DNA of 45,428 nucleotides from Candidatus Mcinerneyibacteriota bacterium. GTDB lineage: Bacteria; Macinerneyibacteriota; Macinerneyibacteria; Macinerneyibacteriales; DSCS01. The position numbers and the translations under genes are program-made. The notes below the pieces were generated by a model that was not told where the DNA came from, did not search any database, and saw only the letters and a program-made list of their open reading frames with translations. The stretch spans positions 1-45,428 of the forward strand of contig JAFGWL010000063.1 of NCBI GenBank assembly GCA_016937175.1. The letters run 5' to 3'. Below are positions 1-45,428 of this stretch, piece after piece (position 1 is the stretch's first letter; every line of letters starts with the position of its first letter).

Positions 1-1394
1 GGCTGCATCATCTCAAGCGACTCGATAAAAGCCCAGTTCAGATGGCCGGGCCTGATTCTGAGATCAGGCCGTAGACGGGGGGTAAACAAAGCCGCCCCCT
101 CCTCTCTCAAAGCTGAATTCACCCGCTGGCGAAGCAGCGGAAGCCGGGAAGCGGGGAGTGAGAAACCCACTGCCTGGCTGTGGCCCCCCAACCGATGGAA
201 GAGATCCCCTTCCCGGCGTAAAAGAGCCAAAAGATCGATACCCGGGATGCTCCGTCCCGATCCCCTCAAAAGATCTCCCTCCCGGTTCATGACAAGCACC
301 GGACGGTTAAACTCGTCGCAGATACGGGACGCGACGATCCCCAAGACACCGTTATGCCATCCCTTACCGGCTAGCGCAAGAAAGAAAGATTCTTCCGGCG
401 GGACTTCCTCTGCCTGGAGACGGGCCTGGCCCGTGATCTCCTTCTCCAACCCGCGGCGTTCTTCATTGATACTGTCCAGCCGGGAGATCCCCGTTTCCAG
501 GAGAGCCTGCTCCTCCTCCAGAAAGAGAGGGATCAGTTCTCCGGGCCGGCCAAGCCTTCCCACGGAATTGATCCGGGGGGCCATCCTGAACCCGATATCG
601 TAGGCAGAGAGCTTTTCCGGGTCTGCCCCCGATTTCTCGGCAAGTCTTTTTAAGAAAGGAGAGCTCACCTGTTTCAACCCGTGTGAAACGATGACTCTGT
701 TTTCACCTACGAGGGGAACGATATCTGCAACTGTCCCGAAGGCGGCCAGCTCCAGGTCACTTCGGTCCAGGGTTCCTGTAAGTGCCTGAGCAAGTTTGAG
801 AGCCACGCCCACCCCGGCCAGATCAGGGAAAGGATATCCGTTCCGCTTGGGATTGATGACCGCGTGAGCTTCAGGAAACTCCTCCTCGGGGACATGATGG
901 TCTGTAATGATCACTTTCATCCCCCGCTCCCGGGCCTCTTTTACTGGCTTAAAGGCCGTGATCCCGCAATCGACGGTAATCAGAAGGTCGATACCGAGGC
1001 TATGAAGTTGACTGACGGTTTCCGAACTTAACCCGTATCCCTCCTCCATCCTGTGCGGGATATACCATGTGACATCCCCCCCTAATTTGGACAGACACCT
1101 GACCAGAAGCACCGTCGCGGTCATACCATCCACGTCATAGTCTCCGTGAACACAGATCTTGTCCTTCTTTCTGACAGATTCCCGGATCACAGCGACGGCT
1201 TTGTCCATATCCGGCAAAAGATAAGGGGTATGGAGATGATCCAGCTGCGGATTGAGATACTCTTCAGGGGTCATCCCGTTTTGCTCAAGCCTACGGGCCA
1301 CAAGAGCTGCTGCAGCAGGATCCATATGGTAGGAGCTGGCGATGTCAGCAGAGATCTCCTCAAAAAAAGGCGCCGGTTCCCAGATATACCTCAC
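1..1394 (-). CDS. recJ: Single-stranded-DNA-specific exonuclease RecJ, C-terminus cut by window edge
   Basis: The frame stays open from a GTG at 1394 to the left edge, giving about 464 of the usual 550-580 residues; the missing part is the C-terminus. RecJ degrades single-stranded DNA 5' to 3' in recombination and repair, including mismatch repair. The DHH phosphoesterase motifs are visible: HGDYDVDGMT near residues 83-92, TDHH at about 164-167, and INPKRNGYPFPDLAG further on. A DHHA1-type GGHSQAVGFSL follows near the cut end. The GTG overlaps the TGA of the DUF456 gene upstream (GTGA), indicating translational coupling. The gene is last in a secD-secF-DUF456-recJ run; recJ next to secDF is a familiar arrangement. 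Identification is firm; start choice rests on the overlap because no strong ribosome binding site is evident. Confidence 0.95.
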   Translation of the reverse strand, partial: MRYIWEPAPFFEEISADIASSYHMDPAAAALVARRLEQNGMTPEEYLNPQLDHLHTPYLLPDMDKAVAVIRESVRKKDKICVHGDYDVDGMTATVLLVRCLSKLGGDVTWYIPHRMEEGYGLSSETVSQLHSLGIDLLITVDCGITAFKPVKEARERGMKVIITDHHVPEEEFPEAHAVINPKRNGYPFPDLAGVGVALKLAQALTGTLDRSDLELAAFGTVADIVPLVGENRVIVSHGLKQVSSPFLKRLAEKSGADPEKLSAYDIGFRMAPRINSVGRLGRPGELIPLFLEEEQALLETGISRLDSINEERRGLEKEITGQARLQAEEVPPEESFFLALAGKGWHNGVLGIVASRICDEFNRPVLVMNREGDLLRGSGRSIPGIDLLALLRREGDLFHRLGGHSQAVGFSLPASRLPLLRQRVNSALREEGAALFTPRLRPDLRIRPGHLNWAFIESLEMMQ

Positions 1395-1900
1395 AGCCAG
1401 AACCCCCAGGCCATAAAAAGGAGGAGGATAAAACCGATACTATATTTGAAAGCTGTGGAGATCACCCGGCCCAGAAGTGTCCCGGCTCCCGCCCGGAATC
1501 CCTTTTCCACTCCCTGGCGGACAAGGAAGGATTCCACAAGAAACGTCAGGATAAAGCCCCCTGCAAAGATTCCCAGAAGGGTCCCTGCCACAGGGAGAAG
1601 TGCAGTCCCTATGACCGCCCCTACAAGGCTTCCCGCAAAGGCCGCTGCCATCCCCCATTTCGTTGCGCCATACCGCCGGGCGCCCACGACTCCCATGACC
1701 GACTCCACCCCCTCTCCCAAAAGAGCGAGGATCAATCCTGCGATGATAAAAAACCAGGAGGCCCCGTCATGAAAAATTATCTTGTGAAGGAGAAGGAATC
1801 CCACTGCCATGAAATTGCCGGGAATACCCGCTGGCTGAAGAAAGATGGCCGCCAGGGCGATGATGAAAAATATCGGTTCTATGATAAGCTCGAGTGTCAT
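1391..1900 (-). CDS. DUF456 family membrane protein
   Basis: 169 residues, almost entirely hydrophobic, with several predicted membrane segments and Gly/Ala-rich helices. The pattern of an N-terminal helix pair, a central E-x-x-x-G-x-x-GARRYGATKWG segment (about residues 63-84) and two later Gly-rich helices matches the DUF456 family, inner-membrane proteins of unknown function. It sits between secF (45 bases upstream) and recJ (4-base overlap), so it is probably co-transcribed with the secDF export genes. The ATG at 1900 lacks a clear Shine-Dalgarno sequence. A hairpin lies just upstream at 1914-1939, so initiation may depend on readthrough or processing. Family call is by pattern; no function should be inferred. 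Confidence 0.75.
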   Translation of the reverse strand: MTLELIIEPIFFIIALAAIFLQPAGIPGNFMAVGFLLLHKIIFHDGASWFFIIAGLILALLGEGVESVMGVVGARRYGATKWGMAAAFAGSLVGAVIGTALLPVAGTLLGIFAGGFILTFLVESFLVRQGVEKGFRAGAGTLLGRVISTAFKYSIGFILLLFMAWGFWL

Positions 1901-1913
1901 ATGAGAAGAGAGG

Positions 1914-1939
1914 GGGCGCAGCCCTTTAAGGCTGCACCC
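1914..1939 (-). other. Intercistronic hairpin between secF and the DUF456 gene
   Basis: Ten-base arms (GGGCGCAGCC at 1914-1923 and GGCTGCACCC at 1930-1939, one G-U pair on the minus-strand RNA) flank a six-base loop. It begins 7 bases after the secF stop. The minus-strand 3' side continues with a C/U-rich run rather than a clean U tract. It may therefore be an attenuator or mRNA-processing hairpin rather than a full terminator. Confidence 0.5.
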
Positions 1940-1945
1940 TTTCTG

Positions 1946-2842
1946 CTATTTCTTTGCGCCGACCCGCAGATGAGCTTCAATGAGGATGGGGCTGGCAATA
2001 AAGACAGATGAGTAAGTCCCCACGATGATCCCGATGAGCAGGGCAAAGGAGAAGTTCCTCAATACCTCGCCGCCGAAAAAGAAGAGGACGATGACTACAA
2101 AAAGAGTGGTCAGCGATGTGATGACCGTCCGGGACAGAGAAGCATTGATGGCCCCGTTGACGACCCCTTCATAATGCTGTGTCGAGCGGGGACGTTCAAT
2201 ACGGATATTCTCCCGGATCCTGTCAAAGACGACGATGGTGTCATTAAGAGAATAGCCGATGATGGTCAGGATCGCAGCCAGGACCGGGGTGTTGAACTCG
2301 TACTTGAACAGGGCAAAAGCTCCCAGCGTGATAAGGACATCATGGAAGAGCGCTGCGATGGCTCCGATGGCATACTTGAGTTCAAAACGCCAGGAGATAT
2401 AGATCAGGATACCCACCAGGGACCAGAGAACAGCCCAGAAGGCCTGATTCTTCAAATCACGTCCGATGGAAGGGCCTACGGTCTCTTCCCGGCGGATATC
2501 GGCTCCTTCTCCGTATTTCTCATGCATGATATTTTTAAGGTGTTCCACATCGCTGCCCTCGCTCAGTTTCATGACGACTTCTTTAGGGTTTCCGAAGGTC
2601 TGGATGATACTTTTTCCCAGTCCTGCCTCCTTAAGGACATCACGCAGTTCGCTGAGTGGCGGCCGCTCTTCAAATTTATACTGAATAATCGATCCTCCGG
2701 CGAAATCGATCCCCAGATTGAATCCTCCCCCGATGATGAAAGAAACGATCCCTATAAGGATCAGGATTCCTGAAAAGAGGAAAGCCCCCCGCCGGACATT
2801 CTTCGATACAAAGTTGATATTTGCATTTTTTATGAGTTCCAT
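1946..2842 (-). CDS. secF: Protein translocase subunit SecF
   Basis: 298 residues. SecF forms the SecDF complex, which uses the proton gradient to help pull secreted proteins through SecYEG at the inner membrane. Visible features are the first membrane helix (about 20-38), the LGIDFAGGS motif following it, a periplasmic P1 domain (about 50-130), and five further membrane helices containing the conserved GYSLNDTIVVFDRIREN segment. Length is normal for SecF. It starts 15 bases after the secD stop behind GGGAGAA. A separate secD and secF, not a fused secDF, is the typical Gram-negative arrangement. Confidence 0.97.
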   Translation of the reverse strand: MELIKNANINFVSKNVRRGAFLFSGILILIGIVSFIIGGGFNLGIDFAGGSIIQYKFEERPPLSELRDVLKEAGLGKSIIQTFGNPKEVVMKLSEGSDVEHLKNIMHEKYGEGADIRREETVGPSIGRDLKNQAFWAVLWSLVGILIYISWRFELKYAIGAIAALFHDVLITLGAFALFKYEFNTPVLAAILTIIGYSLNDTIVVFDRIRENIRIERPRSTQHYEGVVNGAINASLSRTVITSLTTLFVVIVLFFFGGEVLRNFSFALLIGIIVGTYSSVFIASPILIEAHLRVGAKK

Positions 2843-2857
2843 ATTCTTCTCCCAACC

Positions 2858-4252
2858 TTAAATACTCAGTTTTGTCACATTTTTACGGGCCAAAAACGTC
2901 TGAAAGATAACACGGGAGACAAACAGAGCCGTAAACATACTGGCCAGGATACCGATCATCAGCGTCACGGCAAAGCCTTTGATAGGCCCTGTCCCGAAAT
3001 TATAGAGGACTACTGCCGTGATGACAGTGGTGATATTGGCATCGAGGATAGTGATAAAGGCCCTGGAAAAGCCGTTCTCCACTGCTTTACCCACGCTTTT
3101 GTTGTTTTTCAGCTCTTCACGGATCCTTTCAAAGATCAACACATTGGCATCCACTGACATTCCTATGGTCAGGATGATACCGGCCAGCCCCGGGAGCGTC
3201 AAAGTCGCGTTGAACAAGACCAGGACTCCCAGGATGATGATCAGGTTGAAAACAAGAGCCGTATCAGCGATAAAACCGGACAGGCCGTAATAGATCATCA
3301 TAAAGATGATGACAGCGATAAACCCGATAATGATCGCCTTGATACCAGCACGGATGGAATCACGCCCGAGAGAAGCTCCCACTGTCCTCTCTTCGGCGAT
3401 ATTCAGTTTAACCGGAAGAGCTCCCGTTTTGAGGATCAGAGCCAGGTCACGGGCAGTCTGTGCTGTAAAGCCGCCTTCGATGACCCCTTCTCCTGAAGGG
3501 ATCTCACTGTTGATCCGGGGAGCGGAAACGACTACGTCATCCAGGACAATGGCCAGGCGTCCGCCAACATTGCTCTCTGTGATCCGGGCGAACTCACGCG
3601 CCCCCTCGGGGTTAAGCCGGAAACCCACTACATACTCTGCATTTTTGGTGGTGACATAGGCGTCTGTCAGGGTGGCTCCCGGAACGACCTGGTCTTTCAC
3701 CAGAAGATAAGGGATCCGGCGTCCTGTCTCCTCATCTTTTTCATAGCGGAGCTGTAGCTGCGCAGGAATCTGTTTTTCAGGCAGCGGTTCACCGTTTTCA
3801 TCGAGGTATTCAGCCGGATTGATATCAGAGACCAATTTGAACTCAAGATAGGCGGTCTTTCCGACCACTTCAGCCACACGCTCTGGATCCTTCACCCCGG
3901 CCAGTTCAAGAATGATCCGGTCTGTCCCTTGACGCTGGATCAGCGGCTCAGTCACACCAAACTTGTCAATACGGTTTGTCAGTATCTCCATGGCCCGGGC
4001 CATGGCCTCTTCAATGTCACTCTTTTTCAGTTCCTGATTCCGTTCTGCATACTTCTCTCTCAAATCCTCCACATCGGCTTCAAAGACCACGTGGGTCCCT
4101 CCCTGCAGGTCGAGCCCGAGGTTGACTTTGCCGGGAAAGAATTTGGCGATCTTCTCATCTTTGATCAACCCCGCCGAAGGCAGAGAAGTCAGAACCATCA
4201 GGATAAACACGAGAATAATCAAAACCCATTTCCATTTTTCGACTCTCTTCAT
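2858..4252 (-). CDS. secD: Protein translocase subunit SecD
   Basis: 464 residues from the ATG at 4252, chosen because AAAGGAGTGACACTAATG puts a strong ribosome binding site at the right distance; the frame is open upstream to 4297 but has no such site. SecD pairs with SecF as the proton-driven export motor. An N-terminal membrane helix, the NLGLDLQGGTHVVFEAD motif, a long periplasmic domain and a C-terminal block of membrane helices including GMSVDANVLIFERIREE are visible. The protein is shorter than E. coli SecD (about 615), as in many other phyla. yajC, often upstream of secD, is absent here; the preceding gene is the unrelated beta-barrel candidate. A promoter lies at 4328-4355. Confidence 0.97.
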   Translation of the reverse strand: MKRVEKWKWVLIILVFILMVLTSLPSAGLIKDEKIAKFFPGKVNLGLDLQGGTHVVFEADVEDLREKYAERNQELKKSDIEEAMARAMEILTNRIDKFGVTEPLIQRQGTDRIILELAGVKDPERVAEVVGKTAYLEFKLVSDINPAEYLDENGEPLPEKQIPAQLQLRYEKDEETGRRIPYLLVKDQVVPGATLTDAYVTTKNAEYVVGFRLNPEGAREFARITESNVGGRLAIVLDDVVVSAPRINSEIPSGEGVIEGGFTAQTARDLALILKTGALPVKLNIAEERTVGASLGRDSIRAGIKAIIIGFIAVIIFMMIYYGLSGFIADTALVFNLIIILGVLVLFNATLTLPGLAGIILTIGMSVDANVLIFERIREELKNNKSVGKAVENGFSRAFITILDANITTVITAVVLYNFGTGPIKGFAVTLMIGILASMFTALFVSRVIFQTFLARKNVTKLSI

Positions 4253-4327
4253 TAGTGTCACTCCTTTTCTTAGGCCTTGGCACCACGCAACGTGCAATCT
4301 GCCTTCGATGATATCGTTTTTTGACTT

Positions 4328-4355
4328 ATGATACCTTTTTCTGAGCCTTTTTCAA
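4328..4355 (-). promoter_or_regulatory. Sigma70-like promoter for secD-secF-DUF456-recJ
   Basis: On the minus strand TTGAAA (4350-4355) and TATCAT (4328-4333) are separated by 16 bases. The -35 box begins about 10 bases after the stop codon of the upstream gene. The resulting leader before the secD ATG would be about 70 bases. Confidence 0.6.
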
Positions 4356-4364
4356 GATAAAAAC

Positions 4365-5654
4365 TCAATTATAGAAAAACCAGCGCAAATGAAAGGAGAC
4401 TTCTGGCCCCTCACCTTCTCCCCCCTCCTCTTCTGCCAGGTCCTGCCCGAAGATGTTTTCCACTGTCACGTCTACCTCGGTATTCACAAGAGCCAGTGAG
4501 AGGAAAAGATCAGTGTAGAAAGAGCCGTCCGACTCTTCCGAAGGGGTCAGGATCGTGTTCCTGAGATACCCTTTGACAGTGAGATCCCCCTGAAAAAAAG
4601 AGAATTCACTGTAAATGTAATTCCTCAGGACACTCTTCTGTTCTTTTGTAAAAAGAAGGTCCCCTTCGGCGATAAGCATGAGATGCTCCCCCGCTCTTAC
4701 CGGGATATTGTAAGCGGCTCCTGGAATAAAGGCATTGTCATAATCATAAAGGGGGTGAGCCAATCGGTCGGCATAACGCAGAAAAAGATGTCCTGCTGTC
4801 CCCGCAGACAGGCCAGTTTCATAATAATCGGACTCATAAGGGCCTAACCAGTCTTGACGGGCCCGCTTTTCCATATAGAGAGCCCCCCGTTTCAGGCTCA
4901 TGTTCACATCCAGGAGGTCGTCCCGGATAAAGGGGTTCATCCAGACATCGGTCCCGCCCACTCTTCCCTTATACTCGGCTCCTATCCTGAAAAGTTCCTC
5001 TTCGGGGATAATGGCTCCTGAACAGGAGAATCCTTTCCAGGAAAGCCCTCCTTCATACAAAGCCAGAGATGTATCATCCGTCTTTTTGATATATTCCCTT
5101 TTCCCGTATACAGTTACAGGCCCGATCTCTGTCTCCCCGCGGATCAGGCTGTAGACATACTCTTTCTCTTCTGATTCTCCGATGAGGTCATGGTCCGAGA
5201 TGAAGAAAAACAGTTTTTGGGCTCCTGCCTCATAACGGGCTAGGTAATTCTTGCCTTTCCAATAACCGTCATCCACAGACAGATGGGTATAGTAATCTCC
5301 CAAAAACGAAGCTTTTTTCTTGTTGAGGAAAAAAAAGTAGTTTTCATAGCGGCCTGATGCCTCAACACCCACAAGGCTGTTATCAATGATCCTGGATCCT
5401 GACGGAAAATAAAAATCGATACCCTCTTCTCCCGGAAGAGCCTGATAGAGGATATTGTGAAAGATCACAGGAGAGGCCTCGGCATAGACCAGTTCCAGAG
5501 GGATCCCTTCCAGCCTGTAATTATACAATCCACGGGAAAAAGCGTACATCATCGGACCGCGGCTGAAAAAGAGAGGCCGGGCAGACGAGAGGCTAACGAG
5601 ACTGAAGAGCAGCAAGAAAAGGAGCCACTGACGTCTCTGATAATTGAAATCCAT
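4365..5654 (-). CDS. Secreted protein, probable outer-membrane beta-barrel, unknown function
   Basis: 429 residues from the ATG at 5654. I chose this start because it is followed by a typical signal peptide: charged QRR, a Leu/Phe-rich core, then SLSSA-RP. The mature part is rich in alternating aromatic/polar stretches (YFFFLNKKK, LFFFISDHD, YESDYYETGL) and ends in HLRWFFYN, consistent with an outer-membrane beta-barrel of roughly a dozen or more strands. I do not recognise the family. Its first 62 bases overlap the 3' end of the PHP gene, so the signal peptide is encoded inside PHP coding sequence and translation is probably coupled. It closes the TPR-roadblock-efp-pilT operon, suggesting a surface role linked to that cluster, but this is inference only. 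Confidence 0.6.
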   Translation of the reverse strand: MDFNYQRRQWLLFLLLFSLVSLSSARPLFFSRGPMMYAFSRGLYNYRLEGIPLELVYAEASPVIFHNILYQALPGEEGIDFYFPSGSRIIDNSLVGVEASGRYENYFFFLNKKKASFLGDYYTHLSVDDGYWKGKNYLARYEAGAQKLFFFISDHDLIGESEEKEYVYSLIRGETEIGPVTVYGKREYIKKTDDTSLALYEGGLSWKGFSCSGAIIPEEELFRIGAEYKGRVGGTDVWMNPFIRDDLLDVNMSLKRGALYMEKRARQDWLGPYESDYYETGLSAGTAGHLFLRYADRLAHPLYDYDNAFIPGAAYNIPVRAGEHLMLIAEGDLLFTKEQKSVLRNYIYSEFSFFQGDLTVKGYLRNTILTPSEESDGSFYTDLFLSLALVNTEVDVTVENIFGQDLAEEEGGEGEGPEVSFHLRWFFYN

Positions 5655-6381
5655 AGGTCCCGTAGTGATAATCACTTCCTCCTGTTGCGAGCATATGATA
5701 CTTTTGAGCAAGATTCAAGTAGTACTTTGTGATCAGCGGATCATGGAACGGGTAATACGCTTCCAGGGCATCCAGCCCCCGGTCCGCCAGTTTTTTGATC
5801 AGCTCGTCTTTCTTTGTCCTCTGGGGATGGGCAAAGGAGACCAGGGCTCCGCTTTCTTTCAATAGGTTCAAACCCTCATAGACATCCAGAAGGCGGACAG
5901 GTTCGTAAAGGGGCTTCCCTTCTCCGAGAAATGAGGTGAAGGCCTCCCGCATGGTCCGGACCGCCCCATACTCTTTGAGCAGCCTGGCCATATGGTAGCG
6001 TCCCGGAGCCCGGGTACCTTTCAGAAAGGAGAGGTCCGGCTCCTCCTTGAACAGGTTCATGGCAGCTGCTTTTGAGACCATCCGTGTAAACCTGTCACGC
6101 CTCTGACAGCCGATCTCTTCCAGAGCCGACAAAAGGCGGGGAGCGGAAGGGTCAGGCTCATAGCCCAGGAGATGGACTTCACTCTGTCCGTATGTAGTGC
6201 TCAGCTCAATCCCCCTTATCCATTTGACGGAGCTTGACGTCTCCGGCAAAGGGGTAAGACAATCGTGATCTGTCAGGGCCGCCGTCTTAATACCCCGGCC
6301 GTCCAGCAGGGAATCCAACTGATCCGGAGTCAATTGTCCGTCGGAAAAAAGTGTATGAAGATGGAGGTCGGCAAAGGTCAT
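5593..6381 (-). CDS. PHP-domain metal-dependent phosphoesterase (TrpH/YciV-like)
   Basis: 262 residues. The PHP metal-site motifs are clear: HLHTLFSDG (His7, His9, Asp14), LTDHD near residue 37-41, GIELS near 57-61, AHPQRT later, and a C-terminal GGSDYH. This single-domain size and motif set match the YciV/RNase AM group, which hydrolyses nucleoside bisphosphates or short RNA 5' ends. Substrate cannot be assigned from sequence alone. The ATG is one base after the TGA of the AAA ATPase gene (TGA-A-ATG), so it is coupled. Its 3' end overlaps the next gene by 62 bases. Confidence 0.85.
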   Translation of the reverse strand: MTFADLHLHTLFSDGQLTPDQLDSLLDGRGIKTAALTDHDCLTPLPETSSSVKWIRGIELSTTYGQSEVHLLGYEPDPSAPRLLSALEEIGCQRRDRFTRMVSKAAAMNLFKEEPDLSFLKGTRAPGRYHMARLLKEYGAVRTMREAFTSFLGEGKPLYEPVRLLDVYEGLNLLKESGALVSFAHPQRTKKDELIKKLADRGLDALEAYYPFHDPLITKYYLNLAQKYHMLATGGSDYHYGTYGFQLSETSVAPFLAALQSR

Positions 6382-6382
6382 T

Positions 6383-7207
6383 TCACCGGGCGGTGGTGAT
6401 CATTCCCAGGTCCACCAGAGTGTTGTTCACAATACGGTTATTGATGACCTCACTCTTTTCAATAAACCCTTCCAAAAGGGCATTATCGGCGATGGTGTTG
6501 ATGAGCCGGGGGATCCCCCCGGAATATTTGTAGATCATCATAATAGCATCCTGGTCAAACATCATCCTCTTGGCTCCTGCCACGATAAGGCGGTGCCGGA
6601 TATACTGGATAGTCATCTTCTCATCCATGGGGCGTAATTCGATAGCTGTGGCGATGCGTTGGGTCAGAGGCATATCCATTCTCAGGTTCTCCCGGAGTTC
6701 AGGCAGTCCGAAAAAAACAAAATTGATAAGCTTTCCGGTCTTATGCTCGAAGTTCAAAAGCCCTCTGATCTCCTCGAAAAACTCTTTGTTCTGGATCATG
6801 TTGGCCTCATCTATCATCACAACAGGGATCTTCCCCTGAGCTGAGACCTCCATCAGTCTTTTGTAAAGGATATTGAGAAGCTTCATCTTGTCGGCCTGAC
6901 CGGGATCGCCACCGAACTGGATCACCAGTTTCCGGAGAAACCATAACGGTTCTACCTGGTTGTGGACCATGACGATGAGAGAGGTCTCGAAAAATTCAGT
7001 GTTGAGCATCTCCAGGATCTTACGGCTGAGCATGGTCTTTCCCGTCCCGATCCCGGCAGTGACCACAGCCAATCCCATCCTCCGTTTTACTGTATGGATG
7101 ATCTTGAAGATCGCCCTTTCATTCTGCGGATAAGTAAAAAAATACCTTTCATCAGGGATATTGAAAAAGGGGGGCTCTTTCATCCCGTAAAATGATTCGT
7201 AGCTCAC
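6383..7207 (-). CDS. ExeA/GspA/MshM-like AAA ATPase
   Basis: 274 residues from a GTG at 7207, with AGGGAG five bases upstream. The opening YESFYGMKEPPFFNIPDERYF is typical of ExeA-type ATPases. Walker A is AGIGTGKTM (51-59) and Walker B VVMIDEA (129-135); a sensor-like region with QRIATAIELRPM and a C-terminal GGIPRLINTIADN lid motif follow. Relatives are ATPases that assist assembly of type II secretion or MSHA-type pili at the cell wall, or unassigned AAA partners. No peptidoglycan-binding domain or membrane helix is present, so it is the short, cytoplasmic form. Its neighbours are the PilT-type motor and two acidic TPR proteins, which supports a pilus or envelope-machine role. Confidence 0.85.
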   Translation of the reverse strand: MSYESFYGMKEPPFFNIPDERYFFTYPQNERAIFKIIHTVKRRMGLAVVTAGIGTGKTMLSRKILEMLNTEFFETSLIVMVHNQVEPLWFLRKLVIQFGGDPGQADKMKLLNILYKRLMEVSAQGKIPVVMIDEANMIQNKEFFEEIRGLLNFEHKTGKLINFVFFGLPELRENLRMDMPLTQRIATAIELRPMDEKMTIQYIRHRLIVAGAKRMMFDQDAIMMIYKYSGGIPRLINTIADNALLEGFIEKSEVINNRIVNNTLVDLGMITTAR

Positions 7208-7219
7208 AGCGCTCCCTTG

Positions 7220-9991
7220 TTAAAAATATGAGATCTTGTCGTCATCGTCCTTCTCTTCCTCTTCCGGGTTCTCTTCTCCGGAGGGAGGTTCCAGCAATTC
7301 TCCCGGGCCGGGCATGAGCTCCTCTTCCTCCTGCAGGGTCAAAGGCTCCTGAGCCTCTTCTGATGGAGCTTCTTCCCCTTGAGTCTTATCCTTTTGCTGT
7401 ACGACTTCAGTCAGGGTCCCCTTCAATGAAGTTGTCTCCTCTTTAATCCGGTTCAGAAGGCCTTCCTGCCCTTCACGGGACAGGTTCCTGATAAAGTCCA
7501 TAGCTTCCCGGAAAGCGGGAGCCATAGTCTCTTCCTTGAAATTTTTCAGATCCCGGACAAGGAGACGTTTCTCTTCGAGGGTGATGACATCGTCCCCCTC
7601 ACCGCTCTCACGGGACTCTTCCAGTGCATCCATCCTTTTTTCAAGCGCTTCCAGCTTTTCGTCCCATCTCTCAAGGCGGCGGATCCTCTCTTCAAGAGCC
7701 TCCCATCCGTTTTTCAGCTGCTGTGTCTCCTCCCGGGATTGCAAAAGGAGGGTGATCAGTTCGGAATTATCCTTGATCAGATCTTCATTTGTAGCAACGG
7801 AGTCTTTCAACTCCTCGATCTCTGAAAGAAGATGTTCTACGGCAGCCGGCGGAGCATATGCAGGCTCCGATTCACCCTCTCCGGAGACGGATATTTCGGG
7901 GGTTTCTCCGGGAACATGCTCTTTCTCTTCTTCTTCCACCGTCACATCGGCGAAGGGACTCTCCTCATGCTCAATGGAGAGAGTCGCATCATCTCCCCAG
8001 TCAGTTCCATTGCCCGATGCCCGGGCTTCCTCTTCGTCACCGGCTTCTTCAGGGAAGAGGGAGTGGAATTTTTTGCGGATCTCATTGAAAAGTTCATCCT
8101 TCTTGAATATCTGATGGCTGCTGATCCGATTGTAATATTCAAAAGCTTCCGGATAACGTTCCCCCCGGTAATAAGCGACGACAATGTTATAGAGGACACC
8201 GTCTTTCTCTTCTTCAGTCAGGTTTTCATCTCCAAGGACTTCCAGAAACTCTTCGACAGCTTCCTGATAGTCCCCTTTTTCCACCAATGTCTGAGCTAAA
8301 AGGTTCAGGCTCTTAAAGCGGTACTGGGGCAGCAGAGAGAGCTTTCTGAATTCTCCGATGGCACTGTCATAGAGCCCCATCTCTTTATAGGCGATCCCCA
8401 TATCATAATGAGCCTGGGGATCTCCTCCCAGCTGTTCTTCAAGCCCTTTTTTAAATGTGTTGACGATCTCATCCACTGAAGGGATAAACTCTTCGCTGTC
8501 CAGGTCATTGATATTGGATAAAAGACTCTGCTGGTCTCCCAGCTTTTCACTGTATTGGGAAAAGATATCCGCCAGGGCAGTCTCAAGATTCTCTTTCTGG
8601 GGAGGCTTCTCTTTGACTTCCATGTTTCCCCCGGCACCGACTTCGACTTCAAACTCGATATTCATCTCTTCATCATCATCGAAGAAACCTTTTTTCTCCT
8701 CAACCGCAGGAGCCTCTTCCTCAGTGCTTTTGGCAGCCGCTTCTTCAGTCTCTTCGGACTCGATCTCCACGGAGATCTCGGGCTCCTCCTCTTCTTCCCC
8801 TTCTCCCAAATCCACCGATTTGAGTTTGTCTTTGAACTCTTCACCTGTGGAGACGGTCACATCTCCCAGAGAGATATCGATCTCTTCTCCCGTCTCCTCT
8901 TCTCCATAGACATGGCTCTCTACATCGGGAGATTCCACCATGGACGGAGCCTTCTCTTCTTTCGGAGATGGTTTCTCCGGGGGCGGAGCCTCTTTTTTCA
9001 TCGGAGCGGCCTTCTCCTCGCCGTGAAGGGCTGTACGGGCTTCGATATTCTCCGGATCCAGCTGAAGTACTTCCGAATAGATGACTTTGGCCCGGGCAGG
9101 GTCGCTCTCTTTCAGGTATTCGGCCATATTGAGATATTCCTGGACAAGCAGGGACGATTCTCCCTGTTTTTTGTACAATTCGATCAGCTTGATGCGGGCA
9201 CTCATCTCTCCCGGGTCCAGTTCCAGGACTTTATTGTAAAGAGCCTGGGCCCATCTCGGGTTTCCCAGCTCAAGATAGATGCCGGCCATATCCATGGCAC
9301 TCTTTTTTGCCAGGCTCCCCTGGTTCATCCGGTAGAGATAGGTAATATACTCCTCAAAGATGGTGAAGTAGGTGGGGTTGGTCAGAAGGTTGTTTTTGTT
9401 GGAGATGGCTGTGACGGTATTAAAGACATCAGCCAGGCCCTCATTATCCTTTTTGGACATGAGATAGTCAAAGACCTCCTTATACATGGCGAACATCTTG
9501 TCGATGTTCTCCACACGGAAGTAGAGTCCGGCCAGAGTCTTCCGTAATTCGATATTTTCCGGGTTGATGGAGCAGATCTTTTCAAATGCAGGGATGGCCT
9601 TGATTATCTCGCCACGATGCACAAAATGGTCCGCAAACTGATTATAATAAAACTCCGCATCTGAAAACATTCCTACTTTGACATAGAGATCGGCTAACTT
9701 AAGCTTGACATCGATCTCATCAGGTTTGAACCGAAGCATCTTTCTGTAAATTGCAATGGCATTGGGATAAAAGCCGTCTTTGATGTACTTATCCGCGACA
9801 TCGTTAAAGACTTCCAGGGCATTGTCGACCTGTTTCAGTTTGATATAGGTATCTCCGAGTGAATTGAGGATCTTGGGGTCTCTTTTATGCAGCGTTGCCA
9901 ATTTCTGATATTCTTTTACGGCCCGCTCAAGCTGCCCCTTCTGAATGAATTTTGAGACCTGTAATAGTTTTTTGTCGAGATCGGCAGCCAT
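7220..9991 (-). CDS. Large acidic TPR protein with coiled coil (923 aa)
   Basis: Cytoplasmic, no signal peptide or membrane helix. Residues about 5-325 form a superhelix of TPR units (for example AIAIYRKMLRFKP, WAQALYNKVLELDP). Residues 326-470 are a Glu/Pro-rich linker with a PPP triplet at 336-338. A second TPR block runs from about 505 to 645 and contains HYDMGIAYKEMGLYDSAIGEF. Another acidic linker leads to a predicted coiled coil at about 718-865, and the tail ends EEEEKDDDDKISYF. Such TPR proteins are scaffolds. The start is set by AGGGGTGAATA before the ATG at 9991, 9 bases after the pilT stop. Position between the PilT-type motor and an ExeA-like ATPase suggests it links the two, but no partner can be proven. 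Confidence 0.85.
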   Translation of the reverse strand: MAADLDKKLLQVSKFIQKGQLERAVKEYQKLATLHKRDPKILNSLGDTYIKLKQVDNALEVFNDVADKYIKDGFYPNAIAIYRKMLRFKPDEIDVKLKLADLYVKVGMFSDAEFYYNQFADHFVHRGEIIKAIPAFEKICSINPENIELRKTLAGLYFRVENIDKMFAMYKEVFDYLMSKKDNEGLADVFNTVTAISNKNNLLTNPTYFTIFEEYITYLYRMNQGSLAKKSAMDMAGIYLELGNPRWAQALYNKVLELDPGEMSARIKLIELYKKQGESSLLVQEYLNMAEYLKESDPARAKVIYSEVLQLDPENIEARTALHGEEKAAPMKKEAPPPEKPSPKEEKAPSMVESPDVESHVYGEEETGEEIDISLGDVTVSTGEEFKDKLKSVDLGEGEEEEEPEISVEIESEETEEAAAKSTEEEAPAVEEKKGFFDDDEEMNIEFEVEVGAGGNMEVKEKPPQKENLETALADIFSQYSEKLGDQQSLLSNINDLDSEEFIPSVDEIVNTFKKGLEEQLGGDPQAHYDMGIAYKEMGLYDSAIGEFRKLSLLPQYRFKSLNLLAQTLVEKGDYQEAVEEFLEVLGDENLTEEEKDGVLYNIVVAYYRGERYPEAFEYYNRISSHQIFKKDELFNEIRKKFHSLFPEEAGDEEEARASGNGTDWGDDATLSIEHEESPFADVTVEEEEKEHVPGETPEISVSGEGESEPAYAPPAAVEHLLSEIEELKDSVATNEDLIKDNSELITLLLQSREETQQLKNGWEALEERIRRLERWDEKLEALEKRMDALEESRESGEGDDVITLEEKRLLVRDLKNFKEETMAPAFREAMDFIRNLSREGQEGLLNRIKEETTSLKGTLTEVVQQKDKTQGEEAPSEEAQEPLTLQEEEELMPGPGELLEPPSGEENPEEEEKDDDDKISYF

Positions 9992-10000
9992 TATTCACCC

Positions 10001-11095
10001 CTACATATTCCACATATCGGACACGCTTGACGAATCGATCCCCTGGATCTTCAACTTGAAATCATCGGGATTGCTGCATCGTTTCAAAGCCTCTTCCAGG
10101 GTGATCAGTCCGCTCCTGTAGAGCTTCATTATGGATTGGTCGAAGCTTTGCATCCCGTACTGTTCCCCCTTTTCAATGGCTTCTGACACTAGAAAAGTCT
10201 GAGTCTGGTCTGTGATCAGTTCAGAGATATAGGGCGTGTTCACAAGGATCTCCACAGCCGGCACTCGCCCGAACCCTGTCGCTTTAGGGATCAGGCGCAG
10301 AGAGATAATGGCCTGGAGTGTGGAAGCCAGCTGGATTCTGATCTGATCGTGCTGATGCGGCGGATAGTGGGAAATGATCCGGTTGATCGTCTGCATGGCA
10401 TTTGTGGTATGCAGGGTGCTCATCACCAGATGTCCTGTATCGGCAGCGGTGATGGCTGTCTGAATAGTTTCCAGATCCCTCATTTCTCCGATCATGATGA
10501 CATCGGGGTCCTGCCGGAGGATACGTCTGAGCGCTTGAGAAAAGCTTTCTGTATCCGAACCGATCTCCCTTTGATTGACAATGCTCTTTTTATCGGAAAA
10601 AAGGTATTCGATGGGATCTTCCACAGTAATAATATGTTTTCGTTCCATGGAGTTGATGAAATCGATCATCCCCGCCAGAGTAGTTGATTTCCCGCTTCCG
10701 GTGGTCCCTGTCACAAGAACCATCCCCCGCGGCAGAAGGGCGATATCCTTCAGCTTGTCGGGAAGATTCAGGTCGTCGATGGAGAGAATCTGGGTAGAGA
10801 TACGCCTCAGGGCTATGGCTACGGCTCCCCGGGCAATAAAACAGTTGATACGGAAGCGTCCCATTCCCCGGATCCCCACAGAAAAATCAAGCTCATGTTC
10901 CTCTTCAAAACGGGCGAACTGATTATCGTTCATGAACTGTTTGGCGATGGCCAGCGTCTGTTCAGGGGAAAGTTTAAAATCTCCCACAGGCTGCAGGACA
11001 CCGTCCAGCCGCATCATGGGAGGGCTCCCCACCTTGAAATGAAGGTCGGAAGCCTCGTTCTCCACCATTTTCTGCAACATGTCGAAAAGCTGCAT
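10001..11095 (-). CDS. pilT: PilT-type retraction ATPase
   Basis: 364 residues, the normal PilT length. Motifs in order are: N-terminal PAS-like domain starting MQLFDMLQKMVENEASDLH, Walker A GTTGSGKST (130-138), Asp box VEDPIE (158-163), Walker B DPDVIMIGEMRD (197-207), and His box AADTGHLVMSTLHT (217-230). PilT hexamers drive type IV pilus retraction at the inner membrane. No pilin, PilB, PilC or PilQ gene is in the window, so the pilus itself must be elsewhere. PilU paralogues have the same motifs, so PilT versus PilU is not settled; the C-terminal AIRNLIRE motif of classical PilT is not obvious. The ATG shares a base with the efp stop (TAATG). Confidence 0.92.
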   Translation of the reverse strand: MQLFDMLQKMVENEASDLHFKVGSPPMMRLDGVLQPVGDFKLSPEQTLAIAKQFMNDNQFARFEEEHELDFSVGIRGMGRFRINCFIARGAVAIALRRISTQILSIDDLNLPDKLKDIALLPRGMVLVTGTTGSGKSTTLAGMIDFINSMERKHIITVEDPIEYLFSDKKSIVNQREIGSDTESFSQALRRILRQDPDVIMIGEMRDLETIQTAITAADTGHLVMSTLHTTNAMQTINRIISHYPPHQHDQIRIQLASTLQAIISLRLIPKATGFGRVPAVEILVNTPYISELITDQTQTFLVSEAIEKGEQYGMQSFDQSIMKLYRSGLITLEEALKRCSNPDDFKLKIQGIDSSSVSDMWNM

Positions 11096-11661
11096 TATTT
11101 GACCCTTTCCAGATACTCCCCGGTCCTTGTGTCGATTCTGATCATCTCATCCTGATTGACAAAAAGGGGAACCTGGATGACATGACCCGTCTCCAGAACC
11201 GCTGTCTTCGTGGCCCCGGAAACCGTGTCCCCTTTGATGGCAGGCTCTGTCTCGACGATCTGGAGCTCCACAAAGTTAGGAAGGTTGATTCCCACGGGTT
11301 TGTCTCCGTACATGAGGATATAGACGATCATATCCTCTTTCAGGAACTTCTTTTCTTCTTCAAGAGAATCAGCCGAAAGGCCGAACTGCTCAAAGGTCTC
11401 CATATTCATAAAGAAGAAGTTATGTTCATCGTTATATAGGTATTGGCACTCCTTCATCTCCAAACGGACTTCGTTCAGCTTATCAGCAGATTTGAACGTC
11501 TCGGTTACCACCTTGCCTGTTTCCACTTCTTTCAGTTTCGCTCTGCAGAAGGCGTTTCCTTTCCCCGGTTTGACATGTTCCGCCTTGACAACCCAGTAAA
11601 GCTTGCCGTCCTTTTCAAGAGCCATTCCATTGCGTAAATCATTGATCCCGATAATGGCCAT
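11095..11661 (-). CDS. efp: Translation elongation factor P
   Basis: 188 residues from the ATG at 11661, chosen because CAAGGAGGAAACATG gives a strong ribosome binding site; the frame is open upstream to 11742 without one. EF-P rescues ribosomes stalled at consecutive prolines. The KOW-like N-terminal domain carries HVKPGKGNAF, with Lys34 in the position modified by beta-lysylation in E. coli. The central and C-terminal OB domains are complete. No EpmA/EpmB or EarP modification gene is in the window. The loop retains Lys rather than Arg, arguing against the EarP-rhamnose type. Placement inside an operon with pilT and TPR genes is notable; the downstream TPR gene encodes a PPP motif. Confidence 0.96.
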   Translation of the reverse strand: MAIIGINDLRNGMALEKDGKLYWVVKAEHVKPGKGNAFCRAKLKEVETGKVVTETFKSADKLNEVRLEMKECQYLYNDEHNFFFMNMETFEQFGLSADSLEEEKKFLKEDMIVYILMYGDKPVGINLPNFVELQIVETEPAIKGDTVSGATKTAVLETGHVIQVPLFVNQDEMIRIDTRTGEYLERVK

Positions 11662-11677
11662 GTTTCCTCCTTGTTTC

Positions 11678-12040
11678 CTATGTGATTTCTCTCTTGAGCT
11701 GTTCAGCCAGAAGATAAAGATGGTAGCGCGCTTTTTTGACATTGACCAGCTGCGAGCAGATCATGCTCACAAAATAGTCTTCGCTTACCATTCTGATCAG
11801 GACAACGTATCGCCCGGCAATGGTAATATCCTCAGCGAAACCTTCTACGCCGATTTGTTTGAGTGAATCCCTCTTGTGCACAATATAAGTGGCTACCTGG
11901 GCATCACCTATTTCCAGATTAGGCGGCAACACGGGATAGGTCGAATTGGCTATCCCCAAACCATCCACTCCGCAGAAGCTCACTGTAAGGGCCCCTTCAA
12001 CCTTTTTTAATGTTCCGTCGAGCATCACTTTATAATCCAT
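11678..12040 (-). CDS. Roadblock/LC7-like small protein (MglB-like fold)
   Basis: 120 residues, no signal peptide. The arrangement of a short N-terminal helix, a strand pair VSFCGVDGLGIANSTYP, a helix in the DAQVATYIV segment, strands around DITIAGRYVVLIRMV and EDYFVSMICS, and a C-terminal helix KKARYHLYLLAEQLK fits the roadblock/LC7 fold. This fold occurs in bacterial regulators of Ras-like GTPases such as MglB, which sets polarity of pili and gliding. No MglA-type GTPase is encoded nearby, so the partner is unknown. Good binding site (GAGGAGTTTGTATG). It lies 14 bases after the first TPR gene and 16 before efp. The call is by secondary-structure pattern and is moderate. Confidence 0.6.
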   Translation of the reverse strand: MDYKVMLDGTLKKVEGALTVSFCGVDGLGIANSTYPVLPPNLEIGDAQVATYIVHKRDSLKQIGVEGFAEDITIAGRYVVLIRMVSEDYFVSMICSQLVNVKKARYHLYLLAEQLKREIT

Positions 12041-12054
12041 ACAAACTCCTCAGC

Positions 12055-14022
12055 TTAAAGGTCATTGAGCCATTTACCGATATCGTCCAGGGTCTCATCG
12101 TCGGCATCGACCAGCTCATCAGCATTATCATTGTCTTTTCGGGCCTCGTCAATGGAAATCTCCCCCTCATCTGCTGCCGGGGCCGCAAGAGGCTCCTCTT
12201 TCAGGTCCAGGTCGGAAGGGGGTTCCATCTGTTCTGCAGGGGGCCGTGGAACTGACGTTTGGGGCAGAGGTGATTCTGTCATCTCCAGTTCATCCTGTCC
12301 CTGAAACCTGCTCTCCTCTGTCTCGCCGGAAGGCTCCAGGGCTCCCACATCGATCTCCTGATGGCCGGCGAACTTATCTTCATCCCCTCCCTCGAGGGTG
12401 CTCTCTGTATCCAGGTGGACCAGCGACTCTCCCGAAAAGGCCTCCCGGCTTTTGGCATCCTGAAGGGAACGGGTCTCCGCTTCCAGCTCATCCATGATAT
12501 CCTCATCAAGCCCTTCATCTGTCTCGATGCCGGCTCCTGACAGGCTTTTTTCAGCTTCAGCCATGAGGGCGTTCAGATCCTGAGGATGGCTGAGGTCTTC
12601 TTCCAGAGAGGGGTAGGAATCCTCCCGAAAGCCCTCCTCTTCATCTCCGGCAAGCCCGGCCTCCTCCCCGTCAAAGGTCGGCAACTCTTCAGCGCCCTGC
12701 GAAACATCCGGGGAGAGAAGGGGCTCCGCCTTCACTTCAGGGGGTTCAGCAGATAGCTCTTCTCCCGTCTCTTCCAGTCCTTCTTCCAGGATCTCTTCTT
12801 CCTCGTCAAGAATCTCCTCTTCTTCCTCCAGGATCTCCTCTTCCATCAGGCCGGTATCCTCCTGAGGAGGAGAAACCGGTAATTCTTCTTCTGGGGCAGA
12901 CTCCTCCTCTTCGGGGATATCCTCATCCAGGGAATTTTCGGGAATCAGGTCTTCTTCAGGAGCTTCTCCGCTATCCTGAAGGTCCATATCCAGAGCGTCG
13001 CCCTCTTTAAGAGTCGTCTCGGGGATCCCCTCTTCAGGAAGGGTTTCCTCCTCTTCTCCTGCAGGAGAGTTCTGATTCACACTCTCATAGGCGATCTGAT
13101 CGTTTGAGACGATGCTATCATAGGAGACGATATTCTGATCTATTTTGACTTCCTGTTTACTGGCAATGCCTATATTTTCTGTTCCGTCGATCTGGATCTC
13201 TTCCGATTTATGGGGAGAAACACCCCTTTCGATGGGAACGATCTCTCCCTCGCCGGCTTCGTGACTTAAATAGGAGTCGAACCTGCGGTTAATCTCTTCC
13301 CAAACAGGAATATTCATCGCTGAGGCCAGCCGATTGAAAAGAAGCTGATTGCTCTCATCAAAACCCCGTTCCAAAACGTCTCTGGCTTTACGGATCGTTT
13401 TTTCAGCCAATGTGAGAAGGGAGCCGACACTTTCGGCTGTAGCCAGAATCTCCGGTGAAGACGATGCTTCAGGCATCTCTTCTACAATCCCGGGCACCTT
13501 CATCTCCACGGGCTCTTCGACAGCCCCGCTCTTCTCTTCCTCTTCGACTCCGGCCTCCTCTTCCTCAGGGGCAAGCTCTTTCGGGGGAGCAGGGATCGTT
13601 CCGCTTTGGAGTCCCTTGATCTTTTCCACCATCTCCTGGAACTCTTCGTTCATCGGGTCGATAAAAAGAAGCCGCTCATACATCTCCAGGGCACTGCTGT
13701 ACTCCTCCATGGAGTAGTAGATCTCACCCAGCCCGATGAGGGCTACAACATTATCATGATTCTGTTCAAGAATAGCCTCAAACTCATCCTGGGCTTTGTC
13801 GATCTTCCCGTCTTTTACATAACACTTTCCCAGGACAGCTCGTCCGGCGATAAAATCAGGATCGTCTTCCAATCCCTCCTCGCAGACACTGATGGCCTCG
13901 TCCACATATCCTTTATTAAGAAGGGCATTGGCCAGGGACGCAAAGGCCCGGGGATCCCGTGCGATTATTTTGACATATTTCTTGATATCCGGATCCTGGT
14001 AGATATCTTTTTTGAAATCCAT
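12055..14022 (-). CDS. Acidic TPR protein with long Glu-rich disordered region (655 aa)
   Basis: First gene of the operon, with AAAGGAGAGCCGCCATG. Residues 1-130 carry three or so TPR units (AFASLANALLNKGYVDEAI, AVLGKCYVKDGKIDKAQDEF, ALIGLGEIYYSMEEYSSALE). After an acidic linker, residues about 195-270 hold a predicted helical segment (SLLTLAEKTIRKARDVLERG, then NIPVWEEINRRFDSYLS) of no recognised family. From about 310 to the end the protein is extremely Glu/Asp-rich and probably disordered, with heptads such as EEEILEE and EEILDEE encoded by a 21-base DNA repeat (12786-12848). The tail ends DDETLDDIGKWLNDL, which could be a short peptide docking motif. Architecture parallels the 923-residue TPR protein two genes downstream. 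Likely a scaffold; function unknown. Confidence 0.8.
   Translation of the reverse strand: MDFKKDIYQDPDIKKYVKIIARDPRAFASLANALLNKGYVDEAISVCEEGLEDDPDFIAGRAVLGKCYVKDGKIDKAQDEFEAILEQNHDNVVALIGLGEIYYSMEEYSSALEMYERLLFIDPMNEEFQEMVEKIKGLQSGTIPAPPKELAPEEEEAGVEEEEKSGAVEEPVEMKVPGIVEEMPEASSSPEILATAESVGSLLTLAEKTIRKARDVLERGFDESNQLLFNRLASAMNIPVWEEINRRFDSYLSHEAGEGEIVPIERGVSPHKSEEIQIDGTENIGIASKQEVKIDQNIVSYDSIVSNDQIAYESVNQNSPAGEEEETLPEEGIPETTLKEGDALDMDLQDSGEAPEEDLIPENSLDEDIPEEEESAPEEELPVSPPQEDTGLMEEEILEEEEEILDEEEEILEEGLEETGEELSAEPPEVKAEPLLSPDVSQGAEELPTFDGEEAGLAGDEEEGFREDSYPSLEEDLSHPQDLNALMAEAEKSLSGAGIETDEGLDEDIMDELEAETRSLQDAKSREAFSGESLVHLDTESTLEGGDEDKFAGHQEIDVGALEPSGETEESRFQGQDELEMTESPLPQTSVPRPPAEQMEPPSDLDLKEEPLAAPAADEGEISIDEARKDNDNADELVDADDETLDDIGKWLNDL
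12786..12848 (-). repeat. Three imperfect 21-base in-frame repeats
   Basis: Anchor sequences AGGATCTC (12788), AGAATCTC (12809) and AGGATCTC (12830) recur at exactly 21 bases on the plus strand, followed each time by a CTTCTTCC-like stretch. In the minus-strand gene they encode Glu/Asp-rich heptads around residues 391-412. Being a multiple of three, copy-number change would keep the frame. Confidence 0.75.
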
Positions 14023-14048
14023 GGCGGCTCTCCTTTTCTTTACTTTAT

Positions 14049-14076
14049 ACTATACCACAGTTTGCATAAGTGTCAA
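14049..14076 (-). promoter_or_regulatory. Strong sigma70-like promoter for the TPR-roadblock-efp-pilT operon
   Basis: Minus-strand TTGACA (14071-14076) is a perfect -35 box, followed 16 bases later by TATAGT (14049-14054). The -35 box is 19 bases beyond the stop codon of the glycosyltransferase gene. No promoter-like gap is seen between the eight downstream genes (largest spacing 16 bases), so this site probably drives them all. Confidence 0.7.
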
Positions 14077-14095
14077 TATCACAAGTATGACGTGT

Positions 14096-17332
<3,237 letters not shown>

Positions 17333-17350
17333 TCTCTCTGGAGGTGAGAC

Positions 17351-18244
17351 ATGACAGGTGAACTGGCAGGACTTGGAGCAGCACTCTGCTGGGCCTATAA
17401 CGCTGTTTTCTTCGGAAAAGCAGGAAAGCGTATCGGCTCTTTTACCGTATCCCACATCCGCATGTGGATCGCCCTTCCCTTCCTCATCCTTCTCCAACTC
17501 CTCTTTGCAGGGGCTCCTCTCAGCCTTGTCTCCGGATCCAGCTGGTTTTATCTGGGCCTTTCAGGTTTTATAGGTTTTTTTCTGGGGGATATCCTCCTGT
17601 TTGAAGCGTTTGTCCTTCTGGGCCCGCGGCTGACCATGCTTATCATGAGTCTGGCGCCTGTCATCGGCACAGCGCTCTCGCGTCTGATGCTCAATGAAAA
17701 GCCCTCCCTGCTGGAACTTATCGCCATTATCACCGCAACCGGAGCAGTGGGATGGGTCGTCAGCGAGAAAAAGAAAAATGAAAACGGAATAGAAGAGCCC
17801 CATGAGCTGAAGGGACTGCTTTTCGCCCTGGGCGGCGCCCTGGGTCAGGCCCTGGGGATGGTCCTTTCAAAAATGGGTATGGCCGACGGACTGTCTGTGA
17901 TCACATCCAACCTTATCCGGGCTATTTTCGGACTTTCCGCTTTTTTCCTCTTTACCCTTCTGACAAAACGTTTTTTAAGGGACATCAGTAAATTCTTCGG
18001 CGACAAACGGGCAGCTCTCTACACATCCACAAGCACCTTCATCGGGCCTGTACTGGGTGTTATCCTGGCCCTCTATGCTGTCAAGACGATTTTCGTCGGG
18101 GTAGCCTTGACACTGACCTCTCTTTCTCCCATCATCCTAATCCCCGTGGCCCACTTTATCGATAAAGAAAAGATCACCCTGCGGAGCCTGACAGGGACAC
18201 TTATCGCCCTGGGCGCTGTTTCTCTCTTTTTCTTCATCAATTGA
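17351..18244 (+). CDS. EamA/DMT-family membrane transporter
   Basis: 297 residues with about ten hydrophobic segments arranged as two five-helix EamA repeats: the first begins ELAGLGAALCWAYNAVFFGKAG, the second begins near HELKGLLFALGGALGQALGMVLSKMG. The end of each repeat shows the expected helix with LLELIAIITATGAVGW and LRSLTGTLIALGAVSLF. Members export or import small metabolites such as amino acids or drugs; substrate is unknown. Ribosome binding site GGAGGTGA precedes the ATG. It is one of only two plus-strand genes, followed 50 bases later by a threonine aldolase. A possible amino-acid link between the two is inference. Confidence 0.88.
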   Translation: MTGELAGLGAALCWAYNAVFFGKAGKRIGSFTVSHIRMWIALPFLILLQLLFAGAPLSLVSGSSWFYLGLSGFIGFFLGDILLFEAFVLLGPRLTMLIMSLAPVIGTALSRLMLNEKPSLLELIAIITATGAVGWVVSEKKKNENGIEEPHELKGLLFALGGALGQALGMVLSKMGMADGLSVITSNLIRAIFGLSAFFLFTLLTKRFLRDISKFFGDKRAALYTSTSTFIGPVLGVILALYAVKTIFVGVALTLTSLSPIILIPVAHFIDKEKITLRSLTGTLIALGAVSLFFFIN

Positions 18245-18246
18245 CC

Positions 18247-18276
18247 TTGAGTCCCTTTTTCGCTATTCTCTATAAA
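18247..18276 (+). promoter_or_regulatory. Possible promoter for threonine aldolase
   Basis: TTGAGT (18247-18252) and TATAAA (18271-18276) are 18 bases apart in the short gap after the transporter gene, followed by AAGGAGG and a T-run before the ATG. Plausible, but co-transcription from the upstream promoter is equally possible. Confidence 0.4.
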
Positions 18277-18294
18277 TAAGAAGGAGGTTTTTTT

Positions 18295-19338
18295 ATGGGC
18301 AGAAGTTTTGCAAGCGACAACAATACACCGGTTCATCCGAAGATCATGCAGGCAATCATAGAGGCTAACAAAGAAGATTTCGTCTCCTATGGCGACGATC
18401 CCTATACCCGCCGTGCAGAAGAGCTCCTGCGGCATCACTTCGGAGCTGAAGCCCACCCCTTTCTGGTCTTTACCGGGACGGCAGCCAATGTGCTGGGCCT
18501 GTCAGCGGTCCTGAGTCCCTATCACGCCGTCATTGCACCGGCGACCTCCCATATCAACGTGGATGAGTGTGGGGCTTTGGAGAATATCACCGGCTCCAAG
18601 CTCCTTACTGTTCCAACAACTGACGGGAAACTTACACCGTCCCAGGCAGCCCCCTTTCTGCATGCTCTGGGAGTGGAGCACCACGCTCAACCCCGTGTGA
18701 TCTCCATCACACAGCCTACAGAACTGGGAACCGTCTACTCTCAAGCAGAGATCAAAGAGCTGGCCGTTTTCGCCCATGACAACGGGCTCTATCTCCATAT
18801 GGACGGAGCAAGGTTAGCCAATGCAGCAGCTTTCCTGCATACCTCTCTCAAAGATATCACAGCAGATGCCGGAGTCGATATTCTCTCCTTCGGAGGGACA
18901 AAAAACGGGATGATGTTTGGGGAATCGGTCATCCTCTTTAGCAAAAAGGCCGCCTCTTCCTTTAAATATATCCGTAAACAGGGAATGCAGCTGGGATCCA
19001 AGATGCGCTATCTGGCAGCTCAGTTTATCGCTTATCTCAATGATCACCTCTGGCTGAAAAACGCCGAACATGCCAATACCATGGCCCGTATCCTGGCTGA
19101 AAAAGCAGCTCTTCTCCCGGGGGCTGAGATCTTCCAGCCGGTGGAAACCAACGGAGTCTTTCTACGGCTTCCTCATAAAGCCATCAAACCCCTCCAGGAG
19201 AAATCTTTCTTCTATGTGTGGGATGAAGAAGCGGGCGAAGTCCGCTGGATGACTTCGTATGATACCACAGAGAAGGATATTGATGAATTTATCGCCGAAG
19301 CCCGGGCGGTATTACAGGAGATACACGAAGGTCACTGA
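18295..19338 (+). CDS. ltaE: Low-specificity L-threonine aldolase (PLP enzyme)
   Basis: 347 residues. The enzyme splits L-threonine or allo-threonine into glycine and acetaldehyde. Motifs: SDNNTPVHPKI at the N-terminus, FTGTAANVLGL around residues 59-69, the HMDGARLANAA stretch (168-178) binding the cofactor ring, and the PLP lysine Lys203 in SFGGTKNGMMFG. Length fits the fold-type I beta-eliminating lyase family. Start set by AAGGAGG seven bases before ATG. It converges with the Smg-like gene and overlaps it tail to tail by 7 bases, leaving no room for an intergenic terminator. Confidence 0.92.
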   Translation: MGRSFASDNNTPVHPKIMQAIIEANKEDFVSYGDDPYTRRAEELLRHHFGAEAHPFLVFTGTAANVLGLSAVLSPYHAVIAPATSHINVDECGALENITGSKLLTVPTTDGKLTPSQAAPFLHALGVEHHAQPRVISITQPTELGTVYSQAEIKELAVFAHDNGLYLHMDGARLANAAAFLHTSLKDITADAGVDILSFGGTKNGMMFGESVILFSKKAASSFKYIRKQGMQLGSKMRYLAAQFIAYLNDHLWLKNAEHANTMARILAEKAALLPGAEIFQPVETNGVFLRLPHKAIKPLQEKSFFYVWDEEAGEVRWMTSYDTTEKDIDEFIAEARAVLQEIHEGH

Positions 19339-19757
19339 TAAAAGTGAAACTCATCAGCGTCCAGGTCGACACCTGAAATATAAGCGATGATCTTGGTGAT
19401 GACAGACTCTTCCACCGGAAGGACATCCATCTGGAGGGCGATCTCGATGGCCTCCTCCATATCGTTCTCGTCGATAAGACCCAGATATTTACATAAAGTA
19501 AGCTTATCCAGAGCCTCTTCGGTAAACAGCATCCTTTCCAGGGCGTTAAAGAGACGGACTCCCTGTATCAGGTCTTGTGTATGGAAAAGATCGTGATCCC
19601 CGGACCGGTCCTGCATCCTCTTGACAATGGTGTTGACCGAATCACGGTCCATCCCTCTGTCAGTCAGATACTGTACAAGCTTTTCCCGGGAAAGTTCAGC
19701 CTTTTCGCCGGTCAGGGCTTCGACAAGTTTCCCGATCAGATTATCTTTTTTCTTCAT
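19332..19757 (-). CDS. DUF494/Smg-like protein
   Basis: 141 residues. The C-terminal half (about 70-140), with FNALERMLFTEEALDKL, KYLGLIDENDMEEAIEIAL and DVLPVEESVITKIIAYI, follows the layout of the DUF494 (Smg) family: a helix, a short hairpin with 'fLe..GvL', and helices ending in an acidic loop. The gene directly follows dprA with an ATGA overlap, the same order as dprA-smg in many bacteria, which supports the call. Smg has no established biochemical function. The N-terminus, rich in Lys/Glu, is divergent. Confidence 0.6.
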   Translation of the reverse strand: MKKKDNLIGKLVEALTGEKAELSREKLVQYLTDRGMDRDSVNTIVKRMQDRSGDHDLFHTQDLIQGVRLFNALERMLFTEEALDKLTLCKYLGLIDENDMEEAIEIALQMDVLPVEESVITKIIAYISGVDLDADEFHFYQ

Positions 19758-20857
19758 AATTCATCCTCATCTTTTAAAACAAACCGGCGATTGTCTAGTT
19801 CCATAATGTATTTCTTCATTTTCAGGCTCAGCAATGCCGCTGAAAGCCGGCCCATGGGAAGACGTTCCTCGAGGGCACAGGCAATCTCTTCCATGCTCAC
19901 AGGGTCTTCCGCATCCAGGTGATTTATAACTGTTTTTTCATCTTCTGTCAAGGAATCCCTCTTTACCGGCCCTGCGGGATCCTCTTCCCCGTCGAGACCC
20001 CAGAAGTCCGAGATATCACTTCCCCGTGTCACGGGGACTGCCCCCTCTTTGATAAGAGCATTGGTGCCGGCGCAGCTCTGCCTGAAGATCGATCCGGGAA
20101 CGGCAAAGACATCACGGCCCTGGGCCAGGGCAAACGATGCGGTGATCAGGGAACCGCTCTTCTGAGACGACTCCACCACCAGAACCCCGCGGGAGAGGCC
20201 GCTGATGATCCTGTTGCGTTGGGGAAAGTGGTGCTTTTGAGGCCCTGTCCCCGGGGGAAACTCGCTGACAAGAGTCCCCTCCTCAAGAAGTTCTCGATAG
20301 AGGGGACGGTTCACCGAAGGATAAACGATGTCGACCCCGGTCCCCAGTACAGCCACCGTCGGGACTCCCTTTTTCAGAGCTGCCCGATGGGCAACTCCGT
20401 CGATCCCTGCAGCCATCCCGCTGATCACACTCACCCGGGAAGGAAGTCTTCCCACGATCTCTTCTGCGGCCCGCCGTCCATAATGAGAACATCGGCGTGT
20501 CCCCACAACAGCTAAGGGATACTCCCCCCAACACCTCCCGCTCCCCTTGAGATAAAGGGTAAGGGGCGGATCATGGATCTCCCGAAGGAGCTCAGGATAT
20601 TCGGGATCGGCCAGTGTCACCCAGGATATTCCCCTCTTCTCAAGTCCTCTTATAGCTTTCCCCAGGGCCAATGTCTTCCTTTTGCGAAGAAAACCCTCTA
20701 CAGAGGCTTTTCTCAGCCCTCTTCTTGAGTGGAAAAAGGAATCGGGAGCTTTAAAGAGAGCGGCTGCACTTCCGGCAGCCGCAATAAGCGTGTGCTGGGT
20801 CGCTGGGGAAAAAACACCGGCCAGGGAAAGGGCTAAATAGTATTCCCGGGTCTCCAT
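19754..20857 (-). CDS. dprA: DNA-processing protein DprA
   Basis: 367 residues from the ATG at 20857; the codon before it is TTG, so a one-residue longer form is possible. DprA loads RecA on incoming single-stranded DNA during natural transformation. A SAM/HhH-like N-terminal region (to about 80) precedes the Rossmann domain with AVVGTRRCSHYGRRAAEEI, the VSVISGMAAGIDGVAHRAAL segment, FPPGTGPQKHHFPQRNRIISGLS and VVESSQKSGSLITASFALAQGR. A C-terminal winged-helix domain (about 300-365) completes it. It sits immediately after the LysM gene and shares its promoter. With the pilT gene at 10001 it hints at competence, but no com genes are present. Confidence 0.95.
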   Translation of the reverse strand: METREYYLALSLAGVFSPATQHTLIAAAGSAAALFKAPDSFFHSRRGLRKASVEGFLRKRKTLALGKAIRGLEKRGISWVTLADPEYPELLREIHDPPLTLYLKGSGRCWGEYPLAVVGTRRCSHYGRRAAEEIVGRLPSRVSVISGMAAGIDGVAHRAALKKGVPTVAVLGTGVDIVYPSVNRPLYRELLEEGTLVSEFPPGTGPQKHHFPQRNRIISGLSRGVLVVESSQKSGSLITASFALAQGRDVFAVPGSIFRQSCAGTNALIKEGAVPVTRGSDISDFWGLDGEEDPAGPVKRDSLTEDEKTVINHLDAEDPVSMEEIACALEERLPMGRLSAALLSLKMKKYIMELDNRRFVLKDEDEL

Positions 20858-20860
20858 CAA

Positions 20861-21958
20861 TTACTGGATCTCGATCTTATCCCCCAGGCGGATCTCTTCG
20901 TCGCCGGTGACCGAAACGATGATACATGTCGAGTTGTTCTCACGGGCATTGATGACCCTGATCCGGCCCTTCAGGGCTGCAGGGATCGTCGTTACGCCGC
21001 CCTGGGGATCGTTGACTTTTCTCGGCTTACCCATAATTGCGAAATGCATACCTGCTTTTACGCCCTGCTTCAGGCCGCGGTCGATATAGACGATACTTCC
21101 CCGGGAGGCCAGTCTTGTCCCCCCCTGGAAGTAGATGATGTATCCTTCATAATCAGGTTTGATATTTTTCTCATTAAGTACGATCCGGGGATACTCATAC
21201 CCTATATAATATCCTTTGCGGATAGCTTCCATCTGTGACGTGATGACACATCGGGAGAGGTCGTCATAGACTTCCAGGACTTTGACGATGCCGCGAGGTT
21301 TGACCATGGACCCCACGGTCTCATAGGTCACCGGATGAGTCACCTTTTCTTCGATGGTATAGACAAAGAAATGATCCCCTTCACGGACACGGTCCTTCGT
21401 TCCCCGGTTAATATAGACTTCTTCTCCGTGGACACCGAAGTCTTTCTTCTTCTCCAGCTCCACAATTGCTCCGAAGGGTTCCATGTGTTTTTCCAGGATA
21501 TATCCCCCTTGAAGTTTTGTCTCTCCAGAACCGGACACCGGGATTGTCTCTTCGGTTGCCGGGCTCTCTTCACTTACCTCCGTTGCAGGATCTTCAGCCG
21601 TCTCCTTAAAAATAAACTCTCTGATTGAGGTATCTTCTTCAGCGTAAAGCTCTTTATTCTCCGGTTTGACATAGGTCTCGGGGACCGGGGCCTGGAGGTC
21701 CAGAGAGATATGGTCTCCGGGATAGATCCAGTTGGGATCCGTGATATGCGGATTCTGTTCCCAGACTTTGACCCAGAGCCAGGGATTGTCCAGCTGCGTC
21801 CCGCAGATGTCCCAGAGAGTGTCCCCTTTGACCACTACATAGACCTTTTCTCCTGTCATATCGGTTCCCCGTGGGCCGGGATAGGGGGGCGGGACTTTTC
21901 CTAAAGCGGCTCCGCTCATCGTCATCATGAACAGCAGAATTGCGATAACTGGTTTCAT
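20861..21958 (-). CDS. Secreted LysM protein with two FlgT-like repeats
   Basis: 365 residues. A signal peptide (about 1-20, ending SGAALG) leads to a LysM domain at about 38-86 (YVVVKGDTLWDICGTQL...NPHITDPNWIYPGDHISL), which binds peptidoglycan. After an acidic linker come two copies of a beta-rich unit: residues about 181-252 (VYINRGTKDRVREGDHFFVY ... GIVKVLEV) and about 290-363 (VYIDRGLKQGVKAGMHFAIM ... GRIRVINA). Their resemblance to the C-terminal domain of flagellar protein FlgT is by pattern. Good binding site (GAGGAGGAAAT). Located in the periplasm by inference; function unknown. It leads dprA and the Smg-like gene, from the promoter at 22032-22060. Confidence 0.85.
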   Translation of the reverse strand: MKPVIAILLFMMTMSGAALGKVPPPYPGPRGTDMTGEKVYVVVKGDTLWDICGTQLDNPWLWVKVWEQNPHITDPNWIYPGDHISLDLQAPVPETYVKPENKELYAEEDTSIREFIFKETAEDPATEVSEESPATEETIPVSGSGETKLQGGYILEKHMEPFGAIVELEKKKDFGVHGEEVYINRGTKDRVREGDHFFVYTIEEKVTHPVTYETVGSMVKPRGIVKVLEVYDDLSRCVITSQMEAIRKGYYIGYEYPRIVLNEKNIKPDYEGYIIYFQGGTRLASRGSIVYIDRGLKQGVKAGMHFAIMGKPRKVNDPQGGVTTIPAALKGRIRVINARENNSTCIIVSVTGDEEIRLGDKIEIQ

Positions 21959-22031
21959 ATTTCCTCCTCAGCTCCCGTCAAAGATAAAAAATCAGCTATT
22001 CTTACGGGATGATTGTCTCTTTTCACTTTGA

Positions 22032-22060
22032 AATATAACATATAAGAGGAATTTCTTCAA
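22032..22060 (-). promoter_or_regulatory. Sigma70-like promoter for the LysM-dprA-smg unit
   Basis: Minus-strand TTGAAG (22055-22060) and TATATT (22032-22037) are 17 bases apart. The -35 box lies just 7 bases beyond the obg stop. A TTCTT-G-AAGAA inverted repeat overlaps the -35 box. Confidence 0.65.
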
Positions 22061-22067
22061 GAATGAT

Positions 22068-23327
22068 TTAATCAGCCTGATAAAAAAACTCGAAGGATCC
22101 GGCCACGATAACAGTATCCCCGTCCCGTGCCCCGGCTTCGGCCAGTGCTTTGAAGATCCCGATCTTTTCCATAATATCAGTACAGCGCCGGACGGAAGCT
22201 TCCAGATGGAAGTCAGTCATCTGGACTATTTTCCGGATATAGACACCATCGACGAAAAAGGCATCCCCTTCCCGTGAAAGTGTAAATTTCCGTTTATCTT
22301 CATGAACTATTATCTTTTCGGGGATGGTGATCTCCACCGGCGGAAGCTCTTCCAATGTTTTTATGATATGATTTTTTAGCTCCCGGATCCCTTCTCCCGT
22401 GGCTGCTGAGATGGGAAACGGGTCGATTCCGGTAACCCGGCTGAAATTCTTCAGGTTCTCAGCGGCTTCGGTGACATCCATCTTATTGGCTACCACAAGG
22501 AAGGTCTTATCCGCCAGGGCCGTATCATACTGAGAAAGCTCTTTTTGGATGACCCTGTAATCTTCTGCAGGGTCCCGTCCTTCCACCCCACCCATGTCGA
22601 TAAGATGGATCAGTAGCCGGTTCCGTTCAGCATGTTTCAAAAACCGGTCTCCCAGCCCTGTGCCGCTGCTGGCGCCTTCTATCAGCCCCGGAAGATCGGC
22701 CACCACAAAGCTGAACCCCCTCTCTGAAACGACAGCCCCTAAATTTGGTTCGATGGTCGTGAAGGGGTAAGAAGCGATTTTTGGATTAGCGTTGCTCAAA
22801 ACAGACAAAAGAGTCGACTTGCCGGCATTGGGGAGTCCGATAAGCCCCACATCGGCGATGAGTTTGAGCTCCAGGATCAGAGTCAGCTCTTCCCCGGGTT
22901 CTCCCAGTTCTCTGATATAAGGAGCCCGGTTGGTGTTGGAAAGAAAAGCAGCATTCCCCCGTCCGCCACGTCCTCCCCGGGCAGCGATCCAGCGGTCTCC
23001 TTCCCGGAAAAGGTCTGCCAGGAGCTCTCCCTCTTCCGTATAGATCATGGTCCCTGGGGGGACAGAGACTTCCAGGGTTTTCCCGTCTTTTCCAAAACGG
23101 TTATTGGGTTCTCCCGGAGCGCCGTTGGCAGCTCTGATGTGGGGATGAAAACGGACATCATAGAGAGTCTTCACCGACGGATTGACCTGAAAGACCACAT
23201 CACCGCCCCGTCCGCCGTTACCTCCGTCAGGGCCTCCTTTGGGGATAAACTTCTCCCGTCTGAAACTGAGACATCCGGGGCCGCCTGCGCCGCCCCGGAC
23301 GTATATCTTCGCGCGATCTATGAACAT
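22068..23327 (-). CDS. obg: GTPase Obg (CgtA)
   Basis: 419 residues. Obg assists late large-subunit assembly and links it to growth state. The Gly-rich Obg fold occupies about 1-158 (GGAGGPGCLSFRREKFIPKG, GGNGGRGGDVVF). The G domain has G1 GLPNAGKS (164-171), G3 DLPGLIEGAS, G4 NKMD and G5 SAATGEG. A C-terminal OCT domain (about 340-410) is present; it is missing in some Obg proteins. It follows rpmA by 9 bases with no clear ribosome binding site, so translation is probably coupled. The order rplU-rpmA-obg is widespread. Confidence 0.98.
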   Translation of the reverse strand: MFIDRAKIYVRGGAGGPGCLSFRREKFIPKGGPDGGNGGRGGDVVFQVNPSVKTLYDVRFHPHIRAANGAPGEPNNRFGKDGKTLEVSVPPGTMIYTEEGELLADLFREGDRWIAARGGRGGRGNAAFLSNTNRAPYIRELGEPGEELTLILELKLIADVGLIGLPNAGKSTLLSVLSNANPKIASYPFTTIEPNLGAVVSERGFSFVVADLPGLIEGASSGTGLGDRFLKHAERNRLLIHLIDMGGVEGRDPAEDYRVIQKELSQYDTALADKTFLVVANKMDVTEAAENLKNFSRVTGIDPFPISAATGEGIRELKNHIIKTLEELPPVEITIPEKIIVHEDKRKFTLSREGDAFFVDGVYIRKIVQMTDFHLEASVRRCTDIMEKIGIFKALAEAGARDGDTVIVAGSFEFFYQAD

Positions 23328-23336
23328 GTGAGGAGA

Positions 23337-23588
23337 TTATCTGGATTCAACGTTAACGACACTTCTTCCCCGGCGTGTGGAGAAGCTGACGACCCCGTTG
23401 ATAAGGGCGAAAATGGTATAATCTTTACCGAGGCCGACATTCCGGCCGGGGAGATACTTCGTACCGCGCTGACGGACGATGATATTTCCGGCGAGAACAT
23501 CCTGGCCGCTGTAACGTTTAATCCCGAGCCGCTTTGATTCGCTGTCCCGGCCGTTCCGGCTGCTTCCTACACCTTTTTTATGAGCCAT
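23337..23588 (-). CDS. rpmA: 50S ribosomal protein L27
   Basis: 83 residues. The N-terminus [21 protein letters not shown] is the form without the cleavable extension found in Firmicutes, and reaches the peptidyl transferase centre. GGGGAGGTGGCAT precedes the ATG. It lies 13 bases downstream of rplU. Confidence 0.98.
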
Positions 23589-23601
23589 ATGCCACCTCCC
23601 C

Positions 23602-23910
23602 TTATTTGGATATGGATTCGACGACCAGCGTCACCATATTCTGCCTGTGGCCTATCATTTTATCAGAATCTTTTCTGCGACGGAAATAGTATACTTTGAC
23701 TTTTTTCCCGCGGAAATGTTCTTTCACTTTGCAGACGACCTTGGCGTTTTCCAATCCCTTGGTATCTGAAATCATCTGAGTCCCGTCATTGAGCATAATC
23801 GGAGTAAACTCGACCGATTCACCGACGGCTTTATCGATCTTTTCAATAAAGATCTTGTCGTTTTCGCGGACAAGATACTGTTTTCCGCCTGTTTTGATTA
23901 CTGCATACAT
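23602..23910 (-). CDS. rplU: 50S ribosomal protein L21
   Basis: 102 residues from the ATG at 23910 ([14 protein letters not shown]). The frame has an ATG two codons earlier, but GGGGGT directly abuts that one and stands 6 bases from this one. The conserved [21 protein letters not shown] motif is present. L21 binds 23S rRNA near L20. First gene of rplU-rpmA-obg. Confidence 0.97.
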
Positions 23911-23940
23911 GGTCATACCCCCTGTTTCTTCTGCAAAAAG

Positions 23941-23969
23941 AAACTACCACACAAAGGATAGGGTGTCAA
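23941..23969 (-). promoter_or_regulatory. Sigma70-like promoter for rplU-rpmA-obg
   Basis: Minus-strand perfect TTGACA (23964-23969) and TAGTTT (23941-23946) are 17 bases apart. The leader to the rplU ATG is about 25 bases, too short for a structured L21 leader. Confidence 0.65.
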
Positions 23970-23996
23970 GCAAATATTGTCGTCAAAAAGGAGGAC

Positions 23997-24557
23997 TCAA
24001 CAGAGGACAGCCAGGTCTCCTGCCACAGTATCGCGGGGAACAGTCCCTTTGATGACGATCTGGGCCACCTTGCCGGAAAGGTAGGAAAAGAGGACCCTTG
24101 ACGAAGCGAAACTCTCTTCCCGATTCTTGAGTTTCTCCCAGAAAAAAGAGTAGAAGACCATCTCATACTGCTTATAGAGAGCGGCAAGTTCTTCACGGAG
24201 AAGATTCGTCTTCCCGAATCCCATGATCTCATAGACAGCGATCTTAAGACGCTCTTTTTCATCGTCGGGCCATCCTTCAGCCGCTTCCAGAAGCCCCAGA
24301 GAAATAGCCTTAAGCTCTTCGGCCCGGTGTTCTTCGATATAGGAGCGGGCCTCTTCCATGAGAGATTGAAAAGTCGTCAAAACGATATCGCGGTAGAGGA
24401 TCTCCTTGTTTTTAAAATAGTAGTAGATCACAGAGACTGCGACTCCTGCCTGCCGGGCGATGGCCCGCATCCCTACCCCGTCGTATCCCAACTCGGAAAA
24501 AAGAGTCACAGCTGCTTTTTCGATCCGCTGTTTGGTCTTTGTGTTTTCTTTATCCAT
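23997..24557 (-). CDS. TetR-family transcriptional regulator
   Basis: 186 residues. The N-terminal DNA-binding domain has the canonical TetR pattern: RIEKAAVTLFSELGYDGVGMRAIARQAGVAVSVIYYYFKNKEILY-type sequence over residues 11-55, with helix-turn-helix at about 28-47. The C-terminal ligand domain is divergent, as usual. It is the last gene of the lapA-lapB-mutS-mutL run, 21 bases after mutL with AAGGAGAG. No obvious operator palindrome is seen next to it, and no drug-export gene is adjacent, so its target is unknown. Confidence 0.93.
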   Translation of the reverse strand: MDKENTKTKQRIEKAAVTLFSELGYDGVGMRAIARQAGVAVSVIYYYFKNKEILYRDIVLTTFQSLMEEARSYIEEHRAEELKAISLGLLEAAEGWPDDEKERLKIAVYEIMGFGKTNLLREELAALYKQYEMVFYSFFWEKLKNREESFASSRVLFSYLSGKVAQIVIKGTVPRDTVAGDLAVLC

Positions 24558-24578
24558 CCCTTTTCTCTCCTTATCCTG

Positions 24579-26306
24579 TTATCTTTTGAAAAGCTTATCA
24601 AACTCGCTGCGGCCCATGATACGGGCCACGGGCCTGCCATGGGGACAGGTCATCGTAAACCCCCCTTGTTCCAGAGCTCCGGCAAAGGCAGCGATATCCT
24701 CCCTGGTCAGCTTATCCCCTGTCCGCAGAGAAGCTTTGCACGCTTTCCTGGCCAACCGCTCGCGAAAAAGAAGCGCGTCCCCGCCCTCTTCAAGAGTGTG
24801 GCACAGGTCCCGAATGAGCTGCTCCAGGTCTTTAAGCCCCGCCAAAACAGCCGGCACTTCCTCTACCACGACGGTATCCTCTCCGAAGGGCCGAAGATGA
24901 AAACCCAGGGAGCGGAACTCTTGCTGATAATCTTTGATCAGAGAGGTATAGACACGCCCCAGGGAGACTGCCTCCGGGATGATCCTGGCCCGCCCGCTCT
25001 CCCCGGCTTCCCGCATGAGCCGGTCATAGACCAGCCTCTCGTTGAGGGCATGAAAATCCACAAGAAGAAGAGACGACGGGGCGGTAAAGAGAAGATATCG
25101 CTCAAAAAGGATTCCGGCATACTCAAAATCACCTACCCGTATCTCCCCTTCTTCTGAGCCTGATACAAGGCAGGACGTGGGAGCGGTGTCAAAAAGAGAA
25201 GGACCCGGTTCCCGTATCTTTTGTCCTCCCGGGCTGCTTTCTCCATAACTGCTCATCTGTTCATCGGCATACTCGCCTCTCCTTTCGGCCGGCCCCCCTC
25301 CCGGCAAGCTCTCTTTACGGGCGAAAGCTTCCGAAACAGCTTTGTGAAGGTTCCCGTAGAAGCGGCGTTCTTCCAGAAAACGGACTTCACTCTTTTGGGG
25401 ATGGACATTGACATCCATCTCTTCGGGAGGGACAGAAGCGAAAAGAAAGGCAAAGGGATAATATCCGGGCAGAAGAAGCTCCTGCATGGCATTACGTACG
25501 GCAAAGACAAAACCCTTATCCTTCACCGGCCTGTCATTAACGAAAAGGTACATATGCCCGGAATGGCGGTTGACTGCGTCGCTGTCGGTAACAAATCCTT
25601 TGACAGAGAGGAACCCGCTTTGTCTCTCTACGGAAACCAGGGCCTTGCTGACATTTTCTCCGAAGAGAGCTTCGATCCGTTGAACGAGGCTCTCCTCCCT
25701 TCCCACATGAAAGAGTGTCTCGCCTTCACGCCTGAGCACAAGCTCGACCCTCCGGGAAGCGGTAAGCAGAGCGGTAGTCTCCATGAATTCCCGGATCAGA
25801 CGGAACTCATAGGAAGGTGTTTTGAGAAACTTCCTCCGGGCCGGAACATTGAAAAAAAGGTTTTCCACACGCACAGTCGTCCCTTGTTGCCGGCCTGCAG
25901 CCTGCAGAAGCGTCTGTTTACCCCCCACGATCTCAATGCGCCCCCCGTGATCTTCATCACCGCTTCTGGTGATAAGAGAACATCGGGAGACCGAGGCGAT
26001 ACTCGGGAGAGCTTCTCCCCGAAAACCCAGGCTGGAAAGGTGTTCCAGGTCATGGATGCTGGAGATCTTCGAAGTGGCATGGCGACGGAAGGCCAGGGGG
26101 ATCTCATCGTAAAGGATCCCCGCCCCGTTGTCAGAGACTTCCATGAAGTCTGCGGGAGAAGAGCTGACAGAGACGATGATCTTGTCCGCCCCGGCATCCA
26201 ATGCATTTTCTACAAGTTCTTTGACCACTGAACGCGGGCGGTCCACTACCTCTCCCGCAGCGATCTTATTGATTGTATGACGGTCAAGTGCGCGAATCTT
26301 CTTCAT
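24579..26306 (-). CDS. mutL: DNA mismatch repair protein MutL
   Basis: 575 residues. The GHKL ATPase has IAAGEVVDRPRSVVKELVENALDAGA (15-40), DNGAGI (59-64) and GFRGEAL (94-100). The C-terminal dimer domain carries endonuclease-type motifs: DFHALNERLVYD (417-428, versus the DQHA-x2-E-x4-E consensus, last residue Asp instead of Glu), ACKASLRTGD (522-531) and CPHGRP (554-559). These are found in MutL proteins that nick DNA themselves in bacteria lacking MutH. It overlaps mutS by 23 bases, so the two are coupled. A short linker (about 335-390) separates the domains. Confidence 0.97.
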   Translation of the reverse strand: MKKIRALDRHTINKIAAGEVVDRPRSVVKELVENALDAGADKIIVSVSSSPADFMEVSDNGAGILYDEIPLAFRRHATSKISSIHDLEHLSSLGFRGEALPSIASVSRCSLITRSGDEDHGGRIEIVGGKQTLLQAAGRQQGTTVRVENLFFNVPARRKFLKTPSYEFRLIREFMETTALLTASRRVELVLRREGETLFHVGREESLVQRIEALFGENVSKALVSVERQSGFLSVKGFVTDSDAVNRHSGHMYLFVNDRPVKDKGFVFAVRNAMQELLLPGYYPFAFLFASVPPEEMDVNVHPQKSEVRFLEERRFYGNLHKAVSEAFARKESLPGGGPAERRGEYADEQMSSYGESSPGGQKIREPGPSLFDTAPTSCLVSGSEEGEIRVGDFEYAGILFERYLLFTAPSSLLLVDFHALNERLVYDRLMREAGESGRARIIPEAVSLGRVYTSLIKDYQQEFRSLGFHLRPFGEDTVVVEEVPAVLAGLKDLEQLIRDLCHTLEEGGDALLFRERLARKACKASLRTGDKLTREDIAAFAGALEQGGFTMTCPHGRPVARIMGRSEFDKLFKR

Positions 26307-28878
26307 CGATCTCTTTTTTGATCTTTTTGATCTCGAACATAAGTTCTAACGGGGACAGAGTATTCAGGTCAAGATAGCGGATCCGGTTGACGACCCGCTC
26401 ATGAAAAGAGCGGCTGAAAAGATCCCCCTGAGCAGTCCCGGCGGATTTCTGTTCTTTATCATAGACAAGGGAGGGGATCCCCTCCTTGTAACTGTCGCTC
26501 TCCAGGTTGAAGAGTATCTCACGGGCTCTGTCGATGACAGAGTCAGGGAGGCCGGCCAGTCGGGCCACTTGTATCCCGTAGCTCTTATCCGCCCGTCCTT
26601 CTTCGATCTTTCTCAGGAACACGACCTTGTCATTCCACTCTTTTACCTGGATATTGAGGTTATGGATCTCTTTATAGAGGTCAGGAAGCTCTGTCAGTTC
26701 ATGATAGTGTGTGGCGAAAAGTGTCCGTGCTGCGATTTTCGAGTGGAGATATTCTGTGATAGCCCAGGCCAGGGAAAGGCCGTCATAAGTACTGGTCCCC
26801 CGTCCTATCTCATCCAGGATGATAAAACTCTCCCTGGTGGCATTATGGATGATATGGGAGGTCTCCAGCATCTCTACCATAAAGGTGCTCTCACCACCGG
26901 CAAGATTATCCGAAGCCCCCACCCGTGAAAAGATCTTGTCCACAGGGGAAAAAAGCATGGAGCGGGCCGGGACAAAACATCCGATCTGTGCCATGAGGAT
27001 GATCAGGGCATTCTGACGGAGATAAGTGGATTTCCCGGCCATATTGGGGCCGGTAACCAAAAAGATCCTCTTTTCAGCGTCCATAAAAAGGTCGTTGGGG
27101 ACAAAAGGTTCCTCTTTCAGGACAGTCTCCACAACGGGATGCCGTCCCTCCGTGATTTCCAGCTTGTCCTCCTCACTCAACAGGGGACGGTTATACCCCT
27201 GCTCCAAACTTTTCACAGCAAAGGCACAGAGGGTATCTACTTCGCCTAAAGCACGGGCATCCTCAAGGATCTCCTTTGTAAAGCGCAGCACCTCGTCCCG
27301 GACACGGTTAAAAGCCTCCTGTTCCAGACGGATGATCTCTTCATCGGCGGAAAGGATCTTTTCTTCCAGTTCTTTCAACTCAGGGATCATATAGCGCTCA
27401 GAACCGGTCAGGGTCTGCCGGCGCTCATAGCGGGCAGGGACTCTATCCGTGTAGCTTTTGGATATTTCTATAAAATAGCCGAAGACTTTATTATATTTGA
27501 CTTTGAGTGTGGGGATCCCGGTCTCCTCCTTCTCCTTTTCCTGGATCTCAAGAAGGATCTTCTTGCTGTGGTTCTTCAGGTCTTTCAATTCATCGATCCT
27601 GGGGTCGAACCCTTTTTTGATCAAACTCAGATTCTGTATACTGGCAGAAAGGTCTTCATTAATACTCTTATGGATCAGGTCATAGACACCGAACAGGGGA
27701 TCGATCCGGGAAGCTGTCTCTTCGAGAAGGGCCACCCCTGTCTCGTAGAGCTCCTCCTTCACCTCTCCGAGGTTCTTTAAACCGCCCTTTACCTGGAGAA
27801 GATCCCGGGGACGGCCCCGGTTATAGGAGATCTTCCCCAGAGCCTTTTCGAAATCAGGGATTTCGGAAAGATATACGGTCAGCCTCTCCCGGCTCCTGCG
27901 GTGAGTAGTCAGAAAATCCACAGCCTCCCATCGCTTTTCCATCTCTTCCGGTTCTCTCAGCGGCTTTCTCAGCCATTTTTTGAGATTCCGCTCCCCCATT
28001 TTTGTCTGAGTCGCATTGAGAGTCGCAAAAAGAGACGTGTCCGGCCCCTCTCCGTAAAGAGTGGAGAAGATCTCAAGGTTTCTCCAGGTCTTGGCATCGA
28101 TTCCGACATACTTTTCTTCCGACTCATTCTCTATCCGACTGATGTTGTTCATGATCCCTTTTTGAGTCTCTTCCACATGCTTAAGAAGAATAGAAGCTGC
28201 CGCAATGACCGAAATGTGGTCATGGATCCCGTAAGGGACCAGAGACACTACATTGAAGTAACGTTTGATCCGGTTGATGGCGATCTCCGGGTCATATTCC
28301 CATCCCGGATAAGTCGTGACAAAAACATCTTTAAAATCATTTTTTATGATCTCACGTGCAGCAATATCCCCTTCGGGGATGATCATCTCAGCGGGAGATA
28401 TCTTTTGAAAGACATTAGAGAGCTCACGGACATCCGCCACCCGCCCGGCGCTGACTTCCCCCAGGGCGATATCCACATAGGCATAGCCGATCTCCCCGCC
28501 TTCGATAAAAAAAGCCCCCAGATAGTTATCCTGCTCTTCATCCACCCAGGTCCCCGGGGTGATCACTTTCACGACATCGCGCTTGACGATCCCTTTAGCT
28601 GTTCTGGGGTCTTCCAGCTGCTCACAGACAGCGACCTTATACCCTTTTCCTACAAGTTTTTTCAGATAGCGTTCCACGGCATGATAAGGGACTCCTGCCA
28701 TGGGCTGCCCCTCCTGCCGCGAAGTGAGGACCAGATTGAGTTCCCGGGAGACGACCCGGGCATCGTCATAAAAGACCTCGTAAAAATCCCCCACACGGAA
28801 AAAGATAATGGAATCGGGATATTGTTTTTTGACCGCAGCATACTGTCTGTTGAGGGGGGTATCCTTCATTCCCTTCAT
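26284..28878 (-). CDS. mutS: DNA mismatch repair protein MutS
   Basis: 864 residues from the ATG at 28878, chosen because it overlaps the lapB stop as ATGA; the frame extends 8 codons further to a TTG inside lapB, and another ATG lies three codons in. The mismatch-recognition Phe-X-Glu motif is in GDFYEVFYDDA near the N-terminus. The ATPase carries Walker A GPNMAGKSTYLR, the Walker B region FIILDEIGRGTSTYDG and the ATHYHELTEL motif. A complete MutS1 with all domains, including the C-terminal helix-turn-helix region. Confidence 0.98.
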   Translation of the reverse strand: MKGMKDTPLNRQYAAVKKQYPDSIIFFRVGDFYEVFYDDARVVSRELNLVLTSRQEGQPMAGVPYHAVERYLKKLVGKGYKVAVCEQLEDPRTAKGIVKRDVVKVITPGTWVDEEQDNYLGAFFIEGGEIGYAYVDIALGEVSAGRVADVRELSNVFQKISPAEMIIPEGDIAAREIIKNDFKDVFVTTYPGWEYDPEIAINRIKRYFNVVSLVPYGIHDHISVIAAASILLKHVEETQKGIMNNISRIENESEEKYVGIDAKTWRNLEIFSTLYGEGPDTSLFATLNATQTKMGERNLKKWLRKPLREPEEMEKRWEAVDFLTTHRRSRERLTVYLSEIPDFEKALGKISYNRGRPRDLLQVKGGLKNLGEVKEELYETGVALLEETASRIDPLFGVYDLIHKSINEDLSASIQNLSLIKKGFDPRIDELKDLKNHSKKILLEIQEKEKEETGIPTLKVKYNKVFGYFIEISKSYTDRVPARYERRQTLTGSERYMIPELKELEEKILSADEEIIRLEQEAFNRVRDEVLRFTKEILEDARALGEVDTLCAFAVKSLEQGYNRPLLSEEDKLEITEGRHPVVETVLKEEPFVPNDLFMDAEKRIFLVTGPNMAGKSTYLRQNALIILMAQIGCFVPARSMLFSPVDKIFSRVGASDNLAGGESTFMVEMLETSHIIHNATRESFIILDEIGRGTSTYDGLSLAWAITEYLHSKIAARTLFATHYHELTELPDLYKEIHNLNIQVKEWNDKVVFLRKIEEGRADKSYGIQVARLAGLPDSVIDRAREILFNLESDSYKEGIPSLVYDKEQKSAGTAQGDLFSRSFHERVVNRIRYLDLNTLSPLELMFEIKKIKKEIDEEDSRT

Positions 28879-30041
28879 AGATAAACGGTGATCTCCCCCC
28901 AATGCCCGCAGGTGTCACAATGCCAGGCCATCTTCTCGGTCTGGGTCCCGCAATGGAGACAGACAAAACTGCGTTTGGCTTCCAGGCCCTTGAGCTCGTC
29001 CCTGATCTCCTTGACTTTTTCCCAGTTCCCCATTTCTATATAGAGGTCCAGCATGAGAAAGAGGATATAGCGGGAATCAGGCTGGTAAAGGATGGCTTCC
29101 AGAAGCTCCTCTACAGCCTCCTGATACCGGCCCAGTTGTTTGAGGACATCACTGTAAAAAATATGAAGAGGTGCATTTTCATGATGTTTCTTAAGGATAG
29201 GAGCGACAGCCTTCTGAATGGCATCATAATCGCTGCTGAAGATCTCCATCATATGCTCTTTCACGTGAAAGACCGTTCCGGGATTCATGTCGAGGGCTTT
29301 CATGAAGGTCTGGCGGCCTTTGTCGACATTCCCTTTGACATAAAGGAGATAGCCTTCAAGGTAATAGAGGCGCTCGCACTCCTTATTGAACTTCTTTCCC
29401 TCTTTGATGAGACGTGCGGCGGTATCCAGCTCCTTCTTGATCAGAGCGTCTTTGGCCATGTCCGCCGCGATATAACCCAGCTCGCTCTTATCCTTGATCT
29501 TTCTTGTCTCCAGGAGAAGGTCGGCATAGTAAAGGGCTTTGTCAAAATGTCCCATCTTGTAAGACACATCGCGGCCTAGCGCGTAGATGAGTTCGTCCCC
29601 TTTGAAATCTCCTTCCCCCTCTTCAATGCTTTTCAAGGCTGTCTTGTACATCCCGTTCTCAATATAGTCGATGATCAGGCTCTTCTGAATGGCTTTTCGT
29701 CCCCTGGCAGAGAGAGCTGTCTTATCAGCAAAGATAGTCTTGTCCACCTGAAGGGCTTTATCAGCCTTCCCCTCTTTTCTGAGGATATAACTCAGGATGA
29801 GATAGGCAGGATACTCATCCGGGTTCTTGTCGATGAGCTCCCGTAGGGTCTTCCCTGCCTTTTCGTAAAACTGTGTCGTGACATATTCGATAATATCCAG
29901 ATAATAGTCATTGATAAGGCTCCTGGAGAGTCTGTCCCGGCCCGCTCTCCGCTCGTTTCGTTCCTCATCCTTTTTCAGGCCGTAAAAGATAAAGAGAAGC
30001 CCGCCTACGACGACGACGGCTCCGATCAGTAAAAGATTCAT
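28875..30041 (-). CDS. lapB: LapB-like TPR protein with C-terminal rubredoxin-type zinc ribbon
   Basis: 388 residues, the size of E. coli LapB (YciM). An N-terminal membrane helix (about 4-20, LLIGAVVVVGGLLFIFYG) anchors a cytoplasmic TPR region (about 40-345). The C-terminus has Cys361, Cys364, Cys375 and Cys378 in VCLHCGTQTEKMAWHCDTC, matching the rubredoxin-like knuckle of LapB with its WHC spacing. LapB tunes LPS synthesis by helping FtsH degrade LpxC and coordinates assembly at the inner membrane. It follows lapA, strengthening the call. RBS AAGGAG. No lpx genes are in the window, so LPS control in this organism is inferred from family only. Confidence 0.85.
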   Translation of the reverse strand: MNLLLIGAVVVVGGLLFIFYGLKKDEERNERRAGRDRLSRSLINDYYLDIIEYVTTQFYEKAGKTLRELIDKNPDEYPAYLILSYILRKEGKADKALQVDKTIFADKTALSARGRKAIQKSLIIDYIENGMYKTALKSIEEGEGDFKGDELIYALGRDVSYKMGHFDKALYYADLLLETRKIKDKSELGYIAADMAKDALIKKELDTAARLIKEGKKFNKECERLYYLEGYLLYVKGNVDKGRQTFMKALDMNPGTVFHVKEHMMEIFSSDYDAIQKAVAPILKKHHENAPLHIFYSDVLKQLGRYQEAVEELLEAILYQPDSRYILFLMLDLYIEMGNWEKVKEIRDELKGLEAKRSFVCLHCGTQTEKMAWHCDTCGHWGEITVYL

Positions 30042-30058
30042 CGCATATGCTCCTTAAG

Positions 30059-30385
30059 TCAATTTTCTGCAGGTGGTTCTGCCTCTCGGGTCTCCTGCTC
30101 TTCCAGACTCATCTTCCTCAAGGTCCCTATCTCATCCTTAAGCCCCTCATTCTGGGTCAGGATCTCTTTGTATTTCTTCAGCAGTGAAAAGTACTTCCAT
30201 ATGGCATAAAGGCCAGCCACGGCAAGTCCGGCGAAAAAAGCGAAAAGCAGCGCTTCAATGGCCGGTATTTTCCCTGTGTCATATCCGAAAAAATGGAGTG
30301 TGATCTCATCAGACGCGTTCTGTACACTGAACAGCACGATGATAAAAAGCAACAGCAGATAAAAGATCGCTTTTGTCAGCCACAT
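30059..30385 (-). CDS. lapA: LapA-like inner-membrane protein
   Basis: 108 residues. Two membrane helices (about 4-22 and 43-62) flank a short periplasmic loop with VLFSVQNASDEITLHFFG, matching the FxxxN-x-x-x-V/I-x-L-x-F signature of LapA (YciS, DUF1049). A Lys/Glu-rich cytoplasmic helix follows. GGGGGGACT precedes the ATG. First gene of the lapA-lapB-mutS-mutL-tetR transcript. Confidence 0.85.
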   Translation of the reverse strand: MWLTKAIFYLLLLFIIVLFSVQNASDEITLHFFGYDTGKIPAIEALLFAFFAGLAVAGLYAIWKYFSLLKKYKEILTQNEGLKDEIGTLRKMSLEEQETREAEPPAEN

Positions 30386-30409
30386 AGTCCCCCCTTTGGT
30401 CTATTCTCC

Positions 30410-30437
30410 ATTATACGGGTTGTCCTGCATTCTTCAA
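30410..30437 (-). promoter_or_regulatory. Sigma70-like promoter for lapA-lapB-mutS-mutL-tetR
   Basis: Minus-strand TTGAAG (30432-30437) and a perfect TATAAT (30410-30415) are 16 bases apart, starting 9 bases beyond the gyrA stop. Confidence 0.7.
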
Positions 30438-30446
30438 GCTCTTTCC

Positions 30447-32876
30447 CTATTTTTCCATACAACGGGAAACATCTTTCAGAAAATCATCCTCATGAAGAGA
30501 GATGAATTTGACCCCCATGGTGGAGCGTCCCTGTATTTTGATCTCATCCAGCTTGACTCTGACGATCTGGCCCTTCTGGGTGATCCCGAAGATGTCATCT
30601 CCCTCGGAGACCACCAAAGCCCCCGCCAGAAGCCCTGTCTTGGGAGTAAGCTTCATGGCAATAAGCCCCTTCCCTCCGCGGTTCTGGACCTTGAAATCAT
30701 CGGCCCCTGTCCTTTTGCTGAATCCCTTTTCGCTCATAAAGAGCAGGATATCGTGATCCGTCACCCCTTCGGCGCTGATGACATAATCATCGTTCCCCAG
30801 AGTGATCCCTTTCACGCCTTGTGTGGCCCGTCCCTGCTCACGGAGAGAGTCGATATTGATGCGGACAGCCATGGCTTTACGCGTATAAAGCATGATACTC
30901 TGCCCGCCCCTCGTATTGATCACACTGACTAAATGGTCACCTTCTCTGATATTGATGGCAATGAGTCCTCTTTTGTTGATATTGGCATATTCACTCAGGC
31001 GTGTCTTTTTGATGGTCCCCATGCGAGTGGCAAAGACAAGAAACTCATCCTCATGAAACCCTTTGATGGGGATATAGTCGCAAAGATACTCATCTTTCTC
31101 CAGGGTAAGGATGTTGGCGACGGAAGAACCCCTGGCTGTCCGGCTGCGTTCAGGGATATCCAGGGTATTCAGGGCATAGACACGCCCCTTATTGGTAAAC
31201 ATGAGGAGCGTATCATGGGTCGAGGCCAGGAAAAGTTTCCGGACAAAATCCTCATCCACAGTGGAAAGAGCCGAAAGCCCTTTCCCTCCGCGTCTCTGGG
31301 TCTTGTAGATCGATTCGGGAACACGTTTGATGAAACCCCGGTTGGTGATGGTGATGATCATATCTTCTTCCTGAATTAGATCCAGTTCATTGAGCTCCTT
31401 GACCTTATCGATGATCTGAGTCTTTCTGGGGATCTGAAATTTGCTCCCCAGGTCGTCCAGCTCCTCTTTGATGATCTCAAGAACAAGGGATTCGCTGTTG
31501 AGTATGCTCTTGTAGTAAGCGATTTTCTGGATCAGCTCGAGATATTCCTCCTCCAGCTTCCTGACTTCAAGGCTGGTGATCTTCTGAAGCCGCATATCCA
31601 GGATAGCCTGAGCCTGGATCTGACTGAGCAGAAAACGCTCCATGAGTCTTGTCCGCGCATCATTAACATCTTCAGCTTTTTTAATGATCTCCACCACTTC
31701 GTCGATATTGGCCAGGGCGATTTTGAGCCCTTCCAGGATATGGGCTCTCTCTTCAGCTTTGCGCAGCAGATATTTCGTCCGGCGGATCACCACATCCTTC
31801 CGGTGTTCGATGAAATGTTTTAAAATCGTCTGAAGACCCATGGTCTTGGGAATCCCATTGACCAAAGCCAGAAAAATCATGGAATAACTCACTTCCAGAC
31901 GTGTCCTTTTAAATAGATTATTGCTGATGATCTCCGCTTCGCTCTCTTCCCGGCTTTTCAGTTCGAGAACGATCCGGATCCCGTCTTTGTCAGTCTCATC
32001 CCTCAGATCCCGGACCCCGTCCAGTTTCCCGTTTTTAATGAGATCGGCTATGGACTCGATCAGCTTCGTTTTGTTTTCTTTATAGGGGATCTCTGTGATC
32101 ACCAGAGAGACTTTGCCTTTGGAATTGACCTCTTTAATGATCTTGCCCCGGATGATGATCTTCCCCCGCCCTGTCTTATAGGCGTCATAGATCCCTTTTC
32201 TTCCCACGATAACCCCTGATGTGGGGAAGTCGGGGCCTTTGACAACCGTCATCAGGGCCTTGACATCGGCCTCGGGATCCTCGATAAGAAGCTTGAGCCC
32301 GTCGATGAGTTCATTCAGGTTGTGGGATGGGATCTCCGTGGCCATTCCCACTGCGATCCCGGCTGACCCGTTGAGAAGAAGGTTGGGGACGATGGTGGGA
32401 AGGACGATGGGTTCTTTAGTGGAGTTATCAAAATTGGGCCGGAAATCCACGGTCTCTTTGTCCAGGTCCATGAGAATGTAATCGGCGATCTTTGCCAGGC
32501 GGACTTCCGTATATCGGGCCGCCGCAGGGCGGTCGCCATCGATGGAACCGAAGTTTCCCTGCCCGTCCAGAAGGGGGACATTGTAGGTGAAGGGCTGAGT
32601 CATCCTGGCCAGGGCATCATAGATCGCGGCATCTCCATGGGGATGATAATTCCCCATGACTTCTCCGACGACTTTGACGGATTTCCGCGTGGGCTTGTTG
32701 AACCGCAGGCCCAACTCCTGCATCCCATACAGGATACGCCTCTGTACCGGCTTCAGGCCATCGCGTACATCGGGAAGAGCCCGCCCCATGATAGTGCTCA
32801 TGGCATAATCCAGGTAGGCCTGTTTCATCTCATCTTCGACGTTTACATTCTGAATCTTCTCTTTATCAATATACAT
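30447..32876 (-). CDS. gyrA: DNA gyrase subunit A
   Basis: 809 residues. GyrA cuts and rejoins DNA through Tyr122 (AARYTEVR). The quinolone-determining region reads NYHPHGDAAIYDALARM, so Ala83 replaces the E. coli Ser83 while Asp87 is kept. The C-terminal DNA-wrapping beta-pinwheel begins with an intact GyrA box QRRGGKG and shows six repeating blades, marking it as gyrase and not topoisomerase IV. GAGGAGGACTTC precedes the ATG; it follows gyrB by 33 bases. Confidence 0.98.
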   Translation of the reverse strand: MYIDKEKIQNVNVEDEMKQAYLDYAMSTIMGRALPDVRDGLKPVQRRILYGMQELGLRFNKPTRKSVKVVGEVMGNYHPHGDAAIYDALARMTQPFTYNVPLLDGQGNFGSIDGDRPAAARYTEVRLAKIADYILMDLDKETVDFRPNFDNSTKEPIVLPTIVPNLLLNGSAGIAVGMATEIPSHNLNELIDGLKLLIEDPEADVKALMTVVKGPDFPTSGVIVGRKGIYDAYKTGRGKIIIRGKIIKEVNSKGKVSLVITEIPYKENKTKLIESIADLIKNGKLDGVRDLRDETDKDGIRIVLELKSREESEAEIISNNLFKRTRLEVSYSMIFLALVNGIPKTMGLQTILKHFIEHRKDVVIRRTKYLLRKAEERAHILEGLKIALANIDEVVEIIKKAEDVNDARTRLMERFLLSQIQAQAILDMRLQKITSLEVRKLEEEYLELIQKIAYYKSILNSESLVLEIIKEELDDLGSKFQIPRKTQIIDKVKELNELDLIQEEDMIITITNRGFIKRVPESIYKTQRRGGKGLSALSTVDEDFVRKLFLASTHDTLLMFTNKGRVYALNTLDIPERSRTARGSSVANILTLEKDEYLCDYIPIKGFHEDEFLVFATRMGTIKKTRLSEYANINKRGLIAINIREGDHLVSVINTRGGQSIMLYTRKAMAVRINIDSLREQGRATQGVKGITLGNDDYVISAEGVTDHDILLFMSEKGFSKRTGADDFKVQNRGGKGLIAMKLTPKTGLLAGALVVSEGDDIFGITQKGQIVRVKLDEIKIQGRSTMGVKFISLHEDDFLKDVSRCMEK

Positions 32877-32909
32877 GAAGTCCTCCTCGGAACACGTTCA
32901 CCGTTATTT

Positions 32910-35354
<2,445 letters not shown>

Positions 35355-35401
35355 TCAAAATGAAAGAAAAGGGAATTATGAGCTTTAAACGCTTTTAACT
35401 C

Positions 35402-35420
35402 AATATTACTTTGTAATATT
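35402..35420. promoter_or_regulatory. Perfect AT-rich inverted repeat in the gyrB leader
   Basis: AATATTAC-TTT-GTAATATT: two perfect 8-base arms with a 3-base spacer, about 35-40 bases downstream of the gyrB transcription start predicted from the -10 box at 35460-35465. It could be an operator or an RNA hairpin; no known motif is matched. Confidence 0.5.
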
Positions 35421-35459
35421 ACTGAAAACATACCATAATCATACTATTTAACTGCAAAT

Positions 35460-35465
35460 ATTATA
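35460..35465 (-). promoter_or_regulatory. Promoter -10 box for gyrB-gyrA
   Basis: A perfect TATAAT on the minus strand, with only a weak -35 (TTTACT, 16 bases upstream). The leader to gyrB would be about 130 bases and is markedly AT-rich compared with the surrounding genes. Confidence 0.55.
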
Positions 35466-35500
35466 GCAGAATTCAAGGAGAAGTAAAGAAATATCGTGGA

Positions 35501-35526
35501 TTTAGAGGGGCGTTTGCCCCTCTAAA
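35501..35526 (-). terminator. Hairpin overlapping the Eis-like gene stop; possible weak terminator
   Basis: TTTAGAGGGGC-GTTT-GCCCCTCTAAA has 11-base perfect arms and includes the stop codon of the acetyltransferase gene. The minus-strand RNA lacks a 3' U tract after the stem, so termination may be weak or Rho-assisted. Confidence 0.45.
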
Positions 35527-36775
35527 AAGAAGTCCAGCACCGGGGTTTTTCAAGAGCCCCGCAGAGTCTGAGAAGCCCGTTTTCAGCTTCTTTTGAATCT
35601 GCGGAGGCCAGGGAATCCTTCAGGGCCTTTCCCGGGGAGAGAGCCCCCATGACAAGAGAGGAAAGGGCCTGTATCCCGGTACGGACCATAGGTATCCCCT
35701 CGACATCCTTTCGCGGCAGAAAGTGCAGCCGCCCCTCTTTTTGTACCAGGCAACCTGTGAGAGGTTCTTTTTCCAGAAGTGTATCTGTGACTTCCAGAGC
35801 AAGGGTCTCCCAATCCTGAGGGGCAGGAAAGTCAGCTTCACGGAAGAATCCTTCGATATCCCCGATCCTGTACATGAGCCCCACAGCTCCGCGGTGGCTT
35901 GAATGATAGACCTCGGGCACAAGATCGCCGGACGGGTCTCTGGGATCTGCCAGGAGGTGGTACTCCTCGGCGTCAAATGTCCTGTATGTCACGTAAGCAC
36001 ACTGATCCCTCTGCCCACCTAGGAATGTATTGAGCCGTTCGCGTGACTGCGGAGTAGTCTCCATACGCTCTATGATCACCAGGTCATTGGCCACAAAATT
36101 GTTCTTATGGGCACTTTCAAACTTATAGATCACATAGCCGGTCACATCACCCTTTTCCCTGACAGCAACGGCATGATGTCCCTTTTTTGCCAGAAGACGG
36201 CCCATATCCGATCCGCTTCGCTCGATCATTCCGTGGGTCACCCCTGCCACCTGATTATAGCAGCGCACCATAGCTTCACGGTCCTCGGGGAAGGCATGCT
36301 CCAGCCCTTCTTTAGTGCTGCCTTGGGTGAAGTTTTCTGTCCTTACCCGATATTCATAGATCGGAGACCCGTATCCATACCCCAGCTTATAATAGAAGTC
36401 CGGACGAAAAGGGTAGAGGAGGGTGAGCATCTGTCCCCTGTCCCGGCTTTCCAGGATAAAGGAGGTGATCAGGTCTTTGCAAACATGCTCCTTTTTGTGA
36501 AGAAGGTCCACAGCTACCAGGCCTACACCGCCTACGGGGAGAAAAGCACCTCTGTAATTCATCGAATAGTCATAGACGAGCATCCCCCCGGTCAGATTCC
36601 CGTTCCGGAAGGCCCCGAAAGGGCGGACGGAGCCGGCCTTTTCAACGATCTTTACCAGATAGGCCTCAAGGTGAGCAGCATCCTCCATCCCGAACCCGGG
36701 ATAAGCGTCAAAGGCAATACGGGCATAGGCAGCCAGTTCTTCCTTTTGTGTCAGGGGCCTGATCTCATGGTTCAT
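35522..36775 (-). CDS. Eis-like GNAT acetyltransferase
   Basis: 417 residues with the three-part layout of the Eis family: two GNAT-type domains followed by an SCP2-like C-terminal region. VGGVGLVAVDLLHKKEHVCKDLI (about 81-103) is the acetyl-CoA loop. YYKLGYGYG near 128-136 places Tyr128 where mycobacterial Eis has catalytic Tyr126, and the protein ends in Phe, whose terminal carboxylate is the general base in Eis. Eis acetylates amines, including aminoglycosides and protein lysines. Natural substrate here is unknown. It is last in an epimerase-propeller-eis run, 9 bases after the propeller gene. Confidence 0.85.
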   Translation of the reverse strand: MNHEIRPLTQKEELAAYARIAFDAYPGFGMEDAAHLEAYLVKIVEKAGSVRPFGAFRNGNLTGGMLVYDYSMNYRGAFLPVGGVGLVAVDLLHKKEHVCKDLITSFILESRDRGQMLTLLYPFRPDFYYKLGYGYGSPIYEYRVRTENFTQGSTKEGLEHAFPEDREAMVRCYNQVAGVTHGMIERSGSDMGRLLAKKGHHAVAVREKGDVTGYVIYKFESAHKNNFVANDLVIIERMETTPQSRERLNTFLGGQRDQCAYVTYRTFDAEEYHLLADPRDPSGDLVPEVYHSSHRGAVGLMYRIGDIEGFFREADFPAPQDWETLALEVTDTLLEKEPLTGCLVQKEGRLHFLPRKDVEGIPMVRTGIQALSSLVMGALSPGKALKDSLASADSKEAENGLLRLCGALEKPRCWTSF

Positions 36776-36784
36776 AAATAAAAC

Positions 36785-37891
36785 CTACCTTTCCACCACG
36801 GCTTTGATGATGATATTATCTGGTCGTGTATCTTTACTCTCTTCTTCTTTCTGTCCCTGGCTGATATTGATAAAAAATGCATCCCCGATCTTGACCATCT
36901 CGGCCCACCTGTCAGTCCGGACAAAGGGAGCCTTGATCCGGCGGATAAAATCTCCGTTATCAGCGCTGAAGACGTCGATGAAAGCGCTCTCCAACCCGCT
37001 GATGGGCTGCGAGTAGCGTTCGCGCTGGCGTCCGTTCATGCGGTCCTTGATCTCCCCGCCTATTCCCCGGAGCATATAGAGCTTTCCGTCATCATAAAAA
37101 AAAGACGAATGGACGAAGGTCCCCACAGGCTGTTTGGCATCTCCTATGACCACCATGGTCATGCCCGGCTCAGGGGTCGTCTCATCGATTATCTTTTTAG
37201 ACCAGATAAGGTTCAGAGCGGGATCGTACTTCCTGATCTCGAATTTATCCTCGTTAAAGGAGAGGTAGATATTCCCGTCAGGATCTCCGGTGATCCTGCA
37301 GGCGTGCTCCTGCCACATCCGCCCGTCTGTATTGTCTTTAAGCCAACTGGGCACTGACCCGATGACCTCGCCTTCATTATTGAACCTCACCAGAAGATCC
37401 GGAAGGACAGGGGCTACGGCTATCCCCTCTTCCGATTTGACAAGAGGAGTGATCCATTTGAAAATACTGAAAGACCCGTTAAGAAGAATGGTATCCTTAT
37501 AGTTTCCCCGGTAATCGAAGATCTCGATGCTCCGCTTGGATCCGTCCAGGATATAGATTTCGTCTCCCAGCAGTTTCACAAAAGCCGGAAACAGGACTTC
37601 CCCCGGGCCTTTTCCCCGGTGCAGGGTCAGGGTAGAGACCACATCCATGCTGCTGTCTCGGATCTCGATGACTCCGGTATCAGGATTAGGGCCCGTAGGT
37701 GTCAGGGCATCGATAAAATAGGTGCCGTCTGTATCGGCCATAGCCAGCATATACTTCCCCTCCATGGAGACACTCTCCACCTCTTTCAATTGCACAGTCT
37801 CGGCCTTTTTAATGACGACAGTGTCGCTGCCTGAGGAACAGGCAGCCAAAATGACTGCACAAGACAAAACCGCTATGATTGTTTTTCCCAT
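36785..37891 (-). CDS. Lipoprotein with 6-bladed beta-propeller (NHL-like)
   Basis: 368 residues. Signal peptide with lipobox LAAC places Cys18 as the lipidated residue. The mature protein shows recurring blade motifs such as DEIYILDGSKRSIEIFDYRGNYKD-type segments and GDPDGNIYLSFNEDKFEIRKYD, typical of 6-bladed propellers of unknown ligand. Such lipoproteins are common in Bacteroidota and several uncultivated diderm phyla. Start overlaps the epimerase stop by 19 bases with GAGGAGG upstream. Confidence 0.8.
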   Translation of the reverse strand: MGKTIIAVLSCAVILAACSSGSDTVVIKKAETVQLKEVESVSMEGKYMLAMADTDGTYFIDALTPTGPNPDTGVIEIRDSSMDVVSTLTLHRGKGPGEVLFPAFVKLLGDEIYILDGSKRSIEIFDYRGNYKDTILLNGSFSIFKWITPLVKSEEGIAVAPVLPDLLVRFNNEGEVIGSVPSWLKDNTDGRMWQEHACRITGDPDGNIYLSFNEDKFEIRKYDPALNLIWSKKIIDETTPEPGMTMVVIGDAKQPVGTFVHSSFFYDDGKLYMLRGIGGEIKDRMNGRQRERYSQPISGLESAFIDVFSADNGDFIRRIKAPFVRTDRWAEMVKIGDAFFINISQGQKEEESKDTRPDNIIIKAVVER

Positions 37892-38862
37892 AATTCAAGA
37901 ACCTCCTCTTCTTTTTCTCGTGACAGCCCCCATGAAAGCTGCGGGCTGCGTCCCTCTTTCAGATACCACTCCAGGATATCCCCGACGGTCTCTTCAAGGG
38001 GCCTTGTCTTCAGCCCCTGGTCAAGAGCTCTTCTGATACAGACACTGTTGTGACCGGGCATCTTCTGCTTTTCTGCAATCCAGAGAGGAAGGCCCGACCA
38101 GGATTCCACTCTCTGTTCCTCAAGAAAGGTTTCGGGGACAAAAACAGCTTTCCCTTTCATCCCCGGCATAGCCTCCATCCTTTTCAGCATCTGCCTCATG
38201 GACAGGGGCTCGGCAGGGCCGGTAAGGTTATATGTCCCCCGGACCCTTTTCTCTGCATTGTCCAGGATCCAAAGGGCCAGATCACGCACATCGATGAACT
38301 GGACCGGCTGATCCGGATCTCCGGGAGCCAGTACTTTTGCCTGTGTACTGAATCTGACAGGCCAATAAGTAAACCGATCGCTTGGATCATAAGGCCCGAC
38401 GATGAGCCCCGGCCGTACTATAAGAGAAGCCGGGAAGCGTTCTTTCACAGCCGCTTCACAGGCAGCCTTCAGAGCTCCGTAATGGGTATTGACATCTGTC
38501 TCTTCAGGGTCCTCCAGAGGCAGGACTTCAGCGTCCTCACCCGGATTCTTTCTGGAAAAATCCCTGTAGACGGAAATAGATGAGATAAAGGTATAATGAG
38601 ATGTCCGGACTTTCAGAACCTCAGCCGAACGAGCGACATCTCCCGGGAGATACCCGGATGTGTCGATGACAAGGTCCCATGTCCCCTCCTCTAAAGAGTT
38701 CAGGCCCTTTGTCCTGTCCCCGCGGATGACTTCCACCGGCCATTCTTCAGGAGCCGGATGGAGGCCCCGGTGAAAAAGGGTCACCTGATGCCCGCGGCTC
38801 AAAGCCTCGCAAACAAGATGGCGTCCTAGAAAACGAGTTCCCCCCAGAAGCAGGATCTTCAT
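37873..38862 (-). CDS. NAD-dependent epimerase/reductase (extended SDR family)
   Basis: 329 residues. The N-terminal NAD motif is GGTRFLG (7-13), followed by RGDRTKGL and a THYGALKAACEAAV catalytic stretch in which Tyr and Lys have the Y-x3-K spacing. The C-terminal half has the YNLTGPAEPLSMRQML pattern of epimerase-like SDRs related to the CSP41/isoflavone reductase type. Substrate cannot be assigned. First gene of the trio epimerase-propeller-Eis; AAAAAGGAGAATCT precedes the ATG. No good promoter was found between it and the terminator upstream; a TTGAAA overlaps the terminator tail but lacks a well-spaced -10. Confidence 0.8.
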   Translation of the reverse strand: MKILLLGGTRFLGRHLVCEALSRGHQVTLFHRGLHPAPEEWPVEVIRGDRTKGLNSLEEGTWDLVIDTSGYLPGDVARSAEVLKVRTSHYTFISSISVYRDFSRKNPGEDAEVLPLEDPEETDVNTHYGALKAACEAAVKERFPASLIVRPGLIVGPYDPSDRFTYWPVRFSTQAKVLAPGDPDQPVQFIDVRDLALWILDNAEKRVRGTYNLTGPAEPLSMRQMLKRMEAMPGMKGKAVFVPETFLEEQRVESWSGLPLWIAEKQKMPGHNSVCIRRALDQGLKTRPLEETVGDILEWYLKEGRSPQLSWGLSREKEEEVLELWEKQS

Positions 38863-38909
38863 AGATTCTCCTTTTTCCTATAAGACAGGAAAGGTGAGGA
38901 GAGTGTTTC

Positions 38910-38939
38910 AAAAAAAAAGGCGGCCCGAAAGCCGCCTTT
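38910..38939 (-). terminator. Rho-independent terminator after the DUF4412/LolA-like gene
   Basis: Minus-strand AAAGGCGGC-TTTCGG-GCCGCCTTT with nine-base arms runs straight into nine T residues (38910-38918 on the plus strand are A). The clearest intrinsic terminator in the window. Confidence 0.9.
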
Positions 38940-38965
38940 GCATTAACGGTAGTTACTTATACGGA

Positions 38966-39679
38966 TCATTGCATACCAGACATGACCATTTGCTGCATGT
39001 TGTCGTATTTGGTCAAACCGGCCGGGGCTGTGAAGACAGATTCATCGACACCGGCTTTAACGTTGCGATACTCCAGAGTAGTCTCATTCCCCTGAGCATC
39101 AGTAATATACATCCCTACCATGAGTTTGTTTGAGGGATCCACGTAAACGAAATAGCTCTCCCCCTCCTCGACATCGTCATCAGGAAGAGGAAGGACCTTA
39201 TATTTGACAGCCGAAATCCCTGCAAAACTTTCAGTTCCGACTTTTTCCACAGGAGCCATCATCATCTCGTCGATATCTTCCATATCATTTCCCATGTTTC
39301 CAGCTTCTTCTTCACTGGTCTCGACATACCCGTTCAATTTGGGATAGATGACTATGGATTTTTTCGCTCCTTCTTTCCCGGTATTAATGATGATCATCTC
39401 GTCGGCTTTCATCATCTTCATCTGCATATACTGGGCAGGATTGTTGAAACTATCCTCTGTATAAACCATCTCCACCCGGACACTCTCCCCTTTCATGAAG
39501 ATCTTTCCGTTGATCTTCATGACCAGGTTCTGAGCCGGCAGATTGATCTTCTGAACCAGATCCGCTGAAACACCTTTACTGTCATAGGCGCTTTTGCTGA
39601 TGACATCCCCCATGGTCAGAGCTGCCGAAGCAGCCACAGAGACAACCAAGACAAGGGCTAAAAGAAAACCTTTTTTCAT
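38966..39679 (-). CDS. Periplasmic DUF4412/LolA-like protein
   Basis: 237 residues. A signal peptide (about 1-20, ASAALTM) is followed by a LolA-like half-barrel pattern: VSADLVQKINLPAQNLVMKINGKIFMKGESVRVEM, then EMIIINTGKEGAKKSIVIYPKLNGY and YFVYVDPSNKLMVGMYITDAQGNETTLEY-type strand blocks. The Met/Met-Met stretches (EDIDEMMMAPV) and a Met-rich C-terminus (NMQQMVMSGMQ) are unusual. True LolA carries lipoproteins to the outer membrane; this one is closer to DUF4412, so that role is not assigned. It follows the EF-G-like gene by 44 bases with AAGGAGG. Confidence 0.7.
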   Translation of the reverse strand: MKKGFLLALVLVVSVAASAALTMGDVISKSAYDSKGVSADLVQKINLPAQNLVMKINGKIFMKGESVRVEMVYTEDSFNNPAQYMQMKMMKADEMIIINTGKEGAKKSIVIYPKLNGYVETSEEEAGNMGNDMEDIDEMMMAPVEKVGTESFAGISAVKYKVLPLPDDDVEEGESYFVYVDPSNKLMVGMYITDAQGNETTLEYRNVKAGVDESVFTAPAGLTKYDNMQQMVMSGMQ

Positions 39680-39700
39680 ACCCGACCTCCTTAAGGTTAA

Positions 39701-39717
39701 CGGCCCCGGAGGGGCCG
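39701..39717 (-). other. Small hairpin between the EF-G-like and DUF4412 genes
   Basis: CGGCCCC-GGA-GGGGCCG forms a 7-base stem with a 3-base loop in the 44-base gap. There is no U tract, so it is more likely an RNA-processing or stability element than a terminator. Confidence 0.4.
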
Positions 39718-39723
39718 CAGGAT

Positions 39724-41805
39724 CTACTCTTCCTCTTCCGCTTCCACTTTCGCTTCGGCGATGACTTTTTCCATAACTTCATGGGGAGCCACTTCGTAAT
39801 GGGAGAACTCTGTAACGAACTTCCCTCTTCCGCTGGTGGCAGAGCGCAAGTCGATAGCGTAACTGAGCATCTCCGATTCAGGGACTTCTGCATCGATCTG
39901 CTGCAGGCCTTTACCATCGGGGTTCATCCCAAGGATGCGCCCTCTCTTGCTGTTCAGCCCGCCCATGACATCACCCATATATTCTTCAGGTACCGTGACC
40001 CGGACCTTCATCACAGGCTCCAGGATCGCTCCGCCGGCTGTTTCGAAGGCTTTTTTGAAAGCCATGGAAGCGGCGATCTTAAAGGCCATTTCGGAGGAGT
40101 CCACCGGATGGTAGGACCCGTCATAAAGGGTCGCTTTGATATCAACGACCTGATATCCCGCTAAAACACCCTTTTCCATGGCTTCCCTGATCCCTTTCTC
40201 GGCAGCAGGAATATATTTCCCGGGCACGACTCCGCCGACGATGGCATCCACAAACTCAAACCCGCCTCCCCGGGGAAGAGGCTCGAACTTCACATGCACA
40301 TCACCGTACTGGCCGCGGCCTCCAGACTGTTTTTTGTACTTGCCTTGGGACTGGGCAGGTTTTGTTATAGTCTCTTTATAGGCCACTTTAGGGGTCTTCG
40401 TCACCACATCAACGCCGAATCTCTCTTTCAGACGGGCAACCATGACATCAAGGTGGATATCCCCCATCCCTGAAATGATCGATTCATGGGTATCTGTATT
40501 CCTCCAGCTCTTGAGCGAGGGGTCTTCTTCTGTAAGTTTTGCGAGTCCGGTCCCCAGTTTATCCTGATCGGAAGAAGAGACGGCAGAGATCGCCAGAGAA
40601 TAGATCGGCTTTAATTCAGGGATAAATTTGACCACCTTGTCATCAGACCCGGCTGTCAGTGTATCCCCCGTCTTGATGCTTTCCACTTTGGAGATCACAC
40701 CGATCATCCCCGCGGGGATCTCGCCGGCATCATTGATCTTTTTCCCTATAGCTGTATAGACATGGGCGATACGCTCGCTTTTCCGGCTTTCCTGGACGTG
40801 GACACTGTCTCCGGCTTTCAGCTTCCCGGACAGGACTTTAAAAAAGTTCATTTTCCCTGCATAGGGATCCACAAGAGTCTTAAAGACTTTTGCACAGAAA
40901 GGGGCATCGGGATCAAGCGGCAGCACAGCCTCTTCATCCCCTTTGATCTCATAGTAATTCTTCTCAATAAGGGGAGAGGTCGCCTTCTCGGCAAAAAATT
41001 CCAGGAAAGTCGAAACGCCGATAAGCTTCTCGGCTGACCCCAGAAGGACTGGAGCGATATTCCCGCCGGACATGGCCTTTTCCAGGCCGCGAGCCAACTC
41101 CTCGTCAGTCAGGGTCTCCCCTTCCAGCACCTTCTCCATAAGGCTTTCGTCTTCTTCAGCGATAGCCTCCATAAGTTTTTCCCTGAAATCCTCCACCTGC
41201 GCCTTCATCTCTCCGGGGATCTCGATTTCTTTTGCGGTCCCGTCCTCGGCGTATTCATAAGCCTTCATGTTCACAAGGTCCACAAGGCCCTTGAATCCGA
41301 GGTCTTTGCCGATTGGCAGCTGCATGGCGACAGGGCGGGGGTGAGTCAGTTTTGCGTTAAGTTCATCAAGCGTGGCAAAAAAATCCGTGTTTTCCCTGTC
41401 CAGCTTCGTGACAAAGATATAAACCTTTTTCCCCATACGGGCTGCTTCGTCCCAGACGGACTCTGTCCCGATCTGGATCCCGGCTGCTGCAGAGACAGTG
41501 GTGACCACATGATCAGCTGCGAAAAGCCCGGTAAGCATCTCACTGATAAAATCACTGTATCCGGGGAGGTCTATAAGAGAAAAATGTGTTTTTTTCCAGT
41601 CAAAGGTCAAGACTGAGGAATTAATGGAAATCTGCCTTTTGATCTCTTCGGGAGAATAGTCGGAAACGGTATTCCCTTCTGCTGTATTCCCCATACGGTT
41701 GATCTGTTTTGACACTAACATCACCGCTTCAGCCAATGTCGTTTTCCCGGTTCCGCTGTGTCCGGCTAATGCTATGTTCCTTATTTTTTCCATATCAAAT
41801 GCCAT
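39724..41805 (-). CDS. EF-G-like GTPase (non-canonical)
   Basis: 693 residues with all five EF-G domains. The G motifs depart from housekeeping EF-G: G1 is GHSGTGKT (15-22) instead of AHIDAGKT, the switch I region reads YSPEEIKRQISI, and G3 is DLPGYSDF (79-86), so Tyr83 stands in for the catalytic His of DTPGHVDF. G4 is TKLD rather than NKMD. This set defines the separate EF-G-like/FusA2-type subfamily, at least one member of which (mycobacterial EF-G2) binds GTP but shows little ribosome-stimulated hydrolysis. Domain IV (RGQYGDVHVKFEP) and the C-terminal acidic tail are present. The true fusA must lie elsewhere. GGAGGAGATCAT precedes the ATG. Confidence 0.85.
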   Translation of the reverse strand: MAFDMEKIRNIALAGHSGTGKTTLAEAVMLVSKQINRMGNTAEGNTVSDYSPEEIKRQISINSSVLTFDWKKTHFSLIDLPGYSDFISEMLTGLFAADHVVTTVSAAAGIQIGTESVWDEAARMGKKVYIFVTKLDRENTDFFATLDELNAKLTHPRPVAMQLPIGKDLGFKGLVDLVNMKAYEYAEDGTAKEIEIPGEMKAQVEDFREKLMEAIAEEDESLMEKVLEGETLTDEELARGLEKAMSGGNIAPVLLGSAEKLIGVSTFLEFFAEKATSPLIEKNYYEIKGDEEAVLPLDPDAPFCAKVFKTLVDPYAGKMNFFKVLSGKLKAGDSVHVQESRKSERIAHVYTAIGKKINDAGEIPAGMIGVISKVESIKTGDTLTAGSDDKVVKFIPELKPIYSLAISAVSSSDQDKLGTGLAKLTEEDPSLKSWRNTDTHESIISGMGDIHLDVMVARLKERFGVDVVTKTPKVAYKETITKPAQSQGKYKKQSGGRGQYGDVHVKFEPLPRGGGFEFVDAIVGGVVPGKYIPAAEKGIREAMEKGVLAGYQVVDIKATLYDGSYHPVDSSEMAFKIAASMAFKKAFETAGGAILEPVMKVRVTVPEEYMGDVMGGLNSKRGRILGMNPDGKGLQQIDAEVPESEMLSYAIDLRSATSGRGKFVTEFSHYEVAPHEVMEKVIAEAKVEAEEEE

Positions 41806-41824
41806 ATGATCTCCTCCATTCAGT

Positions 41825-42307
41825 TCAGTTTATATCACATTGTCCCCGGAGGATGCCTTTCTTGTGCATCAAAAGACGGGCAGTCCTCACATGTCCTTTG
41901 ATCTGGCCTCCGGGAAAGATTTCAACATGCTCTGCCTCGATCTCGCCTTCCACGTTTCCTTTGATATAGATCCGCTCCGCCTTGATATCCCCATTTGCCT
42001 CTCCCGCAATATAGACCAGGGCCCCCCTGATATCGGCAAAGACCCGGCCCTCACGGGCCACGATCAGTACTTTGTTGTCAGGAGATGTTATCTCCTTGGC
42101 TTTCAGGCTTTCAAGGATCCTGACAGACTGTCCGTCTTCGAGATAACCACCATGGGTCAAGGGGATCTCTTCCCCCTTTGAGAAAATGCGCCGGATGAAG
42201 GCGAGTATCTTGTATGAAAACTGTTCCTGTTTCCGGTCTTTTTCATATTCCCGAAAGATCAGCTCGGTAAGGGGAATCTGCCCCCCCGCTTCGTTCTGAG
42301 TGCTCAT
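41825..42307 (-). CDS. Bactofilin (polymer-forming cytoskeletal protein)
   Basis: 160 residues. The bactofilin domain covers about 75-158, with beta-helix repeats such as VYIAGEANGDIKAERIYIKG, NVEGEIEAEHVEIFPGGQIKG and HVRTARLLMHKKGILRG. A longer N-terminal tail (about 70 residues, charged, no membrane segment) precedes it. Bactofilins polymerise without nucleotide and position cell-wall enzymes, polarity or chromosome factors. It lies 20 bases before the EF-G-like gene and just after a terminator for the upstream lipoprotein; there is no room for an obvious promoter in between. Confidence 0.85.
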   Translation of the reverse strand: MSTQNEAGGQIPLTELIFREYEKDRKQEQFSYKILAFIRRIFSKGEEIPLTHGGYLEDGQSVRILESLKAKEITSPDNKVLIVAREGRVFADIRGALVYIAGEANGDIKAERIYIKGNVEGEIEAEHVEIFPGGQIKGHVRTARLLMHKKGILRGQCDIN

Positions 42308-42324
42308 CTTCTATTACTCCGGTT

Positions 42325-42354
42325 AAAAAAAGAGGGGGAGTGAATCCTCCCCCC
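42325..42354 (-). terminator. Rho-independent terminator after the orphan lipoprotein gene
   Basis: Minus-strand GGGGGAG-GATTCA-CTCCCCC with 7-base arms is followed by TCTTTTTTT (plus-strand A run at 42325-42331). It sits 12 bases beyond the lipoprotein stop and 18 before the bactofilin ATG. Confidence 0.85.
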
Positions 42355-42365
42355 TAAGTTTAAGA

Positions 42366-43250
42366 TCAGTTGACCTTGGCGTAAACAAGAGAGTGATTTG
42401 AATCGTTGGCTACCCATACAATATATCCGACTCTGTTGTTTTCTGCGTAGGTCTCGGCTTCCCGCCTCCAGGTATTCACAGTCCTGGCGGCAGGCTCTCT
42501 GTTGTACCTCTCCGTGTACCGTTCAATACGGTGTTGGACGATGATATCCACATCAGGTTGAATAATGATCCATTTCGGTTGAGGCCACCCACCTTTTTCG
42601 GGATCGGTGTTGAAAGGCGGAAGGGAACTGTTAAAGATCCGCCGGGCATCTTTTTTGAGGTTTTCCAGCTCTTCGGATGTCACGATCTCTTCCTTAGCCT
42701 TCTTGATCCGAGCTTCATCCAGCATAGTGGTGATCTCCCCGTAGGAGATCACTTCAGTCTTCCGTTTCGGGAAAATGGTGTTGGCTGCATCATAGATGTC
42801 GCTTTCTGTGGGATCGGGAAGCTCCAAAGCTTCCAGGTTGGCGATCAAAGCTTCTCTGACCTCTTCTTCACTCATTCTGACATCTTCCTTGGAGACGATG
42901 ACAGGTGCGAAAAAAGCAGCCAGTTCATTGATGCTGAAGTCAGCCCCGCCCTTTTTTTCCAGAAGCTCCAAAATCATCTTATTATAGGTGTTCTCAAAGG
43001 TCGGAATGAACTGATCCTGTTTGACTTCTGTGATGAAACCGCTGAGAGAATCGAACAGAGGCTGGCCTTCGGGCGGAAGGTTCCCCTCATTCAGCCTTTT
43101 ATATGACTCGACGATCTTAGCCAGGTCCTTAATAGCCGCCTGGGCCTTGCTGATGGCTGCTTTGTCCAGAATAACATTCCCTCCGGATTGACAACCGGTC
43201 AAAACAGCTATCATTAATATGAAAATTACCGGAAAAAACGACCTTTTCAT
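42366..43250 (-). CDS. Lipoprotein of unknown function
   Basis: 294 residues. Signal peptide with lipobox LTGC makes Cys20 the lipidated residue. The mature protein is mainly helical and charged (IVESYKRLNEGNLPPEGQ, EEEVREALIANLEALELP, KKAKEEIVTSEELENLKKDA), then has a shorter strand-like C-terminal part (KWIIIQPDVDIIVQHRIERY, NRVGYIVWVAND). I recognise no family. It stands alone, with its own promoter (43278-43306) and terminator (42325-42354). Confidence 0.75.
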   Translation of the reverse strand: MKRSFFPVIFILMIAVLTGCQSGGNVILDKAAISKAQAAIKDLAKIVESYKRLNEGNLPPEGQPLFDSLSGFITEVKQDQFIPTFENTYNKMILELLEKKGGADFSINELAAFFAPVIVSKEDVRMSEEEVREALIANLEALELPDPTESDIYDAANTIFPKRKTEVISYGEITTMLDEARIKKAKEEIVTSEELENLKKDARRIFNSSLPPFNTDPEKGGWPQPKWIIIQPDVDIIVQHRIERYTERYNREPAARTVNTWRREAETYAENNRVGYIVWVANDSNHSLVYAKVN

Positions 43251-43277
43251 ATAATCCCCCTTCTGTATTTTTCTAAG

Positions 43278-43306
43278 ATTTTACTTAAAAAAACAGGCAG
43301 TGTCAA
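43278..43306 (-). promoter_or_regulatory. Sigma70-like promoter for the orphan lipoprotein
   Basis: Minus-strand perfect TTGACA (43301-43306) and TAAAAT (43278-43283) are 17 bases apart, beginning 4 bases beyond the aminotransferase stop. Confidence 0.7.
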
Positions 43307-43310
43307 TATA

Positions 43311-44543
43311 TTATTTCCCCTCGTGCTCTTTTAGAGCCCCTTTGATAACGGTGCTCAGCCTTTTGACCCCTTCTTCGATCTCTTCCAGGGAAGGATATGA
43401 AAAATTAAGGCGGCACGTGTTTTTCCCGCCATCATTGACATAGAAAGCGCTCCCTATGACATAGGCCACATTGTTCTCCAGGGCCTTGTAGAAAAGCTCA
43501 TCCATGTTGATAAACTCAGGGGCCCTCAGCCAGAGGAACATCCCCCCTTCCGGTTTGGTCCAGGTCAGGTCGTCTCTTTTGGGCATATATTTGTCCAGAG
43601 CCGCCAGCATGGCGTCTTTCTTGACCTTGTAGAGCTCCACATTTTTCTGGATCCTCTCTTCCAGCTTCCCTTCTTTCATGTAGTAAGCTGCTATTTTCTG
43701 GGAAAAGGGAGGCGTACAGAGATCCATGGCCTGTTTGGAGACGACGAATTTGTTGATGATCTCAGCCGGGCCGACGATCCAACCCAGGCGGAACCCGGGG
43801 CAGAAGATCTTGGAAAAGGTATAAAGCCCTATAGTATGTCCCTCTTTGTCCAGCGAGTAGATGGAGGGGACAGTCTCGCCGTCATAACGCAGGCTTCGGT
43901 ACGGGGAGTCTTCTATGATCAGGACCTGATATTTATAAGCGATCTCCAGAAGGCGTTTCCTCTTTTCCAGGGTCAGGGTGATGCCTGCGGGATTCTGAAA
44001 GTCGGGGATCACGTAGATAAACTTGGGAGGCCCGCACTCTTTGATGAGCCGTTTGATCTCAGATTCGAGCTTATCCATATCCATCCCGTCATCAAGAACC
44101 GGGATTCCCACAGTCCGCGCGCTGTAACTCCGCATAGCGCTGATGGTCCCCACGTAGGAAGGAAGTCCGATAATGACCGGGTCATTGGGATTGACAAAAA
44201 GTTTGCATGTCATGTCCAGGGCCTGCTGGGAAGCGCTTACGATGAGAATATTCTCTTTCGTCAGCCCTGTTACACCGTCGGCTGCCATAAATCTGATGAT
44301 CTGCTCTCTGAGCATATCATCCCCTTCAGTGGTCCCGTACTGGAGGGCTTTGGTCCCTTCCTTCTCCAGGACTTCCGCCACAATGGGTTTCAGGTCATCC
44401 ACAGGAAATGTTTCCGAGGCCGGAAGCCCGCCGGCAAAAGAGATGATCTCAGGCTTAGATGTAAGTTTCAACAGGTCGCGGATCACAGAACGCTTCATGT
44501 TCATGGCGTTGACAGAGTAAAGTCTTTCGATATCAGATAACAT
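43311..44543 (-). CDS. PLP-dependent aminotransferase, fold type I (LysN/Aro8-like)
   Basis: 410 residues. ISFAGGLPASETFP (34-47), the YGTTEGDDMLRE stretch (69-80), SASQQALDM, and YVIPDFQNPAGITL (177-190) are typical of the 2-aminoadipate/aromatic aminotransferase group. PLP lysine Lys245 lies in YTFSKIFCPGFRLGW (241-255). Members transfer amino groups on aromatic, aminoadipate or branched amino acids; substrate is not determined. It starts 18 bases after rpe with GGAGGGGTT, ending the rsmB-rpe-aminotransferase run. Confidence 0.9.
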   Translation of the reverse strand: MLSDIERLYSVNAMNMKRSVIRDLLKLTSKPEIISFAGGLPASETFPVDDLKPIVAEVLEKEGTKALQYGTTEGDDMLREQIIRFMAADGVTGLTKENILIVSASQQALDMTCKLFVNPNDPVIIGLPSYVGTISAMRSYSARTVGIPVLDDGMDMDKLESEIKRLIKECGPPKFIYVIPDFQNPAGITLTLEKRKRLLEIAYKYQVLIIEDSPYRSLRYDGETVPSIYSLDKEGHTIGLYTFSKIFCPGFRLGWIVGPAEIINKFVVSKQAMDLCTPPFSQKIAAYYMKEGKLEERIQKNVELYKVKKDAMLAALDKYMPKRDDLTWTKPEGGMFLWLRAPEFINMDELFYKALENNVAYVIGSAFYVNDGGKNTCRLNFSYPSLEEIEEGVKRLSTVIKGALKEHEGK

Positions 44544-44561
44544 AACCCCTCCTTTAATGAA

Positions 44562-45206
44562 TTAGTCCAAAAGAGAGCGCAGCTTAACCGCCCTCTCACT
44601 CTTATCGTCACTTTTAAACAGATATGAACCGACGACAAAGACATTGGCGCCGGCTTTCAAAGCCTCGAGAAGTGTTTTTTCATTGATCCCCCCATCCACC
44701 TGGATATCGATATCCCCGAAAAGAGCCCGGGCTTTCCGGATCTTCGGAAGCATTTCGGGAATAAACTGCTGTCCTCCGAAACCGGGTTCCACGGTCATTA
44801 TGAGGATCCGGTCCAGGAAGGGGGCCAAAGGCTCAAGAAGGGAGATCTCTGTGGCCGGGGTCACCGAGATCCCTGCCTGGATCCCGGCCTCCCGGATCCG
44901 CTTCAATGTAATATAGGCATGAGGTGTCGCCTCATAGTGGAACACGAGGATATCGCTGCCGGCCTTGACAAAATCATCTCTGTACTTTTCAGGTTCATCG
45001 ATCATCAAATGAGTATCGATGACAGCCCCGGGGAAAGCCTGGTGAACGGCTTCCACTACAGGAGCGCCGAAAGAGATATTATCGACGAAATGGCCGTCCA
45101 TGATATCACAATGTATCTCGTCGATCAGGGGTAAAACGGATTGGACATCATCCTTAAGGCAGGAAAAATCCGCATTCAAAATAGAGGCGGAGATCTTGTT
45201 TTTCAT
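44562..45206 (-). CDS. rpe: Ribulose-phosphate 3-epimerase
   Basis: 214 residues, a TIM-barrel enzyme interconverting ribulose-5-phosphate and xylulose-5-phosphate in the pentose phosphate pathway. Motifs: SASILNADFSCLKDDV (8-23), IHCDIMDGHFVDNISFG with metal-binding His and Asp, HLMIDEP, VEPGFGGQQF, and IQVDGGINEKT with the second catalytic Asp. The ATG directly follows the rsmB TGA (TGAATG). The rsmB-rpe order is common in bacteria. Confidence 0.97.
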   Translation of the reverse strand: MKNKISASILNADFSCLKDDVQSVLPLIDEIHCDIMDGHFVDNISFGAPVVEAVHQAFPGAVIDTHLMIDEPEKYRDDFVKAGSDILVFHYEATPHAYITLKRIREAGIQAGISVTPATEISLLEPLAPFLDRILIMTVEPGFGGQQFIPEMLPKIRKARALFGDIDIQVDGGINEKTLLEALKAGANVFVVGSYLFKSDDKSERAVKLRSLLD

Positions 45207-45428
45207 TCAGGCCCTCCTCTGCATCACGGCGCCGAACATACCGTCTCCGGGAAACTCCGGCGGCAGGGGTTGATAGACCCCTCGCCTGAACACTATATCA
45301 CGGAAGGGAAAGCGGTTCAAATGTTTTCTCCCGGAGGGGTCCGTCAGGGCGATTTCCCTGCTGTGCCGGTCAAGAAACCCTTCGATCTGTTGTTCATTCT
45401 CTTCCCGGTTGATGGTACAGGTGCTATA
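45207..45428 (-). CDS. rsmB: 16S rRNA (cytosine-C5)-methyltransferase RsmB, C-terminal fragment
   Basis: Only the last 73 codons are inside the window; the N-terminus lies beyond the right edge. The fragment opens with YSTCTINREENEQQIEGFL, the motif VI region carrying the nucleophilic Cys of the RsmB/Sun family, and finishes with the DGMFGAVMQRRA end typical of these enzymes. RsmB methylates C967 of 16S rRNA. Confidence is high from this short diagnostic segment and from the rsmB-rpe linkage. Confidence 0.85.
   Translation of the reverse strand, partial: YSTCTINREENEQQIEGFLDRHSREIALTDPSGRKHLNRFPFRDIVFRRGVYQPLPPEFPGDGMFGAVMQRRA

Follow-up and report, generated by a model that had tools for sequence, protein, structure and literature searches.

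An operon of Mcinerneyibacteriota encoding MglC and SgmX homologues, and candidate partners in a probable control of type IVa pili

How cells confine pilus activity to one pole has been worked out in detail chiefly in Myxococcus. The locus described here raises the question of which cellular machine is served by an operon that combines a PilT-type motor, a small roadblock protein, two acidic TPR proteins, and an AAA ATPase. The window, that is, the whole 45,428-nt stretch of DNA analysed, is contig C16 (JAFGWL010000063.1, positions 1–45,428) of a 1.88-Mb Candidatus Mcinerneyibacteriota genome in 71 contigs (GCA_016937175.1). A first-pass annotation of this DNA had viewed the operon as an uncharacterised pilus-polarity or envelope module. 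The pilus-polarity part of that view stands, and none of the outcomes named as refuting it was observed; the word uncharacterised does not, since the roadblock protein resembles MglC, the second TPR protein resembles SgmX, and most of the module is thus already characterised. Judged by sequence, the operon probably encodes a version of the MglA-SgmX-MglC system, which governs the place and time of type IVa pilus activity, and in Mcinerneyibacteriota this version has gained a second PilT-type ATPase. On this reading, pilus genes adjoin the MglA-MglC-SgmX core in phyla that are uncultured and branch deeply. Two candidate partners are added to this core: a TPR protein that is predicted to hold MglC, and an ATPase whose predicted docking site is a five-residue tip of SgmX.

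Eight open reading frames are confirmed on the minus strand of the window, from 14022 down to 4365. In the order of transcription, the intergenic gaps are 14, 16, -1, 9, 12, 1, and -62 nt, so that the set is spaced, as first described, by gaps of 16 nt or less or by overlaps. Co-transcription of the eight genes is suggested by this spacing. A minus-strand promoter, TTGACA-16-TATAGT (14049–14076), lies in the 73-nt gap between a glycosyltransferase gene and the gene for the first TPR protein, TPR1. It matches at 11 of 12 positions; by chance, each strand of the window should carry about 0.05 sites as good. Its -35 hexamer TTGACA is invariant across three Mcinerneyibacteriota genomes (the source and two relatives). 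A weaker second promoter-like site precedes secD. The order of genes is ligA, glycosyltransferase, TPR1, mglC, efp, pilT, sgmX, exeA, php, a signal-peptide gene, secD, and secF; efp, which encodes elongation factor P, is the eighth gene that had been counted but left unnamed. From ligA to secDF the order is identical in a second genome of the same genus (G001) and in Candidatus Mcinerneyibacterium aminivorans (G002; contig VSIX01000010.1, L018/L077). The comparison of gene order in related genomes, proposed earlier as a check, thus gives the same order in three genomes, and conservation of this neighbourhood reaches well past close relatives.

The second TPR protein, TPR2 (923 aa; 7220–9991, minus strand), is a homologue of SgmX, as its sequence matches to both ends of that protein indicate. 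It consists of N-terminal TPRs, an acidic linker, a C-terminal TPR at about residues 498–628, and an acidic and otherwise charged tail that ends in the tip DKISYF-COOH. In the NCBIfam SgmX model NF052243, residues 8–201 of TPR2 align to SgmX 6–199 (E=2e-41), and the C-terminal TPR aligns, in the right order, to SgmX 867–1001 (E=6e-15). The best of the genome's other TPR proteins reaches 25 bits against SgmX, and the model has a match in just 1 of 14 control genomes. TPR2 scores 142 bits, far under the equivalog cut-off of 1800, and it is therefore named a homologue of SgmX rather than a proven equivalog. A search of the PDB with it returned designed TPRs only.

SgmX is an effector of MglA-GTP that activates type IVa pili (PMC7668184, PMC7519303). 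In M. xanthus, its last three TPRs (TPR12–14) bind MglA-GTP (PMC7668184), and SgmX localises PilB (PMC7519303). The nearest known counterparts of the system in the window are the MglA/SgmX system of Myxococcus xanthus (PMC7668184, PMC7519303) and Bd2492/MglA of Bdellovibrio (PMC3983030). The protein in the window resembles their SgmX in its N-terminal TPRs, unmatched middle, and C-terminal TPR. As in these systems, MglA, MglB, PilB, and PilMNOPQ are encoded in the genome, and an ATPase gene lies directly downstream of sgmX, like MXAN_5765. In Myxococcus and Bdellovibrio the SgmX gene is followed by TamAB-type genes, with the ATPase gene between them in Myxococcus (PMC3983030), whereas sgmX in the window has no adjoining TamA/TamB-like genes. 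The operon differs further by the addition of mglC, the PilT paralogue, TPR1, the PHP gene, and the signal-peptide gene, and the organism differs in that two MglBs flank MglA.

The first-pass annotation had noted that MglA, pilin, PilB, and PilQ were lacking. This holds for the window but fails for the genome, in which the search it had suggested for MglA and pil genes finds all of them. An mglB-mglA-mglB trio that encodes two different MglBs is located on contig C29 (L026:10627–12192) and is present in all three genomes of the phylum. Contig C60 carries pilB, a canonical pilT, and the beginning of a gene resembling pilC, contig C71 carries pilMNOPQ, and there are seven N-methyl pilin matches elsewhere in the genome. 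Other genomes examined have one MglB, and a DUF4388 protein is encoded beside the trio on C29. Apart from pilMNOPQ there is also a smaller set of genes for a PilM-like protein, a secretin, and GspE/GspF-like proteins, on C35 (L024:3397–7068; the PilM-like gene and a second secretin) and C6 (L025:5297–8261; the GspE-like ATPase).

The roadblock/LC7 protein (120 aa; 11678–12040, minus strand) had been likened to MglB. Its fold is supported, but both sequence and structure place it nearest to MglC. In a single-sequence search of all PDB sequences, M. xanthus MglC (7ct3) is the sole match, from end to end (E=5e-6). A profile of the three sequences from the phylum matches MglC at 2.4e-8, and a further profile at 1.5e-42. 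An AlphaFold2 model (pLDDT 87.5) has 7ct3 as its top fold match in the PDB, followed by MglB structures. A Pfam search gave no match, and the gathering score of Robl_LC7 (PF03259) was not reached. The protein is a short roadblock/LC7 fold without the N- and C-terminal extensions of MglB. MglB itself is encoded twice elsewhere in the genome, and the assignment of the 120-aa protein as MglB is rejected. By sequence and fold it is a homologue of MglC; with an identity to 7ct3 of about 24% the homology is remote, and the name is given without a claim of functional equivalence.

In MglC, the FDI motif (F25, D26, I28) contacts MglB. The corresponding positions in the window protein read V, D, and L; among MglC homologues D26 is conserved in 46 of 47, and F25 is rarely retained in any. 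The residues of MglC that bind RomR are K104, R106, and R110 (PMC10329633). On this KRR surface, the equivalents of K104 and R106 are retained. The window protein resembles MglC of the RomR/MglC/MglB complex (PMC10329633, PMC12719032, PMC7949163) as its closest PDB sequence and fold, and in retaining D26 together with K104 and R106 of the KRR surface. It differs in having Tyr for R110 and Val for F25, and in that the adjoining gene encodes a TPR protein whose C-terminal helix bears a Trp. A search of the genome for the RomR-type coding pattern EKxAWExxP gave no match, which is only weak evidence that RomR is missing.

This adjoining gene encodes TPR1 (655 aa; 12055–14022, minus strand), which has TPR matches at about residues 24–140, an acidic linker (31% D+E), and a C-terminal helix motif, ...ETLDDIGKWLNDL. 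A TPR gene is found directly upstream of mglC in many phyla. The pattern [LIVMF]xxW[LM]xx[LIVMAF] is present in the last 40 residues of 13 of 20 TPR1 homologues, against 0.07 expected in shuffled sequences, and is missing from the other 7. RomR binds MglC via a helix at its C-terminus and requires W394 of that helix to do so (PMC12719032), and the LxxWLxx helix of TPR1 resembles this Trp-bearing helix. By analogy, TPR1 may hold MglC as RomR does, which we regard as a lead and not as a result. Two TPR1 homologues, each encoded beside a separate mglC, instead carry a fused C-terminal domain: that of L067 (8413–9795) bears a fused Robl_LC7 domain (Pfam 38 bits, cut-off 23), and that of L065 (10222–11487) bears a weak roadblock-like domain.

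Beyond the phylum, the same genes recur together. Among 386 genomes, the MglC profile has a match in 61 and the SgmX profile in 118, and the two co-occur with an odds ratio of 11 (P ~1e-14, phylogeny ignored). The genes mglC and sgmX are 5 kb or less apart in 10 of the 43 genomes that have both. The recurring string, with parts missing by lineage, is pilMNOPQ, aroC, TPR1, mglC, aroQ/pepP, efp, accB, accC, sgmX, and exeA.

The last member of this string is represented in the window by a gene for an ExeA/GspA-type AAA ATPase (274 aa; 6383–7207, minus strand). It has an AAA_22 match and a full-length match to TIGR03015 of 179 bits, below the cut-off of 324.5; a PDB sequence search returned no matches. 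The AAA_22 ATPase is what the protein shares with ExeA/GspA, MshM, and the XrtA-associated ATPases (TIGR03015). In contrast to ExeA/GspA, it is an AAA domain alone, has no ExeB/GspB partner encoded nearby, and is linked to SgmX instead. A wider survey took the best 80 relatives of this protein in the GTDB collection, picked by ATPase similarity alone. The loci span Nitrospirota, Desulfuromonadia, Methylomirabilota, WOR-3, Goldbacteria, TA06, Myxococcota, and others, and sgmX lies directly upstream of the ATPase gene in 77 of them. Among the remaining three, two begin within 350 bases of a contig end, and one is a true exception. Based on these loci, we propose that the ExeA-like ATPase is dedicated to SgmX.

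The SgmX proteins linked to this ATPase also share their last residues. The tip [KRN][IV][STGA][YF][LVIMF]-COOH is found in 77 of 77 (with one unread residue in one row), and reads KISYF in the window. The pattern was fixed after these 77 loci and then tested on a new sample of 40 SgmX homologues, drawn from an SgmX search so as to avoid selection by the ATPase. The tip is present in 20 of the 40; the ATPase (>300 bits) is encoded directly downstream in 16 of these and not downstream in 4. None of the 20 tip-less proteins has the ATPase downstream. In a whole-genome search, all 4 apparent exceptions do encode the ATPase (327–368 bits), and two of these genomes have a further copy directly upstream of sgmX. 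The genomes of 25 tip-less SgmX proteins (the 20 sampled and 5 more) have nothing above 256 bits. After the genome searches, the ATPase thus accompanies 20 of 20 tip-bearing and 0 of 25 tip-less proteins. This pattern points to a partner ATPase that probably holds SgmX by its C-terminal five residues. The tip rule also offers a possible role for a conserved gene that M. xanthus can lose without a defect in S-motility: in that species, S-motility was unaffected when mxan_5765 or mxan_5764 was inactivated (PMC7668184), so that the ATPase is not essential for twitching there.

Two further arrangements were seen at sgmX loci. In L204, L206, and L211, a tip-less sgmX is followed by a gene for a 557–649-aa protein with weak similarity to ExeA (52–66 bits), perhaps a different ATPase partner of tip-less SgmX. 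Since true dedicated ATPases score above 300 bits, these neighbours were not taken as the dedicated ATPase in the count. In WOR-3 loci (L078, L093, L098, L103, L105, and others), the genes are arranged in tandem as sgmX-exeA-sgmX-exeA-php, and the tandem SgmX copies differ in their tips (KITYL versus ENISFL), which suggests paired specificities.

The association of tip and ATPase could also come about without contact between them. The locus would still be an MglA-SgmX pilus module, but the tip, the ATPase, and TPR1 would travel together by descent and neighbourhood inertia. This is indeed how efp, accBC, and aroC behave, which share the neighbourhood with no known link to polarity. In a tree of the SgmX N-terminal domain, tip and ATPase agree in 57 of 57 rows, and the best tree needs 15 state changes with zero disagreement between the two. 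The tree is poorly resolved, and well-supported branches force just 3 of the tip changes, a point in favour of shared descent; independence of the changes is likely rather than proven. Moreover, two genomes (G093 and G350) retain the tip on SgmX although exeA sits elsewhere in the genome, and the absence of the ATPase from the 25 genomes with tip-less SgmX is genome-wide; both points speak against inertia of neighbourhood. We consider co-travel unlikely. Contact of the ATPase with the tip forms part of a broader proposal to which we give about even chances, namely that a dedicated AAA ATPase reads the SgmX tip and the Trp helix of TPR1 replaces RomR as the anchor of MglC, in an ancient multi-phylum polarity machine of which Myxococcus would be one branch. 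In a literature search that included few subscription papers, no description was found of the SgmX tip, of the dedicated ATPase across phyla, or of the TPR1-MglC pair.

It is improbable that the operon serves another envelope machine, such as one for secretion or assembly near SecDF, with its likeness to SgmX and MglC due to shared TPR and roadblock folds: TPR proteins do match many families, the last gene encodes a signal-peptide protein and is followed by secDF, the SgmX gene has TamAB neighbours in Bdellovibrio and Myxococcus (PMC3983030), and M. xanthus keeps its S-motility without the ATPase gene (PMC7668184), but the SgmX match takes in both ends in the right order and has no equal in the genome, MglC is the sole PDB match of the roadblock protein, mglC-like genes adjoin pilMNOPQ in many genomes, and MglA is present in 14 of 14 genomes checked.

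For an MglA-SgmX-MglC system, the following mechanism of binding and action may be inferred from homology, neighbourhood, and co-occurrence. By analogy with Myxococcus, MglA-GTP would bind the C-terminal TPR of SgmX and free SgmX to sit at a pole, where SgmX would recruit the extension ATPase PilB for the pilus machine. TPR1 would bind MglC through its Trp-bearing C-terminal helix, much as RomR does in Myxococcus, and MglC would tie the GAP MglB to the TPR1 scaffold, thus setting polarity. The ExeA-like ATPase would dock on the five-residue C-terminal tip of SgmX and would remodel or load some part of the pilus machinery. A second, retraction-side ATPase, expressed in step with SgmX, may be supplied by the PilT paralogue.

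This paralogue, the second PilT of the genome (364 aa; 10001–11095, minus strand), had been described as a retraction-type ATPase, and its membership in the PilT/PilU family is supported by TIGR01420 (467 bits, above the cut-off of 319) and by PDB PilT matches. It has the P-loop and the GEMRD box of this family and is 47% identical to the PilT encoded on C60. Unlike PilT proper, it lacks AIRNLIRE: the position reads YISELITD, whereas the C60 protein has AIRNLIRE. It also differs in sitting in a polarity operon, while the canonical PilT gene adjoins pilB on C60; as the sole retraction motor it is rejected for that reason. Among the best 80 loci of ATPase relatives, a PilT gene is found in this neighbourhood only in Mcinerneyibacterium's own, which marks it, on this survey, as a lineage-specific addition and not as part of the core.

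Elongation factor P (188 aa; 11095–11661, minus strand; TIGR00038, 254.8 bits, above cut-off) is probably a fellow traveller of the efp-accBC neighbourhood: efp adjoins mglC/accBC in other genomes, and across many phyla both efp and accBC turn up again next to mglC and sgmX. It was rejected as a polarity component, since it trails accBC and mglC in many phyla with no sign of a link. The signal-peptide protein (429 aa; 4365–5654, minus strand) is found in the phylum only, with 24% identity to its Mcinerneyibacterium counterpart. It had been taken for an outer-membrane barrel, which is unproven; the protein has no family match, and its structure model (pLDDT 34) is too poor to decide on a beta-barrel. 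The PHP-family phosphoesterase (262 aa; 5593–6381, minus strand) has sub-threshold matches to PHP and to 3',5'-nucleoside bisphosphate phosphatase. Its gene trails sgmX-exeA in 14 of the best 80 loci, mostly of WOR-3, as it does in the window, and is probably carried along in the operon. A PHP-domain frame is also divergent to mglB (L001:1556–2698; G000:C29), so that a PHP reading frame adjoins each of the two polarity loci in this genome.
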